36,944 nt of DNA from a virus, in the IMG/VR virus record IMGVR_UViG_3300037882_000748, positions 1 through 36,944 of that record. One strand, given 5' to 3'. Made by a program: the position numbers and the translations under genes. A model generated the notes under the pieces. It searched no databases. It was given only the letters and a program-made list of their open reading frames with translations, and was not told the DNA's origin. This document shows positions 1 to 36,944 of this stretch, piece by piece (within the stretch, counting starts at the first letter, position 1; each line of letters begins with the position of its first letter).

Positions 1-99
1 AAAGCGAAGTGGCCTCCGAATGCTTGCAACTTTTTCCCGAACTGCTCTTGTGCTTTCGATGGTATTAACTGGTTTACCTTTAACTCAATCGCACCAAAT
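1..99. repeat. Left copy of 99-bp terminal direct repeat
   Basis: These bases are identical to 36846-36944. A gene (VRR-NUC nuclease, minus strand) reads in frame through the join if one copy is removed. This fits a circular assembly with overlapping ends better than a true packaged terminal repeat, although a circularly permuted or short-repeat genome cannot be excluded. Confidence 0.95.
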
Positions 100-293
100 C
101 CACCATTCCAATACAACAGTATATCGCTAACCCCAGCTAGAACGCCCTGCCGCTTTAACCGGACAGCTTCCCACTTGTTTCGTTTCCCACCATTGGGAAC
201 GTGGAACGCTAATATGTTCGGGTACTGCAAACGGATAAATTCAATCACGTTTTTTTGCAGGTCATCTTCAAAATGGTTTCTTGGTTTAGGCAT
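1..293 (-). CDS. VRR-NUC domain nuclease (partial here; continues across the circular seam)
   Basis: The ATG is at 293 and the frame stays open to base 1. It then continues from 36845 to a TGA at 36793-36791, giving 115 aa in circular coordinates. The N-terminal half carries the VRR-NUC signature: FHVPNGG near residue 30, then a GVLAGVSDILLY stretch and AIELK, which supply the D and ExK of the PD-(D/E)XK active site. VRR-NUC proteins are structure- or DNA-specific nucleases common in phage replication modules. It is the first gene of the minus-strand operon, and its stop overlaps the GTG start of the HNH gene (GTGA). The ATG lies at the edge of a divergent control region with no strong Shine-Dalgarno. 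The family call is strong; the substrate is unknown. Confidence 0.88.
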   Translation of the reverse strand, partial: MPKPRNHFEDDLQKNVIEFIRLQYPNILAFHVPNGGKRNKWEAVRLKRQGVLAGVSDILLYWNGGFGAIELKVNQLIPSKAQEQFGKKLQAFGGHFA

Positions 294-412
294 CGCCACA
301 GCATAACACAGCTTTCGTAAAAAGCAACAAAACAATGTTTCATATTTTGCTATTTTAGGTGTTGACGTTTGCAGAATGTGCTGCTAGGTTAGGGCATCAA
401 TTAGGAGGGAAT
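294..412. promoter_or_regulatory. Divergent control region between the two genome arms
   Basis: This is the only place where the minus-strand nuclease/replication operon and the plus-strand recombination operon diverge. The plus strand has a good promoter at 362-390 (separate entry). For the minus strand, the best sigma-70-like pair is TTGCTT (327-322), 16 bp, TATGCT (305-300). That would start transcription almost at the ATG at 293, so the minus promoter is uncertain. No ORF is seen here. Confidence 0.5.
362..390 (+). promoter_or_regulatory. Sigma-70-like early promoter upstream of rad52-like gene
   Basis: The -35 is TTGACG (362-367), the spacer is 17 bp, and the -10 is TAGGTT (385-390) with an extended -10 TGC just upstream. 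The layout TTGACG, 13 bp, CTGCTAG recurs exactly at 3797-3822. The start codon at 413 has a strong AGGAGG Shine-Dalgarno at 403-408. The distance from the -35 to the ATG is 51 nt, the same as at the 29445 promoter. Confidence 0.65.
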
Positions 413-1207
413 ATGACTAAGAATAATGCCGCAGCAGTGACGGAGCAAGCACCGCAAGGTGGGGTTGCACATGCCGCTGTAACACCTGAACGGACAGGTG
501 GCCGAACGATGGAATCAATCGAGGCGGCATTACAAGCAAAACTAAGCACCGAGAACGTGAAAGAGCGCAGCAAGGGTGGTGTGAAGCTATCTTATGTGGA
601 GGCTTGGCACGCTATAGCAGAAGCTAATCGCATCTTCGGGCATGACGGCTGGGAACGCGAAACCGTATATTGCAAAGAAGTGTGCAGGTATGAAAAGCAA
701 GGCAATAGCAAGCAGCTATGGGTTGTTGGTTATGAGGCAAAAGTTCGCGTATCTGCAATGGGTATTATCCGCGAAGGCACTGGGCATGGTAGCGGCCAGC
801 AAACTGAATTATACGATGCTATTGAATCAGCGGCGAAAGAGGCGGAATCGGATGCAATGAAGCGTGCTATGATGACTTTTGGCAATCCGTTTGGCTTGGC
901 CTTGTATGATAAGTCCAAGGAGAACGTCGAGGGAGTTTCAGTGTTCAAGAATGCTTCTCTTCGTAATACGTTCTTTAATAATTTGGTTGCGTCGTGGGAG
1001 AAATGCGTAAGCACTAAAGAGCTCGCAGAACGCAAGGCGCTAGACGATGCCAAATTGAAGGAAATGAGTGAGGGTAGCGAGCATGACCAACTTGCTTATG
1101 AGGAGCTTAAAAAGCGCTATGTCGGGCTGTATCAGGCGTTGCAAGATGCAGAGAAGCTAAACAGAGCTGCTGACCGTGGCGATTTCGATGGCGTGCTTGA
1201 TGACTAA
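413..1207 (+). CDS. Rad52/Rad22-family single-strand annealing protein
   Basis: This 264-aa protein should anneal complementary single strands during phage recombination and replication. Residues about 45-168 show the Rad52-fold signature: LSYVEAWHAIAEANRIFGHDGW, then KVRV, an EGTGHGSGQ turn and ESAAKEAESDAMKRAMMTFGNPFGLALY. The C-terminal third is charged and helical. The ATG at 413 is chosen because AGGAGG lies 5 nt upstream; an in-frame start at 359 would lie over the promoter. It heads the plus-strand operon, overlaps the next gene by 8 nt, and shares the arm with a DEDDy exonuclease, which could form a recombination pair. The family call is strong. Confidence 0.9.
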   Translation: MTKNNAAAVTEQAPQGGVAHAAVTPERTGGRTMESIEAALQAKLSTENVKERSKGGVKLSYVEAWHAIAEANRIFGHDGWERETVYCKEVCRYEKQGNSKQLWVVGYEAKVRVSAMGIIREGTGHGSGQQTELYDAIESAAKEAESDAMKRAMMTFGNPFGLALYDKSKENVEGVSVFKNASLRNTFFNNLVASWEKCVSTKELAERKALDDAKLKEMSEGSEHDQLAYEELKKRYVGLYQALQDAEKLNRAADRGDFDGVLDD

Positions 1208-1634
1208 GATTTATACCAAAATCACCAACGGCAAGATGCAGCCAGAAGCAGTGCAAGCAATAGTTGCAGAACTGTCACGGCATAATTCTAAGGACATTGC
1301 CATTACGATAGAGAGGAAGCGCAAGAAAAGGAGCTTAAACCAAAACTCATTTATGCACGGGGCATTCATGGAAGCATTGGTGGCTATGTATAAGCATTTT
1401 GGGCATGACTACGACGAACGACTGGTTAAGGATATATTCAAGCGCCAGTTCGGGGTTAAAATACGCATAGAGAACATAGACGGAAGCCACTACTACATGG
1501 ATAAGCCAACGCATGAATACAGCACTCAAGAAGCAGAAGATTGCATGGAAGCGTGCCGCAGGTTTTATGCTCAGTATTGGCAGATTCCCTATCCGAACGA
1601 ATTAACAACAGGAGTAACTAATGGACGGGCATAA
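1200..1634 (+). CDS. NinB-like phage recombination protein
   Basis: This 144-aa protein has the pattern of the NinB/Orf group: IAITIERKRKKRSLNQN early, a helical middle, and a C-terminal THEYSTQEAEDCMEACRRFY region ending in IPYPNE. Lambda NinB (Orf) is a recombination mediator that acts with single-strand binding proteins. Its position just after a Rad52-type annealer, with an 8-nt overlap, fits that role. The ATG at 1200 is taken for this coupling; GTG at 1176 and ATG at 1188 are alternatives. The family assignment is from motif memory and is moderate. Confidence 0.62.
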   Translation: MTKIYTKITNGKMQPEAVQAIVAELSRHNSKDIAITIERKRKKRSLNQNSFMHGAFMEALVAMYKHFGHDYDERLVKDIFKRQFGVKIRIENIDGSHYYMDKPTHEYSTQEAEDCMEACRRFYAQYWQIPYPNELTTGVTNGRA

Positions 1635-1932
1635 AGTAAAATTTAAACGGGTAGATACTGGCAAATATTGGATTGCTGGCGACGTAAAAGAAGGGAAGTA
1701 CGGCCTACAAGCTGGCATGAAGATGACGGAAGAGCTAAAAGCGTATTTTGATTCTATTAGCATTGGCCAGTGGGTGAATCTAAGTATTGATAAGCCATAC
1801 AACAAGGACGAGCCGCGCAGTGCAGCAGCTAAGAGCGCGCCAGCAGAACTAAGTGACGAGATTCCATTCACTTGGATTGTGACGCTAGGGGCTCTTGGGT
1901 TAATGCTTGCAAGCGGCGCTGGTATTGCATGA
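1621..1932 (+). CDS. Hypothetical protein with C-terminal membrane segment
   Basis: This 103-aa protein has a basic, soluble N-terminal part (HKVKFKRVDTGKYWIAGDVKEGKYGLQAG), which could be a small beta domain. A single hydrophobic stretch follows at about residues 82-103 (FTWIVTLGALGLMLASGAGIA) and would act as a tail anchor. The ATG at 1621 follows CAGGAGTAACTA, a good Shine-Dalgarno, and overlaps the preceding gene by 14 nt. The function is not recognised. Confidence 0.7.
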   Translation: MDGHKVKFKRVDTGKYWIAGDVKEGKYGLQAGMKMTEELKAYFDSISIGQWVNLSIDKPYNKDEPRSAAAKSAPAELSDEIPFTWIVTLGALGLMLASGAGIA

Positions 1933-2090
1933 ACTACGTTAAAGCATACCTAAAGCGCAACAAGATGACACGTGAGCAACTGGCAAAGGAGCTAGAGGCT
2001 AGCCTGAGTTTTGTGGACAAGCTGGCCTGTGGCAAGTTGAAGCTGCGCAAGATTGTCAAGCTGGCGCTGGAACGTTTGGAAATGGAATAA
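1929..2090 (+). CDS. Small Cro/XRE-like helix-turn-helix protein
   Basis: This 53-aa protein has the Cro-like pattern MTREQLAKELEASLSFVDKLACGK, a two-helix HTH, followed by a short basic helix. It probably binds DNA as a dimer. The ATG at 1929 overlaps the preceding stop (ATGA). It is the last gene before a terminator at 2102-2132, so it closes the first transcription unit. It may regulate the divergent promoters at 294-412, but no lysogeny genes are present. Confidence 0.68.
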   Translation: MNYVKAYLKRNKMTREQLAKELEASLSFVDKLACGKLKLRKIVKLALERLEME

Positions 2091-2101
2091 CCTGTGCAAC
2101 T

Positions 2102-2132
2102 AGGGTCGGTTTAATCGCCGCCCTTTTCTTTT
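2102..2132 (+). terminator. Intrinsic terminator after the recombination unit
   Basis: AGGG-t-CGG (2102-2109) pairs with CCG-CCCT (2118-2124), leaving one bulged T and an 8-nt loop. TTTTCTTTT follows. The stem is seven base pairs and moderately stable. The next gene's Shine-Dalgarno (GGGAG) lies directly after it, so it could also act as a leaky attenuator. Confidence 0.6.
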
Positions 2133-2142
2133 GGGAGATAAC

Positions 2143-2484
2143 ATGCCAGAGCTAAAACAATACACTATCACCTGCCGCGATGATTGGTGGCCTATTCATC
2201 GTGAAGTCTGCAAGGTGCTGAGTGAGGTGCTAGAAGCTGGCGAGATTCAGCGCCTATCCAAGGGGCTTGACCCTAACGGCTGGATGACCGCTGACCCATT
2301 AAAGCGCCTCAACCATGTGATGCACCACCTGCTTAAATGCCACCATCACAACAGCTTGAGCGTATTAACCGAGGATACCTGCATTGAGCAGTGGAAGCAC
2401 TCCTTATGTGGCTTGGGGATTATTGCTTACCTAGAAGCCAAACCCGATAATCAAGGGGTAGTAATTGAAACACCTGATGACTAG
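2143..2484 (+). CDS. Hypothetical phage protein
   Basis: This 113-aa protein has a recognisable block DPNGWMTADPLKRLNHVMHHLLK and a His/Cys-rich patch (KCHHHNS), which resembles small conserved phage proteins of unknown function. The ATG at 2143 is chosen for the GGGAGATAAC ribosome site; an upstream in-frame start would fall inside the terminator. It lies between that terminator and the exonuclease fusion gene. The His cluster may bind metal, but no enzyme family is recognised. Confidence 0.68.
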   Translation: MPELKQYTITCRDDWWPIHREVCKVLSEVLEAGEIQRLSKGLDPNGWMTADPLKRLNHVMHHLLKCHHHNSLSVLTEDTCIEQWKHSLCGLGIIAYLEAKPDNQGVVIETPDD

Positions 2485-2517
2485 CCATTACTTGATTTTT
2501 ATGATATTGTAGGCAAA

Positions 2518-2529
2518 ACCTCATGAGGT
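2518..2529. promoter_or_regulatory. 12-bp perfect palindrome at the start of the HTH-exonuclease gene
   Basis: ACCTCATGAGGT is a perfect palindrome. Its right half (GAGGT) is also the Shine-Dalgarno of the gene starting at 2535. A possible -10, TATGAT, lies at 2500-2505 with a weak -35 (ATGACT, 2477-2482). A protein bound here would block transcription or translation. The downstream protein has its own N-terminal HTH, so autoregulation is possible. Confidence 0.4.
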
Positions 2530-2534
2530 AGCGC

Positions 2535-3521
2535 ATGGCGATTGATGTCAAAATACGCAGGGCAGCCGTGGAAGCGGTTAAATCTGGCATCTCTAGAGCC
2601 GCGGCTAGCAGGTTTTACGACATCAAAGATAGGGACGCAATCACGCTTTGGATGAGCAATCCTGATAAGTATCTGGTTTCGGATGAGGAGAGGTTAGCGG
2701 GTGTAAGTGGCGCGAGCGTCGCGCAAGAAATAGGGGCGGCGCGCGCGTTGGGCGCAAGCGGACATTTAAGCGGACATAAATCTCCTAAGATACTACATTT
2801 CGACATAGAAACACTGCCAAACGAAGGGTATTTTTTTGACATTTATTCGGACAGGGGGATAGCCCTACAATTCGTAAAGCGTGCCAAGGCTATTTGCTGC
2901 TTATCCTATAAATGGCATGGGGACGATAAAGTGGTGGTTATCATGAGCGAGTCACCCTACAACGATGCCAACGTGTGCAGTGAATTTTTGCCCATATACG
3001 AGCAAGCGGATTATGTGGTAGGTCACTATGCCCAAGGATTCGACATCCCCTTTCTAGATGGCAGGATGTTTGCTAATGGGCTAGCGCCGCTACCAGATAA
3101 GAACGTGCTGGACACCTACAAAATCGCCAAAAAGAAGTTTGGCAAAACCCTCAATAGCAACCGCCTCGACCACCTTGCCGAGCTGCTAGGGGTAGGGCGT
3201 AAGAACAAAACCGATGCCCAGCTTTGGGTTGATTGTGCGCAGGGGATACCAAAAGCCCTTGAGGAAATGGCGGCCTATAACGCTCAGGATGTGCGGTTAC
3301 TGGAGGATGTATTCACTGCATTACGCCCTTGGTTTAATAAGAAGCTAAACGCTAATTTATTTATTGACAACGTGACAAACCGTTGCCGCTCCTGTGAAAG
3401 CGAGAATCTTAACCTCATAGGTTATGAATTAACGGCAGCCACTATGAAGCCACAATACCGCTGCGGTGATTGCGGTGCGGTTTCTAGTTTCAAGAAGGTA
3501 GACGATGGAAAAGAAGCCTAA
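2535..3521 (+). CDS. HTH / DnaQ-like (DEDDy) 3'-5' exonuclease / zinc-ribbon fusion
   Basis: This 328-aa protein has three parts. Residues 1-45 look like a transposase-type HTH (IRRAAVEAVKSGISRAAASRFYDI). Residues about 85-265 are an RNase H-fold exonuclease of the PolB/YprB type: Exo I HFDIETL (D90, E92), Exo II VGHYAQGFDIPFL (D170) and Exo III YNAQD (Y248, D252), so the DEDDy set is complete. Residues 284-313 form a zinc ribbon (CRSC...CGDC). The phage has no DNA polymerase gene, so this may serve recombination with the Rad52-like protein or proofread host synthesis in trans. The ATG has GAGGT 5 nt upstream. The exonuclease call is strong; the role of the HTH is inferred. Confidence 0.85.
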   Translation: MAIDVKIRRAAVEAVKSGISRAAASRFYDIKDRDAITLWMSNPDKYLVSDEERLAGVSGASVAQEIGAARALGASGHLSGHKSPKILHFDIETLPNEGYFFDIYSDRGIALQFVKRAKAICCLSYKWHGDDKVVVIMSESPYNDANVCSEFLPIYEQADYVVGHYAQGFDIPFLDGRMFANGLAPLPDKNVLDTYKIAKKKFGKTLNSNRLDHLAELLGVGRKNKTDAQLWVDCAQGIPKALEEMAAYNAQDVRLLEDVFTALRPWFNKKLNANLFIDNVTNRCRSCESENLNLIGYELTAATMKPQYRCGDCGAVSSFKKVDDGKEA

Positions 3522-3675
3522 AGCCCAAATCCTATACCTTCGCCCCCGTCAGGCAAGCGCTGGGCGTACCACTTGTCTTGCCTGTACTTGCATATTCATA
3601 GCCTACACTGAAGAAGTGAACGCGCTGGTGCTTTGTCCTGAGTGTGGTGGCAGTTGTCGCGTGGGGCAAAAATAA
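3505..3675 (+). CDS. Small Cys-rich (zinc-binding) protein
   Basis: This 56-aa ORF overlaps the end of the exonuclease gene by 17 nt and has AAGG upstream. It carries two cysteine clusters, TTCLACTC and LCPECGGSC, a typical knuckle pair that could hold one zinc ion. It ends just before a strong promoter. Function is unknown; small zinc proteins of this type are frequent in phage early regions. Confidence 0.65.
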   Translation: MEKKPKAQILYLRPRQASAGRTTCLACTCIFIAYTEEVNALVLCPECGGSCRVGQK

Positions 3676-3682
3676 TTCTTGA
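3669..3682 (+). repeat. 14-bp promoter-upstream direct repeat, copy 1
   Basis: AAAATAATTCTTGA occurs here and at 3788-3801. Each copy ends inside a -35 box (TTGAAA and TTGACG). Two promoters therefore share an upstream element at a 119-bp offset, which suggests tandem duplication of a promoter. Confidence 0.7.
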
Positions 3683-3706
3683 AAAATTGCATTTATGCGT
3701 TATACT
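3679..3706 (+). promoter_or_regulatory. Strong sigma-70-like promoter with no ORF downstream
   Basis: The -35 is TTGAAA (3679-3684), the spacer is 16 bp, and the -10 is TATACT (3701-3706). This is among the best sigma-70 matches in the window. A terminator follows about 40 bp after the -10, so the product would be a short RNA. Confidence 0.68.
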
Positions 3707-3712
3707 TATTTT

Positions 3713-3779
3713 ACATATCGCCCGATGTCTCTCCCGCAAAACGACAACCCCCAGCATAGAAATGTGACTGGGGGTTTTT
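3713..3779 (+). ncRNA. Candidate small RNA between promoter and terminator
   Basis: A transcript from the promoter at 3679-3706 would run about 65-70 nt to the terminator at 3746-3779 and contains no ORF. Its 5' part has a small ACAT/ATGT and CG/CG hairpin possibility, then a single-stranded tract, TCTCTCCCGC, before the terminator stem. CUCUC could pair with GAGAG in the Shine-Dalgarno of the nearby leader. It could instead be an attenuator for the pentapeptide gene. The 5' end is estimated from the -10 position. Confidence 0.42.
3746..3779 (+). terminator. Strong intrinsic terminator
   Basis: A perfect 9-bp stem, AACCCCCAG (3746-3754) with CTGGGGGTT (3768-3776), has a 13-nt loop and is followed by a T run to 3779. 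It is the clearest terminator in the window and isolates the upstream unit from the pentapeptide gene promoter at 3797. Confidence 0.88.
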
Positions 3780-3787
3780 ATTGCTCA

Positions 3788-3801
3788 AAATAATTCTTGA
3801 C
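3788..3801 (+). repeat. 14-bp promoter-upstream direct repeat, copy 2
   Basis: This is the second copy of AAAATAATTCTTGA (first at 3669-3682). It leads into the TTGACG box of the pentapeptide gene promoter. Confidence 0.7.
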
Positions 3802-3825
3802 GGTGTTTGCATAACCTGCTAGAAC
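3797..3825 (+). promoter_or_regulatory. Promoter A of the three-copy promoter-leader element
   Basis: The -35 is TTGACG (3797-3802), the spacer is 17 bp, and the -10 is TAGAAC (3820-3825) with an extended TGC. It shares TTGACG-13-CTGCTAG with the promoter at 362. The -35 starts exactly 75 nt before the ATG at 3872, as in copies B (6072) and C (33693, minus). Confidence 0.65.
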
Positions 3826-3836
3826 CTCTTTTATCA

Positions 3837-3869
3837 GACGCGATTATGTGTCGATAGAACCGAGAGGGA
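3837..3869 (+). promoter_or_regulatory. Structured 5' leader, copy A (hairpin plus Shine-Dalgarno block)
   Basis: GACGC (3837-3841) pairs with GTGTC (3848-3852) around the loop GATTAT. The block ATAGAACCGAGAGGGA (3854-3869) follows and contains the ribosome site. Copy C has the same hairpin with its second base pair changed from A-T to C-G, a compensatory change. Copy B shares the 16-nt block exactly. Confidence 0.6.
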
Positions 3870-3871
3870 TT

Positions 3872-4588
3872 ATGAAGATTACCATTAAAGCCAGATTCAC
3901 CGATGCAGTAAAGTTTGAGGGTGAATACGAATCAACCAAACACGCTTGCGAAAACAATAAAGCTGACCTGCGCGGTGCTAACCTGCGCGGTGCTGACCTG
4001 TACGGTGCTGACCTGTGCGGTGCTAACCTGCGCGGTGCTAACCTGTGCGGTGCTGACCTGTACGGTGCTGACCTGTGCGGTGCTAACCTGCGCGGTGCTG
4101 ACCTGCGCGGTGCTGACCTGCGCGGTGCTAACCTGCGCGGTGCTGACCTGTACGGTGCTGACCTGTGCGGTGCTAACCTGCGCGGTGCTGACCTGCGCGG
4201 TGCTGACCTGCGCGGTGCTGACCTGTACGGTGCTAACCTGTACGGTGCTAACCTGCGCGGTGCTGACCTGCGCGGTGCTGACCTGTGCGGTGCTAACCTG
4301 CGCGGTGCTAACCTGTGCGGTGCTGACCTGTACGGTGCTGACAATAAACTTATTGGCAAGATTAAATCAGTGCTACAAATCGGCCCTATTGGCAGCCGCA
4401 AGGATTACACAATCGCAATTGAAACTGATGCTGGCACGTATATCAATGCTGGTTGTTTTTTTGGCACGTTTAAAGAGTTTACTGATAAAGTGAAAGCAAC
4501 CCACAAAATCGGCCAATACGCAATAGAATATAAATCGGCCATTGCAATGATTAAAGCAACATTCAAAGCGCGAGGCGACAATGCTTAA
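3872..4588 (+). CDS. Pentapeptide-repeat protein
   Basis: This 238-aa protein has a 30-aa N-terminal lead, then 25 uninterrupted pentapeptides of the form A(D/N)L(R/Y/C)G, giving a right-handed quadrilateral beta-helix. A C-terminal domain of about 80 aa follows (SVLQIGPIGSRKDYTIAIET...AGCFFGTFKEF), a conserved tail seen on several phage and bacterial pentapeptide proteins. Some family members mimic DNA and protect or inhibit gyrase, but no such role is shown here. The ATG at 3872 follows the copy-A leader. The last 8 nt overlap the next gene. The DNA repeats are almost identical, so the repeat number probably varies between isolates. Confidence 0.85.
   Translation: MKITIKARFTDAVKFEGEYESTKHACENNKADLRGANLRGADLYGADLCGANLRGANLCGADLYGADLCGANLRGADLRGADLRGANLRGADLYGADLCGANLRGADLRGADLRGADLYGANLYGANLRGADLRGADLCGANLRGANLCGADLYGADNKLIGKIKSVLQIGPIGSRKDYTIAIETDAGTYINAGCFFGTFKEFTDKVKATHKIGQYAIEYKSAIAMIKATFKARGDNA
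3962..4336 (+). repeat. 25 tandem 15-bp repeats encoding the pentapeptides
   Basis: The unit is GCT(G/A)ACCTG(CGC/TAC/TGC)GGT. Across all 25 units only the first base of codon 2 (Asp/Asn) and codon 4 (Arg/Tyr/Cys) change; the rest, including every wobble base, is constant. A 26th unit begins at 4337 and breaks off after GCTGAC. The block order Asn-Arg, Asp-Tyr, Asp-Cys recurs, as expected from slippage or unequal exchange. Confidence 0.95.
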
Positions 4589-4589
4589 A
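4570..4589 (+). repeat. 20-bp gene-junction repeat, copy 1
   Basis: GCGAGGCGACAATGCTTAAA is identical at 6481-6500. At both sites it encodes the C-terminus RGDNA of one gene and, in another frame, the start MLK of the next. Together with the shared leader upstream, it brackets both gene cassettes. Confidence 0.9.
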
Positions 4590-4772
4590 TTAATCAAACA
4601 CACCATCATTACCTTAGGCATCGCCAGTGGCATGACAGCCGCAGCGTTGACCTATCAGCACACGCCTGACAACTGCCGCGCTATGGTGCTGGCAGAGGTG
4701 GGAAAGAATCAGCAGTTTGTGGATGCTGTGGCAACGCCTGATTTCTTAACAGCTATGACGCGGGGGAAGTGA
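4581..4772 (+). CDS. Small membrane or exported protein
   Basis: This 63-aa protein has a basic start (MLKLIKHT), then a hydrophobic segment IITLGIASGMTAAALTY (about residues 9-25), either a signal anchor or an uncleaved signal peptide. A soluble tail of about 35 aa with one Cys follows. GAGGCGACA precedes the ATG. It overlaps the pentapeptide gene by 8 nt. Function is unknown. Confidence 0.62.
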   Translation: MLKLIKHTIITLGIASGMTAAALTYQHTPDNCRAMVLAEVGKNQQFVDAVATPDFLTAMTRGK

Positions 4773-4948
4773 TGTATCTGGTAACAATACTAAAAACTAA
4801 AATTGAAACCAATGCTTTCCCTGTTAATCTTGACCAAGATGGACTTGCTGGAATGATGCCCGTTTTTAAACGAAAGAGGGACGCAATTAGTTGCGCCAAA
4901 GCAACAAAAGGAGCAACTGTTCTTCATATAGCTGAGGTAAAACAATGA
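4772..4948 (+). CDS. Small hypothetical protein
   Basis: This 58-aa ORF starts MYLVTILKTKIETNAFPVNLD and is coupled to the preceding gene by an ATG that shares its first base with the TGA stop. GGGGGAAGTG supplies a purine-rich ribosome site. It has the beta-strand-first, basic-middle composition typical of small phage proteins. No family is recognised. Confidence 0.58.
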   Translation: MYLVTILKTKIETNAFPVNLDQDGLAGMMPVFKRKRDAISCAKATKGATVLHIAEVKQ

Positions 4949-5037
4949 ACCACCTATTACGCGAATACCATCAACTGCAAACGCAAGCGTGGCAGATTTA
5001 TTTTAACATTTTGGGGATGTGGGGAGTGGGGAAGTGA
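4945..5037 (+). CDS. Tiny 30-aa ORF
   Basis: The ATG overlaps the preceding stop (ATGA) and the end overlaps the GTG of the next gene, so it may exist mainly to pass translation along. The peptide MNHLLREYHQLQTQAWQIYF is helix-prone and followed by NILGMWGVGK. No Shine-Dalgarno is obvious. Low confidence as a functional protein. Confidence 0.4.
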   Translation: MNHLLREYHQLQTQAWQIYFNILGMWGVGK

Positions 5038-5252
5038 AAGAGATAGTTCCAATAGTTGTTTGCCACCTAAGGCCAACATATCATAGAGATGTATATGACT
5101 TTCAAGTATACCTTGGGGAATACGATAGAAGTAAGCACGAAGTAAAAAATATGAGCAAGGATTATGAGTGTTTTAAAAACAAAGACCAAGTAAAGGCGTA
5201 TATCCGAGGTTTGCATGTTGCTGGTGCTATTTACCAAGGAGGCGCAAAATGA
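5034..5252 (+). CDS. Small hypothetical protein
   Basis: This 72-aa protein begins at GTG 5034, overlapping the preceding TGA, with a GGGGAGTGGGGAA ribosome site; GTG at 5019 would add five residues. It starts KEIVPIVVCHLRPTYHRDVYDFQVYLGEY, consistent with beta strands, and ends with GLHVAGAIYQGGAK. No family is recognised. Confidence 0.6.
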   Translation: MKEIVPIVVCHLRPTYHRDVYDFQVYLGEYDRSKHEVKNMSKDYECFKNKDQVKAYIRGLHVAGAIYQGGAK

Positions 5253-5398
5253 AGCGCCGCTGGACATATCGCATATTATTCTACGATGCAAAGCCCATCC
5301 ACTATGCAGCTACCTGCGAGGCTCAGGCCGTGAAGGTTGGGCAGAGTATGGCTAAGTCTAAGGGGTGGAAGTTTCAAACAGTGGGAGTGTGGAGATGA
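5249..5398 (+). CDS. Small basic hypothetical protein
   Basis: This 49-aa ORF begins with an ATGA overlap and ends with an ATGA overlap to the zinc-ribbon gene. It is basic (MKRRWTYRILFYD...) with a probable beta-helix-beta layout. AGGAGGCGCAAA precedes the ATG, a strong ribosome site. Function is unknown. Confidence 0.6.
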   Translation: MKRRWTYRILFYDAKPIHYAATCEAQAVKVGQSMAKSKGWKFQTVGVWR

Positions 5399-5625
5399 AA
5401 TGTCCTAAATGTAATACAAACATCCGCATGATAACCAAAGATTCTCGTGAGTGGAATGGACTCACCCGCAGAAGAAAAGAGTGCGTTAGGTGCGGGGAAA
5501 AAACAACAACAGTCGAAATCTTCGAGGATGGCCTTGAGGAAATGGAGAAAAGAATTAGGGCAGAAATTGTCAGCTCCATTAAGTTAAGCATAGATGATTT
5601 GAGAACTGTTAAAAAGATATGGTGA
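5395..5625 (+). CDS. Small zinc-ribbon protein resembling the NrdR N-terminus
   Basis: This 76-aa protein has CPKCNTN at residues 3-9 and CVRCGEKTTTVEIFED near residues 30-45, spaced like the zinc ribbon at the N-terminus of the NrdR repressor of ribonucleotide reductase genes. The NrdR ATP-cone is absent; a charged helical tail follows. The ATG at 5395 is chosen for its overlap with the preceding stop and nearby GGAG. It might bind DNA or mimic NrdR, which is inference from the ribbon alone. Confidence 0.68.
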   Translation: MKCPKCNTNIRMITKDSREWNGLTRRRKECVRCGEKTTTVEIFEDGLEEMEKRIRAEIVSSIKLSIDDLRTVKKIW

Positions 5626-5632
5626 GGGTACG

Positions 5633-5839
5633 ATGAAACATATTTATTACTGGCTAGGCCATATTAGCTACAAGCTAAGCGAGTTATTTGGCGATTTGTA
5701 CCAATACTTCATGGACAAGCATGGCAAAGACCCAGACGATGCGCCTGAGTTGGATAAGGAATGGTTTGAAAGCGCCCATTTCTACAAGGATGGAAAGTTA
5801 ATTCGTAAAGGCAAGGGCCAGCCGCCAGAGGATTTTTAG
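5633..5839 (+). CDS. Small acidic hypothetical protein
   Basis: This 68-aa protein has an aromatic, amphipathic N-terminal half (MKHIYYWLGHISYKLSELFGD), then an acidic centre (DPDDAPELDKEW) and a basic end. GAGGGTACG precedes the ATG. It abuts the HTH gene at 5840. No family is recognised. Confidence 0.62.
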   Translation: MKHIYYWLGHISYKLSELFGDLYQYFMDKHGKDPDDAPELDKEWFESAHFYKDGKLIRKGKGQPPEDF

Positions 5840-6097
5840 ATGAACCAACTAAAAACACTATTTGAGCAATCGGGCATGAGCGTAAAGGATTTTGCTTATG
5901 CGATTGGTGAAAGCAATAAAAGGGTTGTGTCATGGTTGCGCGGTGAATGGGAAGCTCCGCAAGATGTAATTGGAAAAGCACATCAACTGTTATCGGATTT
6001 AGTTTTCTGGGATGCGTATTTCAAGGCAAACCCTTATCAGCAATGCTCGTATAAAATATTTAAATATGTGCTTGACACACCAGCCGCTGTTAGATAA
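5840..6097 (+). CDS. Small helix-turn-helix DNA-binding protein
   Basis: This 85-aa protein has a clear XRE-like HTH: FEQSGMSVKDFAYAIGESNKRVVSWLRGEWEAP at residues 8-40. A helical region, possibly for dimerisation, follows. CCAGAGGATTTTTAG precedes the ATG. Its last 26 bases overlap promoter B (6072-6100), so binding there could couple its own expression to that promoter. It has no catalytic or inducer domain. Confidence 0.72.
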   Translation: MNQLKTLFEQSGMSVKDFAYAIGESNKRVVSWLRGEWEAPQDVIGKAHQLLSDLVFWDAYFKANPYQQCSYKIFKYVLDTPAAVR

Positions 6098-6100
6098 TAT
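6072..6100 (+). promoter_or_regulatory. Promoter B of the three-copy promoter-leader element
   Basis: The -35 is TTGACA (6072-6077, perfect), the spacer is 17 bp, and the -10 is TAATAT (6095-6100). It lies inside the 3' end of the HTH gene and starts exactly 75 nt before the ATG at 6147, as in copies A and C. Confidence 0.72.
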
Positions 6101-6109
6101 CCACCCATG

Positions 6110-6142
6110 CGCTGCATTCAGTGGCCATAGAACCGAGAGGGA
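6110..6142 (+). promoter_or_regulatory. Structured 5' leader, copy B
   Basis: CGCTG (6110-6114) can pair with CAGTG (6119-6123), including one G-U pair, around the loop CATT. The 16-nt block ATAGAACCGAGAGGGA (6127-6142), identical to copy A, follows and carries the ribosome site. The hairpin sequence differs from copies A and C but lies in the same place. Confidence 0.52.
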
Positions 6143-6146
6143 CACA

Positions 6147-6293
6147 ATGATAGCTTATCAAATCAAAATGAAAGACGGCAATGAGTTTATTCTTATTGCT
6201 AAAGATGTTCAAGACGCACGCGGCAAAGCATCGGTTGCCAACAAAGGAAGCTATTGCATCTACGCGGCCCCTATTAAGAAGGAGGCTGCGTAA
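6147..6293 (+). CDS. Small hypothetical protein, first gene after leader B
   Basis: This 48-aa protein begins MIAYQIKMKDGNEFILIAKDVQDARGKAS, a likely beta-hairpin followed by a helix. The start is fixed by the leader-B ribosome block GAGAGGGA 4 nt upstream. It is followed, with a 1-nt overlap, by a gene having a strong AAGGAGG site. Function is unknown. Confidence 0.62.
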   Translation: MIAYQIKMKDGNEFILIAKDVQDARGKASVANKGSYCIYAAPIKKEAA

Positions 6294-6499
6294 TGGAATA
6301 TCGTATCGTAAATGACGCAAATGATGTGCCTGATTCTCCGCTTTATTGGATGGAGCAAAAGATGGGTGGCCACTGGGAACGTGTATTTGGCACAACGGCT
6401 GCCAACGCTGGGGAGGCGTGGGAATTGCTTGAAGCCAACCGTAGAGCTATGGTTACGCCAGATGAAATAGCCATGCTACTGCGAGGCGACAATGCTTAA
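6293..6499 (+). CDS. Small hypothetical protein
   Basis: This 68-aa protein starts MEYRIVNDANDVPDSPLYWMEQKMGGHWERVFG, reminiscent of short beta domains, with a C-terminal helix ending LLRGDNA. The AAGGAGG ribosome site is strong. Its last 19 bases lie in the 20-bp junction repeat also found at the end of the pentapeptide gene, so its C-terminus RGDNA matches that unrelated protein. Confidence 0.63.
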   Translation: MEYRIVNDANDVPDSPLYWMEQKMGGHWERVFGTTAANAGEAWELLEANRRAMVTPDEIAMLLRGDNA

Positions 6500-6500
6500 A
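6481..6500 (+). repeat. 20-bp gene-junction repeat, copy 2
   Basis: GCGAGGCGACAATGCTTAAA, identical to 4570-4589. Here it joins the 68-aa gene to a tiny membrane-protein gene. Confidence 0.9.
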
Positions 6501-6608
6501 CCTTACGAATACCAGCCGCATATGTGGGTTTGGGTGTATGTTTTTGGTGTAATTTATTTAATGTTTGGAGCGCGAGATGACTTGGCAACCGATAGAAACA
6601 GCGCCTAA
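6492..6608 (+). CDS. Tiny single-span membrane protein
   Basis: This 38-aa ORF starts inside the junction repeat (MLK, as at 4581), followed by PYEYQPH and a hydrophobic aromatic stretch MWVWVYVFGVIYLMFG at about residues 11-26. It probably sits in the inner membrane. GAGGCGACA precedes the ATG. Its end overlaps the DUF551-like gene by 32 nt in another frame, so the last ten residues are less certain. Confidence 0.5.
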   Translation: MLKPYEYQPHMWVWVYVFGVIYLMFGARDDLATDRNSA

Positions 6609-6786
6609 GAACAAAAGGCTTCTAATTTTATCTCACGGTGAAGTTTGTATAGGCTCATGGGCGCATAGATTTGCGAGCGATAAGCCGTATTTAGGAGAGC
6701 TTACTGGATGGCTAGATTGCGATAATTACGAGCTAGACGGGGCAACACATTGGATGCCACTACCTAAACCACCGGAGGACGTATGA
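6577..6786 (+). CDS. DUF551-like protein
   Basis: This 69-aa protein matches the DUF551 pattern from end to end: MTWQPIETAPKNKRLLIL at the N-terminus and HWMPLPKPPE at the C-terminus, with a Trp/Gly-rich centre (GSWAHRF, GELTGWLD). DUF551 proteins are common in phages of proteobacteria and have no known function. The ATG at 6577 is chosen because the family starts there; GGAGCGCGAG is the ribosome site. Confidence 0.85.
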   Translation: MTWQPIETAPKNKRLLILSHGEVCIGSWAHRFASDKPYLGELTGWLDCDNYELDGATHWMPLPKPPEDV

Positions 6787-6887
6787 CCTTCCGTCAAGGC
6801 GCAATACTAACACTAGGCGGCTGCATGTTGTTTGCCGTGTTTTTGAAACTGCTCGACAGGAGCGCAGGGGATAAGGGGAGGGGATGA
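6783..6887 (+). CDS. Tiny single-span membrane protein
   Basis: This 34-aa ORF overlaps the DUF551-like stop (ATGA) and is preceded by GGAGGACGT. The hydrophobic stretch GAILTLGGCMLFAVFLKLL at residues 6-24 is one membrane span, with a basic, Gly-rich tail. Function is unknown; it could be a small membrane modulator. Confidence 0.5.
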   Translation: MTFRQGAILTLGGCMLFAVFLKLLDRSAGDKGRG

Positions 6888-7057
6888 TGGCTAAAGATAG
6901 TGAAAAACAAGAATTGATAGAAGCTGGTTGGAAGCCTAGTGGCGGAGTAAGGCCATTCTGGTCGCATCCAAAATTAAAAAACGGAGCATATCAGTATTTC
7001 TGCCACGCCCTTTATTACACAAGGGAAGCAAAAAAGACGAGAGGTGAAAATGTGTGA
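6884..7057 (+). CDS. Small hypothetical protein
   Basis: This 57-aa ORF starts with tandem ATG codons (6884 and 6887) after GGGGAGGGG, a strong purine site overlapping the previous gene. EKQELIEAGWKPSGGVRPFWSHPKLKNG is followed by an aromatic YQYFCHALYYT. The pattern resembles short phage proteins that begin with a helix and a GW turn. No family is recognised. Confidence 0.58.
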   Translation: MMAKDSEKQELIEAGWKPSGGVRPFWSHPKLKNGAYQYFCHALYYTREAKKTRGENV

Positions 7058-7226
7058 GAATTTAACAAAGTATAGAGTAAGGCGCGGGTTGTTTGGCAAA
7101 AGTGTATTGCAGCGGTGGGCTTGTTTCCCAACTGGCATTGTGTCTGGATTGGCGGGAACTTGCGATTGGATTGATGTGCCATACCATAAAGCCCCAACAG
7201 AATTAAAGGAGCAACAAAATGATTAA
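7050..7226 (+). CDS. Small hypothetical protein
   Basis: This 58-aa protein has a basic N-terminus (MCENLTKYRVRRGLFGKSVLQRW) and four tryptophan or cysteine positions that could stabilise a small fold (WACF, TCDWIDVPYHKAP). The ATG at 7050 follows GAGAGGTGAAA; GTG at 7044 is an alternative. It overlaps both neighbours by 8 nt. Confidence 0.6.
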   Translation: MCENLTKYRVRRGLFGKSVLQRWACFPTGIVSGLAGTCDWIDVPYHKAPTELKEQQND

Positions 7227-7557
7227 CCGTGACGACATAGAAGCTGGCGACAAGTGTTTCACGCGCGATGGCGGGTGCTTGGTGGCTAGTTCGGGTGAGG
7301 ATGGTATTTACGTGTTCGGCCAACTTGTCCAAGACTATTGGAATCATGATTTAACATATACGAATAAAGGAGAACACCCCCTCGACATCATCCGCATAGA
7401 GAAAGCGCCGAAGCCTGTGGTGGTAGTTAGGTACCTTGGGTTTGATATTGGTGGATGCTCTATACACGGTGAGCATGGATTCGCTCATGAATGGCCTAAC
7501 GTGATGAAGCTAACCTACGTCAACGGTAAACTAGAGAAATCGGAGCAAGTGAAATGA
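7219..7557 (+). CDS. Hypothetical protein
   Basis: This 112-aa protein starts MINRDDIEAGDKCFTRDGGCLVASS, suggesting a small SH3- or beta-barrel-like N-terminal domain. A probable second strand-rich part (VVVVRYLGFDIGGCS) and a charged tail follow. AAAGGAGCAACAAA is a strong ribosome site. Its end lies in a 15-bp repeat (7545-7559) that recurs one gene later. Confidence 0.66.
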   Translation: MINRDDIEAGDKCFTRDGGCLVASSGEDGIYVFGQLVQDYWNHDLTYTNKGEHPLDIIRIEKAPKPVVVVRYLGFDIGGCSIHGEHGFAHEWPNVMKLTYVNGKLEKSEQVK

Positions 7558-7559
7558 GC
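7545..7559 (+). repeat. 15-bp gene-junction repeat, copy 1
   Basis: GCAAGTGAAATGAGC is identical at 7694-7708. In both copies it encodes QVK-stop and the overlapping start MS of the next gene. The 50-aa gene between them is thus bounded by exact repeats and could be lost or gained cleanly. Confidence 0.85.
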
Positions 7560-7706
7560 TACGGAACTTTCGTAGATATACGCCAGCAATGCGGAAAGCT
7601 GGTTCGTATGTACTACCCCGACACAGTGCAGAATCATCAAGTGACGCGATGGATAGGCATTAACGAGCAAATGGCGGATAAATTTAGAGAGGGGCAAGTG
7701 AAATGA
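7554..7706 (+). CDS. Small hypothetical protein bounded by 15-bp repeats
   Basis: This 50-aa ORF is coupled at both ends by ATGA overlaps. It reads MSYGTFVDIRQQCGKLVRMYYPDT and ends REGQVK. GGAGCAAGTGAA precedes the start. The repeats at its two ends make it a one-gene cassette. Function is unknown. Confidence 0.6.
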   Translation: MSYGTFVDIRQQCGKLVRMYYPDTVQNHQVTRWIGINEQMADKFREGQVK

Positions 7707-7708
7707 GC
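7694..7708 (+). repeat. 15-bp gene-junction repeat, copy 2
   Basis: GCAAGTGAAATGAGC, identical to 7545-7559. Confidence 0.85.
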
Positions 7709-8071
7709 GATAGTGTGAGAGAGGTGTTATATCCCGCCCTAATTAAAGCAATACAAAAGCACATAAAGCCAGTTTGCCAACGCGCAACTGACGACCCAAA
7801 TCATTATCCAGCAACCCCGTTAGTGCAATTCTGTGATGCAGCCAACGCATGCTTGGGCGTCATGGAGCAATCCGGAGTCCTTGTAAGCAATGTAATGATT
7901 AGGCAAGCCGCTACCGCAGCAGCCGATGCTGAGTGGAGGGGTGTGGTGGAGAAGTTGGTGGAGGCTGGTATACTCGCAACTGAACACCCAATCCTTGCTG
8001 GCACGATAACGCAGCAAATATTGCTCAAAGCCATCGCACAAGCCGAGAAGTTGATTGGGAGGAAGTTGTGA
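7703..8071 (+). CDS. Helical hypothetical protein
   Basis: This 122-aa protein is nearly all helix by composition: VREVLYPALIKAIQKHIKPVCQRA, then a DDPNHYPATPL turn, AAADAEWRGVVEKLVEAG and a final helix ending EKLIGRKL. GGGGCAAGTGAA precedes the ATG, which overlaps the previous stop. No family is recognised. The AA-rich centre (MIRQAATAAADAEW) resembles MRQAAKAAL in the 8312 gene, so the two may share a small motif. Confidence 0.65.
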   Translation: MSDSVREVLYPALIKAIQKHIKPVCQRATDDPNHYPATPLVQFCDAANACLGVMEQSGVLVSNVMIRQAATAAADAEWRGVVEKLVEAGILATEHPILAGTITQQILLKAIAQAEKLIGRKL

Positions 8072-8325
8072 GTAAGTTTGATAGTTATGTAATCGACCAA
8101 CAGGAGAAAGCTATGCGTGATAAAAGATTGATGGATATTACCACATGGACACCAGAAGAAATAAAAATACGTGAATTGACTATTGAGGTTGAGAAGCTGG
8201 GCGCTCACCCAATGCTTACAGATGTTGTTTGCAAGCTAAGCGATGCACGAACCTTGCTTACCAATTACTACATTGAAGTTGTTGGCGATGCACCAGATAA
8301 GGAGCAAACCAATGATGAACTTTAG
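8068..8325 (+). CDS. Helical, charged hypothetical protein
   Basis: This 85-aa protein starts with GTG at 8068, overlapping the previous TGA, after GGGAGGAAGTT. The sequence is rich in Lys, Glu and Asp and probably forms two or three helices (WTPEEIKIRELTIEVEKLG; LTDVVCKLSDARTLL). It ends DKEQTNDEL, overlapping the next gene by 14 nt. Function is unknown. Confidence 0.63.
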   Translation: MSKFDSYVIDQQEKAMRDKRLMDITTWTPEEIKIRELTIEVEKLGAHPMLTDVVCKLSDARTLLTNYYIEVVGDAPDKEQTNDEL

Positions 8326-8491
8326 CGATGAAACGGTGGAGAAAGTGGCCGAAGCACTAGGCACTCTATGGGTCGAAGGTGCCGAAGTTACAATGCGGCA
8401 AGCAGCCAAAGCAGCACTCTCATCCCTCACCCTTGCCGACTTGATGCAGGTGGAGGAAGTGCGGGAGGTGGGTGATGGCTGGAAATGCTAA
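8312..8491 (+). CDS. Small hypothetical protein
   Basis: This 59-aa protein starts MMNFSDETVEKVAEALGTLW, with ATG 8312 after AAGGAGCAAACC (ATG 8315 is an alternative). It contains TMRQAAKAALSSLTLADLM, similar to a segment of the 7703 gene, and ends GDGWKC. The amphipathic helices suggest a small soluble protein. Confidence 0.6.
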   Translation: MMNFSDETVEKVAEALGTLWVEGAEVTMRQAAKAALSSLTLADLMQVEEVREVGDGWKC

Positions 8492-8651
8492 TGCAATGTG
8501 CGAATGTGAAACGTGCAATCGGGTGATTAGTTCGCTTGGAATTGCACGCCATAGGGCTATGCACCGTGACCGCAAAGAACTGTGCGTGATTACCTATTCA
8601 ACTGGCGAAACATACCGCCACGATTACACCACCCCTATTGCAGAAAGGTAG
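8475..8651 (+). CDS. Small C2H2-zinc-finger-like protein
   Basis: This 58-aa ORF overlaps the previous gene by 17 nt after GGGAGGTGGGTG. CETCNRVISSLGIARHRAMH reads as C-x2-C-x11-H-x3-H, one residue short of the classical C2H2 spacing, followed by a basic RDRK. A second beta-rich half follows (CVITYSTGETYRHDYTT). It could bind nucleic acid or protein through one zinc finger; the spacing is suggestive only. Confidence 0.58.
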   Translation: MAGNANAMCECETCNRVISSLGIARHRAMHRDRKELCVITYSTGETYRHDYTTPIAER

Positions 8652-8658
8652 ATGAGGG

Positions 8659-8835
8659 ATGAGCAACAGCGACCTACTTTTGGCTGGTTGGCATGGCGTT
8701 TATTTTGACGCCAAGCAGCAATGGACGCATCCAAACGACAACGGGCAGATGCGCACTTACCATGAGGCCATGAAGATATTGAAGAAACAGGGCGTAGATA
8801 AACACGGATTTATGAAAGGTGAAGGCTGGGTATGA
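8659..8835 (+). CDS. Small hypothetical protein
   Basis: This 58-aa protein reads MSNSDLLLAGWHGVYFDAKQQWTHPND, then a helix-rich second half (TYHEAMKILKKQGVDKHGFMK). AAGGTAGATGAGGG lies upstream. The end overlaps the next ATG (ATGA). No family is recognised. Confidence 0.58.
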   Translation: MSNSDLLLAGWHGVYFDAKQQWTHPNDNGQMRTYHEAMKILKKQGVDKHGFMKGEGWV

Positions 8836-9287
8836 CACAAAAAACCGAGCGTGAGGCGTTCGAAGCGCACCCACAATTTAAGTACATGGATTTTGACCGC
8901 GATAAGGATGCTTGGGGCCGAGGTAAATATAAACACTCTCATATTCAAGCATTATGGGAAGGTTGGCAATCCCGCGCCCGTGTAGGTAAGGGGGAGGTGG
9001 CAAACGCGCTACAAGAGTGCTTAGATAGCTGCGACGGGGTGGAAATAAACCCAAGCAACTATAACCACGATGATGTTTGCAATCTGAATAACAAATACGT
9101 TGAGATGTTTGGTTATATTGAAAAAGCGATTGCCGCCCTATCCGCCCAAGCAAAGCCCGTCGAGGTGGGGGTGTTGGTTGATGTGATGAATAAAGTTATT
9201 TACAATTTGCGTGAAGGCGAATGCTGGAGAAAAGAATGCGCCCAAGCTATCCTCGCACGTTACAATGTTAGTGAGAAAGGAGAGTAA
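8832..9287 (+). CDS. Phage hypothetical protein with EAFEA...LWEGWQSR N-terminus
   Basis: This 151-aa protein has an N-terminal block TEREAFEAHPQFKYMDFDRDKDAWG...LWEGWQSRA, a module that recurs at the start of many phage early proteins of unknown function. A Cys- and Asn-rich middle (ECLDSCDGVEINPSNYNHDD) and a C-terminal helical part follow. The module call is from pattern memory. It is the longest protein of the small-gene block. Confidence 0.68.
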   Translation: MTQKTEREAFEAHPQFKYMDFDRDKDAWGRGKYKHSHIQALWEGWQSRARVGKGEVANALQECLDSCDGVEINPSNYNHDDVCNLNNKYVEMFGYIEKAIAALSAQAKPVEVGVLVDVMNKVIYNLREGECWRKECAQAILARYNVSEKGE

Positions 9288-9673
9288 TGATGAACGAGCA
9301 AGTTGAAATAGCAATCGGTGGATATGAGGATGGGCATCCTGTAAATCAAAATACTACGCCCTTAAATGGGGGAACATGCTCCGTCGGAGCGGGGATTTTT
9401 GCTGCCCGTTCTGTTTTAAACCACGACTTCGCGGGAGTGGGAGAGCAAAATAGCTGCGAACGTAGTATAAATGGCGGTGATGAGCCGTCGGGGGAGGTGC
9501 CAAGTATTGATGTAAACTCTGGCATCTATACCCGCGAGGAGTTGGTGGAGATTATGAGCAAAAATGAGGCCGATAGAGCCGCTGGCGATTGGCAAAGGCC
9601 GACTCGCCTACAAAACATGGCATTTTTAATCGACGCACTAATTGCCATAGGCGCTGTGAGGGTGAAGTGCTAA
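9287..9673 (+). CDS. Hypothetical protein
   Basis: This 128-aa protein has a low-complexity Gly/Asn/Ser-rich first half (GGYEDGHPVNQN, LNGGTCSVGAGIF), then an ordered C-terminal helix pair (IYTREELVEIMSKNEADRAAGDW; RLQNMAFLIDALIAIGAV). The start ATG has AAGGAGAGTA upstream and overlaps the previous stop by 1 nt. No family is recognised. Confidence 0.6.
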   Translation: MMNEQVEIAIGGYEDGHPVNQNTTPLNGGTCSVGAGIFAARSVLNHDFAGVGEQNSCERSINGGDEPSGEVPSIDVNSGIYTREELVEIMSKNEADRAAGDWQRPTRLQNMAFLIDALIAIGAVRVKC

Positions 9674-9849
9674 ACTTAATAATAATCACCGCGTTGCTGA
9701 CTGCCCTAGTTTGCCTACTGTGGATGCGCCTAGTGATTCTTGAGGCTGTAAGGCTGCTTAATTTGCAGCGCCATCGCACGCAATACAAACAGGACGACCA
9801 GCTAAAAACACAGGCCGAGGTTAAGGCATTTATTGAGAGGTGGAAGTGA
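9667..9849 (+). CDS. Small membrane protein with cytoplasmic helical tail
   Basis: This 60-aa ORF is read from GTG 9667, overlapping the previous gene by 7 nt, after GAGGGTGAA. Residues 2-24 (LNLIIITALLTALVCLLWMRLVI) form one membrane span. A charged amphipathic helix follows (LNLQRHRTQYKQDDQLKTQAEVKAF). The layout resembles single-span phage membrane effectors. Function is unknown. Confidence 0.55.
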   Translation: MLNLIIITALLTALVCLLWMRLVILEAVRLLNLQRHRTQYKQDDQLKTQAEVKAFIERWK

Positions 9850-10124
9850 GAGAACAAACAATCCTACAATGCGCACGCTGCTTATGCCACACGCCGTTAA
9901 TTGAAACGGATAGTGGCGAATCCATAAAAGAAGCAATTGCCGAGCATCAAAGTTGCAAGCAATGCGGCTCTCGTGTTATGCTGTGTTTTGAGAGTAAAGT
10001 AGTTAAGGTTGGTAAAACAAAACAACTATCGTGGAGGTCAGCCAATGCCCCTAGAACTCGTAGTAAAGCAAGACGACCAGCAAATCCAGCAATACAAAGA
10101 GGACTTAAAGCCAGCAAGGCATAG
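9846..10124 (+). CDS. Small zinc-ribbon-like protein
   Basis: This 92-aa protein is read from GTG 9846, overlapping the previous TGA; GTG 9840 is an alternative. CARC near the N-terminus and CKQCGS about 30 residues later could form one zinc ribbon. The tail is very basic (RSANAPRTRSKARRPANPA) and overlaps the next gene by 80 nt in another frame, so the last 26 residues are constrained by that gene. Confidence 0.55.
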   Translation: MREQTILQCARCLCHTPLIETDSGESIKEAIAEHQSCKQCGSRVMLCFESKVVKVGKTKQLSWRSANAPRTRSKARRPANPAIQRGLKASKA

Positions 10125-10215
10125 ATGCCCCGTATGCGGCATTAAAAAAATGATGACGATTATAGAGATGCAAGAGCACAACGATGAGTGCTTAGGGCAT
10201 CACAAGAGGCGCTAG
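10045..10215 (+). CDS. Small UBZ4/C2HC-type zinc-finger protein
   Basis: This 56-aa protein starts at ATG 10045 after GGAGGTCAGCCA, a very strong ribosome site. RCPVCGIKKMMTIIEMQEHN followed by DECL gives C-x2-C-x13-H-x3-C, close to the Rad18-type UBZ4 finger (C-x2-C-x11-H-x3-C). It ends GHHKRR. It is the last plus-strand gene before the convergent lysis genes. The finger could bind nucleic acid or protein; a ubiquitin link would be unwarranted. Confidence 0.62.
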   Translation: MPLELVVKQDDQQIQQYKEDLKPARHRCPVCGIKKMMTIIEMQEHNDECLGHHKRR

Positions 10216-10254
10216 CAATCTTACTATGGTTTAGCAAAAACCGATAAACTTGAC

Positions 10255-10644
10255 TTAGTTACCTATAAATTTTTCAAGTGCAATTCGTTCGCTTCGGTAG
10301 AGTTCGGCTTGGGCTGCATATTCCAAGAGCCACTCGCTTGTAATGCCTGCTCCATTACTTCCTGCATGTTCGGCCCCAGCTTCGAGAGTGTTGGGCTGTA
10401 GGATGGGGACGCACGATTGTCGCACGCGCTTAGCGTTAGCAAGGCGAGCATTGATAGTATTGCGTGATTCTTGAAGTCCATCGTTAGCCTCTTTCAACTT
10501 GGTTGCAGAATCCTTGCAGCTAGAAAGCTCTTGTTTTACCCCGTCTAGCTGGCTTGCTTTTACGCGCCAGTGGTTTATCATCAACAGCACTATCACTGTC
10601 GGGATTGCCCACCAAAGGTTCCTCAGAATCGTTAGCCACAGCAT
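10255..10644 (-). CDS. Rz-like inner-membrane spanin
   Basis: This 129-aa protein has an N-terminal membrane anchor (LRNLWWAIPTVIVLLMINHW, residues 7-26) and a periplasmic coiled coil (LDGVKQELSSCKDSATKLKEANDGLQ...). A C-terminal segment would reach the Rz1 partner. Spanins fuse inner and outer membranes at lysis, so the host is Gram-negative. Rz1 lies wholly inside it in another frame, as in lambda. Its first 125 nt overlap the holin gene. AGGTAG precedes the ATG. Confidence 0.82.
   Translation of the reverse strand: MLWLTILRNLWWAIPTVIVLLMINHWRVKASQLDGVKQELSSCKDSATKLKEANDGLQESRNTINARLANAKRVRQSCVPILQPNTLEAGAEHAGSNGAGITSEWLLEYAAQAELYRSERIALEKFIGN
10263..10481 (-). CDS. Rz1-like outer-membrane spanin lipoprotein
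   Basis: This 72-aa protein is encoded entirely within Rz in another frame. It has a signal peptide MDFKNHAILSMLALLTLSAC with lipobox LSAC; Cys20 would be lipidated, leaving about 53 residues. The mature part has several prolines (ASPSYSPTLSKLGPN), though fewer than lambda Rz1. AAAGAGGCTAACG before the ATG is a good ribosome site. The Rz/Rz1 pair forms the two-component spanin. Confidence 0.85.
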   Translation of the reverse strand: MDFKNHAILSMLALLTLSACDNRASPSYSPTLSKLGPNMQEVMEQALQASGSWNMQPKPNSTEANELHLKNL

Positions 10645-10837
10645 TTCTACCTGCCCACTTGTTGTTTATTGCAACAGCACCATACGCTGTTAAGTATACA
10701 CCCAAAGCCTCAACAGTGCCAATTTTTATTGTTAGACCTGTAGCGAATGGGAATGATAGAAAAAGTAAAAGCCTATCAATAGATTCTTTCCCAGCTTCAT
10801 TTTTAAAGAACTCGGATAAATCTAGGCTATTTCGCAT
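10520..10837 (-). CDS. Holin-like membrane protein
   Basis: This 105-aa protein reads MRNSLDLSEFFKNEAGKESIDRLLLFLSFPFATGLTIKIGTVEALGVYLTAYGAVAINNKWAG, with two hydrophobic segments at about residues 22-40 and 43-58. The SEFFK...G..S..RLL.FLSF pattern matches a known small phage holin-type group. The basic C-terminal tail (ARKSKPARRGKTR) is typical of holins. It lies between endolysin and spanins and overlaps both (11 nt and 125 nt). Assigned from topology and context. Confidence 0.68.
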   Translation of the reverse strand: MRNSLDLSEFFKNEAGKESIDRLLLFLSFPFATGLTIKIGTVEALGVYLTAYGAVAINNKWAGRNAVANDSEEPLVGNPDSDSAVDDKPLARKSKPARRGKTRAF

Positions 10838-11270
10838 AAACTAAACCCTGCACATACTTGCCCTTAGCCACACACGAAAGCGATTGCCGCCTATTTCTCA
10901 TGGCATACGAAACATGAACCCAGCCGCCTTCAGGGTTATTTTGGCGCACATGCTCTAGGATTAACTGGTCAAATGGTAGATTGCGCTTGATGTATTGCCA
11001 TATCTCATCGTTGCCCACATCCTTAATCACAATATCAGCGGCCTCACCTCTAAGATGCTGCGAGGTACTAGCCCCACCTACCGCCTTATTTACAGCAGGA
11101 GAGCGAAAGCCTGAATTGATAGTCACCGCTCCATAATAATCACGAAGCGGCTGCAACACTTGTTCGCATAATACTTTTAGATTCATAATCTGGTCAGTAT
11201 TAGGGGCGTTGAATAGCCCCGTATCAGTTCTGCATAGCTCCGCAATGGTGAAGTTTTTGCTGAGCTTCAT
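10827..11270 (-). CDS. Endolysin, peptidase M15 family (D-Ala-D-Ala carboxypeptidase type)
   Basis: This 147-aa protein would cut peptidoglycan cross-link peptides. Zinc ligands and active site are visible: SGFRSPAVNKAVGGASTSQH (His72), GEAADI (Asp79) and GGWVHVSY (His119). No signal peptide or membrane anchor is seen, so it needs the holin. The start at 11270 overlaps the preceding stop (ATGA); GTG 11282 would add four residues. It is the size of single-domain phage M15 enzymes. Confidence 0.9.
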   Translation of the reverse strand: MKLSKNFTIAELCRTDTGLFNAPNTDQIMNLKVLCEQVLQPLRDYYGAVTINSGFRSPAVNKAVGGASTSQHLRGEAADIVIKDVGNDEIWQYIKRNLPFDQLILEHVRQNNPEGGWVHVSYAMRNRRQSLSCVAKGKYVQGLVYAK

Positions 11271-11590
11271 GAGAAAACCCACAGCTTAGCCATTGCCCAT
11301 TTGATAAGGTGCCACGTAGCCGAAAACGCTACTGCTACGACCGAAACCCACTTAGCCGCTACACCTACCCATGAAAGATATTTAATTAGCTGCTTGAGCA
11401 AGTCTATGACTTCCCTCGCCACATTCGCCATCTCATCATGTGAATCGGTGGTTTTCTTCATGGCCACTAGCAAAGCATCCGTCGCGTCTTGCCGCGTGTC
11501 ATGCTTGGCGTGAAGCTCATCATGGTCTGTGACTCTGCGATTAAGGTGTTGCATGTCAATCTCTATGCGCTTCAGCCGTACTTCGTCCAT
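11267..11590 (-). CDS. Coiled-coil membrane protein in the lysis cassette (possible second holin or antiholin)
   Basis: This 107-aa protein begins MDEVRLKRIEIDMQHLNRRVTDHDELHAKHDTRQD, a charged heptad-like helix, then a hydrophobic C-terminal third (IKYLSWVGVAAKWVSVVAVAFSATWHLIKWAMAKLWVF) with one long or two short membrane spans. This layout is common in phage holin or antiholin partners upstream of endolysins. It overlaps the endolysin start by 4 nt. The holin role is inferred from position. Confidence 0.62.
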   Translation of the reverse strand: MDEVRLKRIEIDMQHLNRRVTDHDELHAKHDTRQDATDALLVAMKKTTDSHDEMANVAREVIDLLKQLIKYLSWVGVAAKWVSVVAVAFSATWHLIKWAMAKLWVFS

Positions 11591-11592
11591 CA

Positions 11593-11706
11593 CTACACCA
11601 TAAACGCGCTAGGGGAAACAGGAACTGCACCACCTAGCTTGTAAGCTATGGCAATGCCTATGAGGATAAGGCAGAAGATGATGAATTGTGTTTTGGTGAT
11701 TTTCAT
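11593..11706 (-). CDS. Tiny single-span membrane protein
   Basis: This 37-aa ORF starts directly after the stop of the previous gene with GCGAGGATTAG as ribosome site. KITKTQFIIFCLILIGIAIAYKL is one membrane span with a short outside tail (GGAVPVSPSAFMV). It lies in the lysis cassette and may modulate holin timing. It could alternatively be a leaky by-product. Confidence 0.6.
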   Translation of the reverse strand: MKITKTQFIIFCLILIGIAIAYKLGGAVPVSPSAFMV

Positions 11707-12033
11707 CTAATCCTCGCTGTTGGATTTATTAGCCCGCGCCTCTTGCTTTGCTGCCATTGCCAATGCCTTGGCATTAATTTCAGATTGCGCTTTTGCTTCG
11801 GCTGTTTTTTTAATTCCGTGCTGAATTGAAACAATCAAAAACTTTTGAATTCCAATGCTCAAAATCTCAGGCTCAGACAAGCCTTCTTCTTTCCGCATCG
11901 CTTCAACAGCGAAGTCTAAATCGCCATCTTCAATATCTTCTTTCGCAAAAGGAATATTAAAGCGTAGAAAAACCTCGTCGGGATTTTCTGGGTTTGGGGC
12001 CAAGATGGAAGCATACTTTAACAGGTTAGACAT
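11707..12033 (-). CDS. Hypothetical protein between fibre and lysis genes
   Basis: This 108-aa protein is acidic in its first half (PNPENPDEVFLRFNIPFAKEDIEDGDLDFAVEAM) and ends in an Ala/Lys-rich helix (AEAKAQSEINAKALAMAAKQEARANK). AAGGAGTTTT is a strong ribosome site. No family is recognised. Position suggests a fibre chaperone or a structural accessory, but nothing in the sequence proves it. Confidence 0.62.
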   Translation of the reverse strand: MSNLLKYASILAPNPENPDEVFLRFNIPFAKEDIEDGDLDFAVEAMRKEEGLSEPEILSIGIQKFLIVSIQHGIKKTAEAKAQSEINAKALAMAAKQEARANKSNSED

Positions 12034-12041
12034 AAAACTCC

Positions 12042-15005
12042 TTATTCAGTTAGTATGTTGATGGAACCAGCATCGAAAGCGTCGGTTCCGTTGGCGGTGA
12101 GAATAGCAATGCGGTCAAGAGTTGCCGATAGTGATTTAACGCCGTTAGTCACTATGGTTATGGTGTTTGTGGTGTCAGTCACAATCCCAGAGCAAACCCA
12201 AGTATTGGTGGAGGGGTCAACCAACTCTATTACTACGGAGCCGCACAAAGTAGCCGCAGCAAGGGCGCTATTGATAAGGAAGCCACTGGTATTTGCCGCC
12301 CCCGCGTTTGCCGCTGCGCTTGGGATACGCATACCAATGCCACTGTAGCTGGTTGTTTCAAGACCGCCCGAGTCACCTAGCTGAATCAGGAGATTGCTCG
12401 TTCCATTGGTCGATACGTTGTTCAACAGCAATGTGATGCGCTTTGTGGCGGCAGTGATGCCAGTGAAGGTTTTGCTCACGCCCGAAGTAGTGGCCTGCAC
12501 CGTGCCGATAGCCGTTTCCAATCCAAGCGTGCCAGCCGTTGCGGGGAGCGTCACAATATTATCAGCCGCCAGAGAATCTTGCGCCTTTAACGTAGTTTTG
12601 CTGGCACCGTTTGTGCCTTGCTCACCAAATCCGAGTTCGGCAGCTTGGAAAAAGGCAGCCTTAACAAAATCAATGCAGACAGCCTTGAAGCTGAAAGCCG
12701 AATAAATATAAGGGTTAGATAAATCCGAAGTATACAGCATCAACCCATCAGGAGGTGATAGCGTGCCTAATGTAGCCATTTGTGCGGCAGTCATGCGCGG
12801 CAGTAGGAAGCCCTTGGTGGTGCTATCTACTTCAAGCGCAGCCCTTACGTGCGGAGCCGAAGCCGCCCCCACTTTTACACCACCAGTGCCGTAGTAAATA
12901 TCCGAACCTGTGGTAGTCCATTGCGAACTTCCGCCGCTGCTCGCATTGCGAATAGGGTCATCAATATCCACAACAAGTAAATCACCAACATCAATTTGTC
13001 CGCTACTAGCAGCAGTAGATGGGAAATCTTCGTTAGCAAGTTGGACAAATGCGCTTAGTGTAGTGGCCGCAGTAGGCACATAGCACTCAGCATACCAACT
13101 GCGCTTGCCCTCTAGGTCAATATCATAAAACACAATAGGCTGAGATGTTTCGTCGGGGAAAGCGCCAGCAGGGAGAGAAGGTGGCGCAGAATCAAACGAA
13201 AGCACCACAGAATAAACAGCGCCGTTGACAATAAAATTGCTGGCTTCAGTACCAAAATGCACCCCGATTTTACGGCCTTGCTTGGAAGTAACATCCACCG
13301 CATTGTGGCCTACTGCCGAACCCAAGGCTTCACCAGCGGCAACAACAACCCTCTGGACGTTTCCTCTAAAGTTTGCGTTGGTGGTCACGGACTCAGTGGC
13401 AAAGGTGCTGAACCAATCCTCACCCACGTTAGATGTAACCGTGCCAAGCAACAATCCGTTGCCCGCCAAGTTTTCAACATTGGAGCCATCGTTTGAAGAT
13501 GTCATTGGCAAATAGGATTCGTACCCCGTCAACCAGCCCGCAGCATTCATGGCATTATAAATAGCAACTGCGCATTTCTCGTGGCCTACAGTGGAATAGT
13601 GCGTGAAGTCCTCGTAGTCCGTCATGAATACAACAGGCGTTGCAGACATAGCGCCAGCAAGGTTGCCACTCAAAGTGATGGTCGTGCCACTGATATTCTT
13701 AATGCGTGGCTTGCCTGTTGCCGAGGTAATCAGGTCGGTCACATCATCAGGGTGCATGCCGCGCACAATACCCGTAGCAGAAGCTACCATAATATCAGGC
13801 GAGCCACTTGTGCCCGTTGCAGTCGTTGAAATATGCGGAATAAGTGGATTGCCAGAAGCGTCGGTGATGAGTGATGCCGTATCGACATACAGGATGCCGC
13901 TATCATTCCTTGCGGCAATTGTGCTAGGTAATGCGGCGTTCCATGCAAGGATATTGGTGCGGCGAGTGCCGGGCTCTTGCTCCACCATTTCAGGGCAAAC
14001 AATCACCTTGATGTCAAACGAACGGAATAAATCCAACGCAGCCGTTAGGTTGTACTTGGCGTTTGATATGCTACCAGCAGAAGCGAGGGCATTAGAAGGC
14101 GCATCCGCCATCGAACCGCCGCCCATGTCATTCCCGAATGACCCGTGCATGAGAACCCAAGCTGGCTTCTGTGCAATAACAGCGGTGTAAATGTTATCCA
14201 TTTGCGACATGGAGTTCTGGCCATTACGCCCGCCATTCTTGCCACGCTGAATCTGAGGGTATTTGCTGCAAAGTTGCTCAAATGCTGAGTTGGTTGCAGC
14301 TACCGTCGATGGCCCCCAAGGCACCATTTTATTGTTACGTATAGTAGTAAGCACGTTGACGCTGCTACCTGCTTGGGCTGCACTAGCGGCTGCGGCTAAG
14401 GCTGATGCCTCCGCACTAGTTTCGCTGGACGAGGCAGAGCTTGCGGCTGCGGTAGCTGTAGCTGCGGCTGCACTAGCTGTAGCTGCCGCACTTGTAAGTT
14501 CTGATAATTCTGGGCCATTTATAATTGCAGTAGCATCAGAATTAAAAACTAGTGATGCGTTAGCAGAAGGAACTGGTAGCGGAATTTCTCCGATAACAGC
14601 TGATTCGGGGAATTTAGGAGAGCGCTTTGCATCACGCACTATTTGCTGATTTTGCTGGGTCATCAAATCTAGCTGCAAATTCAATGAATCTGCCAAGAAA
14701 TCGCCCGCTTGGGAAAAGTCAGTAATGCGCTCATATGGCACGTTTAGAAGCAGGGTGTACCTATCACCATTCAAGGCAGGCGACACTAACGTTACTGTCC
14801 CGCCATCTTCATCGTTAATGCTCGCAAGGGGGACTGTGTAATCAGTAGTAATAACTAGCGTAGTATCTAAGCCCGCGCGGGTGCGAACAATCTTAATATG
14901 GTCTTCGTCATAAATAGCAAAATCAAACGCAAGCGAAGTTTCACCGCCAGTTGCGTTAATCTGCACCCGTCCGTCATTCGCAAATATCTTTACACCAACT
15001 ACCAT
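12042..15005 (-). CDS. Tail fibre with T7 gp17-like N-terminus and SGNH-hydrolase-like domain
   Basis: This 987-aa protein recognises the cell surface. Residues 1-135 match the particle-binding domain of T7 gp17-type fibres (FAIYDEDHIKIVRT, PYERITDFSQAGDF, QQNQQIVRDAKR). Residues about 170-215 are an Ala/Ser-rich coil. Residues about 225-495 show SGNH/GDSL blocks: GPST (Ser233), GGRNGQNS, HGSFGND (Asn292), and DFTHYSTVGH (Asp466, His469). It may deacetylate host glycan. The rest is beta-rich with a probable trimerising end (TKGFLLPRMTAAQMATLG). The ATG has AGGAGATAGGT upstream. The SGNH call is from blocks only. Confidence 0.83.
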   Translation of the reverse strand: MVVGVKIFANDGRVQINATGGETSLAFDFAIYDEDHIKIVRTRAGLDTTLVITTDYTVPLASINDEDGGTVTLVSPALNGDRYTLLLNVPYERITDFSQAGDFLADSLNLQLDLMTQQNQQIVRDAKRSPKFPESAVIGEIPLPVPSANASLVFNSDATAIINGPELSELTSAAATASAAAATATAAASSASSSETSAEASALAAAASAAQAGSSVNVLTTIRNNKMVPWGPSTVAATNSAFEQLCSKYPQIQRGKNGGRNGQNSMSQMDNIYTAVIAQKPAWVLMHGSFGNDMGGGSMADAPSNALASAGSISNAKYNLTAALDLFRSFDIKVIVCPEMVEQEPGTRRTNILAWNAALPSTIAARNDSGILYVDTASLITDASGNPLIPHISTTATGTSGSPDIMVASATGIVRGMHPDDVTDLITSATGKPRIKNISGTTITLSGNLAGAMSATPVVFMTDYEDFTHYSTVGHEKCAVAIYNAMNAAGWLTGYESYLPMTSSNDGSNVENLAGNGLLLGTVTSNVGEDWFSTFATESVTTNANFRGNVQRVVVAAGEALGSAVGHNAVDVTSKQGRKIGVHFGTEASNFIVNGAVYSVVLSFDSAPPSLPAGAFPDETSQPIVFYDIDLEGKRSWYAECYVPTAATTLSAFVQLANEDFPSTAASSGQIDVGDLLVVDIDDPIRNASSGGSSQWTTTGSDIYYGTGGVKVGAASAPHVRAALEVDSTTKGFLLPRMTAAQMATLGTLSPPDGLMLYTSDLSNPYIYSAFSFKAVCIDFVKAAFFQAAELGFGEQGTNGASKTTLKAQDSLAADNIVTLPATAGTLGLETAIGTVQATTSGVSKTFTGITAATKRITLLLNNVSTNGTSNLLIQLGDSGGLETTSYSGIGMRIPSAAANAGAANTSGFLINSALAAATLCGSVVIELVDPSTNTWVCSGIVTDTTNTITIVTNGVKSLSATLDRIAILTANGTDAFDAGSINILTE

Positions 15006-15045
15006 ACCTATCTCCTATAACATAATTTTAATGTGGAATCTATTT

Positions 15046-18000
15046 TTATTCTTCAGAACCAGCGCCAAACCACCAGTAATAAAACTTGCCCGCGATAGGT
15101 ACGCTGTTGATGCTTTCGAGGTTGTTAATATCTAACTCGCCATCATTAACAGCCTTCAAGAAATCCTTGGAAGTTGAGTCAATAAACTTAAACGGCGGGG
15201 CAATCGTCTTAAACGCAGCAGCCCCAAGCCCCTCACGGCGCACGCTGTAAACTTGGTATTTACTAAACCCGAACACACGGGCGATGTTATTCACCACCGC
15301 ATCTTCGGGTGGTGTTTCGCGGCCTAATACTAAATCCTTTAAGAAATCTGCCCCAGCCCCCATAAGAACCATGAACGATACAAGGCGCGTTAGGTTCTTT
15401 AAGCCCGTCACAGTGTTCCCAGCAGCAATCTCTTGAAATACCTGCTTGCGATAAACATCGTATTGCTTGAGGGTGAATGTTTTAAGCATGTAGAAGATTC
15501 GCCCGTTAGGGTGTTTCAAATACATCTCAGGCATTTCCGATAGGGTGATTGGCTGCATATCCGCCAGTTCATTAAACAGCAGCAGCTTGACATCCTCACT
15601 CACCACGCCAGTTTGGAGGTCATTCACCACTTCATCCGTTTGCGCGCCGAAGATATGCCCTAACGAAGCATAGAGCTTATCGCTTGGGTTTTTAGCTAGT
15701 TTCTGATAGCGCCGAAGGGTCGAGTTGATAAAGACAGCTTTATCTAATGCGTCCAACTTCGACAACCCAACAGCATCAAACACAAACTTAACCGCCTTAG
15801 CCGTGGTTCCTGAATCCTCGAACTCCTGAGCAATGCGGGTGACGTTAATATCTTCAACCGATACTTGCTTCTTGCTGGTGAGCGCCTTGAAGGTGTTATA
15901 AAATCCGTTATTACTTAACGAATAGGAAAGCCCCGAAAGCTGGGTAATCGCAGAAATAGGCGAACCCATCGTGTCGATATAGGATAGGTTTTTATATGCC
16001 CGCAGCACAGGGTTCATCTTGCCCTGAATAAAGCGAGCCTTCATAATATCGCCAAGCTCTTGCGCCTGATTGGGGGTGATGTTTCCTTGGGCTAATTCAT
16101 CAAGCACAAACGCGCCAATTGAATCTGCGATGTTCTCTGCTGGCTTGCCAAACAACTTGCGCGCCTCAATGGCTTCGTTAACCGTAGTGATATAGCGCAG
16201 AATAGCTTGCGTCGAATCCTCGTAAAAGCCCATAATCTCAGGCGTTACTTGGTCGATATTACGTTCTTTCAAAGCGCCAGGCTTAGACAGGGTAATCTGC
16301 GAAACCTTATACCCACGCAATAGGGTGTTAATGAGGTGCGCTTTTTCTTCTTCGTTGAGAATCGTGCCAGTTTCTAGCTGTTTTTGGCGGATTGCTTCTT
16401 CAATAACATTCCACGCCTCAGTCCCTTGAAAGTGGGCGATTAGCTTTTTAGGGTCTTTCACTGTGCGCGGGAAGTAGTTTTCGCGGTAGCCAATCTCTAA
16501 CCCTACATCACTAGCCCGCTTGTAAAGCCCGTCCAGCGCATCACGAACTAGGCCAAGCTGCGCCTCCATGCCGTTAGCTTTGGCAATGCTGTTGATGGTT
16601 TCAGTGTCGCCATTTTTCAGCGCCAAATCTAGGACAACCTTGTCCTCAGGCGATAACACTTCAAACCTTGAGAGAAACGGCGTTACAGCGGCAGAATCAG
16701 CGTTTATCTGCTTGGCCTTGTCAAACTCAAACTTGCGTAACCTAGCCTCAAATTTAGGGCTAATAGCGCGCAACCGCGTAGATATAGGAGTAAGCGCCGC
16801 GCTTAATGCTTTGCTTGCTGATTCGCGGTAGTCTTTCATCTTCGTGCTTTTCTTGCGCTTGCCAGCTTCTTCAAGTGCGCGCTGGTAAAATGCTTTGCGT
16901 TCAGCGTCGGGTGAAGCATCGGTAAATTGCGCGGTGGATTGCGCTAAGTCAAGCTCACCGTTAAAACGAGGGTCGGTTGCTGGGGGCTGGTTAACAGCAG
17001 TTTCCGCATTAGGCCCCGAGGTAACAGTATAGACTGGGGGGCCTTCATAATTTTTCAAACTGTCAACAATTACACCATCTACTCGTTTTACCCCCGCAGC
17101 TTTCCTCTGCGACTTCATATCTTCTTTAGAGATGGCTACTAGCTTATCGCCCGGGTATTTTCTAGCTAGCGGGTTGAATTCTACATTATACCCAGCTTCC
17201 CTCAATTTCTCATAAACCCTTGCAGCTTCAGGCCCAACCATCGTATCAGAGCCGACAGTTTTCCCCTCTGCTAATTTAGCATCAATAAATTGCTTGTACG
17301 CCTCAGTCCCTATTCCTTTGTTCGGCTGGGTAACATCGGCCCTCTTAATTTGCACGGAGTCGCCATTGTCGACAAAACTTATACCTCCGACTTGCTGGCC
17401 ATTGTAGTTTATGACTGCGTTGGTATTTTGAATGTCTAAGGCTACACCCCGCATACTTTCTATGGGCATCACCTGTGCAGCTACGGCACCACCGCTCACT
17501 TCAATTTCAGGCACTAACGCCTTGCGCGCTTCCTCGACTAGGTTCTTATCCACCGCCACACCAGAAGCCTCGTTGTGCATCAACTGTGCCGTAGCGGAAA
17601 CAATCTCGTCCTTATTCTTAACAAATTCAGCCGCCATCTTCTTAGCGTCCTTGGCGGGGATACCCGCATCAATGGCGCTTTTCTCAAACGTACCCGCTAC
17701 AGCAGAAACTGGCGCACCCACAATAAACCCTAGCGCCGCTTGATAGCCAATATCAGATAGCGCATCCGTCCACGTTTGGTTGCGAACGCCAGTTTTGTTT
17801 TTAACTGCGGCCTCCCAAGCGGCTTGCGTTCCTTCTTCAGCACCTTGCCCAGCCGCACGAACAACAACCTTTTTAATAAATGGCGAAGTCACCGCTGCAT
17901 TAAGGAAATACTTTCCCCCAAATGATTCTAGCATGGACTGGCCAGCCGCGCTTGTTAGTGCAATGTAGCTTGCCTCCTCAGGAGTTTTACCCGCTGCGCG

Positions 18001-18621
18001 CGCTTCGCGGTAATCAGCCGAGTTGACCGTCCATCCCTGCAATGCAGCAGCATACGATGGTTTTTTGGTAATAACCGTCAAGGCCACGCTTTTGCCTACA
18101 GAGCTTAGCCCCTGCCCAACATCGAACCCATATTTACCCAAACCATCTTCGGGACGGACAAGACCAGCTTTTTCTAAAAGTGCTTGGTTGTTCGTTACCA
18201 TTGACGTGCCAGCGTCGCGTAATTCTTGCGGGGACGTAACGCCGTTTACTAGTAAATCCTTTTCTAGCTTTAGTATTTTCCCAAAAGAAGAAAGCAAGTC
18301 CCCTTCTTTTAAAATACCCGCTAAGCCAGAAACAGCAATAGCGCCAGCATCCTTACCCTCGATAAGCTCGCCTTGCTGAACCAACGAACCACCCACAGTT
18401 TGCGGAAAAGAAAGAATATCCGAAGCAAATCCCTTTGCCACGTTAGGAGCTATTTCCGTAAAGCCAAACGATTCGGGCGTTTCTACATTGGGATTATTGG
18501 TGCGGCTAATAATATCTTGCCCAGCTTCATCAACAACGGGGGCAGCAATGTATTGGCTGTAAGGGTTCCCATCTGGCGCGCCTTCTGGTTTGGGGGCTAC
18601 AAACTCTGCGTATGGGTTCAT
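15046..18621 (-). CDS. Large internal virion (ejection) protein with GNAT-like segment
   Basis: This 1191-aa protein takes the place of T7 gp16, a protein ejected into the cell to carry DNA across the envelope. The N-terminus has NPYAEF/NPYSQYI repeats typical of such proteins. Residues about 400-480 resemble a GNAT acetyltransferase core (NKGIGTEAYKQFIDAKLAEG, AARVYEKLREAGYNV), an embedded domain as in phage polyvalent proteins. The remainder is long helices with Gly/Ala-rich patches (GFIVGAPVSAVAGTF), suited to membrane insertion. Its lysozyme partner is the neighbour at 18618. ATGA overlap with that gene. Confidence 0.78.
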   Translation of the reverse strand: MNPYAEFVAPKPEGAPDGNPYSQYIAAPVVDEAGQDIISRTNNPNVETPESFGFTEIAPNVAKGFASDILSFPQTVGGSLVQQGELIEGKDAGAIAVSGLAGILKEGDLLSSFGKILKLEKDLLVNGVTSPQELRDAGTSMVTNNQALLEKAGLVRPEDGLGKYGFDVGQGLSSVGKSVALTVITKKPSYAAALQGWTVNSADYREARAAGKTPEEASYIALTSAAGQSMLESFGGKYFLNAAVTSPFIKKVVVRAAGQGAEEGTQAAWEAAVKNKTGVRNQTWTDALSDIGYQAALGFIVGAPVSAVAGTFEKSAIDAGIPAKDAKKMAAEFVKNKDEIVSATAQLMHNEASGVAVDKNLVEEARKALVPEIEVSGGAVAAQVMPIESMRGVALDIQNTNAVINYNGQQVGGISFVDNGDSVQIKRADVTQPNKGIGTEAYKQFIDAKLAEGKTVGSDTMVGPEAARVYEKLREAGYNVEFNPLARKYPGDKLVAISKEDMKSQRKAAGVKRVDGVIVDSLKNYEGPPVYTVTSGPNAETAVNQPPATDPRFNGELDLAQSTAQFTDASPDAERKAFYQRALEEAGKRKKSTKMKDYRESASKALSAALTPISTRLRAISPKFEARLRKFEFDKAKQINADSAAVTPFLSRFEVLSPEDKVVLDLALKNGDTETINSIAKANGMEAQLGLVRDALDGLYKRASDVGLEIGYRENYFPRTVKDPKKLIAHFQGTEAWNVIEEAIRQKQLETGTILNEEEKAHLINTLLRGYKVSQITLSKPGALKERNIDQVTPEIMGFYEDSTQAILRYITTVNEAIEARKLFGKPAENIADSIGAFVLDELAQGNITPNQAQELGDIMKARFIQGKMNPVLRAYKNLSYIDTMGSPISAITQLSGLSYSLSNNGFYNTFKALTSKKQVSVEDINVTRIAQEFEDSGTTAKAVKFVFDAVGLSKLDALDKAVFINSTLRRYQKLAKNPSDKLYASLGHIFGAQTDEVVNDLQTGVVSEDVKLLLFNELADMQPITLSEMPEMYLKHPNGRIFYMLKTFTLKQYDVYRKQVFQEIAAGNTVTGLKNLTRLVSFMVLMGAGADFLKDLVLGRETPPEDAVVNNIARVFGFSKYQVYSVRREGLGAAAFKTIAPPFKFIDSTSKDFLKAVNDGELDINNLESINSVPIAGKFYYWWFGAGSEE

Positions 18622-20564
18622 TGTTTGCCCAGCACTTTCGCGGAAGCGCCAGCGCCAAACAGTTCGTCAAACTGCGCCGCCTCGGTAGGGTTAGCAATCA
18701 AGCGAGTAATGGCGGGCAGTGGGATATTCTTCATGCCCTTGCTTGCAGCGCTTGCGATGACAGATTGTGCAATCTGCACCTGCGCTTGCTCAAACAACGC
18801 CTTGTCTTTTCTAATGTCAGCAGGCAACTGGTCGGCCTTATCAATAAAATCACCATACATCCGAGCCTTCAAAGCGTAGTCTTTTTCCTTGCCTTGCTTC
18901 TCTAAGAACTTCTGAATAGCGCCATAGCCGTTATCCAGCGGCTCGTCAGGGTCAGCCCATAGCAAACCAGCGTCATCGTGGCCGCTTTCTTTTTTAGATA
19001 GCTCAAGAATAGCTGGTGATAGCTTACGAAGTTGCGAATCAAGATAAGGCACACCCTGCACCGATGCGGCCATTACCTTGCGCTGCAAACGAATTAAATC
19101 CTCAAGTTTTGCGTCCTTATTCCCAATTTTCACCTTGCCCGTTTTTTCGCTATTGGAAATATCTAGCTGGCCAATATCATCAAAGATTTCGCTTTGAATC
19201 TGGTCTTGCTCGCCAGCGCTTAGTTTATTGCGAGTAAGCGCCGAGGTGCGCATGTAATTAGCAAGCTCGGGGTCGCCGCCGTTGGTTTTGTATTCTTCAA
19301 TATCCTGTAAAATGTTGGGCGAGTTAGCTACAAACTTAGCGTAAATATCCTTATCCTTCGCCGCACCACCAACCACACGCAGAATGTTTGCGCGCTCCTC
19401 TTGGCTTTTGAACTCCGACACCGCCTCGGTAAGCAGCTTCTCTTGTTCCTCGGGGGCGAAGGACGAACGAACCTCATCCGCTTGCGCTAGGTGCTCATAG
19501 CTTGAAAGGCGGTTATTCCACGATGAAACAATCGCCTTGGAATACTTACCAGTAGCAGCTAAACGGTCATACTCTTTTTGGCGCATATCAATCAACTCGC
19601 CAGCACTAGCACCCGCACGCGCAGCGGCAACCATTTTATCCTTAAAACCGCTATGATGGTTTACTACACCATCCATCACAATGCCTTGCACATTGGCTGG
19701 CAGTTCCCCAATCTTATAGGCATCCCAATAGTCGCGCTTGTAAATAGCAGCGGCCTGTTCTTTTGTTAGGCTTTTAACATCAACATCTGGGTGGAATTTC
19801 TGGTTAATACCAAAGTTAGCTGGGTTGCCAGTATTACCATCTGAATCAGTGTAACCGCCCTCATGCTTGAATACCCCAGCCATGACATTCTCAAATCCAC
19901 CAGCTGCGCCTCCAAGCATCTCAATGCGTTTGTCAGGTGGTAACGCGGTGAGTGTATCCTTTTTAGCATCCGCAACCATTTTCATTTGTTGCTCTGGGGA
20001 AAAGTAAAAAGAACCATCAGATTTTTTAGCCGAAGCAATAGCCGCAATGCGCTCGACATTATCCTTGATTGCCGCAGCCGATGCCTGCTTGACCTCAGGC
20101 GTGGGGTCGAACAACCCATTGGCAGCAGTTGCTATATCAACCCGCCCCTGCTTGACAGCCTGCAACATGGAAAGCTCGTGCGCTTGCTCGACGTTTTTAG
20201 AGTATTGCCCCATTGCTTTATCGAGAAAAGGACGCGCTTGCGAGTTAAACGTAATATCCAGCTTCTTCTGTAAATCCGCATTTTTAATGTTAGGGATAAA
20301 TGTCTTTTTAAACGCGTCAAGGTTAGCCTGCAGCTTCCCTACATCCGAGCCTGCCTCACGCGATATGCGGTGCAATTCCTCTGATAGAGTAGTCGTGGCA
20401 GTTAATTCCTCAATCTCGTTATTCTTCCGCTGAATATCACTCGCCATCGTGCTAAGTTCAGCCGACACCTTGTTGGTCGCATTAGCTTGCGCGCTGGTGA
20501 ACTGCACTTGCGCAGCACCGCCAGTGCTTAGTTGCGAAACATACGATGGAATCTCACGAGCCAT
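18618..20564 (-). CDS. Internal virion protein with GH108-type lysozyme domain
   Basis: This 648-aa ejection protein has a coiled N-terminus (about 25-130). A muramidase domain of the GH108 type spans about residues 220-345: VMAGVFKHEGGYTDSDGNTG with catalytic Glu235, NFGINQKFHPDVDV, AAIYKRDYWDAYK and MDGVVNHHSG. It would open peptidoglycan as DNA enters. The C-terminal half is helical. In T7 the lytic transglycosylase sits in gp16; here it is in the gp15-position protein. It overlaps both neighbours (ATGA, TAATG). Confidence 0.82.
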   Translation of the reverse strand: MAREIPSYVSQLSTGGAAQVQFTSAQANATNKVSAELSTMASDIQRKNNEIEELTATTTLSEELHRISREAGSDVGKLQANLDAFKKTFIPNIKNADLQKKLDITFNSQARPFLDKAMGQYSKNVEQAHELSMLQAVKQGRVDIATAANGLFDPTPEVKQASAAAIKDNVERIAAIASAKKSDGSFYFSPEQQMKMVADAKKDTLTALPPDKRIEMLGGAAGGFENVMAGVFKHEGGYTDSDGNTGNPANFGINQKFHPDVDVKSLTKEQAAAIYKRDYWDAYKIGELPANVQGIVMDGVVNHHSGFKDKMVAAARAGASAGELIDMRQKEYDRLAATGKYSKAIVSSWNNRLSSYEHLAQADEVRSSFAPEEQEKLLTEAVSEFKSQEERANILRVVGGAAKDKDIYAKFVANSPNILQDIEEYKTNGGDPELANYMRTSALTRNKLSAGEQDQIQSEIFDDIGQLDISNSEKTGKVKIGNKDAKLEDLIRLQRKVMAASVQGVPYLDSQLRKLSPAILELSKKESGHDDAGLLWADPDEPLDNGYGAIQKFLEKQGKEKDYALKARMYGDFIDKADQLPADIRKDKALFEQAQVQIAQSVIASAASKGMKNIPLPAITRLIANPTEAAQFDELFGAGASAKVLGKQ

Positions 20565-21085
20565 TATTTTACCAAGCTGTAAAGTGATTTGCCTGCATCA
20601 ATGAAACCAGCGGTTCTCTTAGCCTGCCCCTCAATTTGAAATTGCTGGGCTTGTGAACGCTGTGCTCCTGCCGACTGAGCCGCGCCGAACTGAGCAATAC
20701 TAATATCGCGTGAGGCTTGCGCCGTTGATTCGTTAGAAAGCACTTGCGGTGTTCCGCTAAAACCAATGCCCCGCGCACCAAAGATTGCATTTTGCGATGC
20801 CAGCGATGATGCCAGTGAACTACGAATCCTTGCAGCACTTTCGCGTCCGCGCAGTTCCTCTTGCTTTGCGGTTAATTCAGCTTGACGTGATTGCGCCTTA
20901 CTAACTGCCGCACCTTGCGAGCCGCCAGCAATTGAGGAGAATGCAGAGCCAATAGAGAGAATTGTTGGTATTGCCGACACAGCAGAAAACAAAGTAGCGC
21001 TGCCGAGTAAAGTAGGAGCCGCCGCTCCACCAGTAGCTAACGTTGCTGCGGTGCCTATACCAAGTTTAAGTAATGTATCGCCCAT
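20564..21085 (-). CDS. Internal virion protein, T7 gp14-like
   Basis: This 173-aa protein has a hydrophobic Gly/Ala-rich N-terminus (GIGTAATLATGGAAAPTLLGSATLFSAVSAIPTIL) that could enter membranes. Helices rich in Gln, Ala and Arg follow (AKQEELRGRESAARIRSS; RSQAQQFQIEGQAKRTAGF). Size, composition and gene order (tail tube B, then this, then two larger ejection proteins) match T7 gp14, which forms the outer-membrane part of the ejection channel. There is almost no direct sequence hallmark, so the call leans on context. Confidence 0.75.
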   Translation of the reverse strand: MGDTLLKLGIGTAATLATGGAAAPTLLGSATLFSAVSAIPTILSIGSAFSSIAGGSQGAAVSKAQSRQAELTAKQEELRGRESAARIRSSLASSLASQNAIFGARGIGFSGTPQVLSNESTAQASRDISIAQFGAAQSAGAQRSQAQQFQIEGQAKRTAGFIDAGKSLYSLVK

Positions 21086-21086
21086 C

Positions 21087-23477
21087 TTAACCCTCGAACG
21101 TAATGCGCTTGGATAATGCTAACACCGTCAACGGTGCTGGCACATCCTGTGTGATTGTCACTTGACCTGTGTCAGTATACCCGCGCCAGCCATGCAAACG
21201 CTTAACACCAGTAAATTGAGGCGGCGCAGCGTCTAGCGGTGAAATACCAATAGGGCCAAATCTCCTAAAGTATAACGATTTATTATTGATTTTGCACGCA
21301 GATGTTTGATACAAGCGCACAATAATTTCGCTAATAGATATTAGCTTGCCCATAATGCTCGCCCCGCCATTACTGCTATTGGTTGGTGCAGCCGATGAGG
21401 GCAAATCTTTCATGATAGGCTGGAACCACAAACCAACTTCTAGCGAGGTGGTAACGGCACGTTCAACGGTAATGCTCCCACCTACAACAGTACGATTTTC
21501 CATAATTGAACCGTCTGCAACAACACGACATTCCTTGCCGTCCAAATGCTCAAGTCCGTAGAATGTTGTGGCAGGTAGTCCCGTGGTGAACTTGGTGGAA
21601 GCATCAAGCAAATATTCCTCGTTATACCTTTCGAGGTAACGCTCAGTAACACCGCTGATTGTACGCTCTACCGTAAAATAAATATCGTTGTAATCCACCC
21701 CACACGCTTTAAATAGCCCGTCCGTAGTCTGACGACAGAATGAGCCAATCGACTGCGAGCGCTGAATTGTAGCAATGGTTGCTTCACCATTACTGCGTAC
21801 CATCACCAGCAACGCACCATCATCCAGCGATGTAGCGCGGCGAAGGTTAAAATCTACAGGGTTTTTGACAATATGGCCTGAGAGCAACGACAAAATGTTA
21901 TTGCCATAGGCTTGCTGAGAGTCATTAAAAATAAACTCTTGCACTGACTGTCCGCCATTTTGGCAATAAAATACTCCGCCCTCTACCTCAAACACCCCAA
22001 GGCCACGGGTTGAACCTATCCGCGACTGCCTTGCCACAGAAACATTGCTTGGCGTAATCGGCTCGTTAAGGGATTGCGGGAAAATAAACTCAGTGCCCGT
22101 GGTAAATACCATTAAGTCACGGCCTGAGTACATATTCGTAATGCGGTTAAGCTGGTCGTTGTCAAGCGTGACGCTCATGCCCTCATCATCAAGACCCGTT
22201 CCTTGGTCGAAATCGTAGTAAATGCCAACTCTCGAACGCCATGTAGTTGTTGGGCGTGACTTGCTGCCACCAATCCACAGCGCGCCCTCGTGGAATGTGC
22301 CGCAAATAGGCCACCCACGCGAGACTGACCATGTAGGCTCATACCCCGTCAACAGTTCCCAGTTTGCCGCTAGAATCGCGTCAGTATTATAAAAGGGAAT
22401 CTCGACAAAAGCATTTACAATAAGCCCAGAAACAATGCTTAAAACCTTAGCGCGCCCACCGTTTCCTTCAATGTATTGATTGATATGGGTCGAGTTAAAC
22501 GTCCCCGATACTGCGGTTATTTTAATCGTGCCCGTGGCCGCCGATGGAGTAATGTTGCCAAAACCAGCAACAGCACCAGTTTGGATGACTTCGGTAAAAG
22601 CATAGGCGGGAATGTTGGCAAACGCCAGCAAGCCCGTAGTCCACGCATCATCCGCACCCGCACGCTGTATAATATAAGTAGGGAAATCCTCGTGGAAAAT
22701 AATAAGCGTATCGGCTGATTGCGTGTAGGTAATATCTAGTAGCCTAGCACTGGTTATCTCAGCAAGGTACAAATCAATCTGTAATACACCATCAAGATAA
22801 ACCGCTAGGTTTTTATCAGTTGCAACCAGTTGATAAGCTTGGTCGCTGCTAAATTCAAAAGTAATATGCCGAGCGCTAGAAAGCGCACCTGAAAGGTATA
22901 AATCCATGCCCGTCAGCGTGGCTTTTGCCGTGCCTAAGTCTGTTGCACCAATACGCACCAACCTAACATAGCGGTAGGAATTGCCAATCCGTCGCGTAAA
23001 ATTCTTGGCTGTGGTTGTTACCGATAGTGCGCCTCCAAGTGTTGCCCATGCCGAAGCATCAGTAGATGCCTGCAAATAAAACTCAGAGCTAGTTCCTGCC
23101 GTGAGGGCAAGGCCGTAGATATACACCACGCCCATTGCTTGCAAGGTCGTTATATCGTACTGCACCACCACATAAGGGTTAGTCGTCGATATGTTCGTTG
23201 TAGTGGTTAGGCTAGTAGCTGGGTTCTGGTCAGTCGCATTGCCCGTTGTTCCCCCATTAGGAGCCGTTACAGTAGGCACCGCAAGTGTAAGCACGCGCAG
23301 GTTCTTATCTATATGCTCTAAGCCTCCACGGCGCTTAAAACCGCCTTGTGGCATGGTCACGATATCCTGAGCTATTTCCATAGCGCCATAATACTGCTCA
23401 ATATCCGAGCGCCCAAGCATCTTAGGGTCTAACTCGCCCTGAGTAAACCGTTGCTGCAAAAGGCGCGAAGTGGTCAT
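21087..23477 (-). CDS. Tail tubular protein B (nozzle) with F5/8-type-C-like insertion
   Basis: This 796-aa protein matches the podoviral nozzle family (T7 gp12). The start MTTSRLLQQRFTQGELDPKMLGRSDIEQYYGAMEIAQDIV and PQGGFKRRGGL are typical; the body is beta-propeller-like. Residues about 68-195 look inserted: a discoidin-like galactose-binding fold (DQNPATS, VVVQYDI, FYLQASTDASAWATLG, YRYVRLVRIGATDLGTA), which could contact glycans. It overlaps tail tube A (ATGA). The core call is strong; the insertion call is moderate. Confidence 0.85.
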   Translation of the reverse strand: MTTSRLLQQRFTQGELDPKMLGRSDIEQYYGAMEIAQDIVTMPQGGFKRRGGLEHIDKNLRVLTLAVPTVTAPNGGTTGNATDQNPATSLTTTTNISTTNPYVVVQYDITTLQAMGVVYIYGLALTAGTSSEFYLQASTDASAWATLGGALSVTTTAKNFTRRIGNSYRYVRLVRIGATDLGTAKATLTGMDLYLSGALSSARHITFEFSSDQAYQLVATDKNLAVYLDGVLQIDLYLAEITSARLLDITYTQSADTLIIFHEDFPTYIIQRAGADDAWTTGLLAFANIPAYAFTEVIQTGAVAGFGNITPSAATGTIKITAVSGTFNSTHINQYIEGNGGRAKVLSIVSGLIVNAFVEIPFYNTDAILAANWELLTGYEPTWSVSRGWPICGTFHEGALWIGGSKSRPTTTWRSRVGIYYDFDQGTGLDDEGMSVTLDNDQLNRITNMYSGRDLMVFTTGTEFIFPQSLNEPITPSNVSVARQSRIGSTRGLGVFEVEGGVFYCQNGGQSVQEFIFNDSQQAYGNNILSLLSGHIVKNPVDFNLRRATSLDDGALLVMVRSNGEATIATIQRSQSIGSFCRQTTDGLFKACGVDYNDIYFTVERTISGVTERYLERYNEEYLLDASTKFTTGLPATTFYGLEHLDGKECRVVADGSIMENRTVVGGSITVERAVTTSLEVGLWFQPIMKDLPSSAAPTNSSNGGASIMGKLISISEIIVRLYQTSACKINNKSLYFRRFGPIGISPLDAAPPQFTGVKRLHGWRGYTDTGQVTITQDVPAPLTVLALSKRITFEG

Positions 23478-24088
23478 GAGAACCGTGCAGTTACAAATGG
23501 AGCATCAAAGATATATTCATTGCGTTTTTGCTTGCTATCCGTCGCAGCAGCTAGGCCGAATAGCCCACCCTTCATATTCCCGCCACCGTAAGCCTTGCCC
23601 GTGTAGTACGAAGCAAGCCCTTCGTTGTGGGTTAAGGCAATAGCAATATGCGCCGCAAACGCATGCACTGCGAATTGAGTAAAGTACGGGGGCCAGTTGC
23701 CTTCAGCCGTGTAAGCCGTGTAATCTGCGTACAATGTAGGATAATTGCTGTAGATACGCCGCGAGCCATCCGAGGCGTAAATGTCGTAATCCTTCACGGG
23801 AGTTACGTTCAACTCACCGCTGCTAAACACCGCCCAAATCAACAGGGCTTCCGAGGGTACAATGTGTGCGTATTGGTATTCGTTAAGTGGGGTTACAGCT
23901 TCTTGGTTAAGCCGCGCTTTTTTTGTGGCAAATGTCCATGGGTAGTTAGCAAACAAGCTGCGGACAAAATCAGGGTAAAGCTGCGTGCAAATATCTGCTT
24001 CATTCGTGCCGTCGCTAAAGCTAGAAATAGGCTCTGCCCGTAGCAGGGTCAGCGCTTGCGAACAGATATCAATGTCACTGCTTGCCAT
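23474..24088 (-). CDS. Tail tubular protein A (T7 gp11-like adaptor)
   Basis: This 204-aa protein matches the T7 gp11/adaptor family: DIDICSQALTLLRAEPISSFSDGTNEADICTQLYPDFVRSLFANYPWTFATKKARL at the N-terminus, and a helical C-terminus (FAVHAFAAHIAIALTHNEGLA). It sits between portal ring and nozzle in the virion. It follows the terminator at 24097-24128 and ends in an ATGA overlap with the nozzle gene. No strong Shine-Dalgarno is seen, so it may depend on read-through. Confidence 0.88.
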   Translation of the reverse strand: MASSDIDICSQALTLLRAEPISSFSDGTNEADICTQLYPDFVRSLFANYPWTFATKKARLNQEAVTPLNEYQYAHIVPSEALLIWAVFSSGELNVTPVKDYDIYASDGSRRIYSNYPTLYADYTAYTAEGNWPPYFTQFAVHAFAAHIAIALTHNEGLASYYTGKAYGGGNMKGGLFGLAAATDSKQKRNEYIFDAPFVTARFS

Positions 24089-24096
24089 ATATCACC

Positions 24097-24128
24097 TATA
24101 AAATGGGCGAGGATTTTACCCCTCGCCC
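24097..24128 (-). terminator. Intrinsic terminator after the capsid unit
   Basis: GGGCGAGG (24105-24112) pairs perfectly with CCTCGCCC (24121-24128) around an 8-nt loop. On the minus strand it is followed by ATTTTAT, a short U-rich tract. It lies between the capsid-unit genes and tail tube A, so capsid expression could exceed tail expression. Partial read-through would be needed for the tail genes. Confidence 0.72.
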
Positions 24129-24153
24129 AAGTTCACCAAACAAGAGGGAAGTA

Positions 24154-24453
24154 TTAGTCAGTATCAGTTACAGTAGCAGCGTTAGCATCCGAAACATCAA
24201 CTACACCAGCAGCATTGCTATTCACAATATGCGAGCCGTAGGTTGAAATCGTGCCACCCGTACCGATAGCAGTCGCCCACGTTACGCGGTCGATGATGTC
24301 ACCAACTTGCAGCAATTTAGCTGCACCGTTAAAGTAAGCCGCCGTATCTACGGTAGCCGCTGCATCCAGCGTCCAGTAGCTCCAACGGGTCGATGCTACA
24401 CCTTTTTTAGCTTGGTCGGTGGTAGGCACCAAATAGTTAATATCAAAAGCCAT
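24154..24453 (-). CDS. Probable head decoration or accessory capsid protein
   Basis: This 99-aa protein is beta-rich: FDINYLVPTTDQAKKGVASTRWSYWTLDAAATVDTAAYF, GDIIDRVTW, GVVDVSDANAATVTDTD. A similar protein is regularly found next to the capsid gene in short-tailed phages. It has AAGGAG upstream, follows the capsid gene by 18 nt and shares its promoter and terminator, which suits a protein needed in capsid-like amounts. The decoration role is inferred from context. Confidence 0.66.
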   Translation of the reverse strand: MAFDINYLVPTTDQAKKGVASTRWSYWTLDAAATVDTAAYFNGAAKLLQVGDIIDRVTWATAIGTGGTISTYGSHIVNSNAAGVVDVSDANAATVTDTD

Positions 24454-24471
24454 TGTCTATACTCCTTTTAA

Positions 24472-25314
24472 TTATGCTTCGTATGCGAGAACGTCGATGA
24501 CGCCATCGGTGTCGATGGTTACTGCGCCAGCCGCGAAGCTCGACGAAATCAGCCACGATTTTTTCTCAGGAATCCAATCAACGGACGACTTGATGCCACC
24601 GTTCATTGCAAGACCAACCGAATCCTTGTGCCAAGCCAAGCAGTTACGCTGGTTAGCAGTTGCAAGCGGCAGGCCACCTTCAGCGCGGGTTTCAATCATG
24701 ATGATTTTGAAGCCGCAGAAAGTATCCAGTTGACCGTTGACAAGCGCGCGAATCGTGTTGAAATCAGCCGAGCCAACTTCAGTCTCACGAAGAGCAGCCA
24801 TCAAAGCATCAGCAGTAACAGCCATGTAGCGGTCACTTGCAGGCACGCCGTTAGCGTTCAACAAAGCGGATGCACGGGTGAACTTCTCAACGTTGAGGCT
24901 GGTGTTAGCACCACCTTCGGTGATAGGTACAGCAGTAGCGAACGAAGAAGCAATCATCGCGTCGATGATAACTTGGTCGAGGCCACGGCCCGTAGCAGCG
25001 CCAGCAACTTTCACCAGTTCCATTTTCTCGTCGAAGCTGATTTTGTCCAAATCTTCAACGTAGCTGTAGTCCGAAGCATCGTAGTCTACGATGGTCGTAG
25101 TGACAGCCGTGTGGATGGTGTTCATTGGCGTTACGTTAGCACCCGGAATACGGAGACTAGCGAGGCCCTTGCCCAATTTAGGGAAAGAAACGGTTTTAGC
25201 ATTAGCGTTAAGACGGGTGCGAACAGTACCCATCAGTTTGTTAGCGCCTTGGTAAGCGTGCTTAACCAAAGGCTCAAATTCTGTGCGGAATTGCACTGAA
25301 GCAGAAGTGGTCAT
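24472..25314 (-). CDS. Major capsid protein
   Basis: This 280-aa protein has an HK97-fold-like layout: an N-terminal arm (MTTSASVQFRTEFEPLVKHAYQGANKLMGTVRTR), an acidic region with DASDYSYVEDLDKISFDEKMELVK, and a C-terminal beta-rich end (SSVDWIPEKKSWLISSSF...). Size, position after scaffold and flanking portal/tail genes fit the T7-like capsid. ATG 25314 is chosen for GGAG 8 nt upstream. It has its own promoter (25421-25449), consistent with high expression. Confidence 0.88.
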   Translation of the reverse strand: MTTSASVQFRTEFEPLVKHAYQGANKLMGTVRTRLNANAKTVSFPKLGKGLASLRIPGANVTPMNTIHTAVTTTIVDYDASDYSYVEDLDKISFDEKMELVKVAGAATGRGLDQVIIDAMIASSFATAVPITEGGANTSLNVEKFTRASALLNANGVPASDRYMAVTADALMAALRETEVGSADFNTIRALVNGQLDTFCGFKIIMIETRAEGGLPLATANQRNCLAWHKDSVGLAMNGGIKSSVDWIPEKKSWLISSSFAAGAVTIDTDGVIDVLAYEA

Positions 25315-25420
25315 GAATGACTCCATAAAGGGTTGAGGTTTTTATCTACATCAACGAGGAGGCCACTTCATGACAGGCTAGAAACCTAGGAAGGCTGCAT
25401 ATCTGCGGGTCGTTATTAGC

Positions 25421-25449
25421 AATATACACAAATCCTATGTGGATTGCAA
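25421..25449 (-). promoter_or_regulatory. Promoter upstream of the major capsid gene
   Basis: On the minus strand: -35 TTGCAA (25449-25444), 17-bp spacer, -10 TATATT (25426-25421). The sequence GCTTGCAATCCAC around the -35 is identical to that in promoter C (33693). The leader to the ATG is long (about 100 nt) and contains no ORF. Confidence 0.65.
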
Positions 25450-25452
25450 GCG

Positions 25453-26238
25453 CTATCTTAGCTTGCTTAATTGCATGCTAATCTGATTATATTTTGCTTC
25501 GTCACGAGCACTTGCTGCTGCTACTAACTGCGATTCCAACTCAGCACGCGAGGCTTGCGTATTTACAAAGTCCTCGCCCACTGGCACGTCCTGAGCATTG
25601 CCCATAGCAGAACGTATGCGGTTCCAAGCGCGAAGCTGGTCGGCATTGGTAATCATGCCCTGCACCACTTTCACATCATCTTCCATCAGCACGCCCTTGG
25701 CTTGCAATTCGCCAACAAACGCTTTTACGTTGGCGGCAATGCGTAAGCCTGAAGGCCCAAGCTTCTCAAGCTCAGAAGCACGGTATGACGCAATTTCCTC
25801 CGCTGTGGGCTCGGCTGGCTGCATCTCGGCAATCTTAGAAAGCACAGGGGCCATGAACTTAGCAAACGCCTCCTTAGGCATACCAGCATCTTTGGCAGCT
25901 TGGCGCGCAGCCTCAAACAATGGGTCGCCATCAGGGACAATGGCTTTAATCTTGTCGTCCATCTCAAAAGCATAATCTTTAATATCCTCAGGCGCGCCGC
26001 CCTCGAACTCACCCTTACTCAGCTTAACGCGAAGACCATCGGCTCGCGCCTTGGCTTGGTTGTATGATTCGTAAATCTTTTCAACGTTAGGGGTTTTCTT
26101 TTCAGCATTCCAAAATTCATCTGGCATACCTTCAGGCTTGCCGTTGGCAAAGATATCGGCTGGCTGCACTGCATCTAGCAATGACTCGCTAGGCGCTTCT
26201 GTGGCTGTGGTTTCTACTGCTGCTGTTTCTTCAGTCAT
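25453..26238 (-). CDS. Scaffolding protein
   Basis: This 261-aa acidic, mostly helical protein directly precedes the major capsid gene in transcription order. It has a low-complexity Thr/Glu/Ala N-terminus (EETAAVETTATEAPSES), a middle resembling T7-like scaffold proteins (FEAARQAAKDAGMPKEAFAKFMAPVL) and a C-terminal helix (AELESQLVAAASARDEAKYNQISMQL) that would bind capsid. GAGGAAACC precedes the ATG. Confidence 0.82.
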   Translation of the reverse strand: MTEETAAVETTATEAPSESLLDAVQPADIFANGKPEGMPDEFWNAEKKTPNVEKIYESYNQAKARADGLRVKLSKGEFEGGAPEDIKDYAFEMDDKIKAIVPDGDPLFEAARQAAKDAGMPKEAFAKFMAPVLSKIAEMQPAEPTAEEIASYRASELEKLGPSGLRIAANVKAFVGELQAKGVLMEDDVKVVQGMITNADQLRAWNRIRSAMGNAQDVPVGEDFVNTQASRAELESQLVAAASARDEAKYNQISMQLSKLR

Positions 26239-26253
26239 GGTTTCCTCGTTTGG

Positions 26254-26580
26254 TTAGAGTTTAGCGTATTCTTCGAGCGTTCCCGCCTTCTTAATTTTTT
26301 CGATTCCTTCTACCATAGCCCGCACTAAGGCATTCTGCCCCTCACGCGCAAAACCGTGTGCAATAGCTTTGTCGTAAGGCAGTGATGCCATCCACGTTGC
26401 TGACTCAAGCGTGTTTTTTTTCAGGAATGCGAGCAATGCTTGGCCAGATTCACTATTAAATACTGTGAAATACAATAAATCTATATCGTATTGCTTGCGC
26501 TTTGCCTCTACAGCAAGCTGTGGGTCTTGTTTTGCTTGGGTGCTAATGTTCCAAGCCAATGGGTTTTCTGTGTAATCCAT
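26254..26580 (-). CDS. Bbp19-like phage protein
   Basis: This 108-aa protein contains FTVFNSESGQALLAFLKKNTLESATW and FAREGQNALVRAMVEGIEKIKKAG, the two blocks of Bbp19-like proteins that sit near scaffold genes in podoviruses. Function is unknown; a head-assembly role is inferred from the conserved position. AGAAGGTAAGC supplies the ribosome site. A TTGCAA box 30 nt upstream is too near to be its promoter. Confidence 0.66.
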   Translation of the reverse strand: MDYTENPLAWNISTQAKQDPQLAVEAKRKQYDIDLLYFTVFNSESGQALLAFLKKNTLESATWMASLPYDKAIAHGFAREGQNALVRAMVEGIEKIKKAGTLEEYAKL

Positions 26581-26619
26581 GCTTACCTTCTACATCTTTT
26601 TTATGTTGATTGCAAGCAA

Positions 26620-26715
26620 TTAGCGTCTGCGCCTACGAATATACATGTAATCGCCTGTAGCATCTAGCATGCCTTCCCAATTCTCACCGTATGCAAACCA
26701 CAGCGCGAGGAGCAT
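26620..26715 (-). CDS. 31-aa ORF ending in five arginines
   Basis: MLLALWFAYGENWEGMLDA is followed by a run ending MYIRRRRR. It sits just after the stop of the propeller gene (TAGCC then ATG), with no strong ribosome site. Short proteins with a terminal arginine run occur between structural genes in other phages. It could be real and translated by coupling, or chance. Confidence 0.48.
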   Translation of the reverse strand: MLLALWFAYGENWEGMLDATGDYMYIRRRRR

Positions 26716-26717
26716 GG

Positions 26718-28160
26718 CTACACCAGAACTTGACGGTTAAGAATCGCGCCCGTGTGCATCAGAGTGTAGAGGAATAGCACCTCAGTCCCGCCATCGTTAT
26801 AGGGCAGAATAAATAGCTTGTTGCCAACAACAACCGCCCCTTGAACTGTGAAGTTTGTTGTGAGGCCAGTGAGAATGTGGCGGGCAACATCAAAAGCAAA
26901 ATAGCGGTTGGTTGATTCTTTGTGGATATAGATGATGCCATCATTGTCAACGTAGCTGCTGCCTGTGGTAAATGTTTCTTGCTGGTTACCATACGTCACG
27001 CCGCTGACCCATGTGTTTGCCGCTATGTCGTAAACGTCTAGCGTCGAGGTAGCACCGCCACGGAAACTGTAAATATAGCGCCCGTTCTGGCGATACAGCG
27101 TTGCGGCTTGGAGATTTGGCACGAGCGTTTCGTTATCCCAGCCCGTTGCGTTATCAATCCAGTTTGCCGAGAGCCCTGCCGCTGCCGCGCCCGCGCGTGC
27201 CGCCGTTGGCGAAAGCGTTGCCCATGTGTCCGTGGATACCGTATAGCGATACATTGTCACGGCGTTGTTGCCGAGAAGGTACATATAATCTCTGTTGCCC
27301 TCGATGCTGTAAACGCTAGTGGCGTCTGGGTTTACCGTCCATGCTGAGCTCACCGTAATCACCGTGCCTGTGTTGCTCGCGATTGTGCGAATCTGGCCGA
27401 CACCTGTGCCCGCAGTGATGCGAATCTGGTTGTTTGCCCACATGTTTGTGCCCCATGCTTTGAGGGCGTTAGTTATCGTGGTTGCCGCGCCCGCTGTGGC
27501 CGTGCCTGTGGCAAATGACTTCGCGCTGCCGATGGTCGAAACAAGCTGGCCATCAGTACCAAATGGAGTTGGAATGCCCGTAACGCTCTTGGCAGTCCAT
27601 GTGTTCGTTGCGCGGTCATAGACGCGGAAACCTACCGCACCAGCTCCACCGCAGAAGAACCACAATGACCCGCTGAATAGTTCAAAAACCGTGGTAGCAT
27701 CAAACGTACCGCCGCTAGTAGTAATTACTGCGTTTGCGCCCAAGGTGTTACTGACAACCGTGCCGTCAAAGCCAACGCCCGTTCCTGAGATTACACGCAA
27801 GCGCATGCCCGCAAGCGAGCGCACGATTGTTTTGTTAGTGGTGATGGAAGATGCACCACCAGCCGTGGAGGTTTGGTTGAACGTGCCACCCATTGCACCT
27901 AGAGCACGAAACTCACCGCACGCGCCCGCGCCAAATGTCCCCGTGATACCCGAGGCTGGTAGCTGAATCCACGAATCTTCGTCACCCTCGTACATGTAGA
28001 TGGTCGCAGCAGCTTGCACATAGAAAGCCTTGGCACCGTTGATAAGGTCGTACTTATCCGACACCAGAAACGAGCCAGCTGCCGTGTTGACGGGTGCGGG
28101 TGTGTTCATTTCCCAGCGTTTAGGGTGCAGAAGCTTGCGAAGATTAACGGTTGTTGTCAT
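26718..28160 (-). CDS. Kelch-like beta-propeller structural protein
   Basis: This 480-aa protein is all beta with propeller-blade patterns: FRVYDRATNTWTAKSVTG, MYRYTVSTDTWATLSP, LDVYDIAANTWVSGV (V/Y-D..(T/A)NTW, a Kelch hallmark). Two inserted segments are paralogous: RVISGTGVGFDGTVVSN and RITAGTGVGQIRTIASN. It lies among head genes and is probably a minor head or decoration protein. AAGGTGACATAGCC precedes the ATG. The fold call is moderate and the virion location is inferred. Confidence 0.72.
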   Translation of the reverse strand: MTTTVNLRKLLHPKRWEMNTPAPVNTAAGSFLVSDKYDLINGAKAFYVQAAATIYMYEGDEDSWIQLPASGITGTFGAGACGEFRALGAMGGTFNQTSTAGGASSITTNKTIVRSLAGMRLRVISGTGVGFDGTVVSNTLGANAVITTSGGTFDATTVFELFSGSLWFFCGGAGAVGFRVYDRATNTWTAKSVTGIPTPFGTDGQLVSTIGSAKSFATGTATAGAATTITNALKAWGTNMWANNQIRITAGTGVGQIRTIASNTGTVITVSSAWTVNPDATSVYSIEGNRDYMYLLGNNAVTMYRYTVSTDTWATLSPTAARAGAAAAGLSANWIDNATGWDNETLVPNLQAATLYRQNGRYIYSFRGGATSTLDVYDIAANTWVSGVTYGNQQETFTTGSSYVDNDGIIYIHKESTNRYFAFDVARHILTGLTTNFTVQGAVVVGNKLFILPYNDGGTEVLFLYTLMHTGAILNRQVLV

Positions 28161-28162
28161 GG

Positions 28163-28561
28163 CTATGTCACCTTGATGTTGTCGTAAATGTGGGCAGGTC
28201 GGTCAAATCCGATATAAGGCAAAGTCTGGCCGCTGATTTGTGTCATGTTGGTCACAGTAGCGTTTGCCACTGTTGCGGTGACAGTGCCACTCACGGGCTG
28301 CGCCACCTCCGAGCCGTTCACCATAATTCTGCCAGTAACATCCATGCGGGATTGTGTGCGCAGCAATGTTTGCGCCACCAACAACAACGTATCCGCAGCT
28401 TCGTGTAGGGCTTGTAACGTAGTGTCTGACGCGGGCGTTACTGTGTCGCCATCTGCGTCAGCCAAGTGAACCGCTTGATACTCTTTGCCGCCAATAAGAT
28501 TAGTCGCGACCTGCTTACCTGTCGAATCTGGGGGGACTTGTACGAATGAGTTGCCAGCCAT
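28163..28561 (-). CDS. Hypothetical structural protein
   Basis: This 132-aa protein starts MAGNSFVQVPPDSTGKQVATN and has a central helix (TTLQALHEAADTLLLVAQTLLRTQSRM). A Val/Thr-rich beta segment follows (GTVTATVANATVTNMTQI) and a final YIGFDRP. The strand content and place between coiled-coil and propeller genes suggest a virion adaptor. AAAGGT precedes the ATG; 2 nt separate it from the next gene. Confidence 0.66.
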   Translation of the reverse strand: MAGNSFVQVPPDSTGKQVATNLIGGKEYQAVHLADADGDTVTPASDTTLQALHEAADTLLLVAQTLLRTQSRMDVTGRIMVNGSEVAQPVSGTVTATVANATVTNMTQISGQTLPYIGFDRPAHIYDNIKVT

Positions 28562-28571
28562 TGCTTAACCT

Positions 28572-29024
28572 TTAGAGTTTAGCCAGTGCGGCCTTTTGCT
28601 TCTCGATAATATCGTTGGCTTTCTTAGCCTTCGCTTCAATCTCTTTTAGTTCAGCCGTGGCTTCTTTAATCTCGGACTCGATTTTGTAAGATTGAGTACG
28701 GATAGCATCAGCTTCATTGCTTGCTAAATTTACAATAACGGCAGCCTCAACCTTAGCTTTCGACACAATGCCAATAGCTTCTTCTTGAGCGCGTGACTTA
28801 AGCAACTTGGCTTCTTCTCTAGCTTCGGCAATAGCACGATGCGCACCATCTACATCGCCCTTGAGCGTAGCCGCTTCGGCCTGCAACTTTGCCACACTTG
28901 CGGTTAATTCTTTCTTATTCGCATCCAAACCCTCAAGCACTGATAGCACTTGCTCGCCGCTCTCAAACGCTTTGTAAAGTTTCAGGCCCTTTTGAATCTC
29001 TTGCTTAACAACCGAAATATCCAT
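28572..29024 (-). CDS. Long coiled-coil protein
   Basis: This 150-aa protein is almost wholly a heptad coiled coil (LDANKKELTASVAKLQAEAATLKGDVDGAHRAIAEAREEAKLLKSRAQEEA...IEKQKAALAKL). It resembles minor structural or assembly proteins near podoviral portals. AAAGGGTTAACATC precedes the ATG. No family is recognised; the coil is the only clear feature. Confidence 0.68.
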   Translation of the reverse strand: MDISVVKQEIQKGLKLYKAFESGEQVLSVLEGLDANKKELTASVAKLQAEAATLKGDVDGAHRAIAEAREEAKLLKSRAQEEAIGIVSKAKVEAAVIVNLASNEADAIRTQSYKIESEIKEATAELKEIEAKAKKANDIIEKQKAALAKL

Positions 29025-29028
29025 GATG

Positions 29029-29394
29029 TTAACCCTTTACAATTAGAATGACGGTGAGCGACGTAGTGCCATCGCCAGCCGTTACAGCGGGGCTAATGTG
29101 CAGCGGATTCTCTAGCAGCTGCTCCATAAACAATGCCGTCTTAGTTACGGCGTTTCCTTGTGGGTCGGTCAGCGGTTGCCAATCCGAAGCAGTTGAAGCC
29201 ACAGGTGCAGCAAGATTAGAACCGCGCATAGTCATCGAACCACCCACACCAAGAGTGCCAAGCATTTGCACCGATTTATCCGCAAATTTGGCAGTCAATA
29301 CAGGTGCACCTTGGTCACCATTTGCTAACACCCACTGATAAGCGCGAACGCCAGTAAGCCCCGTATTAAACGATGTTGGTTGAATGACTGCCAT
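29029..29394 (-). CDS. Beta-rich structural protein, first gene after a promoter
   Basis: This 121-aa protein reads MAVIQPTSFNTGLTGVRAYQWVLANGDQGAPVLTAKFADKSVQMLGTLG and ends TSLTVILIVKG. It is probably a small beta-barrel head protein. AATGGAGTAGAAT before the ATG is a strong ribosome site. It follows a promoter that overlaps the portal stop codon, so it may begin a highly expressed late unit. Confidence 0.68.
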   Translation of the reverse strand: MAVIQPTSFNTGLTGVRAYQWVLANGDQGAPVLTAKFADKSVQMLGTLGVGGSMTMRGSNLAAPVASTASDWQPLTDPQGNAVTKTALFMEQLLENPLHISPAVTAGDGTTSLTVILIVKG

Positions 29395-29416
29395 ATTCTA
29401 CTCCATTATTTTGTGA

Positions 29417-29445
29417 ATTATGCCTTAATTCATAGTATTCGTCAA
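29417..29445 (-). promoter_or_regulatory. Promoter overlapping the portal stop codon
   Basis: On the minus strand: -35 TTGACG (29445-29440), 17-bp spacer, -10 CATAAT (29422-29417). The -35 starts 51 nt before the ATG at 29394, the same spacing as the promoter at 362 to its ATG at 413. The portal TGA stop (29444-29442) lies inside the -35 box. Confidence 0.65.
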
Positions 29446-30968
29446 GCGGGTTGCTGTTGCGCCATTTGTTGCTGGACAAGCATCTGAGCTACAGCCTCTT
29501 GCAGCTGCTGCTGCGTTGCCTCGTCGCGTATCAACTTAGCTGGCCCACCCACCATTTCGTTAATCCATTGCGGTAGTTTCTCCACGTCATAGCCAAGCAT
29601 GGCAATCTGTGGGCTAATGCCTGCTGTCATTTGGAAGCCCTGCATAAACTTATTCAAATCTTCCATCTTCTGCACTTGCGCAATAGGAGAAGTCACCACC
29701 ACCTGAATAAACAGGTTATCAATCGTGAATCCTTCGGGCAGGTCAATCAGCCCCTTGCGCGCTAGAATAGCCAGCACGCGCTTCCATAATGGTATGATAT
29801 ATTCCAGCATTACCCGCCCATACGCCGAGCCGATATCAATCTGAAACTCTTTCATGCGCTGTGCAATCTCAAAAGCAGTCTTGGGTTGTGGTGTTTCAGC
29901 GGGCAAACGATTATCAAGCAGCGTTTTTCTAATCTGGTCTTGCAAGTTAGTAGCTAGATATTCCTGCAATTGGAAGTTACCGCCCGTATCTAAGCGCTGC
30001 AACGTAGGGCCATTTTCGCCACCGTTACGCTCGACAGGGATAAACGTATTAGGAGCAATGCTCAATGTGTTAGGGTTCAATCCACCGTCGCTTGCAATCG
30101 TGTATACACCAGCAATGTCTAGTGCCGCACCACGCAGTAAAAACTCTTTAAGCACATTCAGCGTTTTAATATCCGCCAAGCCCTGAATGAACGGCCCAAT
30201 GCCCCACGCGAAGCCGGGAATCTTCATCCAGCGCGGCGTGAATACGATTTCCTCGGTGTGTTTAGCGCTAACAATCTTGTCCTTTTTGCTATCAAGAATT
30301 ACATCATAGCAATGCACTAGCTTCTCGTAGTCGTAATAGAAGCACTCGGTCACGCTCAGTTCAACCTCAGGCGCTTGCTTTATCATGCTTTCAGACTCAG
30401 CCGATAACTTGGCGGCGGGCCATGTTTGCTTGATTAGCTCACCCTTTACCATCTGCCGACGAAAGCGCGCATCAATTGTGCCGAACTTGCCTTCGCTCAA
30501 ACCCATCTGGCTAATAGGCGTAGCGATAAAGTTAAGCGGGTTCTCTTGGTCGCCTTCATGGCACCACAACGCACCAGTGCCAACGCCTAGCTCCCAATAC
30601 ATCTCAGCGCTTGCCGTGCTGAAATTGCTGCTGTTGATGTAGCTAAAGACTTGCTCGGTTAGCGCTTCCAGCTTTTCATTCAGTGCGGGGCGCTGGTCTT
30701 CTGGTACGCCTGGGCCAGCTTGCAGCATTGCCCAGCGGCTAAATGGCGGGGTGAACTCACGCTGCAGGGTATTCACAAAGTTAGCCGCGCTTATTTGTCC
30801 TGTCGAATCGTACTGTCTTGTCGGGGTATTGAATGAGCCACCCACCTTGCTGAGCGTGTTGCGATACGGCGACAGCAGCTCATAGCAATCATCATACAGA
30901 TTGCGGTTTTTATCGCGGTCGCTAAATGCTTTATCCGCACGCTTTTGGAGTTGCTCGACTGTGTACAT
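29442..30968 (-). CDS. Head-tail connector (portal) protein
   Basis: This 508-aa protein matches the podoviral connector family: KRADKAFSDRDKNRNLYDDCYELLSPYRN at the N-terminus, NFVNTLQREFTPPFSRWAMLQAGPGVP, a GTGALWCHEG centre, and FMQGFQMTAG near the C-terminus. The Gln-rich tail (QQQLQEAVAQMLVQQQMAQQQ) is usual. It is close in size to T7 gp8. It follows a 69-aa gene with no gap. Its stop overlaps the next promoter. Confidence 0.9.
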   Translation of the reverse strand: MYTVEQLQKRADKAFSDRDKNRNLYDDCYELLSPYRNTLSKVGGSFNTPTRQYDSTGQISAANFVNTLQREFTPPFSRWAMLQAGPGVPEDQRPALNEKLEALTEQVFSYINSSNFSTASAEMYWELGVGTGALWCHEGDQENPLNFIATPISQMGLSEGKFGTIDARFRRQMVKGELIKQTWPAAKLSAESESMIKQAPEVELSVTECFYYDYEKLVHCYDVILDSKKDKIVSAKHTEEIVFTPRWMKIPGFAWGIGPFIQGLADIKTLNVLKEFLLRGAALDIAGVYTIASDGGLNPNTLSIAPNTFIPVERNGGENGPTLQRLDTGGNFQLQEYLATNLQDQIRKTLLDNRLPAETPQPKTAFEIAQRMKEFQIDIGSAYGRVMLEYIIPLWKRVLAILARKGLIDLPEGFTIDNLFIQVVVTSPIAQVQKMEDLNKFMQGFQMTAGISPQIAMLGYDVEKLPQWINEMVGGPAKLIRDEATQQQLQEAVAQMLVQQQMAQQQPA

Positions 30969-31178
30969 CTAGCCCAGCGTGGTACGGGTTACGCCGGTTT
31001 CAGCACCAGTAATCAGCGAGGCTTGACCACTAGAACGAGCCCGGCGTGCTTGCATGGTAGCAGCTTGCTTTTTCTTAGAGGCCTCTTCCTCTGACGCAAC
31101 GCGCTTTTCTTGGTCTACAAGCGCTGCTTCTTGCTTAGATGTATCAGGCACCTTAGGTTTGGAAAATATCGAACTCAT
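30969..31178 (-). CDS. Small conserved phage protein upstream of portal
   Basis: This 69-aa protein reads MSSIFSKPKVPDTSKQEAALVDQEKRVASEEEASKKKQAA, then a basic stretch (QARRARSSGQASLITGAETGVTRTTLG). A similar small Lys/Arg-rich protein precedes the portal in many podoviruses. AGGGAGATTTTT precedes the ATG. The role is unknown, perhaps head assembly. Confidence 0.72.
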   Translation of the reverse strand: MSSIFSKPKVPDTSKQEAALVDQEKRVASEEEASKKKQAATMQARRARSSGQASLITGAETGVTRTTLG

Positions 31179-31220
31179 AAAAATCTCCCTTTGTAAGTTT
31201 ATACCACATCATTCTACAGA

Positions 31221-31625
31221 TTAAAAGTGGTAAATTTCCTGAGCGCCAGCTTTGAGCATAGCCTTATGTAATCCCTTGGGGGTAATGACTCGCTTGCGTA
31301 TGCCCAAGATGCGCTTGGCAATGGACACACAGCTAACCCAATCAAGCAATTGGCGCTCGTAAACCATGCTATAATGCACTGTTAGCGATAGCACAGCGCT
31401 GCATTTTTGCTCTATTTCTTGCCCGATGTAATGTTCGACTGCGCCAGTGTAATGCCTAACAGCCAGCACATGGCTTAGCGGGTTGATGCACAACACGCCA
31501 TCGTCTAGCTGCCGCCATAGCAGGACATGCCGCCAGCGCTCATGTAGGAACAGATTCCACCATCTGCGCTCAGTTGAGCCATCGAACACCGCAAACCATG
31601 TTTGGCTATCGGTGAAGCGTTCCAT
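31221..31625 (-). CDS. Conserved protein between terminase and portal
   Basis: This 134-aa protein carries a recurrent pattern found between terL and portal in many phages: WRHVLLWRQLDDGVLCINPLSH, then CVSIAKRILGIRKRVITPKGLHKAML. It overlaps TerL by 1 nt. The Trp/Arg-rich start (SQTWFAVFDGSTERRWWNLFLHERW) may bind DNA or the terminase. The function is not known in the family. Confidence 0.7.
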   Translation of the reverse strand: MERFTDSQTWFAVFDGSTERRWWNLFLHERWRHVLLWRQLDDGVLCINPLSHVLAVRHYTGAVEHYIGQEIEQKCSAVLSLTVHYSMVYERQLLDWVSCVSIAKRILGIRKRVITPKGLHKAMLKAGAQEIYHF

Positions 31626-32893
31626 TAAATAGGACTCCAGCTAATTGGGCGCGTTACTGGTTGATATTGTTTGGCACCTTCTGGCTTATGATTCAAGGCT
31701 ACAGATAGGTAGCGCCAAGCATCGCTGGCATCCGCGCTCCAATCATCATACGGATTAGACTTGAAGGCTTGCCTAGCTTCGTCATACTCGTAATGGTAAT
31801 GATTCATGGCGTGCAAGCCGTTCTTGCACTTCACCGCGTCGATGTAGGCTTCCTTAAGCAAGCCCTTGCCCAACTCGATACCCGCATCCACGCTAACGCC
31901 AGGCAATATCCTGTTTTGCAACCCTGCAATTCTAAGCTGGTCGCTTATGCTTCCCTTCATGCCTAGGCGCTCGTGCTTCCCGTCATGTGGTAAGTAGTGC
32001 ATGTCATATAAATACGGTTTAGATTTAATCACCGCTGCCAGCTTATCAATATCCGCCTCACTGCCAAACGCCTCGTGGTAATCAATCACACGCACTTCAC
32101 GGCCAACGGTTTGAGCGAACCAAATGCAAGTGCCATGACGCTTGCCCAAATCCCATGCGGTAACAACAGGCACGCCAGCCTTGAACCCTACAGGACAAAT
32201 GCGGCCCTCAGTTCTAGCTCGGTCGATTAGCCTTGCATAAATAGCACCGTTTCGCCGCGTATCTGGTTCACCCTCCCAAACGTGTGCGTAAGCCTCGGGG
32301 TCACTTGTTTGCAAGCGTCTGCGTTCCAGCTCCAACACATCAGGAAAGAATGGGTTATCCTTCCACGATACCTTACGCACCAGCATATCGCTATCAGCAT
32401 TAACCACAAACCGCTGGTATGTGGGGTCGGTGAGGTTTTTTGTGTTAAAGGTAATCCATATTTCGCTGTTTGGCTTACGCACCGTGGGGATGAGCATTTC
32501 CCATGAGGCATCGCACACCTTCTCGGCCTCCTCAATCCACGCTATATCAATTCCCTCAGTGGATTTAATCTCGGTGCTATTGTACTTCAGCCCCTTGAAT
32601 ATGAACTCAGTCCCGTTGATTCCACGGATAACAGCCTTCTGCACCCCATAGAATTGGTTAAGCCCATATTCATAAATGAGGTCGGAAAGCAGCTTATGTA
32701 CCGAATCACCAATGGAGTTTTGCAGCTCACGAGCACAGAGCACACGCAAGGGACGTTGCGCGCCCAGTATCAAGAGCGCCCTAGCTACGTTATGGGATTT
32801 TGCACCACCACGCCCGCCGTAATATACCTTGAAGCGCTTAGGCTCGAAGAGAGGCTCAAACGCCGTTGGTATTTCTATTCGTTGCGTTGACAA
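31625..32893 (-). CDS. terL: Terminase large subunit
   Basis: This 422-aa packaging ATPase and nuclease has Walker A YYGGRGGAKSHNVARALL at about residues 24-41, Walker B GIDIAWIEEAEKV and coupling motif WITFNTKN. The nuclease acids lie in VVTAWDLGKRHGTC and SADASDAWRYL. It is of the PBSX/Terminase_3 type and normal length. The start is TTG 32893 with AGAGGT upstream; no earlier ATG is available in frame. It overlaps the small subunit by 38 nt. Confidence 0.92.
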   Translation of the reverse strand: MSTQRIEIPTAFEPLFEPKRFKVYYGGRGGAKSHNVARALLILGAQRPLRVLCARELQNSIGDSVHKLLSDLIYEYGLNQFYGVQKAVIRGINGTEFIFKGLKYNSTEIKSTEGIDIAWIEEAEKVCDASWEMLIPTVRKPNSEIWITFNTKNLTDPTYQRFVVNADSDMLVRKVSWKDNPFFPDVLELERRRLQTSDPEAYAHVWEGEPDTRRNGAIYARLIDRARTEGRICPVGFKAGVPVVTAWDLGKRHGTCIWFAQTVGREVRVIDYHEAFGSEADIDKLAAVIKSKPYLYDMHYLPHDGKHERLGMKGSISDQLRIAGLQNRILPGVSVDAGIELGKGLLKEAYIDAVKCKNGLHAMNHYHYEYDEARQAFKSNPYDDWSADASDAWRYLSVALNHKPEGAKQYQPVTRPISWSPI

Positions 32894-33116
32894 ATGCTAC
32901 CTCTAAGGCGGTTTTAATTGCTACACCATCTTCTTGGCCGCCAACATTTACATCTTTAGGAAGAATTTTGGATAGCATCCCAATAAATGCCGTAGGGTTC
33001 TCAATAGCTTGCTGTGCTAGGTATTCTTCTGCGCCAACCTTATCAAAAGCAGCCATTACAGCAGCTTTCATCCTTGCCGATTCTCTGCCTACACTACCAG
33101 CAGGTCTGCCAGCCAT
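32856..33116 (-). CDS. Probable terminase small subunit
   Basis: This 86-aa protein starts MAGRPAGSVGRESARMKAAVMAAFDKVGAEEYLAQQAIENPTAFIGMLSKILPKD, like small terminases with a GRPxGS tail and a helical DNA-binding part. It lies directly before terL with 38 nt overlap, the classical order. The ribosome site is weak (GGGAATTAAAATT). A longer start at TTG 33131 would add five residues. Confidence 0.75.
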   Translation of the reverse strand: MAGRPAGSVGRESARMKAAVMAAFDKVGAEEYLAQQAIENPTAFIGMLSKILPKDVNVGGQEDGVAIKTALEVAFVNATNRNTNGV

Positions 33117-33141
33117 AATTTTAATTCCCAAACTATTGTTT

Positions 33142-33166
33142 GATAATGATTCTCAATAGCGCTATT
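33142..33166. promoter_or_regulatory. Palindrome and Fur-box-like sequence upstream of terS
   Basis: AATAGCGCTATT (33155-33166) is a perfect 12-bp palindrome. Overlapping it, the minus-strand 19-mer at 33160-33142 (GCTATTGAGAATCATTATC) matches the classical E. coli Fur consensus at 16 of 19 positions by my count. It lies about 26-50 nt before the terS ATG and overlaps the stop of the upstream gene. It might be an operator or a terminase recognition site. Confidence 0.35.
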
Positions 33167-33389
33167 CTACAGCATCCTTGTGTGAGTTGTCAAGCTTCCT
33201 GATAGTACCGTTTTTTAATATTATCCTGTCCCCGTCAATCAATATACCCCACTCGCCGCTTGTCAATGGAATTGGTCGAGCGCTGCTTTTAACCTCACCT
33301 TTAGCTATCATTTCAAAAAATACGCTGTCTTGTTCAGCATAGGGATTTTGTGGCTCTAATAGCGCGGCCAACTCATCTAACGTTTGCAT
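33162..33389 (-). CDS. Hypothetical protein
   Basis: This 75-aa protein reads MQTLDELAALLEPQNPYAEQDSVFFEMIAKGEVKSSARPIPLTSGEWGILIDGDRIILKNGTIRKLDNS, a helix then small beta strands. GAGGAAAGAAC is a strong ribosome site. It lies second in the unit from promoter C and precedes terS. No family is recognised. Confidence 0.65.
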   Translation of the reverse strand: MQTLDELAALLEPQNPYAEQDSVFFEMIAKGEVKSSARPIPLTSGEWGILIDGDRIILKNGTIRKLDNSHKDAVE

Positions 33390-33432
33390 GTTCTTTCCTC
33401 ACTGTGTGCTGGATTGGTTGTCATGCTGCCCC

Positions 33433-33618
33433 CTAATGATAAACTATGTTAAACATTTTAGCGATAAAGGCCGAGAACTCAGCAGCAGAGGAACACGACT
33501 CAGCTTCGCAATGCAGAACGCCACGAAAAAACTCATAGTCGCTTGGCTCAGCAACCATTGGCACAACTTTGTCAATAATGGTTTCAATTTGCAGTGAATC
33601 AAATTTAGCTTGTTTCAT
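33433..33618 (-). CDS. Small acidic protein, first gene after leader C
   Basis: This 61-aa protein reads MKQAKFDSLQIETIIDKVVPMVAEPSDYEFFRGVLHCEAESCSSAAEFSAFIAKMFNIVYH. It probably has two or three helices with two Cys near the centre. The start is fixed by the strong ribosome block CCGAGGGGGATTT of leader C. Function is unknown; it opens the packaging unit. Confidence 0.66.
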   Translation of the reverse strand: MKQAKFDSLQIETIIDKVVPMVAEPSDYEFFRGVLHCEAESCSSAAEFSAFIAKMFNIVYH

Positions 33619-33655
33619 AAATCCCCCTCGGTTGTCATCGCCACATCATCGCGGC
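33619..33655 (-). promoter_or_regulatory. Structured 5' leader, copy C
   Basis: On the minus strand GCCGC (33655-33651) pairs with GTGGC (33644-33640) around the loop GATGAT. It then runs GATGACAACCGAGGGGG to the ribosome site. Relative to copy A (GACGC/GTGTC) both partners of the second base pair have changed (A-T to C-G), so pairing is kept. The flanks are also similar to copy A. Confidence 0.58.
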
Positions 33656-33664
33656 TGATGACCC

Positions 33665-33693
33665 TTTATTGCATGGGTGAAAGTGGATTGCAA
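33665..33693 (-). promoter_or_regulatory. Promoter C of the three-copy promoter-leader element
   Basis: On the minus strand: -35 TTGCAA (33693-33688), 17-bp spacer ending CCATGC (extended -10), -10 AATAAA (33670-33665). It starts exactly 75 nt before the ATG at 33618, as in copies A and B. Its surrounding GCTTGCAATCCAC is identical to that of the capsid promoter. Confidence 0.55.
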
Positions 33694-33716
33694 GCATTAT
33701 TTTGCAGTTTGTGAAA

Positions 33717-34067
33717 TTATTTTGCACCCAACGAATCAGCCGCAGCTAACCAATCCGTCACATAATCCCGCAAATCACACAAGCCAACGCCTAACCGCGA
33801 AAGTTTCCCCTCAGTCAATTGCCAAAACTGATTAACCACCATGCCGTCGTCCGTATCACCCTCAATAATCAGCACCGTCACGTTCGGCACCTTATGCAAC
33901 GCCCTAAGCATAATCCGCTGGCCTTCGCTTATCTCCTCGCCCTTACGCTTCCACTCGCCAAACAGGAAATGGCCTTTGCGTTCTAGCACCATGTCAATAT
34001 CTGACGGGCATAGCTTGCCTATCATGAGGTCGGTAAAGTCTATGTGGGGTGCGTGTTTATTTCTCAT
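33717..34067 (-). CDS. PD-(D/E)XK-like nuclease-fold protein
   Basis: This 116-aa protein has IDFTDLMIGKLCPSDIDMVLERKGHFLFGEWKRKGEEISEGQ. The Asp of PSDID, followed by ExK in GEWKRKG and a Gln, reads as a PD-(D/E)XK core. LHKVPNVTVLIIEGDTDDG follows. It may be a small nuclease or a resolvase-like partner to the VRR-NUC protein. It overlaps the 40-aa gene by 11 nt. The family call is tentative and rests on motif spacing. Confidence 0.58.
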   Translation of the reverse strand: MRNKHAPHIDFTDLMIGKLCPSDIDMVLERKGHFLFGEWKRKGEEISEGQRIMLRALHKVPNVTVLIIEGDTDDGMVVNQFWQLTEGKLSRLGVGLCDLRDYVTDWLAAADSLGAK

Positions 34068-34179
34068 TGCTGTATACTATCCCTTCCATTTGCAGTCTGA
34101 TTATGAACTGCTTAATCATATCAACCGCGTTAGGTTCGCCCTCGACTTCGCGGATAAAGTTCAAAACATCGTGTAGCAT
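34057..34179 (-). CDS. 40-aa hypothetical protein
   Basis: It reads MLHDVLNFIREVEGEPNAVDMIKQFIIRLQMEGIVYSNEK, likely two helices with acidic and hydrophobic faces. It begins directly after the helicase stop (TAG then ATG) with GGGGGCTAG as ribosome site and overlaps the next gene by 11 nt. Tight coupling supports translation. Confidence 0.58.
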   Translation of the reverse strand: MLHDVLNFIREVEGEPNAVDMIKQFIIRLQMEGIVYSNEK

Positions 34180-35661
34180 CTAGCCCCCGTATTGAGAGAA
34201 AATTGCGCCAGCTTTGCTGAATCGCATTGTTTCTGTGTCGTAGTCTAAAATGTAATCATCTGGCAAGCCTATGTCCTTATGATACCTAGATTTTTGCACT
34301 CTTACAAGCGTATTATTCTGCTGCCTGTGAACTATCACTCCCAAATCTGCTTTGTTTGCCCAGTGAGCTGAATCAGCCACATCGTAAAGCGTGGGAATAG
34401 GATATTCGCCATCCTTGTTGCGCTGTAGTTTGGCTGGGTGTGCCACCACCGCCACATGGACATTGTAGCGCCTTGCAAACTTCTTGAGCTGCTTAATCGC
34501 GAACCCCGTGTAGTCTGTCTGCGACATTTCGCGCCTGTCGAAACTATGCTCCACCTCATTCCAAGGGTCGATAATGAACACATCCACATTGTGACGCATC
34601 ACAGCTGCCGCCATCTTCTCAAGCAACCAGCCTAAGCTTGCATCTTCATCGCTGTCTACATCAGGGACAATCAAGCTATAACGCTCGTTTATCCATCTGT
34701 CGGCGTTGCTTATGTCCTCGTGGTTTACTTTGCTTGCCGCCATATCACAAAACAAGGTTCTAAGTGCGTAGCGGTGCTGATTTTGCGGGGATTGCTCAAA
34801 ACTAGCCACGCCGATATTCCACCCACCCCTAGCCAAAACGTAGCTAATGTGGTTTGTTAGGGTCGATTTACCGTGAGAAGGGATGCCCGTCCACACCGAG
34901 AAGTCACCCTTGCGGATGTTGATGGGGAATATTTCGCAGCTTTTAGAATCAGGAACGGCAAGCGGTGGCAAGTCACCCATCCTGTACACACCATCAACCT
35001 TAAGCCATTCAGCCCTATTAATGGTTTTTTCTACACCGCGCTTGCCATACTTAACCAAAACCTCGTTTAAATCCTTGCACCCTACAGGGTATTTAATCCA
35101 CTTGCAGCGGTGCTTACCAAGCCTCAACCCCAAGTCATGCAACAGATTAGCGCCCGCCGCGTCACCATCCGCGCAGATAATAACCTCGCCAGTTACAGGA
35201 AAACCTTCAAGGTAGCTATACTTCACGCTCCCGTCACTAACCTGAGTAGCTGGCGCGCCATCAGGAACCGACACCGCCAAATAACCGTTCTGCAACGCCA
35301 CGGCGCAATCCATCTCGCCCTCACAGATAAGCAACTGCCCACCTGATTTCTGCCAATCTGCTATGGCCTCCTCGTTGTAAAAGCACTTCACCGCATCCTT
35401 GGCCTGAAAAAACTTCTTATCGCCCTTGATGGTTCGGGTTTTGGTGTTTACCTCTATCCCATCCCGATAGTATGGAATTTCTATAGTTACCTCACCAGCG
35501 GTAACTTTGCTTGAACTTCGCCACCCAAGTTTGCTTAGAAACTCTATGTTTAACAACCTCGCTTCCAGTATCTCTATGGCTTCCGCCGCTAACCCCGCAA
35601 TGGTGGCATTTGTAGACGTAGCTGCCGTCTTGGTCGATTGTAAGGCTAAGTGGTTTGTCAT
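34180..35661 (-). CDS. TOPRIM primase-helicase lacking the zinc domain (T7 gp4B-like)
   Basis: This 493-aa replicative protein has TOPRIM motifs LLICEGEMD (about 109-117) and VIICADGDAAG (about 160-170). A DnaB/gp4-type helicase follows: Walker A GIPSHGKST (259-267), Walker B DVFIIDPWNE (Asp365), and VAVVAHP (about 403-409). The zinc domain is encoded separately just upstream in another frame (35492-35752). ATG 35661 has AAGGAG 8 nt upstream, so the short form is initiated on its own, like T7 gp4B. A +1 frameshift in the 170-nt overlap would give a full-length gp4A-like primase. The first 45 residues overlap the zinc ORF. Confidence 0.85.
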   Translation of the reverse strand: MTNHLALQSTKTAATSTNATIAGLAAEAIEILEARLLNIEFLSKLGWRSSSKVTAGEVTIEIPYYRDGIEVNTKTRTIKGDKKFFQAKDAVKCFYNEEAIADWQKSGGQLLICEGEMDCAVALQNGYLAVSVPDGAPATQVSDGSVKYSYLEGFPVTGEVIICADGDAAGANLLHDLGLRLGKHRCKWIKYPVGCKDLNEVLVKYGKRGVEKTINRAEWLKVDGVYRMGDLPPLAVPDSKSCEIFPINIRKGDFSVWTGIPSHGKSTLTNHISYVLARGGWNIGVASFEQSPQNQHRYALRTLFCDMAASKVNHEDISNADRWINERYSLIVPDVDSDEDASLGWLLEKMAAAVMRHNVDVFIIDPWNEVEHSFDRREMSQTDYTGFAIKQLKKFARRYNVHVAVVAHPAKLQRNKDGEYPIPTLYDVADSAHWANKADLGVIVHRQQNNTLVRVQKSRYHKDIGLPDDYILDYDTETMRFSKAGAIFSQYGG

Positions 35662-35752
35662 GTTTGTTTCTCCTTGTGTGCTGGCATTTAGGACATTCTA
35701 GTTTTTGATTCCCCGCGTTTCGATGGCGCGGTCTTAGTTGGTCGAGGTTCAT
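35492..35752 (-). CDS. Primase zinc-binding domain (separate ORF)
   Basis: This 86-aa ORF reads ...LECPKCQHTRRNKHDKPLSL..., then YVYKCHHCGVSGG: CxxC and CxxC about 27 residues apart, as in the zinc domain of T7 gp4-type primases. It starts in an ATGA overlap with the upstream gene. It is in a different frame from the TOPRIM-helicase; moving from the first to the second needs a +1 shift. Either the two proteins act together or a frameshift joins them. A sequencing or assembly indel is also possible. Confidence 0.75.
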   Translation of the reverse strand: MNLDQLRPRHRNAGNQKLECPKCQHTRRNKHDKPLSLTIDQDGSYVYKCHHCGVSGGSHRDTGSEVVKHRVSKQTWVAKFKQSYRW

Positions 35753-36441
35753 AGCCCTGCCCTCGCAAAGCCAGTTTTAATGGGAGGAGGTGGCTGGTAT
35801 TCTGTTTCCCAGCCCCTCTGGAATAGCCATGTCGCCACGTGCTGAGTTTTCGTTTTTGTTTTTGCACACTGAGCGCAATAGGCTTTAGCTTGTGCCATTA
35901 GAATTTCATGAGTAACAAATCGTAAAGCTGCCTGATATTTTTCTTCTGCCTTGCTTTTTGTACCCTTGCTCATTTCATAGGGTTTCCATGTAATCCATAA
36001 GGCACTAAAATCCCCGTTGGGGACTATAGGGGTATTATTTCCTTTATTACCCTTATTAGGATGTGGGTGGTTTGTCGTATCGTCTGTCGTATCGTTTGTC
36101 GTCCCGCTTTGTTTAATTGCAGACTGGTATTGTGCGTAATTACAAATAGTTATCACATCAATTCTGTCGTGCCTCTGTCTGGTGATTCTATTGTCCGCCT
36201 CTAATTCTATTAAAAACGAAGCTACCTTCTTTCTACCCCACCGCCAACGCTGTGCCATGGCATCTTGTGACCACACCAATTGGCCGCGCTGAATATCGAC
36301 TCGGATGCCGCGAACAAAAATATGGGATGGTTTATAATTTGTTTGGAATAGTAAATCTATCCATGCTTGGCCGCGAGAGAACGGCTCCGATAACCATAAA
36401 TGATGGTTTGCAAGCGTGCGCTTTAAAGAAATATAAGACAT
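35749..36441 (-). CDS. Replisome organiser / replication initiator-like protein
   Basis: This 230-aa protein has a typical phage replication winged-helix N-terminus: MSYISLKRTLANHHLWLSEPFSRGQAWIDLL, RGQLVWSQDAMAQRWRWGRKKVASFL. A Thr/Asn-rich linker follows (TTNDTTDDTTNHPHPNKGNKGNN), then a helical C-terminus (KSKAEEKYQAALRF) that could load the helicase. The start is taken at ATG 36441 for fit with the family. A longer TTG start at 36480 would lie in an inverted-repeat arm. It probably binds the origin, perhaps the repeat at 36451-36488. Confidence 0.78.
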   Translation of the reverse strand: MSYISLKRTLANHHLWLSEPFSRGQAWIDLLFQTNYKPSHIFVRGIRVDIQRGQLVWSQDAMAQRWRWGRKKVASFLIELEADNRITRQRHDRIDVITICNYAQYQSAIKQSGTTNDTTDDTTNHPHPNKGNKGNNTPIVPNGDFSALWITWKPYEMSKGTKSKAEEKYQAALRFVTHEILMAQAKAYCAQCAKTKTKTQHVATWLFQRGWETEYQPPPPIKTGFARAGL

Positions 36442-36450
36442 ATGGGACTT

Positions 36451-36488
36451 TCGCAAAGTTGATAGGGAGGCGGCAGCCAACTTTGCGA
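36451..36488. promoter_or_regulatory. 11-bp inverted repeat upstream of the replication initiator gene
   Basis: TCGCAAAGTTG (36451-36461) and CAACTTTGCGA (36478-36488) are perfect inverted copies with a 16-nt loop. No T run follows on either strand, so it is not a terminator. Its place just before the initiator start suggests an operator, an origin element or an mRNA hairpin. Confidence 0.55.
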
Positions 36489-36533
36489 GAAAACCACCGC
36501 ACTCCCCACGGATTTTATTCCGCTTCCACCATC

Positions 36534-36794
36534 CTACATCATACTTTCTAGCTTGTCAAGCAGCTCTTGCTCGGTGCCGTAAATTGATTGCCATTTCTTG
36601 CGCCCTAGAAAGTGGATTCCTTCACTGCCCCTATGGTGGTTAAAACAAAGCGGCGCTAAATAGTCATGATTCTTTCTGCCCCCAGCCCCCGTAAAAAGGT
36701 GGTGCAATTCTACGGGCATTGCCCCGCACACAAGGCAACCCATTTCTACCAGCTTGGCAGCTCTTTCTTTTTGCGTTTTATTCATGGCGCTCAC
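36534..36794 (-). CDS. HNH nuclease-like protein (Ref-type RecA-dependent nuclease family)
   Basis: This 86-aa protein reads GCLVCGAMPVELHHLFTGAGGRKNHDYLAPLCFNHHRGSEGIHF. The CxxC, the VELHH and the APLCFNHH...GIH pattern match the small Ref/HNH family, phage proteins that cut single-strand DNA in RecA complexes (P1 Ref is the best known). It starts with GTG overlapping the VRR-NUC stop (GTGA) or ATG 36785. It probably acts in recombination with the Rad52-like protein. Confidence 0.75.
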   Translation of the reverse strand: MSAMNKTQKERAAKLVEMGCLVCGAMPVELHHLFTGAGGRKNHDYLAPLCFNHHRGSEGIHFLGRKKWQSIYGTEQELLDKLESMM

Positions 36795-36944
36795 TTAACA
36801 CCCCATGCCTTGAGCGTCTTTTGTACGTTTTCAATGCTATTGCATAAAGCGAAGTGGCCTCCGAATGCTTGCAACTTTTTCCCGAACTGCTCTTGTGCTT
36901 TCGATGGTATTAACTGGTTTACCTTTAACTCAATCGCACCAAAT
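36791..36944 (-). CDS. VRR-NUC nuclease, C-terminal part (second copy of seam sequence)
   Basis: This minus-strand frame is the 3' part of the gene at 1-293. The 99 bases 36846-36944 repeat 1-99; only 36791-36845 are new and complete the protein (...ALCNSIENVQKTLKAWGVK, stop). It is the same gene, not a duplicate. Confidence 0.85.
   Translation of the reverse strand, partial: FGAIELKVNQLIPSKAQEQFGKKLQAFGGHFALCNSIENVQKTLKAWGVK
36846..36944. repeat. Right copy of 99-bp terminal direct repeat
   Basis: Identical to 1-99; see the left copy. Removing one copy gives a circle of 36845 bp. Confidence 0.95.

What the first reader, a model, noticed from the sequence alone, without database searches (positions are those of the whole stretch)
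34180..35752. Primase-helicase split into zinc domain and TOPRIM-helicase in overlapping frames
The zinc domain (CPKC...CHHC) and the TOPRIM-helicase overlap by 170 nt, with a +1 difference. The short form has its own AAGGAG-ATG inside the zinc ORF, as T7 makes gp4B inside gp4A. Both frames stay protein-like through the overlap. Options are two proteins acting in trans, a programmed +1 frameshift making a full primase, or an indel error.
Basis: partly seen in the sequence, partly recalled or inferred. Interest (0 to 1): 0.55.

Follow-up and report, generated by a model that had tools for sequence, protein, structure and literature searches.

The report
Split phage primase in overlapping frames
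In this phage, and in a large group of related phages, the enzyme that starts and unwinds DNA during replication appears to be made from two overlapping genes read in different frames (a small zinc-finger protein and a primase-helicase) rather than from one gene as in phage T7, and this is a long-conserved design rather than a sequencing error.

Summary
On the minus strand an 86-aa zinc-ribbon ORF (35492-35752) and a 493-aa TOPRIM-helicase ORF (34180-35661) overlap by 170 nt, the second in the +1 frame of the first. Indel error is ruled out for the group: of 135 de-duplicated loci, 116 (the window included) have the same split in the same relative frame, 16 are fused, 2 Bradyrhizobium-type loci have two genes joined by ATGA, and 1 looks like a damaged fused gene. 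A programmed frameshift is not needed and finds little support: no slippery codon is conserved at a fixed place; 94 of 116 split loci have a well-primed start just after the zinc domain; loci without it more often have one further upstream, as the window does (AAGGAG-ATG at 35661). The zinc frame stays open, and in part conserved, past that start, so the overlap is probably read in both frames. Best reading: two separately initiated proteins, a zinc protein and a T7-gp4B-like primase-helicase, that work together in trans. Neither product has been seen. Actinophage primases show the same zinc/TOPRIM split and +1 offset in another family (6 of 6 examined). New variant of a known kind; 9 literature searches found no paper on it.

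The parts
35749..36480 (-). DnaD-like helicase loader / replication initiator; its TGA stop overlaps the zinc ORF's ATG (ATGA, 35752-35749)
   Evidence: phrog_2514 DnaD-like helicase loader E 6.6e-24; sequence
35492..35752 (-). zinc-ribbon ORF, 86 aa: CxxC at residues 20/23 and 49/52, then a 34-residue tail
   Evidence: 4 Cys invariant in 38 of 38; four strands, pLDDT about 85-92 for residues 11-60
35492..35596 (-). tail of the zinc ORF after the last Cys codon (34 codons and stop), overlapping the 5' part of the helicase
   Evidence: low-confidence model
35670..35675 (-). Shine-Dalgarno-like AAGGAG, 8 nt before the ATG
   Evidence: anti-SD pairing -8.5 kcal/mol
35659..35661 (-). ATG start of the TOPRIM-helicase ORF, inside the zinc coding region; the only ATG/GTG/TTG in this frame between the upstream stop and the conserved part
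35575..35577 (-). ATA near the place where most relatives have the helicase start (19 nt past the last Cys codon); the window has no ATG/GTG/TTG there
34180..35661 (-). TOPRIM-helicase ORF, 493 aa, equivalent to T7 gp4 from about residue 79 on
   Evidence: phrog_239 E 3.8e-67; profile match to the full-length T7 gp4 chain 6n7i, residues 79-539, E 2.3e-29, and to 5ikn E 1.4e-30; Foldseek best 5ikn E 4.1e-24
35602..35661 (-). first 20 codons of the helicase ORF, lying over the zinc domain; residues 1-17 have pLDDT under 50
35320..35322 (-). TOPRIM Glu (E114), invariant
35161..35169 (-). TOPRIM DGD (D165-D167), both Asp invariant
34867..34887 (-). Walker A loop G259-K265
   Evidence: G259, G264, K265 invariant
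35492..35661 (-). 170-nt overlap of the two ORFs

Best explanation
A primase-helicase of the T7 gp4/TWINKLE type whose N-terminal zinc-binding domain is a gene of its own. One message probably carries, in order, a DnaD-like loader, the zinc protein (its ATG overlaps the loader's stop) and the TOPRIM-helicase. The TOPRIM-helicase is started by its own Shine-Dalgarno and start codon inside the zinc gene, in the +1 frame. In most relatives that start lies 19-25 nt after the last zinc cysteine, often with GGAGG supplied by the zinc domain's Gly-Gly codons; in the window it is most likely the AAGGAG-ATG at 35661. The zinc protein goes on past that start with a tail in its own frame. Shown by sequence: the split, its conservation, the start signals, conserved catalytic or metal-binding residues in both proteins, a zinc frame kept open and partly conserved. 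Inferred: one message, both proteins made, and the zinc protein joining the helicase ring in trans to give template recognition and priming, because a zinc-less T7 gp4 does not synthesise primers.
For: Frame census by profile HMM: of 226 loci, 190 split at +1, 18 fused, 4 split at +2, 7 without a zinc hit, 6 partial, 1 without TOPRIM; de-duplicated 116 / 16 / 3 of 135. One of the 3 (L093) sits in the fused group and its zinc frame runs on into TOPRIM-like residues. Starts: 94 of 116 have ATG/GTG/TTG 13-46 nt past the last Cys with anti-SD pairing of -5 or better; best start per locus, where there is one (104 of 116), median -7.6 against -2.6 for 3070 internal control codons, though taking the best of several favours low values; 116 of 116 have some in-frame start. 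Compensation: 9 of 22 loci without a good post-zinc start have a well-primed upstream start, against 6 of 94 with one (Fisher p 1.6e-4). Two separate genes exist outright in L217: zinc 2199-2492 and TOPRIM 2489-4039, and that form is nested inside the +1 clade. There the zinc tail overlaps TOPRIM by only 4 nt, yet L129 and L217 tails differ at 8, 5 and 17 first, second and third codon positions over 31 codons, with 21 identical residues, the pattern of protein-level selection. Third bases that are synonymous in the TOPRIM frame are more conserved inside the overlap in 29 of 33 short-tail pairs (0.72 against 0.584, p 1e-5), with a step from 0.73 to 0.61 at about codon 40, near the zinc stop. 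Openness against synonymous shuffles, in groups defined by the tree: a clade of 32, 32 open to 85 codons or more (2.7 expected); a clade of 6, 6 (0.3 expected); the other 78, 78 open to 33 or more (40.4 expected) but 0 to 60 or more (16.1 expected), i.e. an early stop is avoided and then a stop is kept. T7's 56-kDa form without zinc domain starts at codon 64 and lacks primer synthesis (PMC9198812, passages).
Against: No protein evidence for either product. The window lacks the canonical post-zinc start, and the highest identity to any row of the tree is 49%. Relatives are not independent: the split arose about once on the tree, so inertia explains part of the frame constancy, and the sign, Fisher and shuffle tests ignore ancestry. 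The 33-codon threshold is the observed minimum; the long/short grouping is by tail length itself, so the '38 of 38' is partly circular and one search replaces it. In the long-tail group third-base conservation is weakly raised (11 of 17 pairs, sign p 0.33, Wilcoxon p 0.045; 0.63 against 0.572): high to codon 22, 0.54-0.58 at codons 22-40, 0.60-0.64 at 40-100, so the far tail may be open without being functional. The zinc frame is open over a comparable stretch further downstream in 41 of 78 and 6 of 38, and the third frame in 33 of 78 and 3 of 38. For single short-tail loci the observed tail is unremarkable (median P 0.47). Tails vary from 33 to 140 codons and the window's tail is modelled with low confidence. 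Several loci have ATT or CTG where the start should be and only a moderate upstream signal.
Confidence: 0.77

Rival explanations
1. A programmed +1 frameshift joins the two frames, so that some ribosomes make a full-length gp4A-like primase-helicase while the internal start makes the gp4B-like form.
For: The +1 relation is near-constant among split loci (116 of 119 de-duplicated) although protein identity between them is often under 40%, and it was kept while the Cys-to-start distance changed at least 24 times on the tree (96 loci; moves of the start codon by substitution count too). Synonymous sites in the first 6 codons after the last Cys are the most conserved (0.943, short-tail pairs). Codons of one repeated base are commoner in 17 codons from the last Cys (99 of 116) than in a control stretch (65 of 116). 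One genome announcement reports a programmed frameshift in the primase gene of mycobacteriophage OKCentral2016 (PMC5824014, one sentence read).
Against: No codon after the last Cys, or at a fixed distance from the start, reaches half of the loci; the commonest is GGA, 55 of 116, in the Shine-Dalgarno. An upstream shift alone leaves the kept-open zinc tail unexplained. All 116 loci have an in-frame start, and loci lacking the usual one more often have another. The Bradyrhizobium form with an ATGA junction has two separate genes. 16 of 116 loci have a TOPRIM-frame stop within 8 codons of the last Cys, which narrows where a shift could act.
Confidence: 0.13
2. The window carries an indel (sequencing error or mutation) in an ordinary fused gene.
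For: Fused relatives exist: 16 of 135 de-duplicated loci and 76 of 79 more distant loci found with L002.
Against: The same split in the same frame is found in 116 of 135 de-duplicated loci, the window included; among the loci is L213 (Sphingopyxis sp. PET50, titled complete genome) and, before de-duplication, L205 (Rhizobium johnstonii 3841, titled complete sequence). The window's five nearest rows in the tree are all split.
Confidence: 0.03
3. The zinc ORF is a degenerating leftover; the phage uses the host primase and only the helicase works.
For: The tail is variable, and 7 of 226 loci show no zinc-ribbon hit, though two of these (L192, L194) begin inside the TOPRIM gene.
Against: Four Cys invariant in 38 of 38 zinc proteins, TOPRIM E114/D165/D167 invariant in 39 of 39 helicases, and a zinc frame kept open.
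Confidence: 0.07

Closest known systems
Bacteriophage T7 gene 4 protein (gp4A 63 kDa, gp4B 56 kDa)
   Same: TOPRIM plus RecA-like hexameric helicase; the profile of this family matches full-length T7 gp4 over residues 79-539 (6n7i, E 2.3e-29), beginning soon after codon 64 where the T7 56-kDa form starts by internal initiation (PMC9198812, passages).
   Different: T7 keeps both forms in one frame and makes a full-length form. Here the zinc domain is a separate ORF in another frame and no full-length ORF exists.
TWINKLE-like helicases
   Same: Same fold by Foldseek (7t8c E 2.2e-21, 8e2l E 3.7e-20).
   Different: TOPRIM Glu and Asp residues are invariant here; animal TWINKLE has only helicase activity owing to changes in its primase domain (start of the abstract of PMC3610141, listing).
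Two-gene DnaG-type primases of actinophages (D29, Joselito, Lokk, IgnatiusPatJac, Rasputin, Nedarya)
   Same: Zinc gene followed by a TOPRIM gene in its +1 frame in 6 of 6 records examined, annotated as overlapping in 5 of 6 (not D29); 25 of 30 listed records show two 'DNA primase' genes under the zinc match.
   Different: No helicase fused to TOPRIM; zinc domain not detectably similar by BLAST; TOPRIM only distantly similar (28% over 137 columns). A separate origin is inferred.
Fused zinc-TOPRIM-helicases of related phages (L062, L203, L215; 76 of the 79 loci L228-L306)
   Same: Same zinc domain by HMM (18 fused loci hit) and same helicase family.
   Different: One uninterrupted gene.

Membership tests
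T7 gp4-type primase-helicase | TOPRIM catalytic Glu and Asp residues | tested here: met
   E114, D165, D167 invariant in 39 of 39; their catalytic role is recalled
T7 gp4-type primase-helicase | RecA-like helicase domain with Walker A | tested here: met
   G264 and K265 invariant; T7 gp4 top fold match
T7 gp4-type primase-helicase | zinc-binding domain in the same polypeptide | tested here: not met
   separate ORF in another frame in the window and in 116 of 135 de-duplicated loci
T7 gp4-type primase-helicase | four-cysteine zinc ribbon encoded next to TOPRIM | tested here: met
   4 Cys in 38 of 38; four-stranded model
T7 gp4A/gp4B pair | both a full-length and a zinc-less form are made | not testable with these tools
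   needs proteomics
programmed +1 frameshift gene | conserved slippery site at a fixed place in the overlap | tested here: not met
   no codon after the last Cys reaches half of the 116 loci; highest GGA 55 of 116
programmed +1 frameshift gene | trans-frame fusion product | not testable with these tools
   needs a reporter or proteomics
overlapping (dual-coding) gene pair | second frame under constraint beyond what the first imposes | tested here: inconclusive
   supported for the short-tail group and for the Bradyrhizobium tails outside an overlap; weak for the long-tail group; ancestry not modelled
actinophage two-gene DnaG primase | zinc gene and TOPRIM gene with +1 offset | tested here: met
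   window; 6 of 6 actinophage records
actinophage two-gene DnaG primase | TOPRIM protein without fused helicase | tested here: not met
   the helicase is fused in the window

The most novel reading that the evidence does not exclude
Two unrelated phage primase families (alphaproteobacterial-type primase-helicases and actinophage DnaG-type primases) each moved the zinc domain into a gene that overlaps TOPRIM in the same +1 frame, because a rare +1 ribosomal shift at the junction supplies a few full-length primase subunits to a complex made mostly of zinc-less subunits, so that the genetic layout sets primase stoichiometry.
Probability: 0.12. Interest if true: 0.75.

Novelty: new variant of a known kind. 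Interest (0 to 1): 0.5.

Why it matters
It gives a large natural set of T7-type primase-helicases in which the zinc domain is free. Whether a zinc domain can work in trans, and how many a replisome needs, becomes testable by mixing two purified proteins. It is also a candidate case of long-lived dual coding (33 to 140 codons after the last Cys) in phages, and a warning that annotation can miss the zinc gene: in Bradyrhizobium phage BDU-MI-1 no feature is annotated under it, and P0002 reaches no Pfam or NCBIfam cut-off.

Tried and rejected
Indel error: rejected by the frame census. A fixed slippery site: codon counts from the last Cys and from the start found none. Tail as a conserved domain of fixed length: rejected, tails run from 33 to 140 codons and by eye look compositional in the long group. 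My first alignment for a TOPRIM anchor in the enlarged set failed ('R column' 11 of 135); its Cys-to-R distances were not used, and the starts were redone with a regular expression, which may misplace the anchor in a few rows (L212, for one). The last Cys was misassigned at first in L077, L124, L184 and L187 and redone. Long and short groups were set by tail length, which makes the long-group openness count partly circular; one search repeats it with groups taken from the tree and gives the same picture. Literature: 9 searches that ran gave no paper on this split in primase-helicases; the library holds open-licence papers only and no bioRxiv preprints. Twelve papers were seen as search passages, none read whole. 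The plasmid collection gave no match for the L217 zinc protein.

Full report
Observation. On the minus strand the window has a zinc-ribbon ORF (35492-35752, 86 aa) and a TOPRIM-helicase ORF (34180-35661, 493 aa). They overlap by 170 nt and the second lies in the +1 frame of the first. AAGGAG stands 8 nt before the ATG at 35661. The zinc start overlaps the stop of a DnaD-like loader gene (ATGA). The window is a virus record of 36,944 bases.

What the proteins are. P0001 matches phrog_239 DNA primase/helicase (E 3.8e-67). A profile of 39 relatives matches T7 gp4 (5ikn E 1.4e-30; full-length chain 6n7i, residues 79-539, E 2.3e-29). Its AlphaFold model (pLDDT 91.5) finds T7 gp4 first, with TWINKLE chains among the top ten, in the PDB. 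TOPRIM E114/D165/D167 and Walker A G264/K265 are invariant in 39 of 39. P0002 has four Cys invariant in 38 of 38 aligned relatives and is modelled as a small four-stranded ribbon with a low-confidence tail. It reaches no Pfam or NCBIfam cut-off; over 38 zinc proteins the best Pfam E-value is 0.00039.

Relatives. Of 226 loci scored by zinc and TOPRIM profiles, 190 are split with TOPRIM = zinc +1, 18 fused, 4 split at +2, 7 without a zinc hit, 6 partial and 1 without TOPRIM. After removing near-copies (97% over the junction), 135 of the 212 with both domains remain: 116, 16 and 3. Of the 3, L093 lies in the fused group and its zinc frame runs on into TOPRIM-like residues, so it is probably a damaged or mis-sequenced fused gene; the other two (L129, L217) are Bradyrhizobium-type (L217 and L218, a near-copy of L129, are in named Bradyrhizobium records). 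On a FastTree tree of the 135 (midpoint root, so direction is not proved) the split rows form one group with these two nested inside, apart from L139, whose long branch makes its place unsure. A further 79 loci (L228-L306) found with L002 are fused in 76, split in 1 (the contig of L019 again), with 2 lacking a zinc hit. Of 81 loci L307-L387, mostly the same contigs again plus one actinophage, 70 are +1, 8 fused, 1 +2, 1 without zinc and 1 without TOPRIM. So the arrangement is widespread, probably arose once, and is not an assembly error.

Starts. 94 of 116 split loci have ATG, GTG or TTG 13-46 nt after the last Cys codon with anti-SD pairing of -5 kcal/mol or better; among them the commonest distances are 22, 19 and 25 nt (39, 21 and 18). 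The pairing sequence is commonly the Gly-Gly pair of the zinc domain, e.g. GGA GGC. The best start per locus (104 of 116 have one) has a median of -7.6 against -2.6 for 3070 internal control codons, a comparison that favours the best-of-several. Where a good post-zinc start is missing, an upstream start with good pairing is present in 9 of 22, against 6 of 94 elsewhere (Fisher p 1.6e-4; p from 2.6e-8 to 0.07 over nine threshold pairs; ancestry not modelled). The window belongs to the first group: no ATG, GTG or TTG after the zinc domain, only ATA, but AAGGAG-ATG at 35661 (-8.5). If used, that start adds about 20 residues, of which 1-17 have pLDDT under 50.

Is the zinc frame read past the helicase start? 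Third bases that are synonymous in the TOPRIM frame are more often identical inside the overlap: in short-tail pairs 0.72 against 0.584 downstream, higher in 29 of 33 (p 1e-5), stepping from 0.73 at codons 34-40 to 0.61 at 40-50 and 0.67 at 50-60; in long-tail pairs 0.63 against 0.572, 11 of 17 (sign p 0.33, Wilcoxon p 0.045), high to codon 22, then 0.54-0.58 to codon 40 and 0.60-0.64 to codon 100 (50 disjoint pairs from 116 loci). Synonymous shuffling, with groups taken from the tree: in a clade of 32, 32 are open to 85 codons or more (2.7 expected); in a clade of 6, 6 (0.3); of the other 78, 78 are open to 33 or more (40.4; the threshold is the observed minimum) but none to 60 or more (16.1). 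Over all 116: 116 to 33 or more (60.2) and 38 to 85 or more (10.5). Early stops are thus avoided, and in the short group a stop is then kept. Controls: third frame open over the same stretch in 33 of 78 and 3 of 38, zinc frame further down in 41 of 78 and 6 of 38. Shared ancestry inflates all of this. In L129 and L217, where the zinc gene ends at an ATGA junction, the tails still end KRSIQDYYR and KRSIASYYR and differ mostly at third positions (8, 5, 17 over 31 codons). I conclude that the tail is probably translated and weakly selected, most clearly in the short-tail group.

Frameshift. No codon after the last Cys reaches half of the loci at a fixed place (highest GGA, 55 of 116). Single-base codons are commoner near the last Cys (99 of 116 against 65 of 116 in a control stretch), which Gly and Phe codons may explain. 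Every locus has an in-frame start (116 of 116), and 16 of 116 have a TOPRIM-frame stop within 8 codons of the last Cys. The Cys-to-start distance changed at least 24 times on the tree without loss of the +1 relation, which dual coding or a shift could explain. A low-level shift cannot be excluded.

Parallel. Actinophages carry two 'DNA primase' genes, zinc then TOPRIM, with +1 offset in 6 of 6 records examined (IgnatiusPatJac, Joselito, Rasputin, Nedarya, Lokk, D29), annotated as overlapping in 5 of 6. 1039 records match the zinc gene, and 25 of the 30 listed show two primase genes under the match. One genome announcement calls the primase a programmed frameshift (PMC5824014, sentence read); another lists two DNA primases (PMC9584200, passage). 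The proteins are only distantly related to the window's, so I infer a separate origin; with two split offsets possible, sharing +1 is weak evidence by itself.

Verdict. A split T7-type primase-helicase: two separately initiated proteins in overlapping frames, most likely acting together in trans. The existence and conservation of the layout are shown; the making of both proteins and their joint action are inferred.

Noticed in passing
L066:3369-4006: By eye, an HNH-endonuclease-like insert sits at the zinc/TOPRIM junction, with a second TOPRIM-like N-terminus upstream of it; no family search was made.
   Followed up: no
L027, L056, L074, L172, L175, L176, L193: In the clade that includes Sphingomonas prophages, these have ATT (4 loci), CTG (2) or no start-like codon (L027) where relatives start the helicase 22 nt past the last Cys; 6 of these 7 have an ATG or GTG at -47.
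   Followed up: partly
L387-L392 (actinophages): Separate zinc and TOPRIM primase genes with +1 offset in 6 of 6; looks like a second, independent case.
   Followed up: partly
L068:3856-4042: A DnaG-like zinc motif stands in place of the usual zinc ribbon but lies in the same relative frame.
   Followed up: no
L077, L184, L187: The second cysteine pair of the zinc domain is spaced wider than CxxC (CHNGC, CHNPGC).
   Followed up: no
window 35752-35492: Most relatives have a fifth cysteine (CLSV or similar); the window and L015 have a proline there (DKPL).
   Followed up: no
L079:3986-6559: The helicase ORF runs on to 858 codons, longer than in the other loci listed; left out of alignment A1.
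   Followed up: no
window 359-1207 (+) and 1176-1634 (+): Rad52-like recombinase and NinB-like protein in the plus-strand gene block.
   Followed up: no
window 3848-4588 (+): Pentapeptide-repeat protein.
   Followed up: no
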